NCBI RefSeq assembly: GCF_024707485.1 | Contig: NZ_CP102602.1 | Span: 186,001 to 250,000, forward strand | Direction: 5' to 3' | Source: Thermococcus thermotolerans | GTDB lineage: Archaea; Methanobacteriota_B; Thermococci; Thermococcales; Thermococcaceae | Length of the DNA stretch: 64,000 bases | In this document: in pieces, positions 1 to 64,000 of the stretch | Numbering within the stretch: position 1 is the stretch's first letter | Layout of the letters: each line of letters opens with the position of its first letter | Program-made: the position numbers and the translations under genes | The notes under the pieces: model-generated | The model's input: the letters and a program-made list of their open reading frames with translations, nothing else | Databases searched by the model: none | Told to the model about the DNA's origin: nothing

Positions 1-1
1 G

Positions 2-136
2 GTAGTTCTTAGAACCAGCTCCTACCGCGGTCACTACAGGCTCAACATGACCGTCCTTAAGGCACCTCCCGACTACGTCTCTGCAGTGGGTGACCACTCG
101 ATACCGATTGACTCCTTAATAAAGCCCCTGCTCTAG
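2..136 (+). CDS. 3' end of an unrecognised gene cut by the window edge
   Basis: A frame open from the first bases runs to TAG at 134-136 and encodes 44 residues (ending DSLIKPLL). I do not recognise the family. Its stop codon overlaps the stop of the convergent EcfT gene (the shared bases read CTAG), so it is either the tail of a longer gene or a chance open frame. The composition (Arg, Tyr, hydrophobic alternation) looks protein-like, which favours a real tail. Confidence 0.45.
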   Translation, partial: VVLRTSSYRGHYRLNMTVLKAPPDYVSAVGDHSIPIDSLIKPLL

Positions 137-894
137 TCATATATACTTATATGTCCCAGCCCAAGGCCGTATCGGACGTAGAGCGCCAGCGCAAAGAGGA
201 GCAGGAGGGCGGTCATGGCAAGATAGTCCCTACAGGTCATCTCGATGTCATAGAGAAACGTCCTTTTCTTGGTGGCACCGAGGGCGCGGCTCTCTAGGGC
301 TATGCTCAGCTCGTGGGCAGTCTTGAGGGACGCTACAAGAAGGGGTATAAGGACTGCGCTCATTCTCTTCATCCTGACCAAGAAGTTGCCCTTCTCCACC
401 TCCCATCCCCGGCTTTTCTGGGCGTCCATAATGTTGCCAGTCAGGATGTAGAGGGTGGGAATGTAGCGGAGTGCTATTGAAATCGTCAGACCGAACTCGT
501 AGGGCATACCCAGCTTCACAAAGCCGAGGATCAGGTCGCGCTGGCTCGTCGTCATCAGAAGCATGAACGTCAGCAGGGCGAAGGTCAGCAGGCGCATCGA
601 GAAGGAGATGCCGAAGAGAAGCCCCTCAAGCCTCGGCTTGTATATCAGGGGCCATATCACAATGGTTATAATGACTATCGGAATGAGGGGCTTCAGAAGG
701 TGGAGCACTTCCCTAATTTCAATTTTCCCGAGAGCTTTGGCTGATATGAGAGTGAGAAAGAACAGCGGGATCAGGAAAAGGGGGTCATTGTAGAGCATTA
801 TTGCGGCGATTCCGGCGAGGGTCCCGATTATCTTGACCCTCGGATCGAGGCTGTGAAGCAGGGAGTCCCTCTCGAAGTAGAAGGGATATATCAT
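133..894 (-). CDS. ecfT: Energy-coupling factor transporter transmembrane protein EcfT (CbiQ/BioN type)
   Basis: A 253-residue integral membrane protein that in ECF transporters couples the ATPase to a substrate-binding S component. Several hydrophobic segments lie in the first 120 residues. A cytoplasmic stretch around residues 150-215 carries the coupling-helix motif types expected of the family (AQKSRGWE near 158 and ALESRALG near 199, both of the Ala-x-x-x-Arg-Gly/Ala form). The start ATG overlaps the EcfA stop (ATGA), so the two are translationally coupled. BirA upstream and divergent BioY suggest that biotin is the substrate; a shared, multi-substrate EcfT is also possible. Confidence 0.9.
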   Translation of the reverse strand: MIYPFYFERDSLLHSLDPRVKIIGTLAGIAAIMLYNDPLFLIPLFFLTLISAKALGKIEIREVLHLLKPLIPIVIITIVIWPLIYKPRLEGLLFGISFSMRLLTFALLTFMLLMTTSQRDLILGFVKLGMPYEFGLTISIALRYIPTLYILTGNIMDAQKSRGWEVEKGNFLVRMKRMSAVLIPLLVASLKTAHELSIALESRALGATKKRTFLYDIEMTCRDYLAMTALLLLFALALYVRYGLGLGHISIYD

Positions 895-1682
895 CGTGAA
901 CCACCCGCCAGGGCGTTTATGACCTCCGAGGTGCTCCTAACAAACCCTATTCCGAGTTTTTCGCTTATTCTGAGGAGCTCCGGTTTTTCAAGCCCGTAGT
1001 CGTGCAGTTCGAGGGAGAAGAACTCCTCCACTGGACCGTCGAAGACCTTCCTGCCCCTGTGGAGCAGAACTACCCTCTCGGCCAGCTCCAGAACCAGATC
1101 CATATCGTGGGTGATGAGGAGTATTCCATGACCGCCTTTTCTCAGTTCGCGTATGGTCTTGACGACTCCTGCGGCGTTTCTGGCGTCCAGGCCGGTCGTT
1201 GGTTCATCCAGAATGAGGTACTTCGGCTTCATGGCCAGGACGCAGGCTATCGCCAGTCTCTGCTTTTCACCGCCGCTGAGGGAGTAGGGTGCCCTCTCTT
1301 CGTAACCCTCAAGGTTGACGGTTTTCAGTGCCCATCTTACCCTGCTCTCGACCTCTTCCTCACTCAAACCGAGATTCTTTGGCCCGAATGCAACCTCCCT
1401 GAAGACACTCTCCTCAAAGAACATGTGCTCCGGGTTCTGAAAGACATAGCCGACTATTCTGCTTAGTTCGGCGACGGTATGTTCCCTGGTGTCCATTCCA
1501 TCGACGATTACCTTTCCCTTCGTGGGCTTCAGGAGGCCGTTGAAGTGCTTAGCCAGCGTCGTCTTTCCACTTCCGTTCTGGCCCACCAGAGCCACTATCT
1601 CCTCGCCCATCTCGAAGTCTATGCCTCTCAGCGCCTCTCTCCCGTTCTCGTAGATATGCCAGACGTTCTCAGCCCTCAGCAT
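891..1682 (-). CDS. ecfA: ECF transporter ATP-binding protein EcfA (CbiO/BioM type)
   Basis: A cytoplasmic ABC ATPase of about 263 residues, the motor of the biotin ECF transporter. Visible motifs are Walker A (GQNGSGKTTL, near residue 35), the Q-loop (VFQNPEHMFF), the signature LSGGEKQRLAIA, Walker B (YLILDEPTTGLD) and the switch His (LLITHDMD). I place the start at the ATG at 1682, with GGAAG ahead of it; a TTG start at 1691 is less likely. It overlaps the end of birA by 14 bases and the start of ecfT by 4, which indicates one operon. A single ATPase implies a homodimer or a partner encoded elsewhere. Confidence 0.92.
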   Translation of the reverse strand: MLRAENVWHIYENGREALRGIDFEMGEEIVALVGQNGSGKTTLAKHFNGLLKPTKGKVIVDGMDTREHTVAELSRIVGYVFQNPEHMFFEESVFREVAFGPKNLGLSEEEVESRVRWALKTVNLEGYEERAPYSLSGGEKQRLAIACVLAMKPKYLILDEPTTGLDARNAAGVVKTIRELRKGGHGILLITHDMDLVLELAERVVLLHRGRKVFDGPVEEFFSLELHDYGLEKPELLRISEKLGIGFVRSTSEVINALAGGSR

Positions 1683-2442
1683 CGCTTTCAACTTCCGACT
1701 GCTGATTTAAAAAAGTTCCCAGTGAGAGTTTGAGTTCCCGGAACAGCTTCCTGGAGACCTCTATGAGTGTGGGTGCCCTTCCGAGCACACGTACCATGGA
1801 CGTCGCATCATCCGGCACAGGATTGGAAACGTTCAGCCCAACCCCAATGATGGCGTATCGGACCATATCCAGCTCCCCTGCCGCCTCCAGAAGGACGCCC
1901 GCTATCTTTTTTCCTCCTGTATAGACCCCCTCCTCAAGAACCTCCGCAGGGATCCCGTAATCTCTGAGGGTTCTCGCAACCGCTTTGAGGGAGGGCTCCA
2001 TGAGGTTTCCAACGTCTGTAAGCCTAATCCTTGGCCTCAGAATCACCGAGAAGTACAGGCCTCCCCTCCTCGAAAGCCACCGCCCTCCCCGACGGGCCCT
2101 TCCTGCGGTCTGCTCCTCCGCTATGACAAACGTCCACTCCGGTTCTCCCCTCTCAGCGAGCCTCCCAGCGACCTCCATGGTTGACGGCGTCTTCAAAAGG
2201 TAGTAGCTCCTGACGTCAAGCTCCCAGGGATATGGCTTTTCGGGGGTGGAAATGAGCCGGTAACCTTTTCCTGTGGTCTCTATCTCGTACCCGAGGGCCT
2301 GGAGCTCTTTAATGTGCTTCCATATGGAGACCCTTGAAACACCCAGCTCCCTGGCTATCTCCTCCCCTGATACCATCCTCCTGCTCTTCATCATGGACAG
2401 TATTCCCCTCTTCACCGGACTGTCCTTTATCATCCCCCTCAT
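1669..2442 (-). CDS. birA: Biotin-protein ligase with N-terminal HTH domain (BirA)
   Basis: About 257 residues. An N-terminal winged helix (residues 10-65, GEEIARELGVSRVSIWKHI) precedes the catalytic ligase domain. The ligase domain carries a biotinyl-AMP-binding motif of the GRGRRGR type (AGRARRGGRWLS near 115), GGLYFSVILRP, and the KIAGVLLE segment holding the catalytic-region Lys. It activates biotin and attaches it to carboxylase or decarboxylase carrier domains; the HTH domain predicts that it also acts as a biotin-responsive repressor. The first gene of the birA-ecfA-ecfT operon, it faces bioY across a short shared promoter with an inverted repeat. The start is ambiguous: TTG 2451, ATG 2442 or ATG 2433. 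ATG 2442 would give a very short leader. Confidence 0.92.
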   Translation of the reverse strand: MRGMIKDSPVKRGILSMMKSRRMVSGEEIARELGVSRVSIWKHIKELQALGYEIETTGKGYRLISTPEKPYPWELDVRSYYLLKTPSTMEVAGRLAERGEPEWTFVIAEEQTAGRARRGGRWLSRRGGLYFSVILRPRIRLTDVGNLMEPSLKAVARTLRDYGIPAEVLEEGVYTGGKKIAGVLLEAAGELDMVRYAIIGVGLNVSNPVPDDATSMVRVLGRAPTLIEVSRKLFRELKLSLGTFLNQQSEVESDAEG

Positions 2443-2455
2443 AGCGACCAATTTT

Positions 2456-2484
2456 CGTTAACTAAAACGTTTTAAAGATTAACG
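2456..2484. promoter_or_regulatory. Divergent birA/bioY promoter with BirA-like operator
   Basis: An inverted repeat of CGTTAA (2456-2461) and TTAACG (2479-2484) is separated by 17 bp, with imperfect matches continuing outward. The TATA-like sequence GTTTTAAAG (about 2469-2477) lies inside the spacer, so a dimer bound to the arms would cover the core promoter of both genes. Spacing and arm composition resemble known bacterial BirA sites (arms of the TTGT-AAC type with a spacer near 15 bp), and BirA here carries an HTH domain. Binding is inferred. Confidence 0.6.
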
Positions 2485-2508
2485 GAAGTGCTCCCGAATG
2501 GTGGTCAA

Positions 2509-3027
2509 ATGAGAGCACGCGATGTAGCCTTTGCAGGTCTCTTCGCGGCCCTGACAGCAGTGGGGGCTCAGATCAGCATTCCAGTGGGGCCAGTTCCCGT
2601 AACACTTCAGGTGTTCCTCGTTCTCCTTAGCGGACTCGTTCTCGGGGCGAGACTCGGCTTTTTGAGCCAGCTGGTTTACGTTCTTATGGGTGCCGTGGGC
2701 ATCCCGGTATTTGCCAACTTTCATGGAGGGTTTGCAGTCCTCTACGGGCCAACCGGCGGATACATAGTGGCCTTCCCCATAGCGGCATTTCTTGCGGGTT
2801 ATATAACCGAAAAATCCGGGGGAAAAACCGGAATGATTGTCGGCTCTCTTGCCGGGGTTGGGGTCATATACCTCCTCGGCTGGCTGAGACTCGGCCTGTT
2901 CCTCGCGGGAGACTTTCACAAAGCGTTTCTCCTTGGGGTGCTACCCTTCATTCCCGTGGATGTTATAAAAGCCGCCCTGGCGGTTTTGATAGCCGACAGG
3001 GTGAGAAAAGCAATAGATCTGGGGTGA
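2509..3027 (+). CDS. bioY: Biotin-specific ECF S component BioY
   Basis: A 172-residue membrane protein that binds and imports biotin together with EcfA/EcfT. Family features are the N-terminal AFAGLFAALTAVGAQISIP segment, the Pro/Val-rich loop after it, LVYVLMGAVGIPVFA, GPTGGYIVAFP, and a C-terminal PVDVIKAALA helix near the BioY consensus. About six hydrophobic helices are visible. I chose the ATG at 2509, preceded by GGTGGTC; a GTG at 2488 in the same frame would add seven unlikely residues. It is divergent from birA and shares the operator-like element. The next gene is convergent. Confidence 0.95.
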   Translation: MRARDVAFAGLFAALTAVGAQISIPVGPVPVTLQVFLVLLSGLVLGARLGFLSQLVYVLMGAVGIPVFANFHGGFAVLYGPTGGYIVAFPIAAFLAGYITEKSGGKTGMIVGSLAGVGVIYLLGWLRLGLFLAGDFHKAFLLGVLPFIPVDVIKAALAVLIADRVRKAIDLG

Positions 3028-3032
3028 TGGCG

Positions 3033-4064
3033 TCACCAGTCCGCCATCGCCTCTTCAAGTATTCCTACCGCCTGCTTCTGATGAAGCGCTGCCTTTCTCA
3101 AATCTATGAAGATGTAGATTCTCGGGAAGTTCGCCACAACCGGGCCGTACTGGCTTGCGTTGGCGTAGTATTCTGCAGCCGTGTCGTTCTGGACGGTCGC
3201 CAGTCCCAGGGTCTCGTTGTCCATGCCTCCCGCAACGGCCTCTTCGTACAGGGCGTTGTATCTCTCAAGGTTCCTGTGGTACTGGATGTAGTAGTAGAAG
3301 TTGAAGAGCATCACGTTTATTCCCCTCTGAACCGGTGTCTCCGGAGCCGGTGCCATCTGGGAATATCCGAGGTTATTCATGACCATCTCGGTGTAGAACG
3401 CTTTCCATTCGGGGCCTCTTCTGGCAACGCTGTACTCAATGGTCAGGCCGGTAACGAAGACCTTGCCGTTTCCTAGGGTGTATATTGCGGTACTTGGCTT
3501 GCCGTAGTCTGGGCTTCCTGTGGGTGCCTGGACGGTTATTATCTCCGCATCGGCAGGTAGGCCAACGAAGTAGCCGTGACTGGCGTAGCTGCTGTAGAGC
3601 GTCGTGTTGTTGGCTATCACGTAATCGTAGTTCGAATAGCTCCGTATTATAGTTACGTTTCTTGGAAGGGGCGTCGTCCAAAGCCCGCCGTTCCATCCCC
3701 AGTTGGCGGCATGAATCTCAAGAACCTTTCCTGCTTTCACATAGTCTTCCAGTTTTCCCATCTGGGGTCCTATCTGGTCGTAAAAGCTCTGGGGCTGGTC
3801 GCTTACAATGATGATCATGTCATATGTGTCTATGAGATCCTGAGTTGTCTTGTTCTGAAGCTCAATGCCAGTCATAACATCGTACGGAACCCCCATGTCA
3901 GTGAGGGTGTCCTCGACCGCCGGCGAGTTCCATGCGTTCACGTTCTTAAGGATCAACACGTTGTATTCGCTCAGCGGTTTTGCAGAAACGGTAGTGGGTC
4001 CTAACACCGCCATCAGACTAAACAGTACGAGCAGCGATAACGCTGCGCTCAAAATTTTTTTCAT
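3033..4064 (-). CDS. Secreted protein with glutamine-amidotransferase-like fold
   Basis: 343 residues. A signal peptide (MKK then a hydrophobic core to about residue 28, cleavage near VSA-KP) shows that it is exported. The mature part begins with a Rossmann-like alternation (YNVLILKN, MIIIVSD, DYVKAGKVLEIHAAN, GNGKVFVTGLT), the pattern seen in ThuA/DUF4350-like amidotransferase-fold proteins, but I see no catalytic Cys. Residues 240-343 are alpha-helical and rich in Tyr/Asn. ATG 4064 has GGAGAGA 8 bases upstream. It is convergent with bioY and monocistronic. Function unknown; a surface or substrate-binding role is possible. Confidence 0.75.
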   Translation of the reverse strand: MKKILSAALSLLVLFSLMAVLGPTTVSAKPLSEYNVLILKNVNAWNSPAVEDTLTDMGVPYDVMTGIELQNKTTQDLIDTYDMIIIVSDQPQSFYDQIGPQMGKLEDYVKAGKVLEIHAANWGWNGGLWTTPLPRNVTIIRSYSNYDYVIANNTTLYSSYASHGYFVGLPADAEIITVQAPTGSPDYGKPSTAIYTLGNGKVFVTGLTIEYSVARRGPEWKAFYTEMVMNNLGYSQMAPAPETPVQRGINVMLFNFYYYIQYHRNLERYNALYEEAVAGGMDNETLGLATVQNDTAAEYYANASQYGPVVANFPRIYIFIDLRKAALHQKQAVGILEEAMADW

Positions 4065-4192
4065 AATAAATCTCTCCTTTTGGTCCGAACCGGGCAGAAG
4101 AACCTGTGGAGCCCTACCCTTAATACATTGTAGGTCTCACACTATTTAAGTATTCCTGCATTAATTTGGGAAATCCCCAAAGTGAATTTACC

Positions 4193-4789
4193 TCACAGCT
4201 TCCGGAGGGTCTCGGCCGCGAATCTAACGTCAAAGGAGTTCCTCACCCTGAAAAAGCTCAGCGTCACCTTCGGGTTCCTCTTCGCCAGCTCCTCAATGGA
4301 CAGCGGTTCATAATCCAGGAACTCCGTTACCCGGCCCAGATTCCGGTAGCCCTCAGCCAGGGCCGCATTAATGGCATCGGCAAGGGCGTCAGGATCGTAA
4401 ACCGCGTGCGTAACCTCCGCCGTCCCGTCCTTCCAGACAGGTATCAGCGCCTCCGGCTCGTTCTCGTAGAAGAGTCCGATCATGTAGTTTACGAGAAAGG
4501 GCATTATCAGGGGCATGTTTCCCTCGGCCAGAAAGAACGGCTCCCTATGGAGGGCCTTCAGGAGGGCTTCCATCCTGCTCCTCGCGGAAACGGGAAGGGG
4601 ATTCGAGACGTGAAGGGAATAAGTCCTGAGCTTGTCCTTTCTGACCACCGTTATGGCATCCTCTATCCTCTTGCTCATGAGGAGCCTCTGCTCGGTGAGC
4701 TTAACAACGGGCTCATCCGCAACGGGAAGGGTGTAGTTCTCCCACCGTTTTTCTGGGAAGGCCAGGATTACCCCGAGCATGGTTACCAT
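4193..4789 (-). CDS. Diverged MobA-like nucleotidyltransferase homologue
   Basis: 198 residues. The order of elements follows the MobA/NTP-transferase fold: GVILAFPEKRW at the N terminus where the family has the nucleotide loop AGGxSxRxG, a substrate segment LPVADEPVVKLTEQRL, then LAEGNMPLIMPFLVNYM where the family has a metal-binding ACDMPFL-type motif, and ALIPVWKDGTAEVTHAVYD, typical of MobA (PV..DG...PLHA.Y). Both signature motifs have lost key residues (the glycines of the loop; Asp replaced by Asn). It may bind a ligand without transferring nucleotides, or act on another substrate. The start may instead be ATG 4780. Confidence 0.6.
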   Translation of the reverse strand: MVTMLGVILAFPEKRWENYTLPVADEPVVKLTEQRLLMSKRIEDAITVVRKDKLRTYSLHVSNPLPVSARSRMEALLKALHREPFFLAEGNMPLIMPFLVNYMIGLFYENEPEALIPVWKDGTAEVTHAVYDPDALADAINAALAEGYRNLGRVTEFLDYEPLSIEELAKRNPKVTLSFFRVRNSFDVRFAAETLRKL

Positions 4790-4829
4790 CTCAACTCGCC
4801 CTTTAAAAATCCAGCGTTTTGAAATTTTG

Positions 4830-4985
4830 AAGGAGTTCTGTTACTGAAGCCTTGGCAAATCTGGGCGATGCTTCCAACCACAGCCGAACGCTCTTTGTGC
4901 TCGTCGGAAGGGTCATCAAGCCCTCCACCCGGAGATTAAGAACGTCTATCCGGAGCACATTGAGGAAGCAAAGGGGTGCTTGATT
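4830..4985 (+). pseudogene. Frameshifted remnant of a HEPN-like protein
   Basis: No intact gene lies here, but two adjacent frames give protein-like pieces that join naturally. The first is ALANLGDASNHSRTLF (about 4847-4894). After a one-base shift near 4910 comes HPEIKNVYPEHIEEA (about 4923-4967), ending at TGA 4980. The style resembles the C-terminal part of HEPN-type proteins, which often accompany nucleotidyltransferases or toxins. It sits directly beside the vapBC pair, consistent with a degraded toxin-antitoxin neighbourhood. The assignment to HEPN is tentative. Confidence 0.35.
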
Positions 4986-5310
4986 ACACGCTCTGAAGGT
5001 CCAGTCCTTCAAACTCCTCTTTTATCCACTCGAAGTGCCTGTCCTTCGTGACGAGCGTCAGCTCCCGGTTTATTGCAACAGCCGCAACGATGGCATCAAC
5101 CGCCGGGACTGGCGTTCCCCTCTTCACCATCGCCTGCGATATCTTGATCGCGAGCAAATAGTCCTCAAGGCCCGGTGTTATGACCCTAAGGCCAAGCTCA
5201 AGCGCCCTCGGAAACTCGACGATGTTGAGAACCGTTGTGTATCCATCGAGTTTCTCACCGGATTTGAGGGCATCGATTAGGAAGTTCGTGTCGTAGAGAG
5301 CCTTTTCCAT
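4984..5310 (-). CDS. vapC: VapC-type PIN-domain toxin ribonuclease
   Basis: 108 residues, a usual PIN toxin size or slightly short. Acidic residues in the expected order: YDTNFLIDAL at the N terminus (Asp 7), NIVEFPRALE (Glu 32), PAVDAIVAAVA (Asp near 78) and TLVTKDRHFEWI (Asp near 95). It should cleave RNA and be inhibited by the upstream antitoxin. Its start lies 33 bases inside the end of the antitoxin gene, so the two are translated together. Confidence 0.9.
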   Translation of the reverse strand: MEKALYDTNFLIDALKSGEKLDGYTTVLNIVEFPRALELGLRVITPGLEDYLLAIKISQAMVKRGTPVPAVDAIVAAVAINRELTLVTKDRHFEWIKEEFEGLDLQSV

Positions 5311-5549
5311 TCCGCATCCCTCGTTTCTTTGAGTGCTTCCTCGTACTTCTCGACTGGGGTTTCCTTAAGCTCCTTTCTAAACTCGTCCCCAAGGAGGGAG
5401 AGCACTTCGTCCGAACTAAGCTCCTCAGCCTCGATTTTCGCTAAATATTCCGCTATTGCTCTCCTCGCAACCTCGCTCCACTTTATCTCCGGGTGCTTTT
5501 TCATACGCCTGTAAAGATCGGGGGGAACTGACAGGGTTATGTTGGGCAT
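5277..5549 (-). CDS. vapB: VapB-type antitoxin (ribbon-helix-helix)
   Basis: 90 residues. The first 45 form a ribbon-helix-helix: strand NITLSVPPDLYRRM, then helices around WSEVARRAIAEYLAKIEAE. The acidic/basic C-terminal tail (ELKETPVEKYEEALKETRDAEW) is the part expected to wrap the PIN toxin. The ATG at 5549 has GGTGATAG just ahead. It should neutralise VapC and repress its own promoter. Confidence 0.85.
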   Translation of the reverse strand: MPNITLSVPPDLYRRMKKHPEIKWSEVARRAIAEYLAKIEAEELSSDEVLSLLGDEFRKELKETPVEKYEEALKETRDAEWKRLSTTRTS

Positions 5550-5618
5550 GCTATCACCACACAGAATTATGTGAATTCATATATTTAAGTGTTGTTCCTC
5601 AAGGAAAAGTAAAGAAAG

Positions 5619-7517
5619 TCAATCCTTCAACCACCTCTCCATCCACCCCGCTATCAGCTCCAAGCGCTTGACCCTGTGCTTCGGCTTGCCACTTCTGCTT
5701 AAGTCGTGGTTCTCGCCGGGGAAGATGGCCAGCTCAACGGTCTTGCCCAGGTATTTGAGCGCCGTGTAGAACTGGAGAGCCTCGGGAAGCCAGCAGCGGT
5801 AGTCCTCCATCGAGTGGATTATGAGGAGTGGTGTTTCCACGTTCGGCGCGTACTTCAGCGGGCTCTTCTCCCAGTAGCCGTCGGTGTTGCCCCAGGGGTC
5901 GCCGCCTATCTGGTCGGGCGCGAAGAAGTAGCCGATGTCTGTCGTCCCGAAGAAGCTCACCCAGTTGGAGATTGAGCGTTGCGTAACGGCCGCCTTAAAC
6001 CGCTTCGTGTGTCCGACTATCCAGTTGGTCATGAAGCCGCCGTAGGAGCCGCCGGTGACGCCGAGCCTTTCCCCGTCGATGAAGTCGAATCTCTTCAGGG
6101 CCTCATCAACGACCTCCATGAGGTCAAGGTAATCCCTCTCACCGTAGTGCTCCCTTATGTCGGCGAAGTCCTCGCCGTAGCCGTCGCTTCCTCTTGGATT
6201 GGAGAAGATTACCACGAAACCCTTGGCGGTCAGAACATGGAACTCGTGCATGAAGGAGTAGCCGTAAGCCGTCTTCGGCCCGCCGTGAATCTCAAGAACG
6301 GCCGGATACTTTTTGCCCGGCTCAAAGTCAACGGGCTTCATAATCCAAGCGTCAATCTCAACGCCGTCGCTGGCCCTGACGGTGAAGTGTTCCGGCTTCG
6401 AGAGTTTGTAGTCCTTAATCCAGCCGTTGAAGTCCGTAACCTTCTTTTCTTTTCCATCCTTGAGAACGTAGAGCTCCGTCGGAGTGACCGCGTCCTGGGC
6501 GGTGAAGGCTATGTAGTCCCCAATGGCAAAGCTCTCGACGCTTCTATCGCCGCCGATGACACGCTCGATTTTCCCCTCAAGGTTTACCCTGAAGAGGTTC
6601 GCCCTCGGGCCATCCGTTGCCACGTAATAAACCCAGCCGTCCCTAAAAACCAGCTCTGCTCTCTGGCTTCCCCGGACGTCGCAGTTGAGGGAGTTGTATG
6701 CCGAGCGGTCGAGTTTAGCTGTGAGCTTCCTTAGCTCTCCCGTCTCAGGGTTGTAATGGTATATGTGCGTGTTCGTCGGAATGCCCCTCTGGCGCGTGTT
6801 TGCCTTGAGGATGAACGTACCGTCGTCGAGAGGAATGAAGTCCTGAACGCTCCACTCTCCGGGGGTGAGCCTTTTCGCCCTCCTGCCCTCAAGGACGTAG
6901 AGATCGCTCACCATGGGCTTTCTCTCACGGTCCTCCTGGGCGATGAAGTGGAGCTTCCCATCGTGGAAGCGAACCTGCGAGACGTCGAGGTTCTTCGGCG
7001 TTACGCGCCTCTTTCTGCCTGTCTCAAGGTCAACGAGGTAAACAACGCTTCTCTTCCCGTAGACCCAGCCGACGCCGTTGAACCAGAACGGTATCTCCCT
7101 GATGAGGTGGACGTCGTCCTTCGGCTTCTTCTCGACGTCTATTGGAGTAACGACCGCTATGCTTTTACCATCCTCTGTGAAGCGAAGGTTTTTGATGCCA
7201 TACTTGAACTTCGCTAAAAGCCTTGCCTCGCCGCCGTCCGTTGGAATGACGTAGAGCTCGGCTTCCTTGCTTTCCCTGTCTCGCTTCGAGGTGAAGGCTA
7301 TCAGCTTCCCGTCAGGGGAGAAGCGCGGATTTGAGTCCTTCTTTCCGGAGGTGAAGGGCCTAACCTTTCTGCCGTCGTAGAGGTAGAGCCTCGAGAAGTA
7401 GTCGTCCTTCTCAACGCTTATCTCCGTCACCTGAAAGACGAGCCTTTTCCTGAAGGCATCAATGTTCCCAACGAGCTTGAACTTTCCGAGGTCTTTAATA
7501 TCCAATCCCTCAGTCAT
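5619..7517 (-). CDS. S9-family acylaminoacyl-peptidase/oligopeptidase
   Basis: 632 residues from ATG 7517 (GGTGG upstream; a GTG at 7526 is less likely). The N-terminal 370 residues are a beta-propeller built of WD/TolB-like blades (RFSPDGKLIAFTSKRD, LRFTEDGKSIAVVTP). The C-terminal alpha/beta hydrolase has the nucleophile elbow GGSYGGFMTNW near residue 490, the catalytic Asp in HSMEDYRCW near 568 and the catalytic His in GENHDLSR near 603; HGGPKTAYG forms the oxyanion region. It releases N-blocked amino acids or cleaves short peptides in the cytoplasm. No signal peptide. Family members of 600-640 residues are common in Thermococcales. Confidence 0.92.
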   Translation of the reverse strand: MTEGLDIKDLGKFKLVGNIDAFRKRLVFQVTEISVEKDDYFSRLYLYDGRKVRPFTSGKKDSNPRFSPDGKLIAFTSKRDRESKEAELYVIPTDGGEARLLAKFKYGIKNLRFTEDGKSIAVVTPIDVEKKPKDDVHLIREIPFWFNGVGWVYGKRSVVYLVDLETGRKRRVTPKNLDVSQVRFHDGKLHFIAQEDRERKPMVSDLYVLEGRRAKRLTPGEWSVQDFIPLDDGTFILKANTRQRGIPTNTHIYHYNPETGELRKLTAKLDRSAYNSLNCDVRGSQRAELVFRDGWVYYVATDGPRANLFRVNLEGKIERVIGGDRSVESFAIGDYIAFTAQDAVTPTELYVLKDGKEKKVTDFNGWIKDYKLSKPEHFTVRASDGVEIDAWIMKPVDFEPGKKYPAVLEIHGGPKTAYGYSFMHEFHVLTAKGFVVIFSNPRGSDGYGEDFADIREHYGERDYLDLMEVVDEALKRFDFIDGERLGVTGGSYGGFMTNWIVGHTKRFKAAVTQRSISNWVSFFGTTDIGYFFAPDQIGGDPWGNTDGYWEKSPLKYAPNVETPLLIIHSMEDYRCWLPEALQFYTALKYLGKTVELAIFPGENHDLSRSGKPKHRVKRLELIAGWMERWLKD

Positions 7518-7591
7518 AGAAACCACCGGGTTAATCTCTGCCTTTTCGTATAAAAGCTTAGCGTTTCGATTGAAATTTAAATAAAAGGGGC

Positions 7592-7960
7592 TCAGTGTTT
7601 TGAGGCATTTCCATATTTAGATATAACTAGTGTAGAAACCCCATAGAAAATACTAATAATGGCCCCAAAGGTTATATAACGGACTAGTTGGGAATACCCT
7701 CCAAGGAATATTTTGATCAATAGTACGGCTGTAGTTGCTGTTATTATAATGGTGACTCCGTAGCTCCTACTTTTGTTTTTTGAAAAAAGAAGTCCACTTA
7801 AATACCAGTATTCAATTGTAACTGCCGTTGTGATCATCACGAGAATCAGACTATCTACCACCCAGTTTTGAGGATTTGTTTCTCGGATATCTAATATTGC
7901 CCCACTTAAAAAGAAAAACGAGAAAAACATTGAATACAAGAATTTTCTCTTTTTGGTCAT
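7592..7960 (-). CDS. Small four-helix membrane protein, possible immunity protein
   Basis: About 122 residues from ATG 7960 (GGTGA upstream; a start at 8002 would overlap the previous gene). Hydrophobic helices at roughly residues 7-25, 36-57, 65-85 and 95-113, with basic residues between them. No known family recognised. It begins 10 bases after the stop of the Cys-rich secreted protein, so the two are almost surely co-transcribed. Both are clearly richer in A+T than flanking genes. The small multi-helix form and the position resemble bacteriocin immunity proteins, but this is inference. Confidence 0.6.
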   Translation of the reverse strand: MTKKRKFLYSMFFSFFFLSGAILDIRETNPQNWVVDSLILVMITTAVTIEYWYLSGLLFSKNKSRSYGVTIIITATTAVLLIKIFLGGYSQLVRYITFGAIISIFYGVSTLVISKYGNASKH

Positions 7961-7970
7961 TCCAATCACC

Positions 7971-8666
7971 TCACCTATGGAAAGGAACGCATCTACTTCC
8001 AAACTCAGAGTTTTGATTAATGCACCAAATTGGACATACTGTTGTTAAGCATGTGATACATAATGGATTCTCTATCCCTCCAAGGCAGAAAATCCAGCAT
8101 GACTCGCCACAGCACTTGTAAACTCCTACCCAATCCGTACTGCAAATATAGGGGTCACATTGCTCCATATACCCACAATCAGAGTTGCTAGAACATTCGT
8201 GTGTACAGGAGCTTACTTGGATAGCATACCCGTTGGTGGTTGTTTTTCTTATTGTCACATTGTTGTCTCTTATCTCAAACAGATATGACTTTACTTTCAC
8301 TCCCTGTACTGGCTTTGAGAACTCGTACAGTGCTATCACGTGCTTCTTGTCCTTCAATGGAATTCCCATGGCGAGCATTGTTATCTCTTCCCCGTTGTAC
8401 TCAATTGTGTGCTTTACAATCTTCACGTGAGAGTAATCAACGTTCCAAGGCTTTGCCAGCTTCCAGAAGTCTCTAGTGGTTGAGAGCTTGAAGAACACAT
8501 GGGCCTCTGACCAATTCTCTTGGGCCCTGCTTACAGGTTTCACAACGGCAAACGGGTTAACACAACCATCCACTTTTTGATACTTGGGGTAGCTGACCAC
8601 GTAGGCGCCGTATGCCCCAATCAACAGCAAAACCACAAACATGGCCAGCAGTGCACGCTTCCGCAT
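7971..8666 (-). CDS. Secreted or membrane-anchored Cys-rich protein, possible archaeocin precursor
   Basis: 231 residues. A basic start and one hydrophobic segment (residues 5-25) act as signal peptide or anchor. Residues 30-150 form an ordinary soluble domain. Residues 156-227 contain 14 cysteines, several as CxxC or CC pairs (SCTHEC, SNSDC, KCCGESC, CITC, CPIWC), with a hydrophobic Gly-containing core (CWIFCLGG). This two-part plan, with a leader domain and a Cys-rich hydrophobic tail, recalls halocin C8-type precursors; a disulfide-stabilised surface domain is the alternative. A small membrane protein follows directly. The region is AT-rich. Confidence 0.65.
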   Translation of the reverse strand: MRKRALLAMFVVLLLIGAYGAYVVSYPKYQKVDGCVNPFAVVKPVSRAQENWSEAHVFFKLSTTRDFWKLAKPWNVDYSHVKIVKHTIEYNGEEITMLAMGIPLKDKKHVIALYEFSKPVQGVKVKSYLFEIRDNNVTIRKTTTNGYAIQVSSCTHECSSNSDCGYMEQCDPYICSTDWVGVYKCCGESCWIFCLGGIENPLCITCLTTVCPIWCINQNSEFGSRCVPFHR

Positions 8667-8850
8667 CGACCCTCCCCAACGGGTTCTTGCATTAACTTTT
8701 TTACACTCATCGTATATAACACTTTCGCTTAAAAGAAGATGGTTATATGGGGATTGTCTATGATTTAATTTGATTTGTAGTACTTAATTTAAAGACTATG
8801 AGCTACCTTTTTAAATCCCCCTTCTCCCTTTTATCCGGGAGGTGGCGGCC

Positions 8851-11283
8851 GTGACCGTCAAGGTCCGCTTTGACAAGGAAGTGAGAGACTACGCCAAAGG
8901 CGAGAAGGTTAAGGACTCGGTTCTCAGGCTCACCGAGACGGCTTTAGCTCAGGCGCTTGAGAAGTTCCACAGGAGAATGATAATCATAGAGGGGGACACG
9001 CTGAGGAAGGCCGAGCTGGCCGGAATTCTCGCGGGGGCTTCGGCGCGGGTTCTCGGAGATATCCTCGATGAGCTCAAGGAAAAGCGCCTCCGCGATGAGA
9101 GCGAGGATAAAATCGAGGTCCTCTACGCAACCGATGCACTCGGAGAGGATACCTTTGGAAGGAAGCGCTACGAGGCCTTCAGAAAGCACTTCGACCTTTT
9201 GGCTGGGGGGGCCGAGGTTAAAGCGGTTACCTTCAAACACACCAGGGACATCCTCGGAAGGACGTACGACCTGCTAATTCTGGACATGAGCTACGATTAC
9301 TCCCCCAACGACCTCGGTAGGATTATCGAGACCGTCCGCGGCGGCGGGCTCATCTTCATACTCGCCCACCCCTTCGAGAAGTGGAAGAACATGTGGACGG
9401 GCTTCCACAAGAGCCTCGTCACGCCGCCATACACGATAGACGACGTCAAAAAGCGCTTCAACAGGCGCCTCATCAGGAAGTTCACGGAGCACGAGGGCAT
9501 CTACATCATCACCGAGAACGGAAAGGCCAAAAAGAAGCCGAAGAGGAACAAAACCCAGGCAAAGATCAGGGCCAGAAAGGGCGTACCGATTCCTGAGAAT
9601 ACCCTTTTCCCGCGTGAGCTCTACGAGATGGCACTCACGGAGGGACAGGTTGAAGTCCTTAAGGCCTTTGAAGGGCTGGTTGAGGAGGAGGGCATGCTAG
9701 TCCTCACCGCCGACAGGGGCCGTGGAAAGAGCGTCTCCGTTGGAATAGCCGCGATAGGCCTCGCACTGGCGCTCAAGAAGAGAACCAGAATAGTTGTGAC
9801 AGCCCCCGAGCCGGAGAACGTCCAGGCCCTGTTCCGCTTCGCCAAGCGTGCCCTTCAGAGGCTCGGCTTCAAGCCGCACGTCGTCGAGGAGAAGGGCCTA
9901 ATCAAGGAGCTCTACGCGAGGAAGATCGGCCTGAGGTATTATCCCCCCGCTGAGGGCTACAAAAAGACCGCCGACCTGTACATCCTCGACGAGGCCGCTG
10001 GAATCCACGTTCCCATACTCCACAGGTACCTCAACAAGCCGCGCGTGGTGTATTCCTCCACCATACACGGCTACGAGGGGGCCGGAAGGGGCTTCTCCGT
10101 TAAGTTCCTGAAGAGGGCCAGGGAACGGAGGCAGTTCAGGGAGCTCCACATGGAGGAGCCGATACGCTACGCGGAAAACGACCCGATAGAGAAGTGGCTC
10201 TTCGATGTTCTGCTCCTCGATGCAGAGCCCGTTGAGCTCACCCAGGAAGATTACAGGCTGATAGAGAACAAAGAGGTCTACTTCGAGGAGCCCGACCTCG
10301 ACGACTGGTTCGAGAACGACAGGGAAGACCTCAGAAACTTCGTCGGCATCTACATCCTCGCCCACTACCGCAACAGGCCGAGCGACGTTGCTCTGCTCGC
10401 GGACGCGCCGCACCACAGGGCGAGGGTTCTCCGCCTCAAGAACGGCAAGATAGTTACGGCGATTCAGATAGCGGAGGAGGGCAACATTCCGAAGAAGGTC
10501 ATCGAGAAGATGGCGAAGGGCTACAAGCCGCGCGGCAACATTATCCCGGACATGATGGTCAAGCACCACATGGCGAAGGAGTTCGCCAAGCTGAGGGGGT
10601 ACAGGATAGTCCGCATCGCCACCCACCCGGACGCAATGGACATGGGGCTTGGAAGCAAAGCCCTTGAGCTCCTTGAGAAGGAGGCGAGGGAGAAAGGCCT
10701 TGACTGGATCGGCTCGGGCTTTGGGGCGAGCGAAGAGCTCGTCCGCTTCTGGGTTCGGAACGGCTTTGCGGTAGTTCATCTCAGCCCCGCGAGAAACCCT
10801 GTGAGCGGTGAGTTTACCGCCATAGTCCTCAAGCCGATAAGCGAGAGGGCGAAGAAGATCATCAAGAAGGCCAACGACGAGTTCCGCATAAGGCTGACGG
10901 AGTGGCTGAGCGATACCCACCGCGAAATTGAGCCCGAGATAGCGCGCTGGCTCTTCGAGACGCCCTTCGGCGAAGCTGTGGATTATCCGATTCACCTCAC
11001 GGAGGTCCAGAGAAAGCGCCTCGATGCATTCACGGGCAAGGTTCTCACCTACGACACCGTGGTTGACGCGGTGAAGCCGATAGTCAAGCTCTACTTCCTC
11101 GACGGCTGGATGAAGCCATACCTCGACGAGAGGCAGATAAGGCTCCTCATCTACCGCGTTCTCCAGGGGCACAGCTGGGAGGAGGCGGCAAAGCTGATAG
11201 ACAGAACCGAGACCTTCACCATGATAGAGGTGCGCGACATCATCAGGGGCCTCTGGTACTACTACAAGAGGGTCATCTCGTGA
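8851..11283 (+). CDS. tmcA: tRNA(Met)/tRNA cytidine acetyltransferase TmcA
   Basis: About 810 residues. An N-terminal DUF1726-type domain (residues 1-200) is followed by a RecD-like helicase module with Walker A (TADRGRGKS, near 284) and Walker B (YILDEAAG, near 378), and then by a GNAT acetyltransferase domain (near 555-660: RIATHPDAMDMGLGSKALELL binds acetyl-CoA). A C-terminal tRNA-binding helical domain ends the protein. It makes N4-acetylcytidine using ATP and acetyl-CoA; in Thermococcales the homologue acetylates many rRNA and tRNA sites and supports growth at high temperature. I chose GTG 8851, with GGAGGTGG ahead; GTG 8842 is the alternative. A TATA-like TTTTTAAAT lies near 8810. Confidence 0.95.
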   Translation: MTVKVRFDKEVRDYAKGEKVKDSVLRLTETALAQALEKFHRRMIIIEGDTLRKAELAGILAGASARVLGDILDELKEKRLRDESEDKIEVLYATDALGEDTFGRKRYEAFRKHFDLLAGGAEVKAVTFKHTRDILGRTYDLLILDMSYDYSPNDLGRIIETVRGGGLIFILAHPFEKWKNMWTGFHKSLVTPPYTIDDVKKRFNRRLIRKFTEHEGIYIITENGKAKKKPKRNKTQAKIRARKGVPIPENTLFPRELYEMALTEGQVEVLKAFEGLVEEEGMLVLTADRGRGKSVSVGIAAIGLALALKKRTRIVVTAPEPENVQALFRFAKRALQRLGFKPHVVEEKGLIKELYARKIGLRYYPPAEGYKKTADLYILDEAAGIHVPILHRYLNKPRVVYSSTIHGYEGAGRGFSVKFLKRARERRQFRELHMEEPIRYAENDPIEKWLFDVLLLDAEPVELTQEDYRLIENKEVYFEEPDLDDWFENDREDLRNFVGIYILAHYRNRPSDVALLADAPHHRARVLRLKNGKIVTAIQIAEEGNIPKKVIEKMAKGYKPRGNIIPDMMVKHHMAKEFAKLRGYRIVRIATHPDAMDMGLGSKALELLEKEAREKGLDWIGSGFGASEELVRFWVRNGFAVVHLSPARNPVSGEFTAIVLKPISERAKKIIKKANDEFRIRLTEWLSDTHREIEPEIARWLFETPFGEAVDYPIHLTEVQRKRLDAFTGKVLTYDTVVDAVKPIVKLYFLDGWMKPYLDERQIRLLIYRVLQGHSWEEAAKLIDRTETFTMIEVRDIIRGLWYYYKRVIS

Positions 11284-11360
11284 CCCTAAACTAACTTTTT
11301 ATAGGATTGGTGCGTAGTTTCCCCGGTAACTCTGGTGTATCCATTCCAACGGTGACTCCT

Positions 11361-11870
11361 ATGCCGGGCGGCAACTGGGAGAAGATAATCTCGATAACGA
11401 AGGATGGCATGAGGAGCATAGGAACCATGAGACGAAAGATAGGCCGCGGTAAAAGGATAGCACTGCTCATCGACGGTCCGAACATCCTCAGAAAGGAGTT
11501 CGGTGTCAAGCTGGAGGACATAGTTGAGGCCCTGGAGGGACTGGGCGACCTCAGGGTCTCCAAGGTGATACTGAACCAGTACGCTCCCCAGGGGCTCATA
11601 GAGGCGGTGTCCAACCAGGGGTTCGAGGCCATCGTTGTCTCGGGTGAGACCGGTGTCAAGCTCGCCGTCGAGGCGATGAGGGAGATATACAACCCCAACA
11701 TCGACGTGATTGCCCTCGCAACGAGAAACGCCGAGTTCCTGCCGGTCATCCTCAAGGCCAAGGAAAAGGGCAAGGAGACTATAGTCATCGGCATCGAACC
11801 GGGCTTTTCAGCGGCTCTGAAGCACGCGGCGGACTACACCATAATCCTTGAGGGCGGTGAGGGGAGATGA
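11361..11870 (+). CDS. NYN/PIN-like domain protein, copy 1, with altered acidic residues
   Basis: 169 residues from ATG 11361 (GGTGACT upstream; a TTG 54 bases earlier is less likely). Strong full-length similarity to the next gene: [40 protein letters not shown] nucleases cut RNA using clustered Asp residues. Here the first Asp is kept, but the second cluster reads SGETGVKL and the third TRNAEFLPV, where copy 2 has GDTDVRI and TRDADFLPI. Copy 1 has therefore lost at least two expected metal ligands and may be a non-catalytic partner. The gene overlaps copy 2 by ATGA. Confidence 0.85.
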
Positions 11871-12382
11871 AGGAGCGCTTCTTTAGGGTTCTCAGGCGCG
11901 GGGAGAAGGAGGTCAGGGAGGTCAGCACCCCGGAAAAGCCGAAGAAGAAGAGGAGCATAGGCCTCATCATCGACGGCCCGAACATCCTCAGGAAGGAGTT
12001 CGGGATAAAGCTGGAGGACATAATAGACGCCCTTGAGAGGATTGGAAAGCTCCGCGTCGCCAAGGTAGTCCTCAACCAGTACGCTCCCCAGGGGCTCATA
12101 GAGGCCGTCGTCAACCAGGGGCTTGAGCCCATCATAGTCGCCGGCGACACCGACGTCAGGATAGCCATAGAGGCCATGGAGCTCATCTACAACTCCGACG
12201 TGGAGGTAATAGCCCTTGCCACCCGCGATGCCGACTTCCTTCCGATAGTCAACGAGGCCAAGCGCAGGGGAAAGGAGACCATAGTCATCGGCGTGGAGCC
12301 CGGCTTCTCGGTCGCACTCCAGAACGCGGCGGACTACGTCATCAAGATGGAGGGCAAAGGCGAAACCCATGAGTTCAAATAA
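11867..12382 (+). CDS. NYN/PIN-like domain ribonuclease, copy 2, active-site residues intact
   Basis: 171 residues. A basic, Lys-rich N terminus (residues 1-32) is followed by the NYN domain: [28 protein letters not shown] and [13 protein letters not shown] supply the conserved acidic residues, and the fold closes with [20 protein letters not shown]. It corresponds to the archaeal family named TIGR00288. It is probably an RNA-cleaving enzyme of unknown target. Its ATG overlaps the stop of copy 1, so the tandem pair is co-translated and could form a heteromer. The pair follows tmcA with about 80 bases between, including its own TATA-like AACTTTTTATAG. Confidence 0.88.
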
Positions 12383-12423
12383 ACTTTTAAGCTTTCTTTC
12401 CAGCCCTATTCTGGTGGGAGAAA

Positions 12424-13365
12424 GTGATAGTTGAAATCATACTCTTCGCTCTAGGCCTCGTCCTGCTCATCAAAGGGAGCGACTATTTTGTTGAAGCCGC
12501 CTCGCGCGTTGCGAAGGGCTTCGGGGTGAGCGAGTTCATCATAGCGCTCGTTCTGGCCAGTATAGCCACCACCCTGCCGGAAGTTACGGTCTCGGCGATC
12601 TCGTCCTACCAGGGAAAGCCCGACATAGCGCTGGGAAACGCGATTGGAAGCGCACTCGCGAACATAGCCCTGATCCTTGGTGTGTCTTCCCTGCTCCGCC
12701 CCCTGAATGTGGAGAAGACAGCCTGGAAGAACTCCCTCTTCATGATAGCCGTCACAGCATATGCGGGTCTGCTCATGTACGACGGCAAGATAAGCCGCCT
12801 CGACGGGGCGAGCCTGATACTGATATACTTCGGCTTCCTCTACTACCTCTACCGGAAGCACATGACGCTTGAGGAGCTCCCCGAGGGCGGGCGCGGAAAC
12901 CCGAAGAGGGATGCCCTCATAATGTTCGGGAGCGGCATTCTCGTCGTGACCGGGGCGAAGCTCGTGGTGGACAGCGCTGTCACGATGGCCAGGGCCTTTG
13001 GAGTCCCCGAGGTCGTCATAGGCCTCACGATGGTCTCAATCGGCACGTCCCTGCCGGAGTTCACAAACTCCCTCATGGCGACCCTCAAACGGCTTCCGAA
13101 CATAAGCGTTGGCAACATAATAGGTGCTAACATCCTGGACATCCTCATGGTCATAGGAATAGCGGCCCTCATAAACCCGATATACGTCGACTCCACCATC
13201 TACACATTCACGCTGCCCCTGACCCTTCTGGTTATGGCCATACTGACGGCTGTCCTTCGCTTCACGGGCAGGATAGACAGGCTCACCGGTGGAATACTGC
13301 TGGCGATTTATTCCTACTTCCTCTACGTATACCTCACCGGGGGCGTCCACCTGCCGCAGGGATGA
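12424..13365 (+). CDS. Na+/Ca2+ exchanger-family antiporter (CaCA, YrbG type)
   Basis: 313 residues, about ten membrane helices in two inverted halves. Each half has the alpha-repeat of the family: ALVLASIATTLPEVTVS with GNAIGSALANIALILG in the first, and GLTMVSIGTSLPEFTNS with GNIIGANILDILMVIG in the second. The Glu of each LPE motif binds the cation. It exchanges Ca2+ for Na+ or H+ at the cytoplasmic membrane. The start is GTG 12424 behind GGTGGGAGAAA. Confidence 0.93.
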   Translation: MIVEIILFALGLVLLIKGSDYFVEAASRVAKGFGVSEFIIALVLASIATTLPEVTVSAISSYQGKPDIALGNAIGSALANIALILGVSSLLRPLNVEKTAWKNSLFMIAVTAYAGLLMYDGKISRLDGASLILIYFGFLYYLYRKHMTLEELPEGGRGNPKRDALIMFGSGILVVTGAKLVVDSAVTMARAFGVPEVVIGLTMVSIGTSLPEFTNSLMATLKRLPNISVGNIIGANILDILMVIGIAALINPIYVDSTIYTFTLPLTLLVMAILTAVLRFTGRIDRLTGGILLAIYSYFLYVYLTGGVHLPQG

Positions 13366-13477
13366 CCATTCTCCATTCCCCCTTACTTTTTAGGACACAG
13401 TTCTGGGGCACAAAGCTTTTTAATCCCGTCTATTACCCCCTTATGAAAACCCAAAACCGGTTCATGGAGGTGGAAAA

Positions 13478-14620
13478 ATGAGAAAGCTCGCCACCCTGTT
13501 GCTCACCTTCCTGCTCCTCGGCGCCCTCGGGGCGGCAAAGCCCGTTAAAGCCCAGGAGCAGCTGACGGTTTACTCATACGACAGCATTGAGTGGTGGATG
13601 AAGGAGATCATCCCGATTTTCGAGGAGAAGTATGGCATTAAGGTGAACCTCGTCCTCATCGGAGATGCAGGAGAAGTTCTCAACAGGCTCGTCCTTGAGA
13701 AGGACAACCCGCAGGCGGACGTCGTGGTGGGCATAGACAACAGCTACCTGGCCAAGGCCATCGATGCCGGAATACTGGAGCCCTACAAGCCGGCCAACGC
13801 CGACGTCATTCCCCAGTGGATAATAGACAGCTTTGACCCGACGTTCCACCTCACGCCCTACGACTACGGCTACATAGCCATCAACTACCGCAAGGACATG
13901 GTCCAGAACCCGCCGAAGAGCCTCGAAGACCTCACCAAGCCCGAGTGGAAGGGCAAGCTGATAATCGAAGACCCGCGCACCAGCTCACCGGGAATGGCCT
14001 TCCTCCTCTGGACGATAGCCGTCTACGGCGACGACTGGCTGAACTACTGGGAAAGGCTCAAGGAGAACGACGTCCAGATAGTCAAGGGCTGGAGCGAGGC
14101 ATGGGGAGCCTTCAGCGAGGGTGAGTATCCCCTCGTTCTCAGCTACGCCACCTCACCGGCGGCAACGGTTTACTACGAGAACAACACCAACGTTGGAGCC
14201 GTTGCCTTCAGCGAGGGCAACTACCTCCAGATAGAGGGTGCCGGAATAGTCAAGGGCGCCAAGAACAAGGAGCTGGCGAAGAAGTTCATCGAGTTCCTCA
14301 TCAGCGAGGAGGCCCAGGAGAAGCTTCCCCTCAACCAGTGGATGTACCCGGTGAACAGGAACGTCAAGCTCCCGGAGGTCTTTAGCTATGCCGTCAAGGT
14401 GGAGGAGCCCGTTACCGTTGACCCCAAGGAGATCGAGAAGAACTACGACCTCTGGCTCAAGCAGTGGACCCAGCTCATGGTGGAGGGCAAGAGCCCGGAC
14501 GAGATACTCGGGAAGACGACCACCGAAACCGGCGGAGAGTCCAGCAACTCCGGCATCTGTGGGCCGGCCCTGCTCGTAGGCCTTGCCGTCCTTCCGCTCC
14601 TCCTCAGGAGGAGGCGGTGA
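13478..14620 (+). CDS. Thiamine-type ABC transporter substrate-binding protein with CGP-CTERM tail
   Basis: 380 residues. A signal peptide (residues 1-25, cleavage near VKA-QE) is followed by a periplasmic-binding fold starting LTVYSYDSIEWW, with PYDYGYIAINY, GKLIIEDPRTSSPG and NQWMYPVN as in the TbpA/thiamine-binding family. A Ser/Thr linker and the sorting signal CGP-hydrophobic-RRRR (about residues 360-380) follow; this CGP-CTERM tail is a hallmark of Thermococcaceae surface proteins and implies processing and lipid anchoring at the Cys. GGAGGTGG precedes ATG. No permease or ATPase gene is adjacent: a tRNA and asnS follow. Confidence 0.88.
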   Translation: MRKLATLLLTFLLLGALGAAKPVKAQEQLTVYSYDSIEWWMKEIIPIFEEKYGIKVNLVLIGDAGEVLNRLVLEKDNPQADVVVGIDNSYLAKAIDAGILEPYKPANADVIPQWIIDSFDPTFHLTPYDYGYIAINYRKDMVQNPPKSLEDLTKPEWKGKLIIEDPRTSSPGMAFLLWTIAVYGDDWLNYWERLKENDVQIVKGWSEAWGAFSEGEYPLVLSYATSPAATVYYENNTNVGAVAFSEGNYLQIEGAGIVKGAKNKELAKKFIEFLISEEAQEKLPLNQWMYPVNRNVKLPEVFSYAVKVEEPVTVDPKEIEKNYDLWLKQWTQLMVEGKSPDEILGKTTTETGGESSNSGICGPALLVGLAVLPLLLRRRR

Positions 14621-14680
14621 GGTTTCTATCCTTCTTTTATTTCTTTTCCATTTAGGGCGTTAGAATAGCTTTTTGGGAAA

Positions 14681-14757
<77 letters not shown>

Positions 14758-14808
14758 TCGGGCTAATGGTCTTGGGGGAGTTTTATAAAAGTTGTGGTGG
14801 GAGCAGGC

Positions 14809-16101
14809 TCACGGATACAGCCTGCTCGGCGTCCTTGGGAAGAGCGTTGCCCATCTCACGTGGTCGAGCTTCAGCACCCATGCGACGAGCCTTTCTAAAC
14901 CGAGGCCGAAGCCGCTGTGCGGAACGCTGCCGTACTTTCTGAGGTCAAGGTACCACTCGTAGTCCTTGGGGTCCATGCCCTCATCGAGAATTCTCTGCAC
15001 GAGCTTATCGTAGTCGTCCTCACGCTGCGAACCACCGATGACCTCACCGTATCCTTCCGGCGCGAGCATGTCGGCCGCTAAGACTTTCCTCGGATCCTTT
15101 GGATCCTCCTTCATGTAGAAGGCCTTGATGTGCTTCGGATAGCCGTAGACGAAGAACGGGGCCTCGAACTCCTGGGTTAAAATCCTCTCCTCGTCGGCTC
15201 CCATGTCCTCTCCCCACTCTATCTCGACGCCCTTGCTCTGGAGGATGTCTATCGCCTCGTCGTAGCTTATCCTCGGGAAGGGCGGAACCGCGTTCTTGAG
15301 CGTCGTTAAGTCCTTCCTGAAGGTCTCAATGTCGCCCTTCCTGAGCTCCAGCGTTCTCTGCACCATGTAGCTTACCAGCTCCTCCTCGACCTTCATAATG
15401 TCCCATAGGTCCATCCAGGCAGCTTCAAGCTCAAGGTGCCAGAACTCGGTGAGGTGTCTCCTCGTCCTGCTCTTTTCAGCTCTAAAGCTCGGCGTGAGCG
15501 ACCAGACCTTCTCAAGGCCGAAGATTGCCGCCTCAAGGTAGAGCTGTGCCGACTGGCTCAGGTAGGCCGTCCTGTCGAAGTATTTGAGCTTAAAAAGGGT
15601 TGCTCCGCCCTCAACCGCTCCGGTGACGAGTATCGGCGGGAAGACCTCGCACCAGCCGTCCTGGAGGAGCCACTCGCGAGCGGCCTGCATCATCGTCGCC
15701 TTGACCTTCATTATGCTGGCGACCTTCGGGGAGTGCAGGTGGAGATGCCTGACATCCAGCAGGAACTCGTCGCTCGCGTCCTTCGTTATCGGGAAGAAGT
15801 CAACGTTCTGGATGACCTCTATCTTATCCGCCTGAATCTCAACCCCGGTGGGGGCGCGAGGGTCGGCCTTAACGGTGCCCTCCACGATGATGCTGGACTC
15901 TATCCCGACCTTCTTTGCTTCGGCGTAGGCTTCTTCGCTCAGCTCCTTCTTGAATATCGTCTGAACGATTCCGCTTGAGTCACGGAGGACTATGAACACC
16001 TTCTTTCCAACTTCTCTCTTCCTGTAAACCCATCCTGCGAGTTTAATACGCTTACCTTCCATATCGGGCCGAACGTCGGCGCAGTAAACCTTATCAATCA
16101 T
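14809..16101 (-). CDS. asnS: Asparaginyl-tRNA synthetase
   Basis: About 430 residues. An N-terminal OB-fold anticodon-binding domain (residues 1-100, IKLAGWVYRKREVGKKVFIVLRD) leads to a class II catalytic core with motif 2 (FRAEKSRTRRHLTEFWHLE), the loop GGSQREDDY, and motif 3 (GFGLGLERLVAWVL near the end). The DVRHLHLHSP segment and the overall length match archaeal AsnRS rather than the AspRS of Thermococcales. It charges tRNA-Asn with Asn using ATP. I place the start at ATG 16101 or 16104, behind GGAGGTGG; the GTG at 16110 falls inside this ribosome-binding site. Confidence 0.9.
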   Translation of the reverse strand: MIDKVYCADVRPDMEGKRIKLAGWVYRKREVGKKVFIVLRDSSGIVQTIFKKELSEEAYAEAKKVGIESSIIVEGTVKADPRAPTGVEIQADKIEVIQNVDFFPITKDASDEFLLDVRHLHLHSPKVASIMKVKATMMQAAREWLLQDGWCEVFPPILVTGAVEGGATLFKLKYFDRTAYLSQSAQLYLEAAIFGLEKVWSLTPSFRAEKSRTRRHLTEFWHLELEAAWMDLWDIMKVEEELVSYMVQRTLELRKGDIETFRKDLTTLKNAVPPFPRISYDEAIDILQSKGVEIEWGEDMGADEERILTQEFEAPFFVYGYPKHIKAFYMKEDPKDPRKVLAADMLAPEGYGEVIGGSQREDDYDKLVQRILDEGMDPKDYEWYLDLRKYGSVPHSGFGLGLERLVAWVLKLDHVRWATLFPRTPSRLYP

Positions 16102-16110
16102 CATTACCAC

Positions 16111-16557
16111 CTCCAGAGGCTTTGAAGGGGGCTTTATAACGGTAGCGATTGGGCTAAGAAAAGCGTCAATTTATCCAGAGCGGAAATGCCCCAATTCTGT
16201 GTTTGACCACTATCATCAACGGCATGGGTGTAGGTTTGAAAATCCTAATTTAAATCCTTTGTCTCCTTGATTGTCATTTTATCATGGAGTGCGGGAACCT
16301 CACCAAAATATGACAATACCCAGTGTTGGGCACCCTCGAAGGAGTTGGGGGTAATCCAATCCTTGGATAATTTTTATCCAAACTGGATAAACCTTCAACA
16401 ATGGAATATTTACTGGGATAATAATTACATTTTGATAAGTTGAAAGGGCATATTAGTTCACAAAGAGTAACACTTATATAGTATTGTGCTCAACATATTC
16501 TTGGTGAGAATTGGAGAGTCTCCAATTATTGCGGGGTAGTGGTGGGGGGATGTTCAA
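16111..16557. other. AT-rich intergenic region ahead of the archaellum locus
   Basis: 447 bases without a convincing gene on either strand. It holds an inverted repeat TTGGATAA-TTT-TTATCCAA (16363-16381) followed by another GGATAA (16385-16390), a TATA box CTTATATA (16473-16480) and a perfect 19-bp palindrome (16509-16527), both discussed below. The 5' half (about 16130-16350) carries nothing I recognise beyond the start region of asnS. Confidence 0.6.
16473..16548 (+). promoter_or_regulatory. Promoter, palindrome and RBS of the EarA-like gene
   Basis: TATA box CTTATATA at 16473-16480 predicts a start site near 16503. The palindrome AATTGGAGA-G-TCTCCAATT (16509-16527) starts only a few bases downstream, where a bound protein would block initiation or elongation; in RNA it would fold as a hairpin with a one-base loop, which is sterically poor, so a DNA operator is likelier. 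The RBS GGTGGGGG (16541-16548) precedes ATG 16558. Autoregulation or binding by another repressor is inferred. Confidence 0.6.
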
Positions 16558-16878
16558 ATGTTCATTGATCCCTTTGTAATCCGCTCTATCAACCGCAGCG
16601 AACTGAGGAAGCGGATACTTTTCTATCTTGACGAGATATATCCCACCCCCACCTACCTCTCTGAAATCGCGCGGGTGGTCAAATCAGACCCCTCAAATGT
16701 GAAGGGTGCTCTTATCGGTCTTGGAAACAGGTACAACGGCCACAGCTCCCTCGTGAGCCTTGGCCTAGTGGAGGTTGTTACCGAGAAGGGCTTCAAGTAC
16801 TACCGGCTCACCGAGTACGGAAAGCAGGTCGTTAAGCTCCTGAAGTCCTATCACTCATACTATTCGAGGTACACATGA
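16558..16878 (+). CDS. earA: EarA-like winged-helix regulator of the archaellum operon
   Basis: 106 residues with one winged helix. Helices around SELRKRILFYLDEIYPTPTYLSEIARVVKSDPSNVKGALIGL form the HTH, and the wing includes LGLVEVVTEKGFKYYRLTEYG. The helical start, the YL.EIA....SDPSNV recognition region and the location immediately upstream of the fla genes fit EarA, the euryarchaeal archaellum activator first described in Methanococcus, which recognises TACATA-type sites. Such sites occur upstream of flaB here (17930-17959). The next gene starts 10 bases after the stop, so the pair forms its own small operon. Identification rests on pattern and context. Confidence 0.75.
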   Translation: MFIDPFVIRSINRSELRKRILFYLDEIYPTPTYLSEIARVVKSDPSNVKGALIGLGNRYNGHSSLVSLGLVEVVTEKGFKYYRLTEYGKQVVKLLKSYHSYYSRYT

Positions 16879-16888
16879 GGTGACGGCA

Positions 16889-17851
16889 ATGAACCCACTG
16901 GCGGAGATACTCGACAGGAACCTTGAGGCTATTGTCGACTTATCCCTTGGACATCTCCTCAGGCTCGGGTTGAAGTACGGCATATTCCGCAGGCTCGCTG
17001 GGGGAGTGCCCCGTGAAGAATTGCTGTCTGTGATCCCGGTCTCCAACAAGACGTATCTTGGAAGGCTTATAGATACCTACGTCTCCCTTGGCTTTGTGGA
17101 GGAGTCCGATGGCCTCCTTAGGACGCCTGGCTTCTCTTACGAGTTCAACCTAAGCGCGGAAGACGCTGGAAAACTCCTCTCGGACTGGGTTCAAATAGTC
17201 GAGGAGCTTTACAAAATGGCGGATTATGCATTTATCTCGGCTGAGCACCCGAAGATACTCATGGACTTCGACAAGGGGGCCGACTTCTGGGACATGCGTC
17301 TGCTGATGGAGCTCAACAGGACATACCGACAGCTTCTCGTAGACCTGCTCGGCCTTGAAGATGGGGTGAGGGTCCTTGACCTCGGCTGCGGCTCTGTTTC
17401 CCCCGTGGAGCTTGGGGAGGCTGTGGGGCCCAACGGGAAGTACGTTGGAGTCGATTTCTCGCCGGGGCTCCTGAGCATCGCACAGGCCCGCGTCAGAAAC
17501 GCCCGGATGGACTGGGTGCTCCTGAGGGAGATGGACATAAGAAAGCTCGTGGTCAAGAATACTTACGACGCCGTTGTGATGAGCTTCGTCCTTGAGTACC
17601 TGGAGAATCCGGGTGCAGCGGTTAAAAGGGCCATTGGCACCCTGAACCCGGGAGGGAGGCTCGCCATAGTAGAGCCGTTCAGGGACAATTACCCGTTGAT
17701 AGCGGCCATGGAGTTTTTTGAGAGCCTCACGAGGGAATTCGTTCGCTTCCCGAGCTCTGCAGAGGTTATCCACGCGGTGGAGGAGAGCCCCTACGATGTA
17801 AAGGTCGACACCCTCGGAAAGTCTGTTCTGTTGGTCACGCGTCTGGTGTGA
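16889..17851 (+). CDS. SAM-dependent methyltransferase in the archaellum locus
   Basis: 320 residues from ATG 16889 (GAGGTG upstream; GTG 16880 is less likely). An N-terminal helical/winged-helix dimerisation region (residues 1-100) is followed by a Rossmann methyltransferase: motif I VLDLGCGSVSP near 160, YVGVDFSPGLL for the ribose-binding acidic loop, and AVVMSFVLEYLENPG as motif IV. The layout is like small-molecule O-methyltransferases. Such a gene recurs beside fla operons in Thermococcales; a role in modifying archaellin or its glycan is plausible but not shown. It is coupled to the EarA-like gene and ends about 180 bases before flaB. Confidence 0.8.
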   Translation: MNPLAEILDRNLEAIVDLSLGHLLRLGLKYGIFRRLAGGVPREELLSVIPVSNKTYLGRLIDTYVSLGFVEESDGLLRTPGFSYEFNLSAEDAGKLLSDWVQIVEELYKMADYAFISAEHPKILMDFDKGADFWDMRLLMELNRTYRQLLVDLLGLEDGVRVLDLGCGSVSPVELGEAVGPNGKYVGVDFSPGLLSIAQARVRNARMDWVLLREMDIRKLVVKNTYDAVVMSFVLEYLENPGAAVKRAIGTLNPGGRLAIVEPFRDNYPLIAAMEFFESLTREFVRFPSSAEVIHAVEESPYDVKVDTLGKSVLLVTRLV

Positions 17852-17928
17852 CATCCTGTCTTCACACCCTTCAAGAGCATGCTGGATATTTTCCCAACAT
17901 ATCTTTAATTATTCGCAGTAGTATCAAC

Positions 17929-18028
17929 CTACATATGTAGGTACACCAGTTTCTACATAATTACCAACAAAAAATCGATTTATATTCAAAGATCACTAAG
18001 ATATATTGCAGAATCCCTAATGGAGGTG
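17929..18028 (+). promoter_or_regulatory. Archaellin operon promoter with TACATA activator sites
   Basis: The palindrome CTACATATGTAG (17929-17940) holds TACATA on both strands, and a second TACATA lies at 17954-17959. Just downstream come a BRE-like AAAAATCGA and the TATA box TTTATATT (17979-17986), predicting transcription from about 18008. The RBS GGAGGTG is at 18022-18028. Two or more TACATA copies upstream of BRE/TATA is the arrangement reported for EarA-activated fla promoters. Confidence 0.72.
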
Positions 18029-18035
18029 CCAGGAT

Positions 18036-18689
18036 ATGAAGTTGCTGAGGAAAAAGAGGGGTGCCGTCGGTATCGGTACCCTGATAGTGTTCATAGCCAT
18101 GGTTCTAGTGGCTGCAGTGGCTGCTGCAGTTCTCATCAACACCAGCGGCTACCTCCAGCAGAGGGCTGAAGCCACGGGCAGGCAGACCACCCAGGAGGTT
18201 TCAACGGGCATAAAGATCGATGCGGTGACCGGCTACGCTCCGAGCGCGAACAACATGACCCTGATGACGATCCAGGTTTCCCTTAACGCGGGAAGCACTC
18301 CGATTGACCTCAACCAGACTAAGATCTATCTTGACAACGGCCAGAAGCAGGTCGTTCTCTCCTATGGAAACGCCAAGGCCCCTATAAGTGGCGATATGTT
18401 TGACACAACCTCTGCCGCCTGGAACAGCACCAAGGTTGATGGGACCCACTTTGGAATCCTCATTGTCCAGGATGCCGACAACTCCCTCAACGGGAACATT
18501 CCGACCCTCACCACCGGCGACATAGCCCTGCTCACCATCAACCTCACCGCTGTCTTCGGCGGTGTTGAGCCGAGGACCCCGATAACCATCAGGGTCGTTC
18601 CGGAATTCGGCGCTCCGGGCTTCACCAAGGTCATCACCCCGACTGCCTACGGTCTCAGCACCACCGACAAGATCGTCGACCTCAAGTGA
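18036..18689 (+). CDS. flaB: Archaellin (major archaellum filament protein)
   Basis: 217 residues. A class III signal peptide ([10 protein letters not shown], cleavage after KKRGA before VGIGTLIVF) would be cut by the FlaK peptidase. The hydrophobic N-terminal helix packs the filament core, and residues 60-217 form the exposed beta domain. Sequons of the N-x-S/T type (for example NNMTL, LNQTK, WNSTK, INLTA) are candidate N-glycosylation sites. It is the first gene of the operon, behind the TACATA promoter. Only one archaellin gene is present, although related species often carry two to five in tandem. The 50-base gap to flaC contains a T-rich run (about 18702-18712) that may cause partial termination. 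Confidence 0.95.
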
Positions 18690-18739
18690 AGCCTCTACCA
18701 TCTTTCCTTTTTCCATAACTCTCCTCGCGGGTGGTTGGA

Positions 18740-19240
18740 ATGTCGTTTTCGTACCTGAAAAACAAGTTCAAGAAGAAAAAGGAGGGGGAGGACAAGTCCG
18801 AGGACAACAGGGAGATAATTAAGCTTGATGAGCTGGAGGAAGCTGTGGAGGAAACTCCCCAGAGGACTAAGGAGGAAGAGGAGCTTCTGACCCAGGTGAT
18901 GACCAGGGTAAACGAGATCGAGAACGACATCCCCAGGATAAAGGTTAGTATTGACACCCTCAAAGCCCAGATTAACGAGCTCCGCGAGGAGATAGACCGT
19001 CTGGATAAGGTGATTAAGGACGTTATGGTCCTCTACGAGATAGTTTCGCAGCAGATCAACCCGTTTAAGGATGTTGATTCTGCTAATCCTCTCCTTGGCG
19101 AGATTCAGGAGTTGAGTGAGGAGATTGAGAGGTTGAAGGCCGAAATTGCTCAAATAAAGTCCGATCTGAGGCTCCTTGTGATCGATGGTATGGATCTCGA
19201 TGACCTGATATACGAAGCCATGTCGGAGGGAGGGGCATGA
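18740..19240 (+). CDS. flaC: Archaellum accessory protein FlaC
   Basis: About 166 residues from ATG 18740 (GGTGGT upstream). A Lys/Glu-rich N terminus precedes long coiled-coil heptads (VMTRVNEIENDIPRIKVSIDTL, then ELREEIDRLDKVI). The FlaC/D-type sequence continues to the C terminus. The FlaC/D/E proteins form the cytoplasmic ring and link the motor to chemotaxis signals through CheF in euryarchaea. Its stop overlaps the flaD start (ATGA). Confidence 0.9.
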   Translation: MSFSYLKNKFKKKKEGEDKSEDNREIIKLDELEEAVEETPQRTKEEEELLTQVMTRVNEIENDIPRIKVSIDTLKAQINELREEIDRLDKVIKDVMVLYEIVSQQINPFKDVDSANPLLGEIQELSEEIERLKAEIAQIKSDLRLLVIDGMDLDDLIYEAMSEGGA

Positions 19241-20136
19241 TTACCGAAACTGAGATTGATGAAAGGCTTAGGCGCCTTAGGGGAAAGGTTCCGAACTTCC
19301 TGATTGACGACCTCAAAGACCGTCTCATGAAGAAGAGGGACATCCTGACCCCCGAGCAGGTAGACAGGATAGTTGACAGGGTACTCCGTACATATGCTGG
19401 CCAGATTGAGAAGCTCTCCAGACTCGATAGCCGTGTAGATGAGATAGGCAGGTATCTGGAGGAGATACGCAATCACCTGATGAACCTTTCCCGGCAGGCT
19501 AATCAGCCCATGTGGGGTGAGGCACAGAGCCAGCCAGCTGGAGGGGCCCAGGCTGTGGAGTTCGGTGAAATCATGGGGGCCGGGAGTGCCGGCGGTTTCA
19601 GTGAGGGGTCCCTCGCCAGTGAAAACCCTGTGGCTGAAGAGACGCAATCCCCCGAGCCTCCTTCCCAAAACCCAGCGGAGGTAGAGCCCATGGAGAAGGA
19701 GTTTGAGCTTACCAGAGGATTTGAAATACCTCCCGAGCTTAAGGATGTCCTTGTAAGTCCACCGCGCACCAAGGCAAGGCTCGAACACATTCCCAACGAC
19801 ATGGTCTCAACAATGATGGCACTGAAGTGGCTGGGCTTCCTCATAGACAGGGTGGGGATGCAGAACCTCGAAGAGGTGCTTGAGTTCTACTACCAGATCG
19901 GTTGGATATCAGAGGATGTGCTGAACACTCTGCTCAGATACGCGGAGGGCATAAGACCCCACCACAGAGAGCCGGACTGGAGGCCGGACGAGAAGCTCAC
20001 GATACAGGATCACCTGGTTTCGCTGCTCTTCATCGAGAGGCTCAGGGGTGTCAGGATAACCCGGGAAGTGCTGGACGCGATAGAGAGGGAAATGAGGGTA
20101 ATCGGAAGGGTGCTGGAAGACGTGTACGGCGTTTAG
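19237..20136 (+). CDS. flaD: Archaellum accessory protein FlaD/E
   Basis: 299 residues. An N-terminal helical part (residues 1-90) is followed by a low-complexity Gly/Pro/Glu linker (about 95-165) and the conserved FlaD/E C-terminal domain (about 170-299: ARLEHIPNDMVSTMMALKWLGFLIDRVG, LEFYYQIGWIS, LLRYAEGI). It forms part of the cytoplasmic archaellum ring with FlaC. Its start is coupled to flaC; flaF begins 9 bases after its stop. Confidence 0.92.
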   Translation: MITETEIDERLRRLRGKVPNFLIDDLKDRLMKKRDILTPEQVDRIVDRVLRTYAGQIEKLSRLDSRVDEIGRYLEEIRNHLMNLSRQANQPMWGEAQSQPAGGAQAVEFGEIMGAGSAGGFSEGSLASENPVAEETQSPEPPSQNPAEVEPMEKEFELTRGFEIPPELKDVLVSPPRTKARLEHIPNDMVSTMMALKWLGFLIDRVGMQNLEEVLEFYYQIGWISEDVLNTLLRYAEGIRPHHREPDWRPDEKLTIQDHLVSLLFIERLRGVRITREVLDAIEREMRVIGRVLEDVYGV

Positions 20137-20145
20137 GGGATTCCC

Positions 20146-20649
20146 ATGGGGGTCAGTGTACCGGCGGCCTTTGCAGTGCTGCTCATAGCGATGCTGGTTT
20201 CCTTCGGAATGCTCTACGTATCCAGCGAGAACGCGTACTCGATGGTTCATGAAGCGACCGATGACTACAACCGGATGGTGCTCAGGACAAAGACATCCGA
20301 GCTCGAACTCACAGGCTACAACTACACGGTTGGAACCGGGTTCTATGACATCACGTTCAACATCACGAACCGGGGGAGCACCCTCTCGCCGGTGAGGTGG
20401 ACGTACATCTTCGATGGTATTGTGACCACCACCTCGGTCGTGGCCCCCGGCAGGGAATACCTCCTTCCGGGGGAGTGGACGGCCGTAACGGTTCAGAACC
20501 TCCAGACGGACCCCACGATAACGTATTCCCTCGTGGTGAGCACTGAAGTTGGCTGTGGGCTGAAGATAAAATGGAAGTGGGTCGGAAACACGACCAACGG
20601 ATCCCCGCAGGTGGTTAGCAGTGCCTGGTACTGCCCTGTGGAGGGGTAA
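20146..20649 (+). CDS. flaF: Archaellum stator protein FlaF
   Basis: 167 residues. One N-terminal membrane helix (VPAAFAVLLIAMLVSFGML, residues 4-24) anchors a pseudoperiplasmic beta-sandwich domain (YDITFNITNRGSTLSPVRWTYIFDG). FlaF binds the S-layer and forms the stator with FlaG. The C-terminal part contains an extra pair of Cys residues (EVGCGLK, WYCPVEG) that may form a disulfide. Nearly contiguous with flaD and flaG. Confidence 0.9.
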   Translation: MGVSVPAAFAVLLIAMLVSFGMLYVSSENAYSMVHEATDDYNRMVLRTKTSELELTGYNYTVGTGFYDITFNITNRGSTLSPVRWTYIFDGIVTTTSVVAPGREYLLPGEWTAVTVQNLQTDPTITYSLVVSTEVGCGLKIKWKWVGNTTNGSPQVVSSAWYCPVEG

Positions 20650-20651
20650 CG

Positions 20652-21101
20652 ATGGCGAGTTCAGTGGTCTCGGAGCTTGTGCTGTTCATCGTGTCACTAC
20701 TGGTAGCGGGCATGGTAGCCGGGGGTCTGTACGTGGTCACTCAGGATATCTCGAGCGGAATTCTTGTGAAGGGCCAGGACGTGGCGACCAGTCTGCGAAC
20801 TAATTTTGAGATAATTAACGATCCCGAGAACATACCCGTTTCTGGTTCCTCGTACATCTTCTACGTCCGCAACGTCGGTAAGGACTCCTTCTCCTTTGAC
20901 CCCAACTCCGTTATTGTAATGATAGACGGTGCGATAATCCCCCCTGCCAACCTGACTTTCGACCCAACCGGGGTGCTCGCACCCTACGATATCGGTAAAA
21001 TCTACGTCCCTACCGCGTTCATATCATCGCCCGGCTATCATAAGATCACCGTTGTCATAGAGACAGGAAAGAGAAAATCCCTCGTGTTTGAAGTGGGGTG
21101 A
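20652..21101 (+). CDS. flaG: Archaellum stator protein FlaG
   Basis: 149 residues. An N-terminal hydrophobic helix (SELVLFIVSLLVAGMVAGGLYVV) and a beta-sandwich domain (YIFYVRNVGKDSFSFDPNSVIVMIDG) have the same architecture as FlaF. FlaG forms filaments capped by FlaF in the archaellum stator. Its stop (TGA 21099-21101) overlaps the flaH start region. Confidence 0.9.
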   Translation: MASSVVSELVLFIVSLLVAGMVAGGLYVVTQDISSGILVKGQDVATSLRTNFEIINDPENIPVSGSSYIFYVRNVGKDSFSFDPNSVIVMIDGAIIPPANLTFDPTGVLAPYDIGKIYVPTAFISSPGYHKITVVIETGKRKSLVFEVG

Positions 21102-21802
21102 TGACCATGGGGAGCCTCCTTAAGATCCAGATACCCCACGATGAGCTTCACAGGCGCCTTGGCGGGGGAATCCCGGCGGGGAGCATAGTCCTGATAGAGG
21201 GGGACAGGGGGACGGGTAAGTCTATATTCTCCCAGAGGCTTCTCTACGGCCTTTTGAAGAACGACCACACGGCGACCTACGTTTCCAGTCAGTACACCAC
21301 CCCCGAATTCATAAACCAGATGGAGTCCCTCGGTTACAGCATAATTCAGGAGCTGATAAAAAGACGACTAATGTTCGTCTCCCTCTACCCCCTGCTTGTC
21401 GGGGTCTCCGACAGGAGAAAGTTCCTCTCAAGGTTTGTCGGCGAGCCCAGACTGTGGAAGAGCGATGTCATGATTATCGATTCCCTCTCGGCGCTTCTTC
21501 CCCCGGAGCTGGACATGGAGGAGATACGGGCGTTCTCACTGCACCTTAAGAGGCTGAGCTCCCTCGGGAAGGTCACTATAATGACCGTAAACCCCTCCGA
21601 CATAGACCCGGAGTTCCTGAAAATCCTGGAGGAGGCGTCGAGCCTTCTCATCAGGCTCAGTGTGAAGGTCTTTGGGGGAGACCTGAAGAACTCGGCCACC
21701 ATAGTGAAGTACAACAACGCGATGGGGATCTTCCAGAAGATAATACCCTTCAGGGTTGAGCCGAGGGTTGGATTCATAGTCGAGATCGCCGCGGTGGTGT
21801 GA
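21101..21802 (+). CDS. flaH: Archaellum motor regulator FlaH (RecA-fold ATP-binding protein)
   Basis: About 233 residues. A KaiC/RecA-like fold with Walker A (GDRGTGKSIFSQRLL near residue 33) and Walker B (DVMIIDSLSALLP near 125), where the usual catalytic Glu is absent as in other FlaH proteins. It binds ATP and regulates FlaI at the base of the motor. Three in-frame starts compete (GTG 21098, ATG 21101, ATG 21107); ATG 21107 has the best spacing from GGGGTG. All overlap or adjoin the flaG stop. Confidence 0.93.
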   Translation: MTMGSLLKIQIPHDELHRRLGGGIPAGSIVLIEGDRGTGKSIFSQRLLYGLLKNDHTATYVSSQYTTPEFINQMESLGYSIIQELIKRRLMFVSLYPLLVGVSDRRKFLSRFVGEPRLWKSDVMIIDSLSALLPPELDMEEIRAFSLHLKRLSSLGKVTIMTVNPSDIDPEFLKILEEASSLLIRLSVKVFGGDLKNSATIVKYNNAMGIFQKIIPFRVEPRVGFIVEIAAVV

Positions 21803-21803
21803 C

Positions 21804-23432
21804 ATGCCCGTTGGGAAGAACGTCAGCGACAGCATCGAAGCTGCAATGGCCCGGAATCCTCATTTGAGAACGTACATAGACCGGTTCGTCAAAAAGACGG
21901 GCAAGTTTCCAGAATTCTATCCCCAGCTCAGCAGGGAGATGAAGGACATAAAGTATCCAAACATAATCTATCCGGTAGGGGATCCTATATTTATCCACAT
22001 CTACGGCGATATAAACACCGAGAGGAGGTACATAGTTGTAGAGCCGAGGATAACCGGTCCGGAGGAAGAGAAGAAGTACGACATCCTTAAGGACAAGATA
22101 CTGGAGCTCGCACCGGAGAAGAGAATCCCAGAGGACAGTGAAGAGTTCGAGCGCTTTCTGGATGACCTCATGGACGAGGCGCTTGGGAAGATTGGCAGAG
22201 GACTGTTCAGCCGCAAGAGGGTCTCGTTCACCGCGGAAGAGGTTGCAAAGTTCCGCTATCTCCTGAAGAGGGATATCGTTGGCATTGGGCCCCTCGAACC
22301 TCTCATGCGCGACCCCTACATAGAGGACATCCACATAATAGGCGCTAACTACGTCTCGCTCATCCACAAGATCTTCGATGCGATGGAGACCAACATAACC
22401 TTTGGCGACAACCTCCGATTGGCCGACTACTTCAAAAACCTCAGTGAGAGGATGGGAAGGCCGGTCAGCGACAAAAACCCCATCGTTGACGGAACCCTGC
22501 CGGACGGCTCGCGTATCAACATCATCTATTCGCCCGACGTTAGCATCCAGGGTCCGAGCGCAACCATCCGTAAGTTCTCGGCGACACCTCTCAGCGTCGT
22601 TCAGCTCGTCAAGTGGAACACCTTCTCCGCGGAGGTGGCTGCCTACCTCTGGCTGGCCCTTGAATACGGCATGAGTATATTCGTCTGCGGTGAGACGGCG
22701 AGCGGAAAGACCACAACGCTCAACTCGATAATCCCTTTCATCAAACCTGACGCCAAGATATACACCGCGGAGGACACGCCGGAGGTTGTAGTGCCCCACA
22801 AGAACTGGCAGAGGCTCACCACAAGGGAGCGCGGCCCGGAAGAGAGCAGGGTTACGCTCTTCGACCTACTCAAAGCGGCCCTGCGTTCAAGACCAAACTA
22901 CATCGTCGTCGGTGAGATCCGTGGAGCAGAGGGTGCCATAGCCTTCCAGGCCATGCAGACGGGACATCCTGTTATGGCAACGTTTCACGCCGGCGATATA
23001 AGAAAGATGATACAGCGATTCACGGGTGCCCCCATAAACATCCCCGTCACTTTTATCGACAACCTCAATATAGCCCTCTTCCAGCAGGCCGTTTACGTCC
23101 GCGGCAGGTTCCTGAGGAGGGTTCTGAGCGTTGTTGAGATTGAGGGCTACTATGAGGAGCTCGGTGGCGTTGCAACGAGGAACGTCTTCGAGTGGGATTC
23201 AGTAACGGACAGGCACATCTTCCGTGGGATGAACAACTCGTACATCCTGGAGAGGAAGATAGCCGAAGTTGCAGGCTATGAGGATCCCAAGGAGATATAC
23301 AACGAGCTCTTCCTGAGGGCGCGGATAATCAAGAGGATGGCGGAGCTAGGGATAACGGACTACCACGCCGTGCACCGCGAAATCAAGGCGTTCTACGAGA
23401 AGGGAATCGAGGGACTGAGCTTCAGGCTGTGA
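21804..23432 (+). CDS. flaI: Archaellum motor ATPase FlaI
   Basis: 542 residues, the GspE-superfamily hexameric ATPase that powers archaellin assembly and rotation. The N-terminal domain (1-260) includes LLKRDIVGIGPLEPLMRDPYIEDI. The catalytic domain has Walker A (CGETASGKTTTLNSI near 295), the Asp box (IYTAEDTPEV), Walker B (IVVGEIRGAEG) and the His box (MQTGHPVMATFHAG). The start follows flaH by 1 base. Confidence 0.96.
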   Translation: MPVGKNVSDSIEAAMARNPHLRTYIDRFVKKTGKFPEFYPQLSREMKDIKYPNIIYPVGDPIFIHIYGDINTERRYIVVEPRITGPEEEKKYDILKDKILELAPEKRIPEDSEEFERFLDDLMDEALGKIGRGLFSRKRVSFTAEEVAKFRYLLKRDIVGIGPLEPLMRDPYIEDIHIIGANYVSLIHKIFDAMETNITFGDNLRLADYFKNLSERMGRPVSDKNPIVDGTLPDGSRINIIYSPDVSIQGPSATIRKFSATPLSVVQLVKWNTFSAEVAAYLWLALEYGMSIFVCGETASGKTTTLNSIIPFIKPDAKIYTAEDTPEVVVPHKNWQRLTTRERGPEESRVTLFDLLKAALRSRPNYIVVGEIRGAEGAIAFQAMQTGHPVMATFHAGDIRKMIQRFTGAPINIPVTFIDNLNIALFQQAVYVRGRFLRRVLSVVEIEGYYEELGGVATRNVFEWDSVTDRHIFRGMNNSYILERKIAEVAGYEDPKEIYNELFLRARIIKRMAELGITDYHAVHREIKAFYEKGIEGLSFRL

Positions 23433-23441
23433 GGTGGTGGA

Positions 23442-25160
23442 ATGCCGGGAGAGAAGGCTGGAGTGCTGGCGCAGTCCGGCATCACGATGCATGAGTACTT
23501 CAGGAAAGTGCTCCTGCCCAGCCTGGTTGGTGCCATGGCACTCTTCGCCGCGGTCTTAGTGCTCAAGAGTTTTGTTACCCTCTCAAACGTGATAACCTTT
23601 GCTCTGTACGCGATTCCACTCCTGCCCCTGATATACGCTGTGGGATATCCGTATGCCAAGATAAGCAACAAGAGGGTGCAGATAAACTCGAAGATCCCGT
23701 ACTTTGCCACGTACTTCGCGGTTCTCTCTACGAGCGACGTCAGCAGGAGCGAGCTGGTCTGGAACCTCGCCACGGAAAAGATACTCGAACCTATAGCCAG
23801 CGACATGAAGAAGGTGTACTACCTCATCGCAAAGCTCCACAGGGGGATGCCTGAGGCCCTGAGGTTTCTGGCCAGGAGGACACCCAGCAAGGTCTTCGCG
23901 GACTTTCTGGACAGGCTTGCATATTCCCTCGACAGCGGTGTTGAGCTCAGGGACTATCTCCTTCAGGAGCAGAAAACAGTTATGGACGACTACGAGACCT
24001 TCTACGAGGGAACCCTCTACGACCTGGACGTCTTTAAGGAGGTGTACTCCTCCCTGATAATCTCTGTTGTCTTTATGGTGACTTTCATAATCATCGGCCC
24101 GATACTGACCGGCCAGGACATCGTCAGCCTGAGCGCCTTCATGTTCGTGCTCGTTCTTGCCACTGAGATTGGAATAATGCTCGTCATAAAGTACAGGATG
24201 CCTGAGGACAAGATATGGGCCGACTACGCCATGACCTCCGAGAGGAAGGCCCGGTTCATTAAAGCTGCCTTGATATCCTTCGCAGGAAGTGCCGTCGCGG
24301 CTATCGTTGTTGTTCTCGTTATACGGCCGAGATTCAACATTCCTCCCCTCATCCAGGTGGCCATAATACTCTCTCCATTCATGTACCTTGGCAAGGTTCT
24401 GGAGAAGGAGGAAAAGGCCATTCTGGTAAAGGACGAGAACTTTCCGGCATTCATGAGGAGCCTCAGCTCGTCTCTGGCCGCGAGCGGCGCTGCGCTCCCT
24501 CTCGTGCTCAAGTATCTCAGCTCCCACGACTTCGGAGTCCTCACAAGGGATATACGGAACCTCTACCGCAGGGTGTCCATGAGGATAGACAACAGCAAGT
24601 CCTGGCGCTACTTTACGATAGACACCGGAAGCTGGCTGATAGGTATCTTTTCGGAGATATTCAACAAGAGCATAAAACTCGGTGCCGAGCCGGACTACGT
24701 TGGAATGGTCATCTCAAGGAACTTTGAGCGTCTGATAAGGCTCAGGAGAAAGCGTGCACAGACAGTTGCCAGCTTCAGGGGGGTTATTTATGGAATAACT
24801 GGTGCCTTTGCATTCTCCGTCGCGGCGGCCTTTCAGGTTGCGGTTTACATGAACCAGCTCTTTTCGAACTTGACCATTCAGGGGGACTTCCTCCAGAACA
24901 TAATATTCGTTCCCTCCAAGAGCGGTCTTGAGATAACGAACTACATCCTGATTGTGATACTGATAACCCACTGCCTCCTCTCCGCGCTCTCTATAAAGTT
25001 TGCGGACGGGGGCCATATCGGGATTACTGTCTACTACTTTGTTGTCCTCGTGTGGCTGGCAGCGCTTGGCCAGTACATAGGAACCGCTGTAATGGGGAAG
25101 ATGATGACCTTTTCCTCCCTCTCGGCGGTTTTGATAGGCACCCTGGGGGTGATGCCATGA
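23442..25160 (+). CDS. flaJ: Archaellum membrane platform protein FlaJ
   Basis: 572 residues, the polytopic membrane core related to GspF/PilC. Two cytoplasmic T2SSF-type domains (near 100-200 and 320-470, for example FLARRTPSKVFADFLDRLAYSLDSGVELRDYL and its distant repeat) are separated by membrane helices near 40-80, 205-260, 280-315 and 450-560. It transmits FlaI motion and anchors the filament. GGTGG precedes ATG 23442. The following gene starts inside its last codons. Confidence 0.95.
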   Translation: MPGEKAGVLAQSGITMHEYFRKVLLPSLVGAMALFAAVLVLKSFVTLSNVITFALYAIPLLPLIYAVGYPYAKISNKRVQINSKIPYFATYFAVLSTSDVSRSELVWNLATEKILEPIASDMKKVYYLIAKLHRGMPEALRFLARRTPSKVFADFLDRLAYSLDSGVELRDYLLQEQKTVMDDYETFYEGTLYDLDVFKEVYSSLIISVVFMVTFIIIGPILTGQDIVSLSAFMFVLVLATEIGIMLVIKYRMPEDKIWADYAMTSERKARFIKAALISFAGSAVAAIVVVLVIRPRFNIPPLIQVAIILSPFMYLGKVLEKEEKAILVKDENFPAFMRSLSSSLAASGAALPLVLKYLSSHDFGVLTRDIRNLYRRVSMRIDNSKSWRYFTIDTGSWLIGIFSEIFNKSIKLGAEPDYVGMVISRNFERLIRLRRKRAQTVASFRGVIYGITGAFAFSVAAAFQVAVYMNQLFSNLTIQGDFLQNIIFVPSKSGLEITNYILIVILITHCLLSALSIKFADGGHIGITVYYFVVLVWLAALGQYIGTAVMGKMMTFSSLSAVLIGTLGVMP

Positions 25161-27097
25161 GGAAACTGCTTGTTCTTGTCCTGACCCTCATTCTGCTACC
25201 CGGGGCCGCGGCCAGTTCATCAATAAGTGGGTGGCTGGCTTTTCCGCTCAAAATGGGGCCGGAGAGCGGCGAGGTTTTAGTCAAGGACATATCACTCAAG
25301 GATGGCTCGGTGCTGGCGTATCCTAGCGGCGTGGGCATGCGTGTTGTTCCCATCGGCGACCGTATCATGTGGGATGACTATTCGTTCGCCCTTTACGACG
25401 TCATATACACGCCCGAGGCCACGTACCTGAACACAACCTACGAGTTTCCATACCTCCTGGAGGGCAAGAGGCTCATCGCGGGTGAATACGAACTGCTCCT
25501 AAAGTCCGTGAGCGAGAATGGGGGGATTTTGCAGATAACCCGCGGGAACACCTCGAAGGAGATTAACTGTCCCTCCGGGAAGGAGGTCTCCTTTGACAAC
25601 CTAAGGATATCGCTGACGCCGATGCCGATTCTCTTCGACGGATATCTGAGAAGGGGTCAGAACGTATCGGTCGGTGAGTGGAACGTTGTGTTCTACAACT
25701 ACACGGTCTCCTCTCAGAACGGCCAGCTGACGGAGATAATTGACCTCCGTGTCAACGGCAGGCAGTATCTAGCCGAACCTGGAGATACGATAGACACGGG
25801 GAGTCTGGTTATAAACGTCGGTGAACTGGTAGGCTCGGAGTACCTCAAAGCCCCCATAAGGTTGAAGGGCGCCTACATCCGTGTTAGGGTCCTGCCTTCC
25901 TTTGATGGATGGTTTAGAGAGGGGAAAACGGAAAAGCTAGGTCCCTACATTCTCAGGATAGACAAGGTGTTCAACGACGGTGCCTACATCTCGATAATGA
26001 ATCCCTGTGGCAGGGTCATCAAGTCGGGCTTTATATCCGTGGGCAATTTCTCATCGGGACTCTACTACGGCGGCCTTCTCCTGGGAGCGACGGCCTTCAG
26101 AAAGCGTGACGGGGCTATAGAACTCCACGTGGTTGCGTTCATAGACGAGGCCAGACTGCCAAAGGTAACCGATGTGGCACTCCTCAACGTTTCATTCATT
26201 GCTCCGAACAACGCCACGCAGTTTACCCCATTCGACGCGGAGGTCATAATAAAGAACGAGGGACCGAGCGATCTAAGGTACGTCGAGCTGAACATCGACC
26301 TCTCGAACGGGTTCCGCATCTTAAACGATTACCCGAGATATCTGGAGGAGCTTCCGAGGGGCAAGACGGTTGAAGTTCCCCTCAGGATACTTCCTGAGAA
26401 AGCGGGGAACCTGGCCCTCGGCAGTGTGGTGGTTGTCGGCCACGCTCCTTACGCCCTTTCCTGCTACGGCGCAGAACAGGTAAGCTTCAGCTCCGAGAGA
26501 CGGGAGATAGAGGTAGCCCCCGCCGAGATTAACTACCGCATCGTGGTGTCGGCACCGAACGGTACCGTTGGCTCAAGGATTCCCGTAAACGTGACCGTGG
26601 TAAACACCGGAAACACCGAGCTTTCTTTCACTATCACCCTTGCCCTTCCCAGCGGTTTTGGTTCAATAGCTGAGAACTTCACTGCCTATGGAAAGTGGCT
26701 GACGAAAACGGACACACTGGCCCCGAACGAAAGCCGTGTGTACTCTATCACCGCAATCCCGCTGGTTCCCGGTCAATATGAAATCAGAGCCGGGGTTGAG
26801 AGCCACGGGAGGGTGTTCTACAACTCCACCACCATAACGGTGGAGGAGAACTCTCCAGCGCCGGCTCCCGGAAACGCCTCAGTATTGAAAAACACCAACT
26901 CAACCTGTGAGCCGAAAGTGGTCACGAAGATAATAAAAGTGCCCGTGCCCAGCAACGAGAGCAACACAACCGTCACGCCCTCCGAGAAAGGGATTTCTCT
27001 GAAAGAAAAGCTCATCTACATCGGAGGCTCCTTTGTGGGCGGGATCGTGTTTATCCTGCTCCTCGCGTGGATAGCCGCCAGGATGGAGGAAAGGTAA
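25157..27097 (+). CDS. Large membrane-anchored surface protein at the end of the archaellum operon
   Basis: 646 residues from ATG 25157 (GGTGATGCC upstream, start overlapping the flaJ stop by 4 bases). A signal peptide (residues 1-19) is followed by a beta-rich extracellular region. The second half has two Ig-like NEW3/CARDB-type units (around 350-470, AEVIIKNEGPSDLRYVELNI, and 475-580, VNVTVVNTGNTELSFTI). A Pro/Ser/Thr/Asn-rich stalk and a membrane helix near 612-638 with a basic tail complete it. Many N-x-S/T sequons. Tight coupling to flaJ suggests an archaellum-associated or S-layer anchoring role. No established family function known to me. Confidence 0.8.
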   Translation: MRKLLVLVLTLILLPGAAASSSISGWLAFPLKMGPESGEVLVKDISLKDGSVLAYPSGVGMRVVPIGDRIMWDDYSFALYDVIYTPEATYLNTTYEFPYLLEGKRLIAGEYELLLKSVSENGGILQITRGNTSKEINCPSGKEVSFDNLRISLTPMPILFDGYLRRGQNVSVGEWNVVFYNYTVSSQNGQLTEIIDLRVNGRQYLAEPGDTIDTGSLVINVGELVGSEYLKAPIRLKGAYIRVRVLPSFDGWFREGKTEKLGPYILRIDKVFNDGAYISIMNPCGRVIKSGFISVGNFSSGLYYGGLLLGATAFRKRDGAIELHVVAFIDEARLPKVTDVALLNVSFIAPNNATQFTPFDAEVIIKNEGPSDLRYVELNIDLSNGFRILNDYPRYLEELPRGKTVEVPLRILPEKAGNLALGSVVVVGHAPYALSCYGAEQVSFSSERREIEVAPAEINYRIVVSAPNGTVGSRIPVNVTVVNTGNTELSFTITLALPSGFGSIAENFTAYGKWLTKTDTLAPNESRVYSITAIPLVPGQYEIRAGVESHGRVFYNSTTITVEENSPAPAPGNASVLKNTNSTCEPKVVTKIIKVPVPSNESNTTVTPSEKGISLKEKLIYIGGSFVGGIVFILLLAWIAARMEER

Positions 27098-27144
27098 ACC
27101 CAAAGCTTTAACTTACTTCTCGACCAATTTTTCGCGGTGAGAAC

Positions 27145-28410
27145 ATGAAGGCACTTGTCGGAACCATCGTGGACTGGGAGGGCGTTAGGGAGAACTCTGC
27201 GGTTGTAATAGATGGGCCTGCAATCAGAGACGTCGTTCCGGTCGACAGGCTCGGTGAGTACGGTATCGATGAGGTCTACGGGGGAAAGGGATACCTGATT
27301 CTGCCGGGATTCGTCAACGCCCATACCCACGTCGCGATGGCGAAGTTCAGGGGACTCGGCGAGGACATTCCCATCGAGCAGTGGCTGAACGATGTTATCT
27401 GGCCAGCGGAGCTTGAATGGACTCCTGAGGAGATACGTCGCTGGGCCCTTCTCGGAATGGCGGAGGCCCTGGCAAACGGCTCGACGACGATAAACGACCA
27501 CTACTTCTTTGCGGACGAGATAGCGGAGGCGGCAAGGGATCTTGGAATCAGGGCGTTTGTGGGTCAGACCGTCATGGACGCGGTGGACTTCCCACTGGCC
27601 AAACCCGAGGAAGGGTTCCGCTTCTTCAGGCGCTGGGACGGAAAGGATGAGCTTGTCCAGCCGACTCTGGCGCCCCACGCCACAAATACGGTTTCCCTTG
27701 AGCTGATGCGTGAAATCGGGGAGTTCGCCCGCGAGAGAAACGCACTAGTTCACGTCCATCTATCCCAGAGTATGGGGGAGGTTGAGACGGTAAAGCGGCG
27801 CTATGGCCTAATGCCCGTGGAGTACCTTGAAAGGGCCGGTGTCCTGGACGATCACCTGATCGGTGTTCACGGCATCTACCTGAGTGAAAAAGAGGTTCCC
27901 CTCTACGCGAAAAGTGGCGCCACGCTCGTCCACTGCTCCCTGAGCATGGCGAAGCTCGAAGGCAGGATGGCCCCTATAATCGAGCTGGCCCAGAATGGCA
28001 CGAACATAGCTCTCGGCAACGACTCCCCGAACCCCGTCGGAATGATGGATCCCTTTGAGGAGATGCGCTTTGCCGCGGTTCTCAACAAGGTCTGGCGGAG
28101 AAGGACTGACGTTGCCAGTGCCAGAGAGGTCTTCCGCTGGGCAACAGTCGGCGGGGCTAAGGCTTTGAAGCTGAAGGCGGGCCTGATAAAACCTGGCTAT
28201 CTCGCGGACCTTGTGCTGATAAACGCAAGAAAGCCCCAGTTCCTTCCGGGGGAGAACCTGTATTCCCACATCGTCTACTCAACGAGGGGCAGTGACGTCG
28301 AGCTGGTGATGGTGAACGGGGAAGTGGTTTACAGAAACGGCCTGTTCACAAGGATAGGGAAAACGCTGGGGGAGCTGTGGGAGGAGGTCAGGGAATACCT
28401 GCCCGGCTGA
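27145..28410 (+). CDS. Amidohydrolase: S-adenosylhomocysteine/5'-methylthioadenosine/5'-deoxyadenosine deaminase family
   Basis: 421 residues. A composite beta sandwich with a TIM barrel holding zinc ligands: NAHTHVAM (two His, near 60), LVHVHLSQS (near 205), GVHGIYLS (near 240) and the catalytic Asp in ALGNDSPNPVGMM (near 293). The WLNDVIWPAELEWTPEE helix and this motif set fit the MtaD/Dad branch that deaminates adenosine-type by-products of SAM metabolism. Closely related cytosine or guanine deaminases are less likely. GGTGAG precedes ATG 27145. It is separate from the archaellum operon (48-base gap with its own TATA-like CTTTAACTTA). Confidence 0.88.
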   Translation: MKALVGTIVDWEGVRENSAVVIDGPAIRDVVPVDRLGEYGIDEVYGGKGYLILPGFVNAHTHVAMAKFRGLGEDIPIEQWLNDVIWPAELEWTPEEIRRWALLGMAEALANGSTTINDHYFFADEIAEAARDLGIRAFVGQTVMDAVDFPLAKPEEGFRFFRRWDGKDELVQPTLAPHATNTVSLELMREIGEFARERNALVHVHLSQSMGEVETVKRRYGLMPVEYLERAGVLDDHLIGVHGIYLSEKEVPLYAKSGATLVHCSLSMAKLEGRMAPIIELAQNGTNIALGNDSPNPVGMMDPFEEMRFAAVLNKVWRRRTDVASAREVFRWATVGGAKALKLKAGLIKPGYLADLVLINARKPQFLPGENLYSHIVYSTRGSDVELVMVNGEVVYRNGLFTRIGKTLGELWEEVREYLPG

Positions 28411-28419
28411 CTCCGGTTT

Positions 28420-28845
28420 TTATTCCGGAACCCTTTTCACTATGAGTTTAACTCCGTCAACGTCAACGACTTCGACGGTCTCCCCTATATTCAGTTTTTC
28501 GTCGTTTTCGCTGAGGGCTATCCACCTGTCCCCCTCAAGCTCGACTATGTAGTGCTCCCTGCCTATCTCGACGACCTTTCCACGCTTGCCCTTAAGCTCG
28601 AAGGTGTACTTGCCCTTTCCGGCATCCCGGACGTCCCTCTTTATGTACCTGCCGACGAGGATGTAAGCCACAACTGCAGCTACGAGGGCCAGGACAAAGC
28701 TCTCGGTGAAGTTCACGCCAAAGCCCATCAGGAGGCCGAGGACTACCATTGCCACCCCGATTGGGGTTATAAATGCCGCCACCATCATGTCAAGGACTAT
28801 TACGAGCAGTCCGAGAATCAAAAGGGAAATGGGGAGTGGATCCAT
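28420..28845 (-). CDS. Short NfeD-family membrane protein
   Basis: About 141 residues from ATG 28845 behind GGTGGTGG. Two or three hydrophobic helices (residues 4-75) are followed by a C-terminal OB-fold ([29 protein letters not shown]). Short NfeD proteins work with stomatin-like SPFH proteins in membrane quality control, and its gene lies 18 bases downstream of the stomatin gene on the same strand. The long NfeD protease form (STOPP) is not present here, so this pair is the truncated type. Confidence 0.9.
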
Positions 28846-28863
28846 CTCCACCACCGGAGTAAT

Positions 28864-29823
28864 TCACTCCATCAGGTTCTTAAGCTTTTTCAGTTCGTCT
28901 TCTGAGAGGTTGGCCGATGCGCTCTTATTTCCTGGATTGTCTCCCTTGGGAGGGCTCGGTAGTGGCGTCTCCTTGACCTTCTGGAGTATCCTCAGCAGGC
29001 CGATTAACGCCTCCGTATCGTAGGGCACGATGAGGTTGCCATACTTTGCAAGCTCCGGCATCTTCTCGATGTACTGGAGGGTCAGGTACTTCTCGTCGGC
29101 CAGCTTAAGGGCCTCAAGGACTTTCCTTATTGCCTCGGCCTGGCCCTCCGCAACGAGTATCTGCCTCTGCTTCTCGCCCTCTGCCTTGAGTATGGCAGCT
29201 TGCTTCTGGCCTTCGGCTTCCTTAATGGCGGCCTCCTTCTTACCTTCTGCGATGAGTATCATTGCCCTCTTTTCACGCTCGGCCGTCATCTGCTTGGCCA
29301 TCGCGTCCTGAATGTCCTTGGGCGGGTCTATGCGCTGTATCTCGACGCGCGTAATCTTGACGCCCCAGCGGTCGGTTATCTTGTCGAGCTCCTCTCTCAG
29401 CTTGGCGTTGATTATGTCCCTTCCGCTCAGTGTCTCGTCGAGCTCCATCTCACCTATTATGGCACGCAAATTAGTTTGCGCGAGCTTGATTATCGCCATG
29501 AGGAAGTTGCTGACGTTGTAGATGACCTTCACCGGGTCGAGTATCTGGTAGTAAACGACGGCATCGACGGTGACGACCACGTTGTCCTTACAGATGACCT
29601 CTTGGGGCGGCACATCGACGACGTGCTCGCGCATGTCCACGACCTTGACGCGCTCCATGAAGGGGATTATGAAGTGTATCCCTGGCTCCAAAATCCTGTT
29701 GAACTTTCCGAGCCTCTCAACGAGGCCCTTCTGGTACGGGCGGATAACCTTTACGCTCAGCAAGAGCATTATCAAAAGAAAAACACCCAGTATCACCAGC
29801 GCAGCACCAGCGAATACTGCCAT
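28864..29823 (-). CDS. Stomatin/prohibitin-like SPFH-domain membrane protein
   Basis: About 319 residues from ATG 29823, chosen for GGAGGCG 6 bases upstream (an ATG 33 bases earlier is in frame). One N-terminal membrane helix (VFAGAALVILGVFLLIMLLL) is followed by the SPFH domain (VVDVPPQEVICKDNVVVTVDAVVYYQI to about 190) and a coiled coil with repeated EGKKEAAIKEAEGQKQAAI units (about 200-250). Ends in a Pro-rich then acidic tail. Forms oligomeric membrane microdomains and guides NfeD-type partners. Operon with the short nfeD. Confidence 0.94.
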   Translation of the reverse strand: MAVFAGAALVILGVFLLIMLLLSVKVIRPYQKGLVERLGKFNRILEPGIHFIIPFMERVKVVDMREHVVDVPPQEVICKDNVVVTVDAVVYYQILDPVKVIYNVSNFLMAIIKLAQTNLRAIIGEMELDETLSGRDIINAKLREELDKITDRWGVKITRVEIQRIDPPKDIQDAMAKQMTAEREKRAMILIAEGKKEAAIKEAEGQKQAAILKAEGEKQRQILVAEGQAEAIRKVLEALKLADEKYLTLQYIEKMPELAKYGNLIVPYDTEALIGLLRILQKVKETPLPSPPKGDNPGNKSASANLSEDELKKLKNLME

Positions 29824-29946
29824 TACCATCGCCTCCAGTGAGTCCTCATGGGACATGAAGTTAAACTGCTTAAAAACTTTGGGGAGATACTACACGAGCA
29901 ATCGCATTTATAAACCCCCGCTCCATTCTAAGCGCGGTGAGAGAAA

Positions 29947-31836
29947 ATGGGAAGGCCGGTCTTCCTGGGTAAAGCACATGTTTACTGGTGTGAGAAGTGC
30001 AACGTCCCGCTCATCGGAGATAGCTGTGCCGTTCACGGAAAGGAGAGCGTATTCCGCCTCAACATCACTCCTCCAGGCGACTTAAGGTTCGCCTTTGAGA
30101 AGGACATCGAGTTCATACGCTCGGTCTTCAGGGAGCACTACGGCGTCGACGTGAGTGAACTCTTTGAGGGAAAAATCGTCCTCCTCAACAAAACGCCTGG
30201 AGAGGACGACTCCTACGAGATAATCCTCGACGGCTACGTCTTCGGCTGGATACGCTTCGACCCGCTGGAGCTGAAGTGGAAGCCGGGCTTAAAGGTCGAG
30301 GGTGCCATTGCCCTCTGGAAGCGCTTCGGGAGGTCCATGATGAAGTGGATAATCGTCGATGAGGGCGCCATAGAGCCCATTCTCAACGGCTCCAACCTCC
30401 TGCCGGTCGGCATAATCGAGGCTGAGGGGAGCATAAGGAGAAACGACGACGTAATCCTCGTCTCCGAGAGCGGTGAGGTCGTAGCGACCGGCATAGCGAA
30501 GAAGGACTATTCCGGGCTCACCAACAAGGAGCGCGGAACCGGCGTCAAGGTCAGACGGCAGAAGAGCGTAAACTACCGCGAGGGCAGAAAGGCCACGATG
30601 GAAGATGTGTTGAGGGCCAACTCCATCGAGCTGGAGAAAAAAGTAGAGGAAGCGAGGCGCTTCATGAGGAAGGTCGCCACCCGCTACTCTGACCTTCCGG
30701 TTGCGGTGGCATTCTCCGGAGGAAAGGACAGCTTGGCCGTTCTTGGCTTGGCTTTGGAGGAGTTCGGTGAGGATTTTACCGTCTTCTTCAACAACACGGG
30801 CATAGAGTTCCCGGAAACTCTCGAATACGTCGAGGAGCTTAGGAAGGAGCTTGAGCCAAAGGGTATTAAGTTCATCGTTGCCGATGCCGGGGATGCCTTC
30901 TGGCGCGCCCTCCACGTCTTCTCGCCGCCCGGTCGCGATTATCGCTGGTGCTGTAAGGTGACGAAGCTCGGCCCCATAACGATGGCGATAAAGGAGAACT
31001 ATCCCAAAGGAGTGCTCATGTTCGTCGGCCAGAGGAAGTACGAGAGCATAAAACGCTTCAAGCAGCCGAGGGTATGGAAGAACCCCTGGGTGCCGAACGA
31101 GACCGGGGCATCGCCCATATTCCACTGGCGCGCGCTTGAGGTGTGGCTCTACATCTTCAGCAGGAACCTCAAGTACAACCCGCTCTACGAAGAGAGGCTC
31201 GACAGGATAGGCTGCTTCCTGTGCCCGAGCTCCTCCCTGGCGGAAATTTACACACTGAAGGAAGAGAAGCCCGAACTGTGGGCCAGGTGGGAGGGGGAGC
31301 TTAAGGTCTGGCAGAAGCGCTTTGGAATGCCCGACGAGTGGATAACCTACGGCTTCTGGCGGTGGAAGAAGCTGAGTAAGGGAGAGAAAGCCATAGCAAG
31401 GGAGCTGGGAATAGAGGTTAGGGATGACCGTTCCTGGGAGCCGGTGAGGTACTCCATCGAAGAGACCGATGACGGCTTCGTGACCCGCTTCAACACCGTT
31501 GTGAACCTGAGAAGGATTAAGGAAGTTGCTCCAATCCTGGGGGAGGTCGAGGAAGGCGAAAACTACATAAGGGCGGGCGATGTTACATTTAAACCAGACG
31601 GTGCCTATACGAGCGACTCTCGGGAGGCCCTGCAGGCTTACTACCTCGTCAAGAGGGCCTATGAGTGCGTTGGCTGTGGCGTCTGCGTCGGCAAGTGTCC
31701 GGAGGGCGCACTCAGCATCGACCCAAGGAGCAGGAAAATCGTGGTCGATTACGACCTGTGCACCCACTGCAGGGAGTGTATGGACGTATGCCCGCTCCTA
31801 AAAATCAAAAATCCCTCGGAAGGAAGTCAGCTGTAA
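29947..31836 (+). CDS. PAPS-reductase-like ATP pyrophosphatase fused to PUA-like and ferredoxin domains
   Basis: 629 residues. A small zinc-ribbon-like start (YWCEKCNVP, CAVHG) is followed by an RNA-binding PUA-like domain (about 110-215, MKWIIVDEGAIEPILNGSNLL). The ATP pyrophosphatase domain has the PP-loop AFSGGKDSLAVLGL near 256, WCCKVTKLGP and an internal CFLCPSS motif. Two [4Fe-4S] ferredoxin motifs end the protein (CVGCGVCVGKCPEGAL and CTHCRECMDVCP). A PUA domain plus PP-loop suggests RNA modification, perhaps thiolation, rather than sulfate assimilation; this is inference. The gene overlaps the next one by 49 bases. Confidence 0.88.
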   Translation: MGRPVFLGKAHVYWCEKCNVPLIGDSCAVHGKESVFRLNITPPGDLRFAFEKDIEFIRSVFREHYGVDVSELFEGKIVLLNKTPGEDDSYEIILDGYVFGWIRFDPLELKWKPGLKVEGAIALWKRFGRSMMKWIIVDEGAIEPILNGSNLLPVGIIEAEGSIRRNDDVILVSESGEVVATGIAKKDYSGLTNKERGTGVKVRRQKSVNYREGRKATMEDVLRANSIELEKKVEEARRFMRKVATRYSDLPVAVAFSGGKDSLAVLGLALEEFGEDFTVFFNNTGIEFPETLEYVEELRKELEPKGIKFIVADAGDAFWRALHVFSPPGRDYRWCCKVTKLGPITMAIKENYPKGVLMFVGQRKYESIKRFKQPRVWKNPWVPNETGASPIFHWRALEVWLYIFSRNLKYNPLYEERLDRIGCFLCPSSSLAEIYTLKEEKPELWARWEGELKVWQKRFGMPDEWITYGFWRWKKLSKGEKAIARELGIEVRDDRSWEPVRYSIEETDDGFVTRFNTVVNLRRIKEVAPILGEVEEGENYIRAGDVTFKPDGAYTSDSREALQAYYLVKRAYECVGCGVCVGKCPEGALSIDPRSRKIVVDYDLCTHCRECMDVCPLLKIKNPSEGSQL

Positions 31837-32738
31837 TCGGGTTATTCCTGATTCTGACTCTCCTTTTCCTCCCGCTTGTCGGTGCCCAGGAATATGACTA
31901 CGAGATAAACGCCTACGCGGTGTATTTTGAGGTGGTTAGCCCGGATAACATCAAGGAAACCATTGAGATAGACGTGACATCCTACACCAACCTTACCCAG
32001 TACGTTATCTACACAGACTACCCTGTGGAGAATGCCAGCGCCGTGCTGGACCTGGGAAATACTGTGGAGAGAATTAACGTCACCGTCAGGCAAGTCCTTG
32101 GGGGAACCAATGCAGTATATATGACGTTTCCCACAATCAAGCCTGGCCAGAGCGCCCGGATAAATCTGGCCTTTACAACCCGCGGCATGATAAGTGAGAA
32201 CGGTGAGAAGCAGCAGTTCACGTACTACGTTAAGTTCAGCCAGCCGGTCGGGGTCTTTCACATGCAGTTGCTCGTCCCGAAGGGCTACGCCATACTCTCA
32301 CCGATAATCCCCTCGCCCGACAGGGTTGAGAGCTCAACCGACAGGCTTCTCCTCGAATGGAAGCGCAGCAACATCCGTCCGGGGGACGAGTTCTACTTCA
32401 TAGTCGGCTTTTCCGGAGAGATAGCGGTTCCAAAGCCACCCTCACCGTGGCTCTACGTCGGTGTTTTCATTATCGGTCTCCTCATTGGAGGCGGGAGCGT
32501 TTACGGCTACATCCTTTACCGCGAACGGAAGCGCGAGGAGGAGTTCACCCATTTAAGGAGCGACGAGGAGAAGATACTCGCCATGCTGAGAGAAGGGTCG
32601 GTTCTTCAGAGTGAGCTTGCCGAAAAGCTGGGCGTTTCAAAGGCGAAAGTCAGTATAATCCTCCGCGAGATGGAGGAAAAAGGACTGATAACCCGCGTGA
32701 AGGAAGGGAGGACATACAGGGTTTTCCTGAGGGAGTGA
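31788..32738 (+). CDS. Membrane-anchored winged-helix transcriptional regulator
   Basis: 316 residues if it starts at ATG 31788, inside the end of the preceding gene; no other good start exists before the signal sequence. A signal peptide (AVIGLFLILTLLFLPLVGAQ, residues 15-34) and an extracytoplasmic beta domain (about 35-225) lead to a membrane helix (YVGVFIIGLLIGGGSVYGYIL near 236-256). The cytoplasmic winged helix at the C terminus (EEKILAMLREGSVLQSELAEKLGVSKAKVSIILREMEEKGLI) completes the layout. It is a one-component sensor in which an outside domain controls a DNA-binding domain. Ligand and target unknown. Confidence 0.85.
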   Translation: MPAPKNQKSLGRKSAVIGLFLILTLLFLPLVGAQEYDYEINAYAVYFEVVSPDNIKETIEIDVTSYTNLTQYVIYTDYPVENASAVLDLGNTVERINVTVRQVLGGTNAVYMTFPTIKPGQSARINLAFTTRGMISENGEKQQFTYYVKFSQPVGVFHMQLLVPKGYAILSPIIPSPDRVESSTDRLLLEWKRSNIRPGDEFYFIVGFSGEIAVPKPPSPWLYVGVFIIGLLIGGGSVYGYILYRERKREEEFTHLRSDEEKILAMLREGSVLQSELAEKLGVSKAKVSIILREMEEKGLITRVKEGRTYRVFLRE

Positions 32739-32791
32739 GGCAGAACTGGCCAAGTCTATGTTATCAAAAGTTAAGTTTACCATGTGGTTAA

Positions 32792-33993
32792 AATGCTCTT
32801 GGAGGAGGTAGGCGGGTAGGAAAAACCCACCTCCTGTACAATGCAATGCAGAAGCTCCTCCGGTCGGGACTGCCGATGAGAAGGCTTTTCTACATCAACT
32901 TCGAAGATGAGAGGCTGGAAGGATTGAAGGCGGGAGACCTCTCCAAAATAGTGGAGCTGTACTACAAGCTGAATCTCGACGCTGATGTTATGTACCTGTT
33001 CCTCGATGAGGTTCAGGAAGTTGAAGGATGGGAAAAGTTCGTCAGAAGGCTCCTTGAGAGAAAACGGGCCAGGGTATTTGTAACGGGCTCCTCGTCGAAG
33101 CTTCTTTCCAAGGAAATAGCCACATCTCTTAGAGGCAGAAGTTTGAGTTTTCGACTGTTTCCGCTATCGTTCAGGGAGTTCCTGTTCTTCAAAGGTTTTG
33201 ATTACTCCGAACCACTAACAGAAGCACGCAGGGGCAGGCTTAGAGGTTTTTTGGAAGAGTACGTTCGGTACGGAGGCTTTCCCGGGATAGTGGATTCCTC
33301 TGAGCTGATAAAGATTAGAACCCTTCAGGAATACCTCGATCTCATAGTTTACCGCGACCTAGTTGAAAGGTACGGAGTTGAGAAAACGATGGCCATGAAG
33401 AGGTTGATGAGGGTTGTTGTGAGGAACTTTGCCAGAAAAATCTCCATAAGAAAGCTCACTTATTGCTTCTACCGGCATAAAGCTGAGCCGACCAACGACC
33501 TCGGAGTACTTCTCCTACCTAGAGGATGTGGGTTTTGTAATCCCGATAAGAAAGTATTACCCAAGCGAGGTAGAGTCGCTGAGGAGCACTCCGAAGATAT
33601 ACCTCGCAGATACTGGCTTTGCGAGTGCCTTTGGTGTTGAGGACAAGGAGGTACAGAGTAGAGAACATAGTTGCGGTGGAGCTTCTGAGGAGGAAGCACT
33701 ACTTTGAGCCAAGGCTTGAAGTTCATTACTGGGACGATGGGGGGTAGAGGTTGATTTCGTGGTTTCGAAGGGGTTTAATGTTGTTGAGCTTATACAGGTC
33801 AGTTACGATGTTGATGACTCCGCGACGATGGGCCGTGAACTCAAAGCCCTCATAAGAGCCTCAGAGTCATTGAGATGTAAAAAACTGACCGTTGTAACCT
33901 GGGACTACGAGGACGTTCACCAGGTTGGGGAAAAACCATCAGATTCGTCCCCCTCTGGCAGTGGCTTCTTGGGAAATCATTTTACTATTAAAT
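32792..33993 (+). pseudogene. Broken AAA ATPase gene (DUF4143-type) with several frameshifts
   Basis: The remains of a P-loop ATPase are recognisable in order. GGGRRVGKTHLLYN (P-loop, about 32801-32840) comes first, then LFLDEVQEVEGWEKFVRRLLER (Walker B), VFVTGSSSKLLSKEIATSLRGR and FVRYGGFP-type text to about 33440. A frame change near 33450 gives SRPTTSEYFSYLEDVGFVIPIRKYYPSE. Further shifts near 33655 and 33748 lead to VDFVVSKGFNVVELIQVSYDV, and one near 33935 to TIRFVPLWQWLLGK. The N terminus before the P-loop is missing. At least four lesions, so no full product can be made. Frames of 264 and 90 codons survive inside it. Confidence 0.85.
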
Positions 33994-34101
33994 CTCGTAT
34001 ATATGTGACAATATCCAAAATTTGTACTTAGTAACTACAAAGCGAAAAATTTAAATATTTCGGTTACTAGGTAGGTTTGATCACCCTTTGGGGGGCGGCG
34101 A

Positions 34102-35304
34102 ATGCGGCAGAGGATGGTTTGGTTCGTGATTGGAGTCTTGGTCGGTAGTCTCTTTTTAGTTTCCGGTACACCAACACTGGGTACTCGTTCCGGAATTCCG
34201 GAAGGCAATAATATTCCGACAATCAAAGAGATACAATTTAGAAAGGTTGTCCTTCCTAACCATACTGCATTCATTATCTTTGGAAGTCCTGAACGGCCTT
34301 TGACTCCCAGGGATATTGAGAATAGAATACAGAAAGCTCTTGAGTCTCTGCCAACCTCAGGACGATATAAGGTATATGCACTTCCTCTAGATGTGCCCGG
34401 GACAAAAATTGTAGGGTACAGCATAAAGGTATCCCCCGAGGGAAGGGTCAATATAAAAATCCAGAGGATTACAAAGGACTATTCTGGAGGTATTGCCAAG
34501 CTTCACCGAGAGCTTGAGATGTGGGCCAAGTCTCCCATGAAATTTGGAAATGATATCAGAACCTTCAAAGAAGTGGGTATCCCTGAGAATATGGAAGCAA
34601 AAGCTACAACAATTACAGAGAAGGACATAATAATGCCTACCGGAACTTCTGAGCCTTATTGGTATGACTTTGGGCCAATAGAAGACGAGACTTTGAGCCC
34701 CCCGGCAGGAAACGTTTACGTAAAAGTCCACTACCGAGCACTTAAAAATGATCCTGACCCATCTAGAGAGTATTTCATGGTATCCGGGGCAATATCTAGT
34801 GATGGTGCCTACTTTAAAAGTGAACCGGGATACTCTTTGTATCCTCTGAACCCTGATTACTGCTGTTACAGAACCAAGAAAGGGGTTATAACCCAGTATT
34901 GGAACTTGGAACCATCATTGAACCCACAGCTTGGCGAGATAGCCCCTGGCAGTACACAATACGGCTACAAGAGCATTCAGGTACAATTAGGTGCATATGG
35001 AGTTGGGGTATCGTTTAATGTTGAAATACCAAAATACAAGATGGTTCCTGTATCAGATTCCAGTCAAGAACTTGTTAAGTGGTATCTCTACTTTGATCCG
35101 AATTCCGATAATGCCAAATATACGTTTTCAACAATGGCTGGTTCTGTTGCCAGCTTTGATGAAGTGGCATTGCACGATGGAAACTGGCACAAAATAGTTC
35201 AAGTTCAGTACGACGTGACCTTTGAGGCATCGATACCAGATTACTGGTACTTTGATTCAAAAACGGTCAGTGTTGGCTGGATTTGGATGATAAAAGTTGG
35301 GTGA
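34102..35304 (+). CDS. AT-rich secreted protein of unknown family
   Basis: 400 residues. A signal peptide (VWFVIGVLVGSLFLVSGTPTLG) marks export. The mature protein has an N-terminal part (50-170) with NHTAFIIFGSPERPLTPRDIENRIQKAL, then a beta-rich Tyr/Pro-rich domain (about 195-400) with several aromatic strands (YWYDFGPIED, WYLYFDPNSD, YWYFDSKTVSVGWIWM). No family recognised. GGGGGGCG precedes ATG and TATA-like TTTAAATATT lies near 34050. Base composition is much richer in A+T than the neighbours and it follows a pseudogene, both signs of recent acquisition. Confidence 0.7.
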   Translation: MRQRMVWFVIGVLVGSLFLVSGTPTLGTRSGIPEGNNIPTIKEIQFRKVVLPNHTAFIIFGSPERPLTPRDIENRIQKALESLPTSGRYKVYALPLDVPGTKIVGYSIKVSPEGRVNIKIQRITKDYSGGIAKLHRELEMWAKSPMKFGNDIRTFKEVGIPENMEAKATTITEKDIIMPTGTSEPYWYDFGPIEDETLSPPAGNVYVKVHYRALKNDPDPSREYFMVSGAISSDGAYFKSEPGYSLYPLNPDYCCYRTKKGVITQYWNLEPSLNPQLGEIAPGSTQYGYKSIQVQLGAYGVGVSFNVEIPKYKMVPVSDSSQELVKWYLYFDPNSDNAKYTFSTMAGSVASFDEVALHDGNWHKIVQVQYDVTFEASIPDYWYFDSKTVSVGWIWMIKVG

Positions 35305-35403
35305 GTCTTTCTTTGTTTTCACTTGTTTTAGACAAGACGAGTCTATTTGTCTTTTTGAATACTTTTATAAACGCCTCCCCTCTTCTTCCATCTGGTGAGA
35401 GAC

Positions 35404-36018
35404 ATGGAGGAGTATTTTATCTGTCCGGAGTGCGGTGGCGATGACGTTGAAGTCATCAAGGAGAGGGGAAGGGAGCTGACGCTCCGCTGCAATGAGTGCG
35501 GCAACGTCTGGCACGTAACCCTTCCAAAGCTCATCAGGGTGCCCCTAATCGTCAGCAAACACGAGAGGAGTTTCAGAACCTTCGTCGAGCTGCCGGAGGG
35601 GGAGGAGATAAAGGTTGGCGATATAGTCGAAACCGAAGACGATGAGGTCAGGATAACTGGGATAGAGCTCGATGAGAACAGACGTGTGGAGAAGGCTGAA
35701 ATAGGTGAGGTCAGAACCCTCTGGGGCGAGAGTCTGACCTATCCGAAGGTCATCAAGGTCTCCATATACCTGCCAAAGGGAGTAACCCAGGCATTCAAAG
35801 TGAAGGTGCCGAGGAACGAAGAGTTCGTCGTCGGCGAGGTTCTTGAGGTCGGTGGCTACACATTCCGGGTTGAGAAGATTAAGACGGAAACCAAGATGCT
35901 CCACCACGGAAAGGCGAAGGCCGATAGAATAGTCGCTCTGATGGGGCACCAGATACCGCGCGCGAGAGCCAGGAGGAGCCTGGAGATATATCGGGGCTAC
36001 GGCAAGGAATCCGCGTGA
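35404..36018 (+). CDS. Zinc-finger protein of the HVO_0476 family
   Basis: About 204 residues from ATG 35404 (GGTGAG upstream). The N-terminal zinc ribbon is YFICPECGG and LRCNECGNVW; downstream are two small beta-barrel units (VGDIVETEDDEVRITGIELDE and EVLEVGGYTFRVEKIKTETKML) and a basic tail (RARARRSLEIYRG). The layout matches a family conserved across euryarchaea of unknown function, probably nucleic-acid binding. It lies just upstream of the L7Ae cluster with a separate promoter. Confidence 0.82.
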   Translation: MEEYFICPECGGDDVEVIKERGRELTLRCNECGNVWHVTLPKLIRVPLIVSKHERSFRTFVELPEGEEIKVGDIVETEDDEVRITGIELDENRRVEKAEIGEVRTLWGESLTYPKVIKVSIYLPKGVTQAFKVKVPRNEEFVVGEVLEVGGYTFRVEKIKTETKMLHHGKAKADRIVALMGHQIPRARARRSLEIYRGYGKESA

Positions 36019-36098
36019 AAGAACCTGTGGTGATGAGTTTCCTTTTCTTTCTGACCCTCTTGGGGATGAAGAGCTTGGCCGCTGCTGATATCGAAATC

Positions 36099-36167
36099 CT
36101 TTTAAAGCCTCCTCCGGAATTGAGCACGCAAAACTCGATGAACGATGAGGTTTCGGAGGGATGAAAG
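36099..36167 (+). promoter_or_regulatory. Promoter and leader of the L7Ae gene cluster
   Basis: TATA-like CTTTTAAAG at 36099-36107 predicts a start near 36128 and a leader of about 40 bases containing GGAGGGATG before ATG 36168. Confidence 0.5.
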
Positions 36168-36539
36168 ATGGCGAAGCCAAGCTACGTCAAGTTTGAGGTT
36201 CCGGCCGAGCTTGCCGAGAAGGCCCTTGAGGCTGTTGAGCTCGCTCGCGACACCGGAAGGATAAGGAAGGGCACCAACGAGACGACCAAGGCCGTTGAGA
36301 GGGGCCAGGCCAAGCTCGTTGTCATCGCTGAGGATGTTGACCCTGAAGAGATCGTTGCCCACCTCCCGCCGCTGTGCGAGGAGAAGGAGATTCCGTACAT
36401 TTACGTTCCGAGCAAGAAGGAGCTCGGCGCCGCCGCTGGAATCGAGGTTCCGGCCGCGAGCGTCGCCATAATTGAGCCCGGCAAGGGCCGCGAGCTCGTT
36501 GAGGACATTGCCATGAAGGTTAGGGAGCTCATGAAGTGA
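36168..36539 (+). CDS. rpl7ae: Ribosomal protein L7Ae
   Basis: 123 residues, the expected length. The kink-turn-binding core is complete: [64 protein letters not shown]. Besides the large ribosomal subunit it serves in box C/D and H/ACA RNPs and in archaeal RNase P. First gene of the conserved L7Ae-S28e-L24e-Ndk order. Confidence 0.97.
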
Positions 36540-36617
36540 GCTCCTTTTCCTTCCTTCACTCACGGAAAGGTTTAAGTTCATCCGTGCGAGGGATTTTTAG
36601 GTTAAGGGGTGTGAGAA

Positions 36618-36830
36618 ATGAGCGACGAAGGATACCCGGCTGAGGTTATTGAGATCGTTGCCAGAACCGGCGTCACCGGTGGCGTTACTCAGGTCAAGGT
36701 TCGTGTCCTTGAGGGCCGCGACAAGGGCAGGGTCATCAGGAGGAACATCAAGGGCCCGGTCCGCGTCGGGGATATAGTCATCCTCAGGGAGACCGAGCGT
36801 GAGGCCAGGGAGATCAGGGCTAGGAGGTAA
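36618..36830 (+). CDS. rps28e: Ribosomal protein S28e
   Basis: 70 residues, full length. An OB-like small-subunit protein: [29 protein letters not shown] then [34 protein letters not shown] precedes the ATG. L24e follows after 5 bases. Confidence 0.97.
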
Positions 36831-36835
36831 TCGCG

Positions 36836-37039
36836 ATGGCCAGGTGGAACGTCTGCTCCTACTGCGGAAAGGAGTTCGAGCCGGGAACGGGCAAGATGTA
36901 CGTCAGGAACGACGGCAGGGTTCTGTTCTTCTGCTCGGGCAAGTGCGAGAAGTACTACTTCATGGGACGCAATCCCAGAAAGCTCAAGTGGACCAAGGCC
37001 TTCCAGGAGGCCAGGCTCCAGAGGGCTAAGAGAAAGTGA
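36836..37039 (+). CDS. rpl24e: Ribosomal protein L24e
   Basis: 67 residues. The four-Cys zinc finger is complete ([17 protein letters not shown] and [23 protein letters not shown]). A large-subunit protein near the subunit interface. Translationally coupled to S28e. Confidence 0.97.
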
Positions 37040-37066
37040 TTTCTTTCTTTTCCTTCCCGTTTCTAA
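37040..37066 (+). terminator. Pyrimidine-rich terminator after L24e
   Basis: The stop codon is followed at once by a T-rich run (TTTCTTTCTTTTCC), the usual archaeal termination signal. It suggests that ndk, about 80 bases on, has its own promoter. Confidence 0.5.
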
Positions 37067-37142
37067 CTTCGGCGTTTCTTGTATGTTGATGCCTTTCCAA
37101 AAAACCTATTAACTACTCGGTCAACTAACTTCGGTGTTGCCA

Positions 37143-37667
37143 ATGGCCGAGAGGAAAATAGAAAGAACACTCGTCATACTCAAGCCCGACGCAGTTGTCA
37201 GGGGATTAATGGGAGAAATAATAAGCCGTTTTGAGAAGCGCGGGCTTAAAATCGTCGGTATGAAGATGATATGGATCGACCGAGAGCTTGCCGAGAAGCA
37301 CTACGAGGAGCACAGGGGTAAGCCCTTCTTCGAGCCGCTCATAGACTACATCACCAAGGCACCGAGCGTTGTAATGGTGGTTGAGGGCAGATACGCCATA
37401 AGCGTCGTCAGGAAGATGGCCGGTGCCACCGACCCTAAGGACGCCGAACCGGGGAGCATACGCGGTGACTACGGCCTCGACGTCGGCGATGCCATCTACA
37501 ACGTTGTCCACGCTAGCGACAGCCCCGAGAGTGCCGAGAGGGAGATAAACCTCTACTTCAAGCCCGAGGAGATATTTGAGTACTGCAAGGCTGCTGACTG
37601 GTTCTACCACACCCACGCAAAGGGAAAGAAGGAGTACCTTGACAGCATGAACTGCCTTGAGCGCTAG
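37143..37667 (+). CDS. ndk: Nucleoside-diphosphate kinase
   Basis: 174 residues from ATG 37143 (GGTGTTG upstream). All family signatures are present: [44 protein letters not shown] and the active-site His motif [16 protein letters not shown]. It balances NTP pools by phosphate transfer from ATP through a phospho-His. Its stop overlaps the convergent membrane gene by 4 bases. Confidence 0.97.
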
Positions 37668-38554
37668 TCGATCACGAGAGCCCGCTTGTCTTTTTCTTTA
37701 GCCTTCCTTTTGAAAAGTTTCGCGTATTCTTCCATGACCTCCCTGCACTCTTCACCTGTGTTCTGCTTTGATCTTCTGACGGTGTAGCTTCCCCAGATGA
37801 CCATTGAGACGAAGGCCAGGGAGAAAAGCGCCGCCGCTGTCAGCGCGCCGGGGCCTAGGGAGGCGCCCACGATGGCAGGCAGGAAAATGAATCCGTAGCC
37901 TAGAACTTTATCCTTCGTGCCTGCGGATGGGGCCCTCAGCACACATTCCACCAGCTCCCTCCAGCGAGGGAACTCCTCGATGACCTTTCCGCCCACCACG
38001 AGGGCCTTCCCGAGTTTGTATATCGCGTAGCTCTCCCCGTCGGTGAGGCAGTCCAGACCGTTCTTACTTACCAATTCTTTGAGCTCTCCTCTGCAGGGAA
38101 TCGCCTTAAGGGCGCGCAGAGGATTTCTGTCTGAGAGCACTAGGAGAACCGCGAGCAGGGCCGAGCCGAGGACAAAGAACATAAAGTTCACGCTCGCGGA
38201 TAATCCAATATCCATACTTAAAAGATACCAAATAAGAAGTGAAGCCCCCGTCATCTCGTCTATTGCCAGGCTTTCCTTCGAGCGGAACCAGAGGTAAAGA
38301 ACCGCCACGAGCGTCGCCATGAAAGTTTCGAGGCCCATAAGTCCGTTTGGGGTAAACTCACCAAAGGGTGTTGAAACAACTAAGATGGCTCCATTGGGGA
38401 TCTCCCAACCCCCATAGAGTACCCAGTCCGTCAGGTAGGTGAACAGCGGAATTGCCATCGCCGCCATCACCAGCTCGCCCGCCCGTCCCTTGAATCTGCC
38501 GTAGACGAACGCGAGGAGCATCCCAACCCCTGTCCCGATCGCAAACCCTATCAT
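37664..38554 (-). CDS. Polytopic membrane protein of unknown function
   Basis: About 296 residues from ATG 38554 (GGTGGTGCG upstream). Hydrophobic helices lie near residues 2-20, 28-47, 85-105, 120-155 and 225-265, with a soluble loop of about 70 residues between ([19 protein letters not shown] to about 215) and a basic C-terminal tail. I do not recognise it. It sits on the opposite strand between ndk and infB, genes that are normally close, so it is an insertion into that conserved order. Confidence 0.75.
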
Positions 38555-38650
38555 CGCACCACCGCACAGAATTACCACGGCTGTTTTTAATTTTTGCGCC
38601 GCCGAACCCTTTAAAAGCCCCCGCCGGAGTTAAGCTCAGAGGTGAGGACA

Positions 38651-40447
38651 ATGACGAAGAGGATTAGGCAACCGATTATAGCGGTTCTTGGTCATGTTGA
38701 TCACGGCAAGACGACCCTGCTTGATAGGATCAGGCGCACAAATGTTGCCGGCAAAGAAGCCGGCGGAATAACCCAGCACATAGGCGCGACTGAGGTTCCC
38801 ATCGATACCATAAAGCAGCTTGCCGGCCCTCTGATGAAGCTCTGGAAGGGCGAGATAAAGCTCCCCGGCCTGCTCTTCATAGACACCCCCGGCCATGAGG
38901 CATTCACGAGCCTGCGCGCGAGGGGAGGAAGCCTGGCCGATTTGGCTGTTCTCATTGTGGACATCAACGAGGGCTTCCAGCCCCAGACGATAGAGAGCAT
39001 CGAGATACTGAGGAGGAACAGGACGCCGTTCATAGTTGCCGCCAACAAGATAGACAGGATAAAGGGCTGGAAGGTCGAGGAGGACGAGCCGTTCTTAGTC
39101 AACATCAAGAAGCAGGATCAGAGGGCCCAGGGGGAGCTTGAGACCAAGCTCTGGGAGCTGATAGGCAAGTTTTACGAGATGGGCTTCCAGGCGAACCGCT
39201 TTGACCGTGTCCAGAACTTCACTCGCGAGCTGGCGATAGTTCCGATTTCGGCCAAGTACGGCATAGGCGTCCCCGAGCTGCTCGTCCTTATCGCGGGTCT
39301 CAGCCAGAAGTACCTGGAGGAGAAGCTCAAGATTGAGGTCGAGGGCCCGGCGCGCGGCACAATCCTTGAGGTTAGGGAGGAACTTGGCCTCGGGACAACG
39401 ATAGACGTTATAATCTACGACGGAACGCTCCACAAGGACGACACGATAGTGGTCGGCGGCAAGGACAAGGCGATAGTCACCAAAATCCGCGCCCTTCTCA
39501 AGCCAAAGCCCCTCGACGAGATACGCGACCCGAGGTTCCGCTTCGACCAGGTTGATGAGGTCGTTGCCGCTGCAGGTATAAAGATAGCCGCACCGGGACT
39601 TGAGGAGGCCCTCGCAGGCTCGCCGGTCATAGCAGCCCGCTCCGACGAGGAGGTCGAGAAGGCCAAGCAGGAAATCCTGAACCAGATACAGAGCGTTGTC
39701 ATAAGCACCGGCAAGGTCGGTGTGATAGTCAAGGCAGACACCCTCGGAAGCCTTGAGGCACTCAGCAAGGAGCTGGGAGAAAAGAACATTCCAATAAGGA
39801 AGGCCGACGTCGGGAACATCAGCAAGACGGACATCATGGAGGCTTTGAGCGTTCGCGAGGAGGAAGAGAAGTACGGCGTTGTCCTCGGCTTCAACGTGAA
39901 AGTCAACGAAGACGCCGAGGAAGTTGCGAAGGCCAAGGGGGTGCCCATCTTCACGGGCAACATCATCTACAAGCTCATCGAAGACTACGAGGCGTGGGTC
40001 AAGGCGGAGGAGGAGAAGAGGAAGCGCGAGCTCCTCAAGAACGTCACCTTCCCGGGGGTCATCAGGCTTTATCCGGACGAGCGTTACGTCTTCAGGAGGA
40101 GCAAGCCGGCCATAGTTGGCGTTGAGGTCATTGAGGGGAGGATAAGGCCCGGCGTGACACTGATAAAGCAGAACGGCGAGAAGGTCGGTGTCATCAAGTC
40201 TATCAAGAACAAGAACGACTTCGTCCAGGAGGCGAAGAAGGGCGAGGCAGTGGCAATAGCCATCGAGGGCGCGATAGTCGGCAGACACATACACCCCGGC
40301 GAGACGCTCTACGTTGACCTGAGCAAGAACGATGTCATAATCCTCGCCAAGCAGCTCAAGAACGAGCTGGACGAGACCGACATAAAGGCCCTCAAGATGA
40401 CGGCGAAGGTGAAGGCCCAGAAGGACCCGTTCTGGAAGGCGGTTTAG
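38651..40447 (+). CDS. infB: Translation initiation factor aIF5B (IF2 homologue), intein-free
   Basis: 598 residues from ATG 38651 (GGTGAGG upstream). The GTPase domain has G1 GHVDHGKTTLLDR, G2 in GGITQHIGATEVP, G3 DTPGHEAF, G4 NKID and SAKYGIGV. After it come domain II (EVREELGLGTTIDVIIYDG), domain III and the C-terminal barrel (FPGVIRLYPDERYVFRRSKPA). It promotes subunit joining and initiator tRNA placement. Several Thermococcales carry an intein in the G1 loop; here that loop is continuous. Confidence 0.97.
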   Translation: MTKRIRQPIIAVLGHVDHGKTTLLDRIRRTNVAGKEAGGITQHIGATEVPIDTIKQLAGPLMKLWKGEIKLPGLLFIDTPGHEAFTSLRARGGSLADLAVLIVDINEGFQPQTIESIEILRRNRTPFIVAANKIDRIKGWKVEEDEPFLVNIKKQDQRAQGELETKLWELIGKFYEMGFQANRFDRVQNFTRELAIVPISAKYGIGVPELLVLIAGLSQKYLEEKLKIEVEGPARGTILEVREELGLGTTIDVIIYDGTLHKDDTIVVGGKDKAIVTKIRALLKPKPLDEIRDPRFRFDQVDEVVAAAGIKIAAPGLEEALAGSPVIAARSDEEVEKAKQEILNQIQSVVISTGKVGVIVKADTLGSLEALSKELGEKNIPIRKADVGNISKTDIMEALSVREEEEKYGVVLGFNVKVNEDAEEVAKAKGVPIFTGNIIYKLIEDYEAWVKAEEEKRKRELLKNVTFPGVIRLYPDERYVFRRSKPAIVGVEVIEGRIRPGVTLIKQNGEKVGVIKSIKNKNDFVQEAKKGEAVAIAIEGAIVGRHIHPGETLYVDLSKNDVIILAKQLKNELDETDIKALKMTAKVKAQKDPFWKAV

Positions 40448-40899
40448 CCTTCCAGAGCACGTTCAAGTTCTTTTTCTGAGCTAATGATTTTTATTCCTTC
40501 ATGGCTGGCCGCTTTCAAGAAATCCGAATCGAAGGTTATTAAGTAGTCAAAGCCGTAAAAGATTGCAGTGGCGAGAATTATTGAGTCATTGGGAAGTAGG
40601 CCATAAGTGTCTATCAGCCTCTCGGCCGTGGAGAATATGAACTCGTTGGTCTCGGCAAATTTGAACATTCTAAGGAGATCGTAGATTGGCTGTTTGTTGA
40701 GCGATTTCACAAGATCCGGTTTTCTCTTCAGAGTGATATAGCTTCGTCCCGTTTTCATTTTCAGGTAAATGAAAATGACCTCCGAGGCCACGGTTCCGTT
40801 GATGTATGCATCCACCTCTGACTCCACAAGGGTCTCTATGATCCTCTTGGCGGCCTCGTTGCCCTTTAAATGTTCGACTATGATGGTGGAATCAACCAT
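40444..40899 (-). CDS. vapC: PIN-domain VapC-type toxin
   Basis: About 151 residues from ATG 40899 (GAGGAG upstream; ATG 40911 is an alternative). PIN residues: FMVDSTIIVEHLKG (first Asp), TVASEVIFIYLKM (Glu), LLPNDSIILATAIFYGFDYLITFDSDFLKA (two Asp clusters). A probable endoribonuclease. Its ATG overlaps the stop of the small antitoxin gene described next (ATGGTTGA), so they are coupled. Convergent with infB, overlapping its last bases. Confidence 0.88.
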   Translation of the reverse strand: MVDSTIIVEHLKGNEAAKRIIETLVESEVDAYINGTVASEVIFIYLKMKTGRSYITLKRKPDLVKSLNKQPIYDLLRMFKFAETNEFIFSTAERLIDTYGLLPNDSIILATAIFYGFDYLITFDSDFLKAASHEGIKIISSEKELERALEG

Positions 40900-41062
40900 A
40901 AAGCTCCTCATAAATCTCCACCTTGAGCTCGACGGCGGACTTCTCAGTCTTAAGGATCCCAAAAGTCTCGTTGATGATTTTTTTCTTCCTTCTCAGGGAG
41001 GTTATGTACCTCTTAACCTCCTTTTCCAGTTCGCGGGGAACCTCAATTTTTACGGTCTCCAT
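40892..41062 (-). CDS. vapB: Short VapB-like antitoxin
   Basis: A 56-residue frame from ATG 41062 to TGA 40894. It starts METVKIEVPRELEKEVKRYI, a strand followed by helix typical of ribbon-helix-helix or AbrB-like antitoxin starts, has a basic middle (LRRKKKIINETFGIL) and ends with an acidic tail (VELKVEIYEELYG). It is immediately upstream of and overlapping the PIN toxin, which is the expected gene order. Easily missed because of its length. Confidence 0.78.
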   Translation of the reverse strand: METVKIEVPRELEKEVKRYITSLRRKKKIINETFGILKTEKSAVELKVEIYEELYG

Positions 41063-41109
41063 CGCCACACCCGTTTAATATTTGGCCCTTTGAAATATAA
41101 CCCTTGCGT

Positions 41110-42018
41110 TCATCCAAGCATTCTCAAAAGCTCCTCGGCCCTCTCGAAGTCCCCCTGCTCAATGAGCTCGCCCACCGTGAAGTAAAGGCCTATGAGTTCG
41201 AGGTTCTCCTCGGGCCTCTGAAGTAGTTCGTTCAGCTTGGCTTTGAGTTCCCTTTTGGCTTCACTCACGGCGTCATCCGAATAGCGGGCGTATTTCAGGC
41301 CCTTCAGCAGGCCGAGGAGCTCGCGGGCTTCGGCCGAGATGGACTCCCGGGTTTTCTGCACCCCTGCATTTTTCTTTTTCTTTTTCTCAGGGTTAAGCTC
41401 GTCGGGGTCAATCCCTTTCTTCTTGAGGAATTCGTACCATTCTTTCCCGTATACCTTTTCCGGTTTTACTACCTCTGGGTGCATCTTTTTGAGTTCGATT
41501 ATGTGATCGCCAATTACGTCCAAGGGGTGCTTTTCGGGATTGAGGAATTCGAGAACGCTGAGTGCATCCTTCGCGTGCTTTATTTTCATCAGGCCAACGT
41601 GGACGAGATTTTCAGGATCTCCATACGTTTCTGCCAACTTCTTCGCGGCATCTATTGCAATATCTATCGTTTTCTCTATTTTCTTTTCCTCATCCTTTGG
41701 TATTATCTTCGGTGACTTGGAGAGAATTTCTTCTAGCAGCATGAGTTTGAGGTAATCCCCATGCTTCTCTATGAATTCGTCGAAGCTTGGTAGCTGAACA
41801 ACAGTACCTTTAGCGTTCGGTTCAAAGTCACTACGGATTTTTTTTACGGGTTTTATTGCATAATATGTATCGCCAGTTTTTTGCCCCTTTCCTATCAGTA
41901 TTTCTCGGTATTTTTTCTCTAATCTTTCCGCTCCGTATTTCCAACTTGCGATCCCCGCGAGTATTCCTATTATGGCATCGTATGCAAACTCGTCATACCC
42001 TTTCTTTTTACCTATCAA
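41110..42018 (-). CDS. Uncharacterised helical protein beside an AAA ATPase
   Basis: 302 residues, mostly alpha-helical and highly charged. An N-terminal conserved-looking part (GYDEFAYDAIIGILAGIASWKYGAERL) may be partly membrane-associated. A Lys-rich linker (about 218-226, KKKKKK) precedes the C-terminal helical repeat-like section (YSDDAVSEAKRELKAKLNELL, LIEQGDFERAEELLRML). No family recognised. The C-terminal 65 residues resemble those of the gene at 55318-56067 in pattern. The 5' half of the gene is AT-rich. Its ATG overlaps the preceding small gene (ATGA). Confidence 0.65.
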   Translation of the reverse strand: MIGKKKGYDEFAYDAIIGILAGIASWKYGAERLEKKYREILIGKGQKTGDTYYAIKPVKKIRSDFEPNAKGTVVQLPSFDEFIEKHGDYLKLMLLEEILSKSPKIIPKDEEKKIEKTIDIAIDAAKKLAETYGDPENLVHVGLMKIKHAKDALSVLEFLNPEKHPLDVIGDHIIELKKMHPEVVKPEKVYGKEWYEFLKKKGIDPDELNPEKKKKKNAGVQKTRESISAEARELLGLLKGLKYARYSDDAVSEAKRELKAKLNELLQRPEENLELIGLYFTVGELIEQGDFERAEELLRMLG

Positions 42019-42221
42019 TATATATCTTCCGTTATTGTCTCCATAGTGGAGGTGTGTGTGGCATAGGCCACTTCGCCATCCGACACGCCTGCTGCATGCC
42101 CGGCCATCTTCGATATGTGCGTATCTGTTGACGGTGCATATACGTCGACTTCTACTGTTTTCTTCCTGCCGAACCTTCCAGGGACGATCTTCTTTGCCTT
42201 GATCTTATGCATCATCACCAT
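42015..42221 (-). CDS. Small uncharacterised protein
   Basis: About 68 residues from ATG 42221 (GGGTGTG upstream). A basic start (HKIKAKKIVPGRFGRKKTVEVDVYAP) and a Thr/His-rich remainder. No family recognised. It lies between the DUF234 ATPase gene (13 bases upstream) and the 302-residue protein (4-base overlap), which supports it being a real coupled gene; alternatively it is the 5' part of the next gene separated by a frameshift. Confidence 0.5.
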   Translation of the reverse strand: MVMMHKIKAKKIVPGRFGRKKTVEVDVYAPSTDTHISKMAGHAAGVSDGEVAYATHTSTMETITEDIY

Positions 42222-42233
42222 CCGGCACACCCC

Positions 42234-43646
42234 TCAACTTTTGTCCTCAAAAGAGATAAGCCTTTCGAAATCCTCCAAGTCCCACACAAGCCATCCTTCA
42301 GCTCTTAACTCTTCCTTTCCTTTCAAACTCTTTGCCACGAGCCCGTAGCTCTTTTCCCATCCCTCAAGGTCAACTAACTCCGCCTTCCTCTCCAAGTCCT
42401 TTAAAATTCTCCTCGCCTCCCGCTCGCTAAGGCCTTTCCACTTCACTTCGATGAAGAGCGCCTTTCTCTCGCGCTCGTTCAAAGCCACCAGATCAATCTC
42501 CTCGCCCCTACGCCACCATCTGCCAAGTTTCATGAAGCGGAAGCCCGTGAGCCTTAAGAAAACTTCCGGATTCCTGATGAGTTTCTCGAAGACGGAACCC
42601 ATGTAGGCGTTAAAGTCGCTCTTTGAGCGCTCCCATACTTCCTCTGCCAGTCCTGCCTCAAGATAGCCCTTGTTCGGCAGCACGTAGCGGAACCAGAAGG
42701 CAAAGTAGTTGTCGGCTATCGAGTACAGCCCTCTCTTGCTTGCTTCTTTAAGCGTTGCGGTCACCGGGACTTCGCGCTCAACTATTTCAAGCCTCTGGAG
42801 AACTGCTAAGTACTTCGACACGAGGCTCTTGTCGAGGCCCGTTGAGTTCACAATCCCTCCAAACCTGCTCCTCCCGGCCGCTATCGCCTGCAGTATGGCG
42901 AAGTAGTTTGCCGGTTCTCTGAGCTCCTCCCTAAGCAAGAACTCCGCCTCCTCGTAGAGGAAGGCACCCTTGGAGAGCACCCTCTCGACCACGTTCTCGT
43001 CGAAGCTTTTCTCCGGGCTGAACTGGAGAAGATAAGCCGGAATCCCTCCTGTTATGCTCCAGACCTTGGCGAGCTCTTCAACGGTGTAGCCGGGCAGGAA
43101 CTCCCCGATGTGGAAGAAGGGAATCTCGGTTAAGCGCCACTGGCCGGTTCTCCTCCCGTAGAGCGGGCTTTTATAGGCCAAAACCTCGTTTTCCATAGCC
43201 GAGACGCTTGAACCGCAGAGGATGAGCATTATCTTTGTTTCGGACAGTTTCAAGTCCCAGGCCCTCTGGAGAAGCGAGAGGACCGGACGGTAGTGCTCAA
43301 CTAACAGGGGGAACTCGTCGATTATCAGAATCACCCTCTCATCGCCGATCCTTTCAGCAAAAGCCGTGAGGAGCTCGTCGATGTCCCTAAAGACCACTTT
43401 TCCAAAGAGTTTGTCTCCAAGGAACTCCGCCAAAAGACTCTGGAGTTCTTTCAGGTTGTTCTTGTATGGTTTCTCCGTTGCCAGAAAGTAGACGTGGGGC
43501 TTGTCCCTCGCAAAGTGGAGGAGCAGTTCGGTCTTGCCGATTCTCCTCCTCCCATAGATCACGAGGAACTCAGCCCTATCACTGGAGTATGCCCTCTCAA
43601 GGAACTCCAGCTCGCGTTTTCTGTTCACGAACTTTTGTCTACTCAT
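42234..43646 (-). CDS. Archaeal AAA ATPase (ATPase_2 with DUF234 domain)
   Basis: 470 residues. Walker A VIYGRRRIGKTELLLHF near residue 30, Walker B VILIIDEFPLL near 105, sensor-like LILCGSSVSAMENEVL near 150, YGRRTGQWRL and the helical lid. A winged helix (SRFGGIVNSTGLDKSLVSKYLAVLQRLEIVERE) and the C-terminal DUF234 restriction-endonuclease-like domain (IDLVALNERERKALFIEVKWK, keeping Asp and Glu-x-Lys) end it. Expanded family in Thermococcales, function unclear, often tied to mobile or defence genes. It leads a possible operon with the two unknown genes downstream. Confidence 0.92.
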   Translation of the reverse strand: MSRQKFVNRKRELEFLERAYSSDRAEFLVIYGRRRIGKTELLLHFARDKPHVYFLATEKPYKNNLKELQSLLAEFLGDKLFGKVVFRDIDELLTAFAERIGDERVILIIDEFPLLVEHYRPVLSLLQRAWDLKLSETKIMLILCGSSVSAMENEVLAYKSPLYGRRTGQWRLTEIPFFHIGEFLPGYTVEELAKVWSITGGIPAYLLQFSPEKSFDENVVERVLSKGAFLYEEAEFLLREELREPANYFAILQAIAAGRSRFGGIVNSTGLDKSLVSKYLAVLQRLEIVEREVPVTATLKEASKRGLYSIADNYFAFWFRYVLPNKGYLEAGLAEEVWERSKSDFNAYMGSVFEKLIRNPEVFLRLTGFRFMKLGRWWRRGEEIDLVALNERERKALFIEVKWKGLSEREARRILKDLERKAELVDLEGWEKSYGLVAKSLKGKEELRAEGWLVWDLEDFERLISFEDKS

Positions 43647-43705
43647 GAGTATAATACTTGCGGTTCAACTATTTAAAAGTTGTGGGAGTGATATCCACTT
43701 GATAG

Positions 43706-44968
43706 TTAACCTTTCCTCACGAGCTCAACCACCGCCTCAACGTGCGGCGTATGCGGGAACATATCGACCAGAACCGTCCCCTCGACTTGGTAGGCCTTCT
43801 TTAAGTGGTTCTCGTAGTCGAGCTTGAACGCCCTGGGATTGCAGGAGACGTAAACGACCCTCTCAACGCCGCTCCTCACCAGCAACTCCCCAGCTTCCCT
43901 TAACCCCTTCCTCGGCGGATCAACTACCACCGTGTCGTAATCGCCGATCGACGTTTCCTCGGCCCGACCAACTTTAAAGACGGCATCAACACCGTTAAGC
44001 TCGGCGTTTCTGTTGGCCATCTTCACCGCGAAGGGGTTGAGCTCGACTCCCTCAACGGCAAAGCCCTTTCTCGCCAGCCAGACGCCGAAGGTTCCGACGC
44101 CGGAGTAGAGGTCAAGGACCTTTTCGCCATCGGTGAAGCCCTCAACGGCCCTCAGAAGAAGCTCCAGGGCGTAGCTGTTCGTCTGGAAGAATGAATTCGG
44201 ATGGATGAGGTAAGTTACATCTCCAATCCTCTCTCGTATGAATGGTCCCCCATCGAGAAGCTCGGGCTCTCCCCTCGGGTCGTCCCTCTCATTGGCCTTG
44301 AGGCTCCAGTAGAGGGAATCCGTGAAGGAGAAGTAGTCCCTGAAGGCCTCGGCAGCCTCTTTCGAGGGTTTCTTATGAGCTATGAGGTTCACCATCACAT
44401 CACCTGTGAACTTGCCCTCTCTGACTTGGAGGTAGTGAATGTCCCCGGCTTTCTTTTTCAGGTCCCAGGGCCTTAGGCCGCTCTCCCTGAGGAAACTTCT
44501 GAGGGCATTCAGATACTCGCGTGTCTTCTTCGAGAAAACCGGGCACTCGTAAAGATCAACGACGCTGAGCGGGTTCCCGTACTCCTTGAGGCCAATTCCA
44601 TCGGTTGTAACGATGAAGTTGCTCACGTTCCGAAAGTCCCAGATTTTGAGTGAGCCCTTAATCGGAGCGCTTACCCCCGTTATCCGCTCGAAGAGCTCCC
44701 CCTTAAGCCTCAGTTGCTCCCTGTACTTCAACCCCTGCCAGAGGCAACCGCCGCATCTCCCAAAGTGGGAACATCTCGCCCTCTCCCTGAGTGGTGAGGG
44801 TTCGATGAGCTCAAGATCCTTTGCAAGAAGTCTGCCGAAGCGCCTTTTGGTTTTTCCAGCTTTTACCTCGTCGCCGGGATATGAGAACGGCACGTAGATC
44901 AGCTTGCCACCCGTTTCCAGTATTCCCAGACCGTCGTCGCTCAGGCTGGTTATCCTCCCTTGTATCAT
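43706..44968 (-). CDS. RNA (uracil-C5)-methyltransferase, TrmA/RlmD (RumA) family
   Basis: About 420 residues from ATG 44968. An N-terminal TRAM domain (GRITSLSDDGLGILE) is followed by a [4Fe-4S] site (RCSHFGRCGGCLWQ) with the fourth Cys (YECPVF) further on. The SAM-binding core (VLDLYSGVGTFGVWLA) and the catalytic region (VDPPRKGLREAG, then the nucleophile in VYVSCNPRAFKLDY) complete it. It forms 5-methyluridine in RNA. Thermococcales have two such enzymes, one for tRNA U54 and one for 23S rRNA; I cannot tell which this is. Confidence 0.9.
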   Translation of the reverse strand: MIQGRITSLSDDGLGILETGGKLIYVPFSYPGDEVKAGKTKRRFGRLLAKDLELIEPSPLRERARCSHFGRCGGCLWQGLKYREQLRLKGELFERITGVSAPIKGSLKIWDFRNVSNFIVTTDGIGLKEYGNPLSVVDLYECPVFSKKTREYLNALRSFLRESGLRPWDLKKKAGDIHYLQVREGKFTGDVMVNLIAHKKPSKEAAEAFRDYFSFTDSLYWSLKANERDDPRGEPELLDGGPFIRERIGDVTYLIHPNSFFQTNSYALELLLRAVEGFTDGEKVLDLYSGVGTFGVWLARKGFAVEGVELNPFAVKMANRNAELNGVDAVFKVGRAEETSIGDYDTVVVDPPRKGLREAGELLVRSGVERVVYVSCNPRAFKLDYENHLKKAYQVEGTVLVDMFPHTPHVEAVVELVRKG

Positions 44969-45040
44969 GGAGCCCACTTGGATTTTATGGCTTAAGAACG
45001 TTCTTCCCAGATGGCATCGGAAAGGAAAAAGAATGGAGCG

Positions 45041-46255
45041 TCAGAATTTCCTGTGATAGAACTCCGCTAGCCTTTTGACACCCTCCAGTATCTCTTCCTC
45101 GCTCGGCCGTGAGAAGTTGAGGCGGAGTGCGTTTCCTCCGCTCTCGTCGGTGTAGAAAGGTTTTCCCGGAACCGTAACAACTCCGGTTTCCTCCATGAGC
45201 TCCGAGGCAAAGGCCATTCCATCGGCCCCCTCAGGCAGGAAGAGCATCACGAACATTCCCGCTATCGGCCGTGTGAATTCTGCCTCCGGGAGGCCCTCTT
45301 CGAGGGCTTTAAGCATTGAGTCCCTTTTTCTCTTGTATCCGGGCAGTGCCCTTTTGAGGTGGTATTCCTCGAAGTAGCCGCGCCTGATGTACTCCAGGGC
45401 TATGTACTGAGAAATGGTGGGGGCACAGAAGTCTATAGGGGACTTCTCCATGAGAACCTTCTTTCCTATGGCACCCCCAGCTATGAGCCAGCCGATCCTG
45501 AAGCCCGTTCCCATGACCTTGCTCAACGTCCCGACCACGATGACCCTTCCGGCGCCGTCCATGGCCTTCAGAGGCCTAGTTTTTCCCTCATAGCGCATGA
45601 AGTTGTATGCCGAGTCCTCCACTATGAGGAGGTCGTGCTCCTCCGCCACATCCAGCAGGGCCTTTCTCCGCTCCATGCTCATGGTTATCCCCATGGGGTT
45701 CTGCCCTGTTGGAATGGTGTAGATGAACTTAACCTTCTCCCCCCTGCTTTCAAGCTCCCTAAGTTTCTCTTCGAGGAGGTCTATCCTCATGCCCTCTCCG
45801 TCCATTGGGATTCCCACTATCCTCGCTCCGAGTTGCTCGAAGGCCAGTAGGCTGTTGATGTAGCTCGGGTTCTCGGTTATGACTATGTCGCCGGGGTCTA
45901 TGAGAACCCTTCCCAGGAGGTCTATCGCCCCGGTTCCACCCACAGTAATGATTATCTCTGACGGATCCACCGTGTAGCCCTCGTATTTTTTGAGGAACCC
46001 TGAGAGCTCTTCCCTCAGCTCAGGGATGCCGTTTGCGGGGGTGTACATGACAGACTGGGGAACTTCCTCAAGGACTTCCCTGGCGAGCTCGCCGAGGACT
46101 TTTCGGGGTATGAGACTGGGGTCCGGGTCGCCCGCCGAGAGGCTTATGAGCTTTCTCCCCTTGGCCCTGAGCTCCGCGGCCTTTTTCATGACCTCTGCCA
46201 GTGCGGAACCCCTAATCCAGTTGGCCCTTCCGGCCAGAAACTTTATCTGCTCCAT
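45041..46255 (-). CDS. PLP-dependent aminotransferase, class I (aromatic/2-aminoadipate type)
   Basis: About 404 residues from ATG 46255 (GGTGATG upstream). Fold type I: LISLSAGDPDPSLIP substrate loop, VMYTPANGIPELREEL, GGTGAIDLLGRVLIDPGD, PTGQNPMGITMS, IVEDSAYNFMRYEG, Schiff-base Lys in VGTLSKVMGTGFRIGW, and the C-terminal Arg in LRLNFSRPSEEEI. Closest in style to the ArAT/LysN group that transfers amino groups between aromatic or aminoadipate substrates and 2-oxoglutarate. Divergent from gyaR. Confidence 0.9.
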   Translation of the reverse strand: MEQIKFLAGRANWIRGSALAEVMKKAAELRAKGRKLISLSAGDPDPSLIPRKVLGELAREVLEEVPQSVMYTPANGIPELREELSGFLKKYEGYTVDPSEIIITVGGTGAIDLLGRVLIDPGDIVITENPSYINSLLAFEQLGARIVGIPMDGEGMRIDLLEEKLRELESRGEKVKFIYTIPTGQNPMGITMSMERRKALLDVAEEHDLLIVEDSAYNFMRYEGKTRPLKAMDGAGRVIVVGTLSKVMGTGFRIGWLIAGGAIGKKVLMEKSPIDFCAPTISQYIALEYIRRGYFEEYHLKRALPGYKRKRDSMLKALEEGLPEAEFTRPIAGMFVMLFLPEGADGMAFASELMEETGVVTVPGKPFYTDESGGNALRLNFSRPSEEEILEGVKRLAEFYHRKF

Positions 46256-46330
46256 ATCCATCACCCAACACGGACAGTAGCATTTAGATTTACGTCGAAA
46301 TGATATATAAGGGTATTCGGGTGATGGGAA

Positions 46331-47335
46331 ATGAAGCCGAAGGTCTTAATCACGCGCGCCATTCCCGAGAGCGGCATCGAGATGCTGGAGGAGCACTTTG
46401 AGGTCGAGGTCTGGGAGGAGGAACACGAGATTCCGAGGGAGGTTCTGCTTAAGAAGGTTCGAGACGTGGACGCTCTGGTTTCTATGCTCAGTGAGAGGGT
46501 TGATGGTGAGCTGTTCGATGCAGCACCGAGGTTGAAAATAGTCGCCAACTACGCCGTCGGCTACGACAACATAGACGTTGAGGAGGCAACCAAGCGCGGG
46601 ATCTACGTCACCAACACCCCGGACGTTCTTACCAACGCCACGGCGGACTTCGCGTGGACCCTCCTATTGGCGACTGCGAGGCGCCTAGTTGAGGCGGACA
46701 GATTTACCCGCTCCGGCGAGTGGAAGAGGCGCGGTGTTGCCTGGCACCCGCTCATGTTCCTCGGTTACGATGTTTATGGCAAGACGATTGGGGTCATCGG
46801 CTTCGGGAGAATCGGCCAGGCTGTGGCGAGGCGCGCCAAGGGCTTTGGGATGAGGATTCTCTACAACTCGCGCACGAGGAAGCCCGAGGCCGAGAAAGAA
46901 CTCGGCGCTGAATTCAAGCCTCTCGACGAGCTCCTTAGGGAGAGCGACTTCGTGGTTCTGGCCGTTCCACTGACGAAGGAGACATACCACATGATAAACG
47001 AGGAGAGGCTTAAACTCATGAAGCCCACCGCGGTACTCGTGAACATCGCGCGCGGAAAGGTCGTCGATACGGAGGCGCTCGTCAGGGCACTCAAGGAGGG
47101 CTGGATCGCTGGCGCAGGTCTGGATGTCTACGAGGAGGAGCCATACTACAACGAGGAGCTCTTCAGTCTGGACAACGTTGTTTTGGCCCCCCACCTCGGC
47201 AGTGCCACCCACGGCGCGAGGGAGGGAATGGCGGAGCTTGTGGCTAAAAACCTCATAGCCTTCAAGAACGGCGAGGTTCCGCCGACACTTGTAAATCGGG
47301 AGGTAGTGAAAGTTAGGGAGCCGGGGTTTGAGTGA
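46331..47335 (+). CDS. gyaR: Glyoxylate/hydroxypyruvate reductase (D-2-hydroxyacid dehydrogenase)
   Basis: 334 residues, full family length. Substrate domain with [24 protein letters not shown](P)-binding [28 protein letters not shown] (RTRK suggests NADPH tolerance); catalytic Arg in [11 protein letters not shown], Glu in [13 protein letters not shown] and His in [10 protein letters not shown]. Reduces glyoxylate or hydroxypyruvate. GGTGATG precedes ATG 46331. Confidence 0.94.
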
Positions 47336-47399
47336 AATCCGCCGGCGATGATGACGACACCCTCGTCTGACCCGTGATGAACTGGACCCGTGACTGAGC

Positions 47400-48113
47400 C
47401 TAAAGGAGATCCTTGAACCTCTTCGCGTCCCTGCACATGTTCGAGTTGTTAAAGAAGACGAAGCTCTCCGAGCGGTTCCAGCCGAGAACCCTCTCCTTCA
47501 CCTTTTCGAGCTCCTCGTCGCTGTAGGAGTGCCTGTATATTATCCGCCCGTTCTCGTAGCGGCCGTGAAGCCTGTAATAGTTCGTCTCCACGCTGTGGAG
47601 CGGAATCCTCACGAGGGGGTCTGTAACGTCTATGACTCCAAACTCCCTCACGAAGCGCTTAACCCCCTCCTCGCTCCAGCCTCGAAGCTCAACCGCTATC
47701 TCAAAGTCTCCCCTCTCTGCCATCTCAAAGAAGCGCTCCGCGTTGGCGAAACTCTCCTCGCTCTCCCTGAAGCTCTTCGGCAGCTGGATCAGAATAAAGC
47801 GCGCCCCTAAAATTTCAGCCTCCCTCAGCGTCAAACGCCAGAAGTGGAGCACCTCGCTGTTGGGTCTTAACAGGCCTACATCCTTCCCCGGTTTCACGTT
47901 GCTCCTGCGCCACGTCGGGCTGTTCGGTGGGTGCGTCACACCCTGAAAGGCCTTGATGGCAAAGGTGAATCTCTTGGGAGCCTCCTTCCGCCAGCGTCCG
48001 AGCGTCTTCTCCTGAAGTACCCGGTAGAAGGTCTGCTGCACCTCTATGGCATCGAAGTCGCGGTAGTACTTTGCGTGGCTCTCGCAGAAGCCGCAGGTCC
48101 CGACGTGGATCAT
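47400..48113 (-). CDS. DUF72 family protein
   Basis: About 237 residues from ATG 48113 (GGTGAGG upstream). A TIM-barrel-like protein with the family marks HVGTCGFCESHAKYYRDFDAIEVQQTFYR, FTFAIKAFQGVTH, FILIQLPKSF, IAVELRG, YYRLHGRYENG and VFFNNSNMCRDAKRFKDLL. Function unknown despite wide conservation. Divergent from the DHPS-like gene. Confidence 0.92.
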   Translation of the reverse strand: MIHVGTCGFCESHAKYYRDFDAIEVQQTFYRVLQEKTLGRWRKEAPKRFTFAIKAFQGVTHPPNSPTWRRSNVKPGKDVGLLRPNSEVLHFWRLTLREAEILGARFILIQLPKSFRESEESFANAERFFEMAERGDFEIAVELRGWSEEGVKRFVREFGVIDVTDPLVRIPLHSVETNYYRLHGRYENGRIIYRHSYSDEELEKVKERVLGWNRSESFVFFNNSNMCRDAKRFKDLL

Positions 48114-48173
48114 CCTCACCACCGAACTAATTTCCTCCAAAAGCCTAAATACTTTCGGGGCCAATTCCAACCC

Positions 48174-49721
48174 ATGAAGTCACCCGAGCGGATCCTCCTT
48201 GTCACCGGCAGGCTCGCTGAGCCACTCGTGAGGAAGTACGGGAAAGGCTGCAACGTCTTCGTCACGCCGGTGAGCGTCGCGGCATTCCTTACTCCAGAGA
48301 TGATAGTCCGCTACCTGAAAAAGGCTAAAGTCAGAAGTGGTGACTATGACCTGATTCTAATCCCGGGCCTCGTCCGCGGTTCTGCCGGGCTCATCGAGGA
48401 TGAGATAGGGATTCCAACGTTCAAGGGGCCGAGGAACGCGATGGACATCCCCCAGACGCTTAAAGCCCTGGGCGAGGGCTTCAAGCTCAGCAAAGAACTC
48501 CCGGCTGACGAGCTCTTCTCCGTTGATGCCCTAAAGCGCGTCGAGGATATCAGGAATAAGACCAGAAACCGGCGCTACATCGAGAAGGCCCTCAAGAAGC
48601 CGTGGAACGTCCTCATCGGAAACCTTCCCGCGGGAAGGGACTTCCCGGCGAGGATTCTGGGAGAGGTGGTGGATGCCCCACGGCTTGGGGTTGAAAAGAG
48701 CGTTGAGAAGGCCCTCTACTACCTCCGCGAGGGTGCCGATATAATCGACATCGGCATGACCGCCGGGGAGACCAACCCCGACTTCATCGAATTGCTTCCT
48801 GAAATCCGTGAGAGGCTTGAGGAGAACGGCTTTGACGTCCCGATAAGCTTCGACTCGCTCAACACTGCTGAAATCGAGAAGGCGCTCGACTACGCTGACC
48901 TCTTCCTGAGCGTTGACGAGGGGAACCTTGAGGAGCTCGTAACGGAGAAGCCCGTCGTTTTAATCCCCACGAACCAGCGGGAGGGCTTCTTTCCCACCAG
49001 ACCTGCTGAGCGTGTGGAATTTCTTGAGAGACTGAAGGAGAGAGCCATCGACCTCGGATACAGAACGGTAATCCCCGACCTGATTTTGGAGCACGTTCCC
49101 CATCTGGCGCGCTCCATCACCGCCTTCCAGCTCTACCGCGAGAGGAATCCGGACGACGTTCTTCTAGCTGGAGTCGGCAACGTAGTCGAGCTCTACGACG
49201 CGGACAGCGTTGGGATGAACGCTTTACTAGCAGGAATAGCGAAGGAGCTCTCGATAAACCTCCTCCTTACGACCGAGACGAGCGCTAAAGCCAAGGGCTC
49301 CGTGAGGGAGCTGAAACGGGCTGTTGACATGAACCTCTTCGAGATGCCAAAGGATTTGGGCTTCGACCTGCTCCTTCTGAAGGAAAAAAGAACCGCGGAC
49401 TGGCGGTTTGAACCCGCCAAGGCGATAGTTGCGGCCGAGGAAAAACCTGTGGAGCTTGAGCCCCTCTATTTCCGGATTTGGGTCGAGCACGGGAAGATCT
49501 GGGTCAATGCCCACCGCGGGACGGAGGCAGTTCTCACGGTAGTCGGTGAGGAGCCGAATGCAATAATCGATACCCTCCTTGAGCGCTTTGAGATAAGCCC
49601 GAGGCACGCCTTCTATCTCGGACGGGAGCTGGAGAGGGCTAAAACGGCGCTGAAGCTCAGGAGGAGCTACGTCCAGGAGGTCGAGCTTTTCAAGGATTTC
49701 TACCTCTGGGGTAACCTTTAA
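48174..49721 (+). CDS. Dihydropteroate-synthase-related protein (TIGR00284 type)
   Basis: 515 residues from ATG 48174, with TATA-like CTAAATACT about 28 bases upstream and no ribosome-binding site, so probably leaderless. An N-terminal domain (1-130) precedes a DHPS-like TIM barrel (VEKALYYLREGADIIDIGMTAGETNPDF, PISFDSLNTAEIEKALDYADLFLSVDEGNLEE) and a C-terminal domain ending with a GRELERAKTALKLRRSYVQ helix. Archaea use modified folates, so the true substrate is uncertain. Confidence 0.88.
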   Translation: MKSPERILLVTGRLAEPLVRKYGKGCNVFVTPVSVAAFLTPEMIVRYLKKAKVRSGDYDLILIPGLVRGSAGLIEDEIGIPTFKGPRNAMDIPQTLKALGEGFKLSKELPADELFSVDALKRVEDIRNKTRNRRYIEKALKKPWNVLIGNLPAGRDFPARILGEVVDAPRLGVEKSVEKALYYLREGADIIDIGMTAGETNPDFIELLPEIRERLEENGFDVPISFDSLNTAEIEKALDYADLFLSVDEGNLEELVTEKPVVLIPTNQREGFFPTRPAERVEFLERLKERAIDLGYRTVIPDLILEHVPHLARSITAFQLYRERNPDDVLLAGVGNVVELYDADSVGMNALLAGIAKELSINLLLTTETSAKAKGSVRELKRAVDMNLFEMPKDLGFDLLLLKEKRTADWRFEPAKAIVAAEEKPVELEPLYFRIWVEHGKIWVNAHRGTEAVLTVVGEEPNAIIDTLLERFEISPRHAFYLGRELERAKTALKLRRSYVQEVELFKDFYLWGNL

Positions 49722-49742
49722 CTCCTGAACGCACAACTCCCA

Positions 49743-50627
49743 ATGATGCCTATGCTGAGGGGAGTCTTTGTTCCGCACGTTACGCCCTTCGACGAAAGAG
49801 AGGATGTAAACTGGGAGCTCCTGAGGGAGCTGGTTCACCGCTTCGAGGATGCCGGCCTCAACGGCCTCGTGACTCTTGGCAGCAACGGCGAGTTTCCGTA
49901 CCTGAGCTTCGAGGAGAAGCTTGAGGTCGTCGGAATAGTCCGCGAGGAAAGTTCTCTCCCGGTGATAGCCGGCGCCACCGAGAACTCGACGAGAGAAACC
50001 ATACGCCTCGGAAAGGCCCTCCTTGACCTCGGCGTTGATGCCCTTCTCGTCGGCCCGCCGTACTACTTCAAACCGTCTCCGGTGGAGCTTTACGAACACT
50101 ACTCCCGGATAGCGGATTCTCTGGATGGCCGCATAATCCTCTACAACGTCCCCAAGTTCACCGGAATTAACGTTCCGCTGGACGTTATCGAGAGGCTTGT
50201 CGGGGAGCACTCGAACGTAATCGGCATTAAGGACTCAAGCGCGAACATGGGGAGGATAACCGAGCTCCTGAGGCGCATGGAGGATAAGTTCACCGTCCTT
50301 GCTGGAACGGCTGACGTCATGTATCCTTCGTGGCTATTGGGAGCCCACGGCGCAGTAGTGGCCGTTGCCAACGTCGTTCCGGAGCTCTGCGCCGAACTCT
50401 ACCGGGCATTTCTCGGGGGAGATCAGGAGAGAGCAGGGGAGCTCCAGCTCAAGATAAACCTCGTCAACGAGGTCATCGTGAAGAGATACAGCCAGATAAG
50501 TGCCATAAAAGCGGCCATGAAGCTTAGGGGCTGGAAGGTCGGAAGGCCGAGGCTTCCCTCCATGCCCCTGCAAAAAGATGCCGTCGAGGATATAAGAAAG
50601 ACCCTCACGGAAGTGGGGGCGCTCTGA
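49743..50627 (+). CDS. DapA-family aldolase/dihydrodipicolinate synthase homologue
   Basis: 294 residues. Class I aldolase barrel: VFVPHVTPFDEREDVNWELL, LVTLGSNGEFPYLSFEEK (the usual GTTGE loop is altered to GSNGE), VIAGATENSTRETIRL, catalytic Tyr in IILYNVPKFTGINV and Schiff-base Lys in VIGIKDSSANMGRI. Could be dihydrodipicolinate synthase or 2-keto-3-deoxy-sugar-acid aldolase; no lysine genes are adjacent, favouring the latter. No ribosome-binding site but TATA-like CCTTTAAC about 28 bases upstream, so probably leaderless. Confidence 0.88.
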   Translation: MMPMLRGVFVPHVTPFDEREDVNWELLRELVHRFEDAGLNGLVTLGSNGEFPYLSFEEKLEVVGIVREESSLPVIAGATENSTRETIRLGKALLDLGVDALLVGPPYYFKPSPVELYEHYSRIADSLDGRIILYNVPKFTGINVPLDVIERLVGEHSNVIGIKDSSANMGRITELLRRMEDKFTVLAGTADVMYPSWLLGAHGAVVAVANVVPELCAELYRAFLGGDQERAGELQLKINLVNEVIVKRYSQISAIKAAMKLRGWKVGRPRLPSMPLQKDAVEDIRKTLTEVGAL

Positions 50628-50630
50628 TTT

Positions 50631-50930
50631 TTACTCCAAGTTTTCAAAGATAGGTGGCTTTGGCTTCCTGAATCTGGCGTCGAGCTCGGCCCTCCTTTCG
50701 CTGACCCTTTCCAAGAGCTCGCTCACCTTTTTGTTCTCCGGATGCTTCCTCCTCAGGCTCACGAGAATGCCCTCCGCGAAGCCGAGGAGGGATACCTCTA
50801 TGAACTCGCTCCCCTTCTTGCTCTCAAGTCCTTCGTTCAGCCTCACGAACGAGTCTATCCTCTCGACAAGTGTGGTCTCATTCAGCTCCTCGCAGAGGGC
50901 TCTGAGCTCTTCAATCTCTTGGACCTTCAC
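50631..50930 (-). CDS. Small helical protein, probably DUF3216
   Basis: 99 residues, nearly all helix (LRALCEELNETTLVERIDSFVRLNEGL, FAEGILVSLRRKH, VSELLERVSERRAELDARF). Starts at GTG 50930. Size and sequence style fit a Thermococcales-specific family of unknown function that I recall as DUF3216; this needs a profile search. 13 bases downstream of the TatD-family gene, same strand. Confidence 0.65.
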   Translation of the reverse strand: MKVQEIEELRALCEELNETTLVERIDSFVRLNEGLESKKGSEFIEVSLLGFAEGILVSLRRKHPENKKVSELLERVSERRAELDARFRKPKPPIFENLE

Positions 50931-50943
50931 ACCGGCACCCCCT

Positions 50944-51702
50944 TCAGATCCTTAGGCCGAAGAATTCAAGGGCGTTTCCCTCGGTTATCCCCTCAACTTC
51001 CTCAAAGTCAACCCCTTTAAGCTTTGCCACCTCCTCGATGACCACCCTGACGTTGCACGGGGTGTTCCTCTGCCCCTTCACCGGGCTCATGTACGGCGCG
51101 TCCGTCTCTGCCAGTACGTTTTCAATTTCAAGTGCCTCAGCGGCGGTCTTCACCTCGGGGATGAAGACTATTCCGGTGTTTATCCCGATGAGATGCCCGT
51201 TCTCGGCTATCTCCTTCGCCAGCTCAACGCTTCCGGAGAACGAGTGGAAGTACGCCCTAGCACCTATCCTCTGGACGAGCTCAAAGGCCTCCCGCTCGGC
51301 CTCCCTCGCGTGTATCACGACGGGCAGGTCGAGTTCGAGGGCAAGCTCTAAGAAGTGCCTGAATATTGCCCTCTGGTTCTCCCTCTGCCTCTCGTTCTCG
51401 GCGTAGTGATAGTCGAGGCCTATCTCCCCGACGGCGACTATCTCCTCCGAGTGCTCGCGGATGAAGTTCTCGACCTTCTCCACCTTCTCCCAGTTGCCCC
51501 TTCTCGCTTCGTTGGGATGGTAGCCAAGCGTTGGGATTACGAATCCGAAATACGGTTTCAGAAGTTCCCAGCTCTTCCAGACGTGGGCTTTACGGTACTC
51601 GGTTATCGAGTCAATTACTGCCTTCAGCTCCTCTCTGCATTCCTCTATCATGCGCGGTGCGTCCCTCTTGTAGAACTCGAAGTGAGCGTGTGCGTCTATC
51701 AT
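50944..51702 (-). CDS. TatD-related metal-dependent hydrolase
   Basis: About 252 residues from ATG 51702 (GAAGGG upstream; a longer start at 51759 adds a poor N terminus). The metal sites of the amidohydrolase barrel are IDAHAHFEF, VGEIGLDYHY, VVIHAREAEREAF, YFHSFSGS and LAETDAPYM. TatD proteins are DNases or hydrolases; the physiological substrate is unknown. Likely co-transcribed with the small DUF3216-like gene. Confidence 0.9.
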   Translation of the reverse strand: MIDAHAHFEFYKRDAPRMIEECREELKAVIDSITEYRKAHVWKSWELLKPYFGFVIPTLGYHPNEARRGNWEKVEKVENFIREHSEEIVAVGEIGLDYHYAENERQRENQRAIFRHFLELALELDLPVVIHAREAEREAFELVQRIGARAYFHSFSGSVELAKEIAENGHLIGINTGIVFIPEVKTAAEALEIENVLAETDAPYMSPVKGQRNTPCNVRVVIEEVAKLKGVDFEEVEGITEGNALEFFGLRI

Positions 51703-51774
51703 GGTCGGCCCTTCACAAACGTATAGAAAAGCTTTTCCGTTGTTCGTTGGAATAATCACTGGAGGTCACCATAG

Positions 51775-52749
51775 ATGGAAAATAAAGAGAGCGTCACAGG
51801 CAGCATGCGTGATATTGTGGAAGCCCTGAAAAACAAGTCCCCCAAAGAGCTTCTGAGCTACGCGATATTCAACGAGAGGGAGGAGGCAAAGTACTACTCA
51901 AACCTCGCGGCTAAAGTTGACAGGGCGAGCGTTAAGGCCCTGTTTCTGAAGATGAGCGAGGACAGTAAGGGCCACCACGACTGGCTGTACAGGCTCTTTA
52001 AGAAGATGTATCCCGACGAGGAGCCGGTTAAGGTCGATGCTCCGCCCGTTGAGGTCGCCCCCTTTTACCCCGAATTTGAAAGCGTTGAAGATTACATTTC
52101 GGCACTGAAGTACTGCATGGAGAGCGAGCTGTTTGCGAAGAAGACCTACGAACTCCTGGCGAAGGTTGCCACTGATGAGGAAAGCCGGGCTTTTGCCCTC
52201 AACCTGGCCGCGATGGAGGAGGACCATTACCAGTCGCTCCGCAAGATGTACGAGCTCATACTCTCTCTGGAGGAGCAAGAGATACTTCCGGAAAAGCTCG
52301 GACCCGGGGGATACCTTTTCACGGACGAGCTCAAGGCAAAGTACTTCATCATTGACCTTATGAAAAGCGGGGTTTTACTCTCTGCGGCCGTCAGGGAAAA
52401 GCCCGAAAAATTCCTTGAGATGTTCGATGGAGCGAGTATCCGAGTGGTCTGGATAACCAAGACGGAAGTGGAGGACTCCATCCGGCCGGATGAGATACCC
52501 ATCCTTAAAAAGAGGTTCTGCAGGTTCCTGAAAGAGACCTCCGAAAAGGGCGAAACGGGTGCCGTGTTCCTTCAGAACCTTGGCTACTTAGCGCTTGAAC
52601 TCGGCTTCCGGAACATGATGGACGTTGTCCTCTACCTGAAAGACTGTGCTCTCCTTCACGATGGATACATACTGGCAACAGCGGTTGAAGATGCGTTCAG
52701 TCCGCGCGAGTGGGCACTTCTGACGTCCGAACTTAGAAAGATATCCTGA
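51775..52749 (+). CDS. Ferritin-like (rubrerythrin-type) domain fused to a DUF835-like domain
   Basis: 324 residues. The N-terminal half (residues 20-160) is a four-helix bundle with diiron ligands spaced as in rubrerythrin: FNEREEAKYYSNLA, SEDSKGHHDWLYRL, MESELFAKKTYELLAKVATDEESRAF, EEDHYQSL. The C-terminal half (about 170-324) has VLLSAAVREKPEKFLEMF, VVWITKTEVEDSIRPDEI, GAVFLQNLGYLALELGFRNMMDVVLYLKDCALLHDGYILATAVEDAFSPREWALL, which follows the DUF835 signalling-domain pattern (target line of sight: GYLILE..., ILVPVD...FS.RE..LL). This combination is uncommon. GGAGGTC precedes ATG. Divergent from tatD. Confidence 0.8.
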   Translation: MENKESVTGSMRDIVEALKNKSPKELLSYAIFNEREEAKYYSNLAAKVDRASVKALFLKMSEDSKGHHDWLYRLFKKMYPDEEPVKVDAPPVEVAPFYPEFESVEDYISALKYCMESELFAKKTYELLAKVATDEESRAFALNLAAMEEDHYQSLRKMYELILSLEEQEILPEKLGPGGYLFTDELKAKYFIIDLMKSGVLLSAAVREKPEKFLEMFDGASIRVVWITKTEVEDSIRPDEIPILKKRFCRFLKETSEKGETGAVFLQNLGYLALELGFRNMMDVVLYLKDCALLHDGYILATAVEDAFSPREWALLTSELRKIS

Positions 52750-52995
52750 TCAGAGCTTCCGCGTTTCCCACACCACGGTTCCATTCTTTTTGACAACCCT
52801 GAGGATGCGGTGGTAGGGTATCTGGGCCTCTCCGACGAAGAAGTATCCGTGCCCGAGCTCGATCATCTCAACGGGAATCTTCTTGACATCGCCGTAGGCC
52901 CCGCGGTGCTCGATGACTATGTAGTAGTCGCTCTCATTCTCCCGCGGGTCATACTTTATCTTCGCCAGAACTTCCTTCACCGAGCCCTTCCGCAT
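52750..52995 (-). CDS. DUF504 (UPF0248) family protein
   Basis: 81 residues from ATG 52995, which shares its A with the TGA of the upstream MBL gene (TGATG). Family features are RKGSVKEVLAKIKYDPRE, YYIVIEHRGAYGDVKKIPVEMIE and the end ILRVVKKNGTVVWETR. Small, RNA-binding-like, function unknown. Coupled with the MBL hydrolase. Confidence 0.9.
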   Translation of the reverse strand: MRKGSVKEVLAKIKYDPRENESDYYIVIEHRGAYGDVKKIPVEMIELGHGYFFVGEAQIPYHRILRVVKKNGTVVWETRKL

Positions 52996-53714
52996 CAGAG
53001 CCACCCCAGAAGGCCGTTGATGTTCTCCTCCCACTCCTTGATGACCCAGCCGTGTCCGGGGAGACCGAAGTCAACGTCGTATTTGAGGAGTCTTTCGAGG
53101 CTCTTCTGGAGCTTCCAGCCGTTTCCAGTTGGCAGATCAGTCCTCCCGACAGTACCGTTGAAAAGGGTGTCCCCCGTGAACATAATCCTGGTTTCGCCGT
53201 CATCAAGGTAGAGACAAGAGCTTCCCGCGGTGTGGCCGGGCGTGTGAATCAGCTCCAGCTCCAACGAGCCTATTCTGAGCCTGTCTCCTTCCTTCATATG
53301 AATGTCGACCTTCTGCGGCTTGGACTTCCTCCCGTAGGCGTATGCGAGGATGACGTAGTCGTCTCCCCTTTCAAGAACCTCTGCGGTAGTCTCGTGGGCT
53401 GCGAAGAACACCTCTATCCCTTTCTCCTCCAGCCAGTTCTTCAGGACGTAGTTTCCCCCAACATGGTCGAAGTGCTCGTGGGTGTTGAAGATTACCGCCC
53501 TTCTTATTCCTGTGAGGTGGCCCTCCCTTTCCCAGATCTGGGCGTAGGCGTGCCAGTTGACGCCTGTGCCGGTGTCTATTATTAGGGCATCCTCTCCACT
53601 TCTCACCAGGTATACGTTGGAATCCCACCCGATGCCTCGGAGCATCACGGTATGAGGGGGAACCTCAACCGGCACCAGTTCCCGCGGGAACTCCTCGATG
53701 GAGCTTATCTTCAT
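52995..53714 (-). CDS. Metallo-beta-lactamase-fold hydrolase
   Basis: 239 residues. Zinc motif FNTHEHFDHVGGNYVLKN, LIHTPGHTAGSSCLYLDDG, IMFTGDTLFNGTVGRTDLP and the closing GLPGHGWV. The pattern fits glyoxalase II-like or general MBL hydrolases acting on thioesters or esters. GGAGGTGAG precedes ATG 53714. Transcribed from the shared divergent promoter near 53830 with a GC-rich leader of about 90 bases; DUF504 follows. Confidence 0.88.
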   Translation of the reverse strand: MKISSIEEFPRELVPVEVPPHTVMLRGIGWDSNVYLVRSGEDALIIDTGTGVNWHAYAQIWEREGHLTGIRRAVIFNTHEHFDHVGGNYVLKNWLEEKGIEVFFAAHETTAEVLERGDDYVILAYAYGRKSKPQKVDIHMKEGDRLRIGSLELELIHTPGHTAGSSCLYLDDGETRIMFTGDTLFNGTVGRTDLPTGNGWKLQKSLERLLKYDVDFGLPGHGWVIKEWEENINGLLGWL

Positions 53715-53753
53715 GATCTCACCTCCAAGGGGGCTCGAGGGGGGACCGCTTCT

Positions 53754-53804
53754 TCATCTCGGGGGGAGCGAGTCCCCGTCAGGAGGGATGAATCTCTTCA
53801 TCGC
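53754..53804 (-). promoter_or_regulatory. GC-rich leader with box C/D-like and hairpin elements
   Basis: On the minus strand the leader begins near 53805 with GCGATGA (53804-53798), folds GATGAA/TTCATC (53802-53797 with 53792-53787), then shows CTGA (53782-53779), a stem GGGGA/TCCCC and GAGATGA (53760-53754). CTGA, stem, GAUGA is the layout of a kink-turn as in box C'/D'. A terminal D box is not visible. It is either a regulatory leader or chance GC-rich structure. Confidence 0.35.
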
Positions 53805-53824
53805 CCCATTGAATTAAGCGGGGA

Positions 53825-53834
53825 GGTTTATAAA
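53825..53834. promoter_or_regulatory. Palindromic TATA box serving both divergent genes
   Basis: GTTTATAAAC is self-complementary, so TBP can be used in both directions. It lies about 35 bases before the M20 ATG (53866) and predicts a minus-strand start near 53805 for the MBL operon. Confidence 0.55.
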
Positions 53835-53865
53835 CTCAATCGCAAAAGCTCATTAGGTGACCCAA

Positions 53866-54918
53866 ATGAAGACCGAACGCGCGAAGGAGATACTCCTTCA
53901 GCTCTTGAAGATACCCTCCCCCTCTGGAGGAGAAGACAGGATAATGCTCCACATCATGGAGTTTCTCCACAGGTTGAACTACGATGTCCACATCGAGAGC
54001 GACGGTGAGATAATAGATCTGGTCGTAAACCCTGAGGCAGACCTCTTCTACGAGGTTCACGTGGACACGATTCCTATGAGGGCCAAGCCCTTCTTGAGGG
54101 GCAACATCGTCTATGGAACGGGTGCGAGCGATATCAAGGGAGGGGCTGCCGCCATACTCCTAATGCTTGAGAACCTGCGCAAGGAAGGGAAGGAACTCAA
54201 CGTCGGCATCGTCTTCGTCAGCGACGAGGAACACGGTGGAAGAGGAAGCGCCCTCTTCATGGAGAGGTATAAACCAAAGATGGCCGTTGTCCTTGAGCCG
54301 ACCGACTTGGAGGTTCACATCGCCCACGCCGGCAACATCGAGGCCTACTTTGAGGTGGACGGCAAAGAAGCCCACGGTGCCTGTCCGGAGAGCGGTGTCA
54401 ACGCCATCGAGGAGGCCTACAAGATGCTGGAGGAGATGAAGAACCTCGAACCATTCAAGAGAAAGGGCAAGTACTTCGACCCCCACATCGGCATCCAGGA
54501 GCTGGTCTGCGAGAACCCGGTCTATCTAATCCCCGCGCTCTGCAAGGGGAGGCTTGAGGCGAGGCTTTTGCCCGACCAGGAAGTTGAGGACATACTCGAC
54601 CTGCTCGACCCAATATTCGACGAGTACACGCTGAAGTACGAGTACACGGAGATATGGGACGGCTACGAGCTTGAGCCGGACGAGGAAATAGTCCAGCTGG
54701 CGAAGAAGGCGATGGAGGTTACCGACATAGACGAGTTCGGCGGAATGCGGAGCTGGACGGACGCCATAAACTTCATGTACAACGGGACGAGGACGATAGT
54801 CTTCGGGCCGGGCAACCTCGACATATCGCACACCAAGAACGAGCACATCGACGTGAGGGATGTTGTCACTGCCAGCGAGTTTTTGAAGGCCCTGAACGAG
54901 ATTTACGGGAAGGGCTGA
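53866..54918 (+). CDS. M20-family metallopeptidase/deacylase (ArgE/DapE/LysK type)
   Basis: 350 residues from ATG 53866 (GGTGACC upstream). Dinuclear zinc peptidase: LLKIPSPSGGED, YEVHVDTIP (His and Asp ligands), GTGASDIKGGAAAIL (bridging Asp), FVSDEEHGGRGS (catalytic Glu and Glu ligand), LEPTDLEVHIAHAGNIEA, lid domain (EAHGACPESGVNAIEE), and the final His in ISHTKNEHIDVRDVV. It could hydrolyse N-acyl amino acids, including LysW-linked substrates in lysine/arginine biosynthesis, but no lysW neighbours are present. The gene ends before a strong hairpin. Confidence 0.9.
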   Translation: MKTERAKEILLQLLKIPSPSGGEDRIMLHIMEFLHRLNYDVHIESDGEIIDLVVNPEADLFYEVHVDTIPMRAKPFLRGNIVYGTGASDIKGGAAAILLMLENLRKEGKELNVGIVFVSDEEHGGRGSALFMERYKPKMAVVLEPTDLEVHIAHAGNIEAYFEVDGKEAHGACPESGVNAIEEAYKMLEEMKNLEPFKRKGKYFDPHIGIQELVCENPVYLIPALCKGRLEARLLPDQEVEDILDLLDPIFDEYTLKYEYTEIWDGYELEPDEEIVQLAKKAMEVTDIDEFGGMRSWTDAINFMYNGTRTIVFGPGNLDISHTKNEHIDVRDVVTASEFLKALNEIYGKG

Positions 54919-54948
54919 ACCCCCGTACATACTCAACCTTTTTAAGCA

Positions 54949-55017
54949 GGACCCCCCACCGGTAACTGGTGGGGGGCCAAATTTTCGTCGAAGCGTTATC
55001 AGGTGCATATCACCTGA
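54949..55017 (+). other. Hairpin-rich spacer, possible structured RNA or terminator
   Basis: A perfect 9-bp stem CCCCCCACC/GGTGGGGGG with loop GGTAACT (54952-54976) extends by GG/CC across a bulged A. A second stem TCAGGTG-CATAT-CACCTGA lies at 54999-55017. TATA-like CTTTTTAAG (54938-54946) sits about 25 bases before the first stem. No T-run follows the first stem. Both could be in the leader of the next gene or an independent small RNA. Confidence 0.5.
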
Positions 55018-55025
55018 GCCCTTCC

Positions 55026-55355
55026 ATGACTGCTCTTTTGATGTTGGAAACGTTTATCTTTTCCAGCGCCGTAGTTGAATGGGTGGTGGGCTTGTCGCTT
55101 CTGGCATTGAGGGGAATGTTCATCTTCGGAGGGAAAAAGGAGAAATCAAGCAAAGAAAAGGAAACTGCGGTCCCGAAGAGCTTGAGAGATAAGGTAAGAA
55201 TAGTAGTAATGCACCACGGAAAGGGGTTGTATTACCTGCTCAGCCGCGCAACGCCGGAACAGGACGTTGCCAAGATTGCGAAGATTCTGGATCACAACCC
55301 GCAGATAGGTCAACCGAATGCAACACAATGGTCCGAATACAAAAAAATACGTTGA
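55026..55355 (+). CDS. N-terminal part of an unknown membrane-anchored protein (split by an A7 run)
   Basis: 109 residues from ATG 55026. A hydrophobic N terminus (LLMLETFIFSSAVVEWVVGLSLLALRGMF) is followed by a Lys-rich linker and helical soluble part (ATPEQDVAKIAKILDHNPQIGQPNATQWSEYKKIR). Near its end the frame crosses seven A (55341-55347); dropping one A joins it smoothly to the next frame (SEYKK-YVDEATPEEK). The two are likely one gene. A GTG at 54969 would lengthen it but runs through the hairpin. No family recognised. Confidence 0.5.
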   Translation: MTALLMLETFIFSSAVVEWVVGLSLLALRGMFIFGGKKEKSSKEKETAVPKSLRDKVRIVVMHHGKGLYYLLSRATPEQDVAKIAKILDHNPQIGQPNATQWSEYKKIR

Positions 55356-56067
55356 CGAGGCAACGCCGGAGGAAAAAATAATAGCTGTTCACTATCCTTT
55401 GCTCCACGCGTTCCTTGCGGTGGCAATGGCGTACCATACGGGTGTTCACAGCAAACGATCTGCTGACGCCGTGGAAGGCCTACTGAATGCACTATACACA
55501 AACAGGAGAGATTATGCTTATATCAAACAGAACTACAAGCAGCTCGCGGAAGCACTTGCATATCAGGCTGCAAAGAGAAAAATCACCGCTGATCCTGAAA
55601 AAACTGCGAAAGTAATGGAAAATGCGTTCGAGAAGACGTTCAAAATCATAGATAAGTTACTCCCAGAAGTAAATGAAAAGAACCTCGAGATACTTGGGAG
55701 GACAATACATAAACACACCGACGACCCCTTCGTCGTTCTCCGGAACGCAGGCATCGACATAGAGCCAGAACTGGAGGAGTTCAGGCAGTTCCTGGCGGAG
55801 ATCAGCGGGAAGAAGATAGAACCGGCAAAATCGGTCCATCCTTCCTTGGGGGACTCCGAATTCCCGCCCGAGGTCCTCGCCGTGGCAAAGGCCCTCGAAT
55901 TCTCGGACTTCTCAAAGGGCGCGATGAAAAAGGCTGAAGAAGAGCTCCTGAAGCTCATCGACCTTTTCATCGAAGAGAACAACGCTCAGGCTCTGTTCCA
56001 CGCGGTCAAGCTCCTCAGGCTTGTCCAGAAGGGGAACGTGGAGGGGATTAAAAGGTTCGGAGGCTGA
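55318..56067 (+). CDS. Uncharacterised helical protein (C-terminal part of the split gene)
   Basis: 249 residues if read from ATG 55318; more likely the continuation of the preceding frame from about 55348. Helical throughout: LLHAFLAVAMAYHTGVHSKRSADAVEGLL, YKQLAEALAYQAAKRKI, AFEKTFKIIDKLLPEVNEKNLEILGR, and at the end ALEFSDFSKGAMKKAEEELLKLIDLF and ALFHAVKLLRLVQKGNVEGIKRF. The last 65 residues match the pattern of the unknown protein at 41110-42018. Convergent overlap of 20 bases with the following ATPase. Its 5' half is AT-rich. Confidence 0.6.
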   Translation: MQHNGPNTKKYVDEATPEEKIIAVHYPLLHAFLAVAMAYHTGVHSKRSADAVEGLLNALYTNRRDYAYIKQNYKQLAEALAYQAAKRKITADPEKTAKVMENAFEKTFKIIDKLLPEVNEKNLEILGRTIHKHTDDPFVVLRNAGIDIEPELEEFRQFLAEISGKKIEPAKSVHPSLGDSEFPPEVLAVAKALEFSDFSKGAMKKAEEELLKLIDLFIEENNAQALFHAVKLLRLVQKGNVEGIKRFGG

Positions 56068-57130
56068 ACCTGAGAACGGCCTTCCTGAGCGGCCTTTCGG
56101 GAATTACATAACGGCCCCTTCTTGGGCGGAGAAGCAAACCCGCATCCACGAGGTTTCTTAGTATGTTCTTTATTCTCACCTCCGAGAGCCCGAGAACTGC
56201 CTTTACCTCGGTTATTATCTCCTCCGTGCTCGTTCCAGAGGAAGGTCCCTTGGCAACCCTCTTGAGCGCGACGATGTAGCCCGGGGAATGGTATATCCGG
56301 ATAAAGTTTCTCAGGTCCTCACTCCAAAGCCTGACCGCGTAGTTCATGGTCTCCTCAAGGGCCCGGGAATGGGGCAGGCCCTTTGTCCTCAGTTTCCCGT
56401 AGTACGCGAGAAATCCAGGAACCCCCGAGAGTTCGGTGGCGGCTTCTCTCAGCTCCTCTGGTTCAGCGCTGGGCAGGCCCCGTCTTAGGTACTCAAAACC
56501 TTCCTCGGCGTTCCAGCGTTCTATGTTGATTCTCTCCACATACCTGGCAAAGAAAGGCTTCTCCCCGCTTGGGTTTATCACCCTTTCAAGGAGGCCTGGC
56601 ATTGAACCAGTGAGAACAACGGAAATGTTTTCGAATGAGTCTGAGATCGTCTGGAGCAATCCGAGCATGTTTAGGGGTGTGAATCGTGGAAGAACCTGGG
56701 CTTCATCAAAAACGATTATGGTTTTTGTTCCCTTTTTGTTTAGAAACCTTAAGAGGCCCAAAAACGCGTTCTGGAACTCCACGATGCTCCCCGGGCGGAC
56801 GTCCATTTTGACGATACCCAAGTTCAATAAAGCCGAATACTCAAGTTTTCTCTGGGGAATCCTGAGTTTGACTGGTGTCAGCTCTGTATAGCTTATTGCT
56901 TCCCGCCCCATCCCAAAAGCAAGGTCGTAGTACAGATAGTAAAATCTCGAACCGTACTTGTTCAGGAAAACGTTTATGACGCTGGTCTTTCCCACCCGTC
57001 TGGGCCCGAGAACCGCCACAAACTCCCCGTTCTGGGTAGCTCCCCAAAGCATCTCAATGGCTCTCTTATGTGCCTCACCAAACAGTTCCTCCTCTTTTCT
57101 CACGGGCCGTGTGCTGAACAACGTAAACAC
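56048..57130 (-). CDS. Archaeal AAA ATPase (ATPase_2 family) with C-terminal winged helix
   Basis: 360 residues from GTG 57130. Walker A AVLGPRRVGKTSVINVF near 40, Walker B TIIVFDEAQVLPRFTP near 148, sensor VVLTGSMPGLLERVINPSGEKPFFARYVE near 180, lid LSGVPGFLAYYGKLR, and a C-terminal winged helix (STEEIITEVKAVLGLSEVRIKNILRNLVDAGLLLRPRRGRYVIPERPLRKA). Lacks the DUF234 nuclease-like end. Function unknown; the family is expanded in Thermococcales. No ribosome-binding site; TATA-like TTATTTAAGTA lies about 30 bases upstream. Confidence 0.9.
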   Translation of the reverse strand: MFTLFSTRPVRKEEELFGEAHKRAIEMLWGATQNGEFVAVLGPRRVGKTSVINVFLNKYGSRFYYLYYDLAFGMGREAISYTELTPVKLRIPQRKLEYSALLNLGIVKMDVRPGSIVEFQNAFLGLLRFLNKKGTKTIIVFDEAQVLPRFTPLNMLGLLQTISDSFENISVVLTGSMPGLLERVINPSGEKPFFARYVERINIERWNAEEGFEYLRRGLPSAEPEELREAATELSGVPGFLAYYGKLRTKGLPHSRALEETMNYAVRLWSEDLRNFIRIYHSPGYIVALKRVAKGPSSGTSTEEIITEVKAVLGLSEVRIKNILRNLVDAGLLLRPRRGRYVIPERPLRKAVLRFSLRTF

Positions 57131-57183
57131 CCATATACAAGTATTGGGGCGATACTTAAATAACTTTTGGTATTGGTAACCCG

Positions 57184-59949
57184 TTAGTCGTCTCCGTCTT
57201 CCTTCTTCTTATCCACCCAGAAGCGCCTCGTCCTTATGAACTGTCTCTCCCGCTCCATGAGGGCGACGAGGAGGGCATCTCCCTTGTACTGCGCCAGAAT
57301 CCGAGCGGCTGTATCCGGACCGGTCCCGTAGCTGGCCAGTGCTAAGACGGCCTCAAAGCCGTAGCTGTCAACTAAATCGGCAGCTTTCAACAGCTTCCTA
57401 TAAACCCTCTCCTCCTTCCTCTCCAGCGGCTTTCCGTGCCGGACCTTCTCAAGCACCGGGAGGAACTCCTCGGCATCTATTGGGTGGGCAACGGCGAGCA
57501 TCTTCGAGCCGCAGCGCGGACACTGCCTCAGCCCTATGTTCTGAAGCCTCGTCACTTTTGTCTTCGAGTGCCATCCGCAGTTTGTACACACCAGAACGAC
57601 CTCGTGGTCGAGCAGTCTCTTCCTGAACAGCTCCAGTACCTCGTCCCTTTCCAGGACGCCAGAGAGCAGGAACTCACCGCCAACGGTCATGTTCAGCCTT
57701 GCGAGCGTTGAAGGCTCTTTCCTTAAGGATGTCTTCACCCTCATCGTGCCCCTTTTGAGCATCTCAAGGATCAGCTCGCCCCTCTTCACATCGACCTTAT
57801 CGTGGTACAGCTCGTTGAGGGTCTCCCGCTCAATAACCGTCCCCTCGAAGAGCCTCTCCACGCGCCTTATCTTCGCGTCCCTCCTCAAAGCCCCGAACCG
57901 CTTCGCCACGTTCAGCATCCTCCAGCGGTAGGCGTGGGAGTCCCTGAGGGCTCTCGCCACTATGAACTCCAGAGTTTCGGGCTCATGATAGAGGTAGCCC
58001 TTAACCTCCTCCGGGTTCAGCTGGAAGGGAGTCTTGAAGACGACTGCGTGGGCCTGTGCTCTAACCGAGAAGACCCTGCCGTAGCGCAGAATCAGAAATG
58101 AGTGGACCAGCCTTCCGAGGGCTTCGTTAGCTCGGTTTCCAAAGTCGGCGTGGATGACGAGCGCCTTGGGCGTGCTCTCGACAACGATGTCGCGGTCGGT
58201 TGAGAAAATCTCTCCCTTTATTTCTTCGAAGGCCCTCCTCAGCTCTTCCTCGCTGAACTCGACCCCCTCCAGAAGCTCGAGCGCCTTCTTGAAGTTGAAA
58301 GCCAACTCTCTCTTCAGCCTACCGACGTCGAGGGCAACGCTGAAGGGAACGGGAATCATCTCGCCCTCCCAGCTCGGTATCGCACTCTCCAGGCTCTTGC
58401 TCTCGCGGACCTTCAAAAGCCTTGCCTCGTCATCGATTTTAAGCACTATCCAGCTCCGCCCGTTCATCACGAAGTCCATGCCCTCCTCCAGGTCCATGAC
58501 GAACCTCTCATCGAGGCGGCCGATGATGTGCCCGCTTCCAGCATCGAAGACCCTCCACGAGACCTCGTCCGGTATCGTCGAGAGGTTCTCGTAGTAGTAC
58601 TGGAAGGCCCCTCTCCTCAGGTAGAGCAGGCCGCTCTCCTCGTCATAGCCTGCCAGCCGGGCATCCTCCAAAACACGGAGAACGTCGAGATAGTCTCCCC
58701 AGCTCAAATCCCTGTAAACGTAGGCCCGCCTCGCTATCTCGTAGGGCCTCTCGCGCGGGAGTTTCTTGTACTCGATGAGCAGGCCGACGACGAAGTGCCC
58801 CAAAACGTCCAGACCTCCAATCGGCTCGACGGCCTCAAAGCGCCCTTCAAGGGCGTGCTTCGCTATGATCAAACTCTGGAGGTAGTCCTCAACGTTGGAG
58901 GTGATCACGTAGGCCTCGCTGGTTTCACCGATGCGGTGCTTTGCCCTGCCGACGCGCTGAACCAAGCGGTTCACCTGCCTTGGACTCATGTACTGGATCA
59001 CAACGTCAACGTCGCCTATGTCTATACCCAGCTCCATCGAGGAGGTGCATATCAGGGCCCTGATTTTCCCTTCCTTGAGGGCCTTCTCTGCCGCTATTCG
59101 GGCCTCTTTGGAAAGTGAGCCGTGGTGGACCTCGACCGACTTCCCCCATGCTTTCAGCCGGTGGGCAAGGATTTCGGCGAACTGCCTTGTGTTGGTGAAT
59201 ATCAGCGCCTTTCCATGCCTCTCGACTATACTCCAGAGGAGCCTCAGCCTCGCCGCTATCTCAGGGGAAAGGCTCAGCTCCCGGCCGAGCTTCTCGTCCT
59301 CTTCCGTAGGGGATGGATACAGCACGTGGAAGCGATATCGCTTTTTCCAGCTCGGCTTCACTATAGTATCAGCTTTCAGCCACTCCCTCACCTCGTCCTC
59401 GTTGCCCACCGTTGCCGTCATTCCGATTCTCCTGAAATCGGCTATCTCCTCCAGCCTTTCCAGCCCAAGAAGGAGTTGGGCGCCTCGTTTGTTATCCACC
59501 AGCTCAGCTATCTCGTCCACTATCACGAACTTAACGTTCTCGAGGTGCTTCCTGAGGGACTTGACGGTCAGAATCACGCCGAGGGTTTCGGGGGTTATGA
59601 TGAGCATCTGAGGCGGATTTTTCGTCTGCTTCGCCTTTCTGTAAGCTGAAGTGTCGCCGTGCCTGACCTCAACCGTTATTCCGAGCTTTCTCCCCCACCA
59701 TTCAAGTCTCTCAAGCAAGTCCCTGTTGAGTGCCTTGAGCGGCGCGATGTAGAGTGCAGAGATTGGTTTGAGTCCCTCCTCAAGGATTTCGTTGAAGACG
59801 GGTAGAACAGCTGCCCCGGTTTTGCCGGAACCGGTGGGGGCGATGATTAGAACGCTCTTTCCCGAGCTAACCTCCTTAAACGCGTCCTGCTGGAGTCTAT
59901 TGAGCCTCCCGAAGCGCTCCCTGATGGCCTTCTTAAGGAGGAGGTGCAT
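57184..59949 (-). CDS. lhr: Lhr-type superfamily 2 helicase
   Basis: About 921 residues from ATG 59949. RecA1: RLNRLQQDAFKEV (Q motif), APTGSGKTGA (motif I, near 38), FVIVDEIAELVDNKRGAQL (motif II), IGMTATVGN (motif III). RecA2: ALIFTNTRQFAEILAHRL, CTSSMELGIDIGDVDVVIQY (motif V), RLVQRVGRAKHR (motif VI). Winged helix and Lhr core follow, then a four-Cys zinc motif near 785 (CTNCGW, CPRCGS) and a C-terminal helical domain. Unwinds DNA or DNA-RNA hybrids in repair or RNA metabolism. The Cys motif may place it in the aLhr1 group. Confidence 0.93.
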   Translation of the reverse strand: MHLLLKKAIRERFGRLNRLQQDAFKEVSSGKSVLIIAPTGSGKTGAAVLPVFNEILEEGLKPISALYIAPLKALNRDLLERLEWWGRKLGITVEVRHGDTSAYRKAKQTKNPPQMLIITPETLGVILTVKSLRKHLENVKFVIVDEIAELVDNKRGAQLLLGLERLEEIADFRRIGMTATVGNEDEVREWLKADTIVKPSWKKRYRFHVLYPSPTEEDEKLGRELSLSPEIAARLRLLWSIVERHGKALIFTNTRQFAEILAHRLKAWGKSVEVHHGSLSKEARIAAEKALKEGKIRALICTSSMELGIDIGDVDVVIQYMSPRQVNRLVQRVGRAKHRIGETSEAYVITSNVEDYLQSLIIAKHALEGRFEAVEPIGGLDVLGHFVVGLLIEYKKLPRERPYEIARRAYVYRDLSWGDYLDVLRVLEDARLAGYDEESGLLYLRRGAFQYYYENLSTIPDEVSWRVFDAGSGHIIGRLDERFVMDLEEGMDFVMNGRSWIVLKIDDEARLLKVRESKSLESAIPSWEGEMIPVPFSVALDVGRLKRELAFNFKKALELLEGVEFSEEELRRAFEEIKGEIFSTDRDIVVESTPKALVIHADFGNRANEALGRLVHSFLILRYGRVFSVRAQAHAVVFKTPFQLNPEEVKGYLYHEPETLEFIVARALRDSHAYRWRMLNVAKRFGALRRDAKIRRVERLFEGTVIERETLNELYHDKVDVKRGELILEMLKRGTMRVKTSLRKEPSTLARLNMTVGGEFLLSGVLERDEVLELFRKRLLDHEVVLVCTNCGWHSKTKVTRLQNIGLRQCPRCGSKMLAVAHPIDAEEFLPVLEKVRHGKPLERKEERVYRKLLKAADLVDSYGFEAVLALASYGTGPDTAARILAQYKGDALLVALMERERQFIRTRRFWVDKKKEDGDD

Positions 59950-59970
59950 GGTGGAAAAAGGTATGGGAAG

Positions 59971-59978
59971 TTTATAAA
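59971..59978 (-). promoter_or_regulatory. TATA box for a leaderless lhr transcript
   Basis: TTTATAAA is centred about 26 bases upstream of the lhr ATG and there is no ribosome-binding site between, so the transcript should start at or next to the ATG. It lies in the end of the alcohol dehydrogenase gene region, directly beyond its stop at 59979-59981. Confidence 0.55.
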
Positions 59979-61115
59979 TCACTCCCCGTAGAGGGCCTTC
60001 AAATAGAGCTCTCTTATCTCCTCGGGTTTTGGCTCGACGGGGTTGAATGCCACAAGCCCGTCGCGGTAGGCCTTCTTGGCCATCTCCTCGACCCTCTCGG
60101 TGAAAGTCTCCTCATCGACCAGCTCGCCCAGTTTTGGAACGCCGAGCATCTCGTTGAGCTCCCTCACTACCTCGACCAGGTCCTTCGCGGTCTGGAAGCC
60201 AAGCTCCCTCGCTATCTCAGCGTAGCGCCTCCTCGCATAGTCGCTTTTGCTCGCGTTGAACTCCATCACATAGGGGAGGAATATCGCGTTGAGTAGGCCG
60301 TGAGGGCCAATCCATGCCGCTTTGTGGCTCATCGCGTGGCAGAGGCCAAGGCGTGCGTTAAGGAAAGCTATTCCAGCCATTGTTGCCGCGTAGTGTACCC
60401 TTGCCCTCGCCTCCTCGTCGCCCCTAACCGACAGCGGAAGCCACCTGTAAACGGTCTTTATCGCCTTAATTGCCATGGCGTCGCTGAAGGGATTGGCAAC
60501 CTTCGTCGTGTAGGCCTCTATCCCGTGGACGAGGACGTCAAGGCCGGAATTCCTTGCGACTTCAGGGGGCATCGTCCTCGGCAACCTGGGATCGAGTATG
60601 GCAACGTCGGGCGCTATCTCGGGAGTGACTATGTTGTATTTGACGCCGCCCTTTTTCAGCACGCTCGCCCCCGAAACCTCACTACCGGCTCCGCTCGTCG
60701 AGGGTATCGCTATTAACCTCGTCCTCAGCTTGGGAACCGGCTTTGGCTTCGAAAACCTGTCTATGAAGGCAATCTCCTCGAAGTTCAGCCCGGGGGCATC
60801 GTAGAAGACCTTAAGGGCTTTTGTCGTGTCGATGACACTGCCTCCCCCCATGGCCACTAGAAGGTCGGGCTCAAACTCCCTCACCTTCGGCAGGAACTCC
60901 TCTATGACCTCAACGCTCGGCTCCGCCGGGAGGCCGGCTATCGAGAAGACCTCTGCACCGGCCTCCTTCACGTAGTCCTCGGCCTCGCTCAGGAAGCCGT
61001 GCCTCTTCATTGAACGGGAAGCCAAGATAAGAACGCGTTCGTGCCCCCTTACCTCCTTAGAGAGCCTTCTAAGGGAGCCCTCTCCCTCGATGAGTCTCGT
61101 CTTCAGCCAGAACAT
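59979..61115 (-). CDS. Iron-containing alcohol dehydrogenase
   Basis: About 378 residues from ATG 61115 (GGTGGAT upstream). N-terminal NAD(P)-binding part with LLVAMGGGSVIDTTKAL and IPSTSGAGSEVSGASVL; C-terminal helical part with metal ligands in PEVARNSGLDVLVHGIEAYTT (Asp, His), LGLCHAMSHKAAWIGPHGLLNAIFLPYV (two His). Interconverts alcohols and aldehydes, probably with NADP, as other group III enzymes of Thermococcus do. It stands alone upstream of lhr on the same strand. Confidence 0.93.
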   Translation of the reverse strand: MFWLKTRLIEGEGSLRRLSKEVRGHERVLILASRSMKRHGFLSEAEDYVKEAGAEVFSIAGLPAEPSVEVIEEFLPKVREFEPDLLVAMGGGSVIDTTKALKVFYDAPGLNFEEIAFIDRFSKPKPVPKLRTRLIAIPSTSGAGSEVSGASVLKKGGVKYNIVTPEIAPDVAILDPRLPRTMPPEVARNSGLDVLVHGIEAYTTKVANPFSDAMAIKAIKTVYRWLPLSVRGDEEARARVHYAATMAGIAFLNARLGLCHAMSHKAAWIGPHGLLNAIFLPYVMEFNASKSDYARRRYAEIARELGFQTAKDLVEVVRELNEMLGVPKLGELVDEETFTERVEEMAKKAYRDGLVAFNPVEPKPEEIRELYLKALYGE

Positions 61116-61233
61116 ATCCACCACCGGTAAATGTTGGGTGGCTGAGCTTTTAACGTTCTCGGGGGATTTAACCACCGGTTTAAAACCTTCCGATTAAGAA
61201 ACCCTTTAATCCGGGGGCTCAATTTAGCAGACG

Positions 61234-61509
61234 ATGCTTGTTAAAGGTAAGATAATTGCAGAAAACGGCACGTTCCCCTTTGAAGTGCTGAAAACTGGCA
61301 GGGGGATATCGCTCCGGGTTGAGCTTTCCGAAGAACCTTTTGAGTATTCCACTGACTGCAGCTGCCTTGAGCCCCTTGAGCTTCTCGGCCTCCTGCTGCC
61401 GGCCATAGAGGAGGAAATCGGAGAGATAAAGGGAGTCTTCGTGGAAGAGGTTGTTGAGGAGAAGAGTTCTCCTTTGGAACGGCTCAAGAGAATACTCCGA
61501 GGAAAATGA
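61234..61509 (+). CDS. Small uncharacterised protein
   Basis: 91 residues. A beta-rich N-terminal half (KGKIIAENGTFPFEVLKTGRGISLRVEL) and an acidic helical end (IEEEIGEIKGVFVEEVVEEKSSPLERLKRILRGK). Codon use resembles the neighbouring chromosomal genes rather than the AT-rich end. No family recognised. TATA-like CCTTTAATC about 28 bases upstream and no ribosome-binding site suggest a leaderless transcript. Confidence 0.65.
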   Translation: MLVKGKIIAENGTFPFEVLKTGRGISLRVELSEEPFEYSTDCSCLEPLELLGLLLPAIEEEIGEIKGVFVEEVVEEKSSPLERLKRILRGK

Positions 61510-61555
61510 GGAAAACGTTTTATTGGATGATGATCCAACATTAAACGGTGATGCT

Positions 61556-61870
61556 ATGTCCCTCTCAGCGAGACGCGTTCAGCTCATGATAACCTATCCC
61601 CATCTCAAAAGATTCCTCAAAAAAGCTCCCTCTATTGAAGAGGTTAGGAACTCCTAAAGCACGTTAAGGGTGAGCTGAGCGAGGAAGTCATAAGGGAGAG
61701 GGAGGAGAAGTGGAGGTAGCATTTTTTGACACCAGTGCACTTGTGAAACATTACCACATTGAAATGAGTAGCTCCACTGTCAATGAGCCATGGAAAATTA
61801 CGTCGTTGCAATCTCTGAGCTGGCCATACTTGAGATGACATCAGCGCTGAAATCGAGTTGCTAGCTAAAT
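61556..61870 (+). pseudogene. Decayed vapBC toxin-antitoxin pair
   Basis: The antitoxin piece MSLSARRVQLM to IEEVRNS (stop 61655) continues one frame over as LLKHVKGELSEEVIREREEKWR (stop 61719), showing a one-base lesion near 61650. The toxin starts at GTG 61710 with VEVAFFDTSALVKHYHIE, the first PIN motif with its Asp. After a frame change near 61790 it continues as ENYVVAISELAILEMTSALKS, the second PIN element, before stopping near 61861. A faint continuation may reach 61960. Both genes are dead in this sequence. Confidence 0.75.
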
Positions 61871-62057
61871 GGAAACGCGCTCGTGGGATTATTATTCGGC
61901 ATTCCTTTTAAAATCACAAGCTTAGAGTACTCAAAGGGTTTTTATCTAAAATGGATGATGGGTAGCAAAACTATGCCAAACTCAAGCGGAACTTATCAAA
62001 CTTTCAAAAAAACTTTTTTAATAAGATCATTGTTAGAAACGTAAACAGGTGGGTGGA

Positions 62058-63760
62058 ATGGATTGGGTCAAGATTCAAGAGAAGTTACGAGTCCTGTTCT
62101 CTAGCGAAGATACGGTTGATAAGATAGTTCAGAACCCCTGTTTTCCAAATGAAAAATGCCTAAAGTACCGGATTGAAATAGACTGGCTTGCCCATCAATC
62201 CCCTCACTAGTAAAGGCTTTATTCACTGATCCAGTCCGCTTTGAAGAAGCAGTCTTCTCAGCACTATCATCTAATGATTATCGAACCGACATTCCATTCG
62301 AGTTTTACCTATATAACGGCCCCACTTACATTGGCCCTGAAGATATACTCCACCCTTCAGACCTGCGCAAGCTAAAAACACCAAATGTGGTGAGATTATT
62401 CGCTAGAATCTCAGCCGTAAGATACTCAGGAGACGCTTTAATCTACGTCGCCGGATTTAAATGCTATGACTGTGGAAACGTAATGTTCAGGTACTACACT
62501 CCCGGAAGTCCATTGCCGGAACCGAAACAATGCGATGCTTGTGGAGGCAGGCATAATATTAAGTTAGAACCATCCATATCCCAAATATTTGATTTCCACG
62601 AGTTTGAAGTTACCATAAAAGATCCAATAACAGGTGAACAGGTTCAACTCCCCGTGATATTCATATTTGACGACGAGACTCCAAGCAAAAATTTGCCTCA
62701 TCTTGGGGAGGATGTCCAGATTATTGGGATCCTGCGGTACAGTCATTACACCAAAGAGAAGGCAGTACCACTAATTGAAGCATTTAATGTGGAGAAATTA
62801 TCTCCTAAACCCATTCGCCTTCAAGATGAAGTTAAAAAAAGTGAAGGAGAATGGAATACCCTCAGAAAATCTCTACAAGATGTCTCCTATGATGTGCTCG
62901 CTAATTACCTGCTTCCTGGTAAGATCCCAACTGAGGAGAAATTACTCCTTCTTGGATTGATGCTAGCACCTTTTAAAGAGGAATATGGACTGAGTGAGTC
63001 CCCAAGTGCATTGTTCGTAAGATGTGGAGAAGTCCCCCATGCATCTCGCTTGTTCCAGTCTGCATGGAACTACGAAAAGCTGGCCCCTTGGCTTGTGGGA
63101 TACTACAATGCACTCGTTAGAGATGGGCCATTGTTATTAACCAAGGGTAAAGAATTCTCCCCAATTTTCGGGGACAACAAGCCCACTTTAAGAGCTGAGG
63201 AGATGCTTCTTTACAAGTGGGGAACTTTGTTGATTGACCATGGGGAGACCCTTTCCAAGAGGGAATTAAGCAGAATTGCACATTGGATTAGTGAGGGAGA
63301 GATTTATGAAGAACTTGGGAGATGGGTAAGATATCGGATTTCAGGTGGGACAAGGGTTGCGATGAGTATTAAGTTGAAGAATAGTGTTAAAGATCCAAGA
63401 AAAGCTTTGAACCGGGTCTTTGGTTATCCTGATCACGCGAAGTTCTGGTTTGTTTATTTCGAGAATAATGATCCTCTAAGAGAAGAATATAATATTCATC
63501 TCCCAATCCTTCCAGATCAATATGAGATTATGTACTTTGCCGCTTTACATTCGTTGGAGGTAGATGTGGATAGAGAGCGTTTCAGAGAGTTCATGAGTTG
63601 GTTTGTGGATAATCGTGAGAGTGCTACTCAATGGGGTGGTTTTAGATTGATGAATGGACTGTATCAGTTGGCTAAAGGCCTTGCAGCGTTAAAGTTCAAG
63701 AGAGTTGCCGATGAAGAAGTATTTGAAGTTCTAAGACGTATTAGTATGCACTTAGTTTGA
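62058..63760 (+). pseudogene. Degenerate MCM-helicase-like gene with an N-terminal frameshift
   Basis: ATG 62058 behind AGGTGGGTGG opens a frame to TAG 62208 (ending YRIEIDWLA). The next frame supplies PSIPSLVKALFTDPVRFEEAVFSAL; together they read like the start of MCM (ID..L...P.L...L..P...E.A). From 62387 a frame of 457 residues continues with the MCM OB fold and zinc site (CYDCGNVMF, CDACGG, FHEFEVTIKDP, GEDVQIIGILRY). The ATPase part aligns in layout only: Walker A is RCGEVPHAS instead of GDPGxAKS, and Walker B is LIDHGETL instead of IDEFDKM. Strongly AT-rich. It may be a decayed gene of an integrated element; the 457-residue part could still be expressed. Confidence 0.7.
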
Positions 63761-64000
63761 GCAAGCAACTCTCATCTTGGAATCTAAGCCCTGCAAGAAG
63801 CCTTTGGCAGGACTTCACCTGAGTGCTCGCTTGGTTAATTATGTCTCAACTCTAAAGCTGACTGACATTATATTGAGTACTGAAGAGCAGACTCGGGAAA
63901 TTAGAGTGTTTCATAAGGAGAAGTTGTTGGAAAAGGACTCACTCTTTCCTAAACAACCTCTTCAAATTCCTCTCGAAGGGCGGGTAAATAACGCCCATGT
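63756..64000 (+). CDS. Open frame running off the right edge
   Basis: After TAG 63753-63755 this frame stays open to the window end (81 codons) and has protein-like text (PLAGLHLSARLVNYVSTLKLTDIILSTEEQ). No ATG or GTG is present; TTG 63777 is the only early start, without a good ribosome-binding site. It may be the body of a gene whose start is frameshifted, or part of the decayed element. Family not recognised. Confidence 0.4.

Follow-up and report, generated by a model that had tools for sequence, protein, structure and literature searches.

Genes A and B of Thermococcus thermotolerans: a candidate polymorphic archaeocin and immunity pair

Introduction

To our knowledge, antagonism among hyperthermophilic archaea is almost undescribed, and bacteriocin-type weapons are hardly known in Thermococcales. 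The halocin C8 precursor carries its own immunity protein as its N-terminal part. Class II bacteriocins are accompanied by dedicated small membrane immunity proteins, and immunity genes without a bacteriocin also occur. A further point of reference is given by polymorphic toxin systems (Zhang et al. 2012), in the form described in PMC6393860 and PMC8416519. Moreover, VARTIG, a hypervariable Ig-domain module of Thermococcales, has been proposed to serve self/non-self recognition (PMC8416519).

The locus considered here lies in a stretch of 64,000 nucleotides of Thermococcus thermotolerans (contig NZ_CP102602.1, positions 186,001 to 250,000), referred to as the window, and consists of two adjacent genes, A and B. 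With a probability of roughly 0.8, A–B is considered a toxin–immunity pair of the archaeocin kind, organised as a polymorphic toxin system, with a killing function proposed from the genetics of the locus and its relatives. The effector role of A is proposed on genetic grounds alone, as the protein has no homology to known toxins.

Organisation of the A–B Gene Pair

A first-pass annotation of the letters alone had described a secreted Cys-rich protein followed by a small membrane protein, and this two-gene arrangement is real: the 231-aa A and the 122-aa B are encoded on the minus strand, with A upstream and only 10 bp (7961–7970) between the stop codon of A and the ATG of B (Table 1). An alternative in-frame TTG start would extend B to 136 aa and make it overlap the end of A. 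The pair is AT-rich relative to its surroundings, as had been remarked, with a G+C content of 41.7% against 53.5% for the window, a value reached by only about 1% of the window's 1,075-bp stretches. It is flanked on one side by a gene that we take to encode an S9-type peptidase (7526..5619, minus strand) and on the other by what is presumably tmcA (8842.., plus strand), both names being our own reading of the sequence. One gene away from A–B, at 4984–5549 on the minus strand, two adjacent small genes resemble, by eye, those of a PIN-domain toxin of the VapC type (108 aa) and a VapB-like antitoxin (90 aa).

Table 1. Coordinates of the features of the A–B locus in the window.
Feature	Position	Strand	Description	Basis
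Gene A	7971..8666	-	231 aa, ATG start at 8666; predicted secreted/anchored precursor, carrier and Cys-rich C-terminal effector domain	ORF and homologues
Gene B	7592..7960	-	122 aa, ATG start; polytopic membrane protein, predicted type-specific immunity protein	
A residues 1–25	8592..8666	-	Positively charged N-terminus and hydrophobic signal/anchor helix	Sequence; AF2 helix 2–25
A residues 1–125	8292..8666	-	Conserved carrier with one invariant Cys (C35)	Alignments, Cys count
A residues 147–231	7974..8228	-	Type-variable Cys-rich effector domain (predicted), 14 Cys, following invariant N145-G146	
Predicted BRE/TATA promoter	8710..8733	-	AAGCGAAAGTGTTATATACGA; conserved before A homologues, including several toxin-dead loci	Upstream alignment
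G-rich leader	8667..8682	-	CCGTTGGGGAGGGTCG; conserved, directly before the A ATG, ribosome-binding site	Upstream alignment
Segment of A absent from sister genome G037 (L150)	8062..8643	-	582 bp	blastn alignment

Hydropathy places a single hydrophobic segment in A, at the N-terminal end and next to a charged start. With this charged start and hydrophobic helix, A is predicted to be an exported precursor; no double-glycine leader was seen in it and no dedicated ABC exporter lies directly beside it in the window. In the 31 near-full-length proteins, the intact set used for all Cys and downstream-gene counts, the carrier extends over about 125 residues to the sequence PVQGVK and is followed by a variable linker, an invariant Asn-Gly and the Cys-rich domain. 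The single carrier Cys is conserved, being missing only in L078, which is truncated at its N-terminus. The leader before the A ATG contains a run of 2–12 G across relatives while the rest of it is conserved, and this run could tune translation. Phase variation was considered for its varying length, but the run lies in the leader and no such claim is made.

The Cysteine-Rich Domain

A contains 15 Cys, namely C35 and 14 located at residues 154–226, so that the earlier count of 14 in the last ~75 residues was right to within three residues. Among the other non-overlapping window ORFs of at least 150 aa, the next Cys-densest stretch of 80 residues holds 8, and the mean Cys frequency of the non-overlapping ORFs of this size is 0.57%. 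Across the family, the Cys-rich domain spans ~80–97 residues and carries 14, 16, 18 or 20 Cys, an even number in 31/31 proteins and in all 14 types; if these types are independent, even parity throughout would arise by chance with a probability of about 6e-5. Moreover, Cys disappear or arise two columns at a time, C185 together with C215 and C186 together with C211, while the columns of C174 and of the Cys before ExG form a further pair, both being absent in the window type. The 14 Cys of the A domain thus probably form seven disulphides. Cys parity and the paired columns, in agreement with the helices at 179–190, 201–210 and 213–218 of an AF2 model of medium confidence (pLDDT 72, pTM 0.45), point to a fully disulphide-bonded domain containing a cross-linked helical hairpin.

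A match of the Cys-rich tail to an unrelated enzymatic or structural domain, which would have spoken against an archaeocin, was looked for in Pfam, NCBIfam, PADLOC, PHROGs and by profile comparison, and none was obtained. Comparison of the AF2 model with the PDB gave no usable match (best E 0.69). A WAP-like fold was rejected, as the C-domain profile touches omwaprin only at a non-significant E of 0.054. Furthermore, no recognisable secretion/trafficking or toxin domain was found in A or the homologues tested (Pfam, NCBIfam, PADLOC, PHROG and fold search), and neither A nor B matched any family of Pfam, NCBIfam, PHROGs or PADLOC.

Distribution and Diversity of the Family

Relatives of A are present in 42/94 Thermococcaceae genomes, and a profile search across the phylum found homologues in 46/115 genomes, all of them Thermococcaceae. 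Scanning of genome contigs with the single A sequence returned nothing, and the alignment-based scan of these contigs returned nine Thermococcus-type loci. By similarity, the C-domains sort into at least 14 types, and the window type stands alone. On the grounds of comparative genomics, A–B is counted as one member of a polymorphic, toxin–immunity-like family restricted to Thermococcaceae.

The low G+C content, the patchy distribution and the fixed insertion sites described below would also suit cargo of viruses or plasmids, acting in superinfection exclusion or addiction. This explanation is regarded as very improbable, the least probable of those considered here, because no relatives of A occur in viral contigs, plasmids or PHROGs, the islands consist of A, B and orphan B genes, no integrase having been noticed in them, and A has a predicted export signal, unlike an intracellular addiction toxin.

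The Downstream Membrane Genes

B is hydrophobic throughout and has 3–4 transmembrane (TM) segments by hydropathy, which agrees with its description as a membrane protein and leaves the proposed four helices as the upper end of a range. Its only real homologue is found in the genome G037, where it too adjoins an A of this type, there reduced to a remnant; weak matches to membrane proteins (E 0.001–0.01) and to the EhaA and 7TMR families of Pfam (E 0.05–0.09) were judged to be due to chance.

Despite this isolation in sequence, the arrangement recurs. A same-strand ORF of 65–140 aa with at least two TM segments lies directly after intact A at 28/31 loci, against 9/399 control genes, the controls being the other genes in the same loci. 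In the window, A is alone among 51 non-overlapping ORFs in having such a gene directly downstream. The loci that fall outside these limits probably include the L062/L066/L077 type, which is followed by a shorter protein with one predicted TM segment, and a downstream membrane ORF of some kind is present at 31/31 intact loci. Homologues of A that never stand beside a membrane gene, an outcome that would have told against the pairing, are therefore not what synteny across Thermococcales reveals. The expected pairing holds, but the membrane gene is not the same one each time; it is a different gene, specific to the C-type. Across the family, the B proteins belong to many unrelated families, all tiny and without a soluble domain.

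Covariation and Exchange of Cassettes

Among the 28 loci, B similarity follows C-domain similarity with r = 0.71, and the partial correlation given the carrier is likewise 0.71, a value reached in 0/5000 permutations, with shared ancestry left uncorrected. By contrast, the carrier correlates only with r 0.14 with the C-domain and 0.11 with B, and the partial Mantel correlation of carrier with B given C is 0.01. No pair of B proteins above 0.2 similarity has low C similarity in these 28 loci. The reverse relation is looser, with similar C-domains beside dissimilar B proteins in L054/L069 (C 0.70, B 0.08) and L048/L060 (C 0.69, B 0.13). Because similar C-domains are sometimes combined with dissimilar B, it follows that B can be replaced or diverge quickly in some loci.

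L046 and L059, which belong to different genera, share mostly 90–100% identity from ~300 bp upstream to about codon 100 (~nt +300), falling to ~50% at codon ~120 and through the C-domain and B, and rising again to 83–92% in the downstream flank gene. In L051 and L070, also from different genera, the C-domains share 79% identity and the carriers 58%. These identity patterns indicate that the effector domain and B are transferred together between genera as a cassette, with recombination taking place within the carrier and the flanking sequence.

Two further explanations meet this evidence differently. In the first, A would be a disulphide-rich surface or redox protein involved in the envelope or in metal/sulphur handling, B its anchor or redox partner, and the diversity a fast drift within a dispensable envelope module. 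An abundance of Cys would fit a protein that stays stable outside the cell at high temperature, the N-terminal helix might serve as an anchor and the fold search gave no toxin fold. Nevertheless, drift predicts joint divergence, whereas the carrier shows little correlation with C or B, C and B move as a cassette, and no redox or metal family was matched. This reading is considered improbable, and the retention of B described below weighs against it as well, as a partner should decay along with A.

In the second, A–B would be a polymorphic pair for self/non-self recognition or signalling, with a Cys-rich ligand (a pheromone or kin tag) and B as its receptor or membrane partner. Since covariation and swapping taken alone would fit ligand–receptor pairs equally, this is the main rival of the toxin–immunity reading. 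A lacks a recognised toxin domain, and a role in self/non-self recognition has already been proposed for VARTIG in Thermococcales (PMC8416519). It is nonetheless held to be unlikely, on the evidence of loci where B survives without A.

Loss of A and Retention of B

When cases at contig edges are excluded, 13 loci carry a broken A. At least one open B frame is present in 10 of them, often with several types in tandem, the loci without a clearly intact B being L057, L074 and L085, and several broken-A loci visibly retain the conserved promoter. The sister genome G037 contains the window's own locus, with the same neighbours (TmcA 98% identical), the promoter and an intact B, and lacks most of A (582 bp, Table 1). 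Its B shares 83% identity with that of the window at a pairwise dN/dS of 0.14, a value that includes the time before toxin loss, and elsewhere G037 carries an intact A of another type (L046). The window genome, G000, offers the mirror image: at the tldD site (L082, C1:~554703), a second A is truncated to the carrier up to residue ~53 and an L062-type tail fragment, next to an open B of the L062 type. In G072, the window site is empty, with the S9 and TmcA genes directly adjacent.

Side by side with these cases, L087 (G014), L088 (G023) and L089 (G016) have the first ~20 residues of A next to or joined with its last ~29, and behind this remnant stand two or three B-type genes that differ in type, forming immunity-only islands.

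Tandem B genes of unrelated types without partners, together with islands holding only B, resemble accumulating resistances. For ligand–receptor recognition, they would imply a receptor repertoire without signalling domains, which is less natural for proteins as tiny as B.

The tldD Site

A is divergent from tldD at 24 loci. In 15 other genomes this site is empty, with only 115–141 bp from tldD to the next gene, and at L117, L124, L130 and L138 it holds B-type genes with no intact A. Occupied and empty sites are alike up to TTTCGATGGGGGTCGAAAGGAT and then diverge. An inverted repeat, TTTCGA-N6-TCGAAA, is found at the left empty/occupied junction, in the tldD–cupin intergenic region (e.g., L114 ~270–300), and could be an insertion or regulator site.

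In bacteria, TldD/TldE matures microcin B17, and by analogy it might take part in the processing of A. A role of tldDE as a dedicated partner was rejected, since tldD is near-universal in Thermococcaceae genomes with or without A and the window A–B is not beside it; for the same reasons, the tldD locus is treated mainly as an insertion site.

Proposed Mechanism and Significance

Taken together, the covariation of C-domain and B, the swapping of cassettes, the retention of B and the polymorphism of the sites support the earlier proposal of a secreted Cys-rich archaeocin with a membrane immunity protein in an acquired cassette. In the toxin–immunity reading, expression from the conserved promoter would yield an A protein that enters the membrane by its N-terminal helix and leaves the remainder outside, and the carrier would handle export and display. 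The C-terminal domain would be the effector, folded as a disulphide-locked helical hairpin, and a cut close to the invariant Asn-Gly would probably set it free. Most likely, it would attack related Thermococcales without the matching B, acting on their membrane or on a protein in it, while B in the membrane of the producer would neutralise its own C-type only.

A more extensive proposal, to which we give slightly better than even odds, is that A–B represents a Thermococcaceae-specific and undescribed family of polymorphic, disulphide-locked archaeocins distinct from halocin C8, in which 14 or more effector types occur, cassettes are exchanged between genera, the immunity-only islands at tldD would be accumulated resistance and TldD/TldE might act in processing. 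The novelty of the family is provisional, because a survey published in 2019 by Makarova and colleagues, on the antimicrobial peptides and polymorphic toxins of archaea, may, judging by its reported aim, list it as a candidate.

The signature of an arms race would thereby be readable in complete genomes, as type-matched effector and immunity genes, swapping across genera and immunity that outlasts the weapon. Moreover, being small, the genes lend themselves to cloning and to tests in genetically tractable Thermococcus, and the system would offer effector/immunity pairs that are already defined, strains that are resistant or naive by nature, and multi-disulphide peptides that are stable to heat. 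The questions of whether Thermococcales use peptides to kill one another, and of how a producer is spared, become directly testable.

Comparison with Known Systems

Membership of A in the halocin C8 type, suggested in the first-pass annotation along with a profile check, did not hold. The TIGR04449 profile (cut-off 24 bits) matched neither A nor, with E values up to 10 admitted, any of five diverse homologues, and alignment of 11 A C-domains with eight Thermococcus TIGR04449 domains by hhalign gave a probability of 0.1%; A is thus rejected as a halocin C8 homologue. True members were located by a genome-wide search at other loci of the window genome, namely a protein of 45 bits at G000 C1:1424752–1424973 (L094), along with a marginal match at C1:1620715–1620948.

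L094 contains a full precursor and a truncated second copy with another C-terminus, with small membrane genes between and after them, and is a second polymorphic archaeocin locus, unrelated to A–B. The TIGR04449 precursors of other Thermococcus genomes (L092, L093 and L095–L099) do not all share one N-terminal carrier, at least two being represented, and the small TM proteins encoded after them vary in sequence, so that their layout matches that of the A family.

The likeness to halocin C8 is one of design: both are archaeal precursors in which an N-terminal part precedes a hydrophobic C-terminal peptide that is rich in Cys and contains Gly, and the TIGR04449 proteins of Thermococcus, including those of the window genome, also have a small membrane protein downstream. 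However, the Cys spacing is different, the A family having 14–20 Cys with CC pairs, and the A carrier is common to 14 effector types while a separate membrane gene tracks the type.

VARTIG is likewise specific to Thermococcales, with a hypervariable C-terminus, downstream membrane proteins that follow the subtype and recombination between species (PMC8416519). VARTIG proteins, however, are large and contain Ig domains (arCOG07710, PMC8416519), whereas A is much smaller and Cys-rich, and the Pfam Ig domain matched neither A nor its homologues. Class II bacteriocins share with A–B the plan, proposed for the latter, of a small secreted effector adjoined by a small cognate immunity protein, but show no sequence relation to it, and neither a double-glycine leader in A nor a dedicated ABC exporter directly beside it was seen in the window.

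As regards polymorphic toxin systems, the A carrier is only ~125 aa long, with a signal/anchor in place of a known secretion domain, and the effector is small and disulphide-rich, not a nuclease or other enzyme. In common with such systems, A–B combines a constant N-terminal carrier with an exchangeable C-terminal effector, has a candidate type-specific immunity gene immediately downstream (by the 28/31 and 9/399 counts and covariation), and is represented at some loci by tandem arrays of effector remnants and partnerless immunity genes. A–B may therefore be likened to a polymorphic toxin system in miniature and, at the same time, to a bacteriocin with its dedicated immunity.

Follow-up and report, generated by a model that had tools for sequence, protein, structure and literature searches.

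A palindrome in the earA leader of Thermococcus thermotolerans is probably an operator of an Lrp-type regulator

Introduction

In the available text of PMC10665913, the level of EarA, the euryarchaeal archaellum regulator, correlates with the degree of archaellation in P. furiosus, and the stimuli that act on EarA are called elusive. In T. thermotolerans, a perfect palindrome lies just behind the predicted start site of earA in the window, i.e. the whole stretch of 64,000 nucleotides analysed here (NZ_CP102602.1, positions 186,001 to 250,000). Does this palindrome mark a regulator that acts on earA and, if so, which one? The control of the arl operon by EarA concerns the same gene cluster and pathway (available text of PMC10665913); the main text of that study does not mention Lrp, repression, autoregulation or palindromes.

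Results

The palindrome lies in the predicted leader of earA

The gene for EarA, a 106-aa ORF (16558-16878, plus strand; PF07381, E 5.9e-33), is preceded by the TATA box TTATATA (16474-16480, plus strand), which is conserved among relatives, and the usual spacing from this TATA box places the predicted start site at ~16504. The perfect 19-bp palindrome AATTGGAGA-G-TCTCCAATT, with 9-bp arms and a 1-bp centre, occupies 16509-16527, i.e. ~+6 to +24 relative to this start site, and lies within the predicted leader, its end being 31 bases upstream of the earA ATG (16558). Its 15-bp core TTGGAGAGTCTCCAA (16511-16525) lies 37 bases after the TATA start, at predicted positions ~+7 to +21. The first-pass annotation had described the palindrome at this place, about 6-24 bases past the predicted start, and both its sequence and its coordinates were exact. 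Moreover, it had called the palindrome distinct from the TACATA motif at flaB, which agrees with our finding that the EarA motif A(C/G)(C/G)TACA(T/C) is absent from the palindrome.

Downstream, a methyltransferase gene (16880-17851, plus strand; ORF matching Pfam methyltransferase families) separates earA from arlB; this gene is named fam in P. furiosus (available text of PMC10665913). Upstream, at 16240-16262, a block ATTTAAA-N-CCTTTG is kept in 12 aligned earA upstream regions; on the minus strand, it resembles a BRE/TATA that might serve the class II tRNA synthetase gene transcribed divergently (14809-16110).

A palindrome of this size is unremarkable across the whole window. Based on 20 simulated sequences with the dinucleotide frequencies of the window, 0.2 palindromes are expected with a spacer of 1 (one seen), 0.4 with a spacer of 0-1, and 2.35 with a spacer of 0-8 (five seen). 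Within the 73-base earA leader, however, arms of at least 9 with a spacer of at most 8 are rare, arising in 0.0007 of 3000 shuffles. For earA leaders as a class, an excess of palindromes over shuffles was not found.

The strict symmetry of the 19-mer is lineage-specific

Of 94 genomes of the family (Thermococcaceae), 72 contain a PF07381 match, and we extracted 71 earA upstream regions, one per genome; G073 was left out because its sole match sits in a 470-aa frame. In G073, G077 and G085, the PF07381 matches lie within large frames of 435-470 aa, compared with the usual short EarA, and EarA relatives with 50-60% identity (L093-L116) occur in Thermoplasmata and other archaea beyond Thermococcaceae.

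Even with up to 3 mismatches allowed, the exact 19-mer has no second copy in its own genome. A search that allowed up to 2 mismatches gave one site each in 14 of the 94 family genomes, four of these sites being at earA; the ten sites outside earA are at chance level because the reversed-pattern control gave 13 sites in 11 genomes of the same set. The pattern TTGGATAANNNTTATCCAA matched one to five times in 42 of the 94 genomes, with five at earA by position (G000, G013, G031, G037, G071), and TTGGANNNNNTCCAA with one mismatch was uninformative in the own genome (57 matches vs 168 for the reversed control). In a seven-genome scan, TTRRANANTNTYYAA matched twice in the own genome, one match being the palindrome, and its reversed control also matched twice; among the ORFs around three other TTRRANANTNTYYAA matches (L275, L283, L285), a clear regulon was not seen.

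In the five closest relatives, the right arm TCTCCAATT decays to TCTCTAATT and TCTTTAATT, and in two of them the left arm is changed too; the sites that these relatives keep there are less symmetric and score 10.0-14.0 bits. We conclude that the strict symmetry of the 19-mer is lineage-specific. The first-pass annotation had named conservation upstream of other Thermococcus earA genes as a check, and had held that a palindrome unique to this strain and absent from any other promoter would refute its reading. For the 19-mer taken literally, exact symmetry is indeed not conserved and the sequence is unique; the operator class escapes this objection because the five nearest relatives keep their versions in place, and sites of the same dyad class occupy this position in other earA promoters.

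A dyad class with preferred positions is enriched upstream of earA

The frame TTG-N9-CAA is present in 31 of 52 non-redundant 300-base earA upstream regions, while 21 other spacings in the range 0-21 gave counts of 0-16; the non-redundant regions share fewer than 35% of their 8-mers in the last 150 bases and still share ancestry, and the counts are not independent. The frame occurs in 16/52 regions within the 120 bases adjoining earA (shuffles: mean 2.2, max 7) and in 23/52 in the next 120 bases (shuffles: mean 3.1, max 9), and no excess was found 241-360 bases upstream (5/52; shuffle mean 2.6). Its density is 68 matches in 28 kb of earA upstream DNA compared with 60 in 136 kb of flanks. In the control set of TBP upstream regions, it was present in 1/30; since these regions look richer in G+C than those of earA, shuffles and other spacings are the better controls. 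The frame CAA-N16-TTG also reaches 18/52 earA upstream regions.

Two other elements recur in the 120 bases nearest to earA. The strand-specific element TANAATCA(G) is present in 21/52 leaders in the forward and one in the reverse orientation (shuffles: mean 1.2, max 6; examples L021, L026, L062); in the window it is broken, the sequence aligned with it being AATTATTGCGG. The published EarA motif is present in 4/52 (shuffles: mean 0.7, max 3), e.g. in L007, L021, L026 and L033, which hints weakly that EarA controls its own gene in one clade.

A dyad matrix trained on the earA upstream regions, in which position was not used, reads approximately TT(G/A)-N-A-w-A-w-T-w-T-N-(C/T)AA. By this matrix, the palindrome (16.0 bits) is the only site of at least 15 bits in the 64-kb window, and five of the eight sites of at least 10 bits are at earA and arlB (16509, 17880, 16343, 16361, 18004). 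The upstream dyad AG-TTGGGGGTAATCCAA-TC (16343-16361; 11.8 bits) lies 129 bases before the TATA box. An inverted-repeat scan detected overlapping inverted half-sites, TTGGATAATTTTTATCCAA (16363-16381) and TTTATCCAAACTGGATAAA (16373-16391), in the region 16361-16391; the site at 16361 scores 10.9 bits, and the half-sites are partly conserved in the five nearest relatives. Dyads are clustered at the earA gene of the window (16343, 16361, 16509), and many other earA upstream regions also contain several matches.

Positions were counted in the 68 earA promoters with a recognised TATA box (L008, L020 and L022 were dropped from the 71). Relative to the TATA start (±1 base), sites of at least 8 bits are found at -31 (21 promoters), +36 (18), -121 (13), -129 (12), -62 (7) and +5 (7). 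The offset -129 is that of the 16343 site, and +36 is that of the palindrome; the 18 promoters with a site at the latter represent four genera and include those of each of the five closest relatives. In 33 promoters, offset-0 matches overlap the TATA box, a peak that is partly trivial because of this overlap, TATA itself resembling a half-site. The CAA that completes such a match is less trivial: TTATATA-N5-CAA accounts for 24/53 earA TATA matches vs 1/14 in the background, and TTATATA-N10-CAA for 18/53 vs 0/14.

Pairs of sites scored by the earA matrix (±1 base) are spaced by 31 bp (20 pairs), 62 bp (13) and 121 bp (9), compared with at most 2 pairs at any distance in 20 shuffles. By a second matrix, built from Lrp promoters and described below, these distances again come first but are weaker (31 bp, 8; 61 bp, 11; 120 bp, 8; median 1). 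Once TATA-overlapping matches are removed, the spacing 30-32 is left with two pairs, 61-62 and 165 with five each, and 16 with six. Helical phasing at 31 bp is thus suggestive at most because the peak rests mostly on TATA-overlapping matches.

Inverted repeats in a leader could also act as an RNA hairpin, and in the alignment the changes in the arms keep G-U pairs in the relatives L055 and L056 and in L058. However, arm pairs are lost in L067 and L059, and the 67-base leader folds with -0.97 kcal/mol at 80 °C and -0.09 at 88 °C, compared with -19.0 at 37 °C. Moreover, there are sister dyads upstream of TATA, which are not part of the transcript. With ~-1 kcal/mol at 80 °C and sister sites beyond the transcript, this is not a stable, transcript-confined hairpin; we rejected this candidate and consider a hairpin function exceedingly improbable.

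The dyad is present in the promoter of one Lrp/AsnC gene

The T. thermotolerans genome contains 11 AsnC-HTH matches, ten of which are above the cut-off of the family. One of the proteins, P0001 (C1:710140-710586), has a dyad of 13.9 bits in its own promoter; the other ten have promoter dyads of at most 9.5 bits, the gene start of L192 being uncertain. The nearest solved structure is that of P. horikoshii PH0061 (2dbb; E 1.3e-35), the P. furiosus counterpart of which may be PF0054. Among the papers searched, none on PH0061 or PF0054 was found, and no title or opening abstract addressed Lrp control of the Thermococcus archaellum.

P0001 has a match in 91 of the 94 family genomes. Among the 30 near orthologues examined of these 91, 28 have a promoter dyad of at least 10 bits, located at -76 to -79 in 27 of the 30; in L225, it is at -100 with the TATA box shifted equally, and L224 and L230 are without it. 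The near-orthologue promoter sites comprise 19 distinct sequences. In 20 more distant orthologues, a site of at least 9 bits adjoins the BRE in 13, part of the score of such a match being supplied by the BRE itself, and a site of at least 10 bits is present anywhere in 300 bases in 15; L254 has no dyad, L264, L267, L269 and L270 have a weak one by the BRE (6.1-8.0 bits), and L253 and L259 have a better site away from it. Orthology is by best match, without a tree, and the most distant proteins are 40% identical. All 15 P0001 orthologues compared have the same TTRQR stretch in their HTH.

By the Lrp-promoter matrix, which was built from the 19 distinct sites, the two highest scores in the 64-kb window are those of the palindrome (17.1 bits) and, next, of the 16343 site (15.7 bits); three other window sites exceed 12 bits (38392, 4164, 42262). 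The further window dyads at 4164-4182 and 38392-38410 score 11.7 and 10.6 bits by the earA matrix and 13.9 and 14.6 bits by the Lrp-promoter matrix, respectively. Sites of at least 10 bits by the Lrp-promoter matrix are present in 44/71 earA upstream regions vs 0/28 TBP upstream regions. The two matrices are not fully independent because the earA matrix served to choose the Lrp sites; the fixed position of these sites is independent. Lrp sites usually have an AT-rich centre. The centre is AT-rich in the family matrix; that of the window palindrome, GAGTC, is not.

These data also bear on whether the palindrome arose by chance and is functionless. In favour of chance are the 0.2-0.4 such palindromes expected per window, the single copy of the 19-mer in the genome and a symmetry that decays in the nearest relatives; against it are a same-position site in 18 of 68 earA promoters of four genera, the first rank under a matrix derived from a different promoter family and the rarity of such a palindrome in shuffles of this leader. 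We regard chance as improbable.

A different regulator, an Lrp paralogue or a member of another family, could bind the dyad, with the PH0061-type gene merely being a fellow target. Lrp proteins are prone to autoregulation, which is not proof of the binder; a paralogue in the own genome, L198, has a promoter site of 9.5 bits; and the consensus of Ss-LrpB has the same TTG-N9-CAA frame in the available text of PMC4046817, so that the frame is not protein-specific. On the other hand, a strong promoter dyad is present at no other AsnC-HTH match of the genome, with the reservation for the start of L192, and the place of the dyad is fixed in 27 of 30 orthologues of the PH0061-type gene. On balance, we hold another binder to be rather unlikely.

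The dyads recur at arlB, apart from the EarA-type sites

The first gene of the archaellum operon, arlB (18036-18689, plus strand), is an ORF for an archaellin, named from sequence and context. Upstream of it, the dyad-like site TGCTGGATATTTTCCCAAC (17880-17898) scores 12.1 bits by the earA matrix, the second-highest value in the window, and 9.7 bits by the Lrp-promoter matrix, the sixth. The arlB leader contains a dyad, TATTGCAGAATCCCTAATG (18004-18022; 10.8 bits by the earA matrix), 27 bases after the TATA box, and exactly 31 bp ahead of it a weak dyad-like match (17973-17991; 6.0 bits) lies over the arlB TATA box. We compared 16 arlB upstream regions, i.e. that of the window and 15 of 20 loci from relatives found by tblastn, five loci without arlB being dropped. 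A leader dyad of at least 9 bits is present 26-27 bases after TATA in 11 of the 16 (all except L235, L236, L239, L241 and L246), and eight of these 11 have a weaker TATA-overlapping match (6.0-10.2 bits) 31 bp before it.

The EarA-type sites ACCTACAT and AGGTACAC (17927 and 17939; 17927-17946, plus strand) match A(C/G)(C/G)TACA(T/C) and lie apart from the dyads of the window. Across the arlB promoters, sites of this type are further upstream than the dyads and separate from them. In the available text of PMC10665913, the EarA motif is upstream of the arlB BRE. This motif differs from the dyad. These observations bear on the idea of EarA as the binder of the dyad and the regulator of its own gene. 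EarA should matter at earA and at arlB, and the dyads do sit at both; however, the published motif mismatches the dyad and is located elsewhere at arlB. Moreover, in eight of the 30 genomes of the near Lrp orthologues, a match to earA was not found; seven of these eight keep the Lrp dyad, five of them at 99% completeness, which disfavours EarA as the binder. We consider binding by EarA very unlikely.

Discussion

The dyad class is enriched upstream of earA across Thermococcaceae, apparently including many relatives in Thermococcus and Pyrococcus, has preferred positions and is present at three kinds of promoter, i.e. those of earA, in part arlB, and one Lrp gene. With moderate confidence, we propose that an Lrp/AsnC regulator, for which the PH0061-type protein P0001 is the best candidate, binds several 15-bp dyads (~TTGGAWAWTWTCCAA, TTG-N9-CAA) at earA, of which the palindrome is the one in the leader. 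Several results weigh against this proposal: the imperfect symmetry in the five nearest relatives, the GAGTC centre, the three other window sites above 12 bits, the arlB upstream regions without a leader dyad, the less regular sites of the distant Lrp orthologues, the own-genome scan that did not exceed its reversed control, and the Lrp gene (91/94 genomes) and earA matches (72/94) not strictly co-occurring. In functional terms, it is probably an operator of an autoregulated Lrp-type regulator that probably represses earA and also acts at arlB. We infer the binder, its oligomeric state, the signal and the sign of regulation, the latter, i.e. repression, from site position only.

The dyads resemble known archaeal operators in several respects. 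According to the available text of PMC2995911, archaeal Lrp dimers bind imperfect inverted repeats of 13-17 bp that are clustered two or three turns apart; LrpA represses from a site immediately behind TATA, and activation from a site immediately ahead of the BRE is also known. The sites described here are 15-bp, spacing-specific TTG-N9-CAA repeats, clustered at 16343, 16361 and 16509, and share with the operators of Ss-LrpB, LrpA, Ptr2 and FL11 the clusters, the site adjacent to TATA/BRE and the presumed autoregulation (available text of PMC2995911). The Ss-LrpB site TTGCAAAATTTGCAA is likewise a 15-bp inverted repeat with TTG...CAA ends (available text of PMC4046817). Unlike those operators, the inner bases here are G-A/T-C rather than C-A/T-G, the target is a motility regulator, and the present evidence is from sequence. 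CopR of P. furiosus is an Lrp/AsnC protein from the same order; in the available text of PMC7830388, it recognises a semi-palindrome directly upstream of the BRE and its octamer is proposed to wrap ~150 bp, and we count the semi-palindrome by the BRE and the proposed DNA wrapping as further likenesses. By contrast, TTGGAGAGTCTCCAA does not match the CopR consensus TTNNCAWWWTGNNAA, the inner CA and TG being absent, and CopR serves a copper regulon (available text of PMC7830388).

In T. thermotolerans, the Lrp protein would have two places of binding at earA, one around TATA -129 to -107 and one at ~+7 to +21, and it might bend or wrap the DNA that connects them. Protein bound in the leader would hinder RNA polymerase at earA and thereby repress it, and through the arlB dyads the same Lrp protein would block the archaellum operon. 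A metabolic signal would then lift both blocks. In species with a site abutting the BRE (offset -31), Lrp could instead activate earA. The effectors of FL11 are lysine and arginine (available text of PMC2995911), and the effector here might be similar, by analogy only.

The first-pass annotation had suggested that a second regulator besides EarA may control archaellum synthesis from above. A second regulator is likely because the palindrome is a protein-binding-like dyad, distinct from the EarA motif and of a class that is enriched at earA family-wide; to the path from above through earA we would add a possible direct action of this regulator at arlB.

The dyad class shared by earA and one Lrp gene lends itself to a direct experiment with one protein, three promoters and one motif. 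If the proposal is true, the PH0061-type protein, of which the structure (2dbb) is available, gains targets, and our observations suggest it as a candidate regulator that helps to switch swimming on or off. More tentatively, and with less confidence than for the operator itself, a feast/famine Lrp of the PH0061 type might stand at the top of the archaellum hierarchy in Thermococcaceae, controlling itself, earA and, in many species, arlB by one dyad code and a DNA-wrapping complex across TATA, and would thus couple motility to metabolic state.
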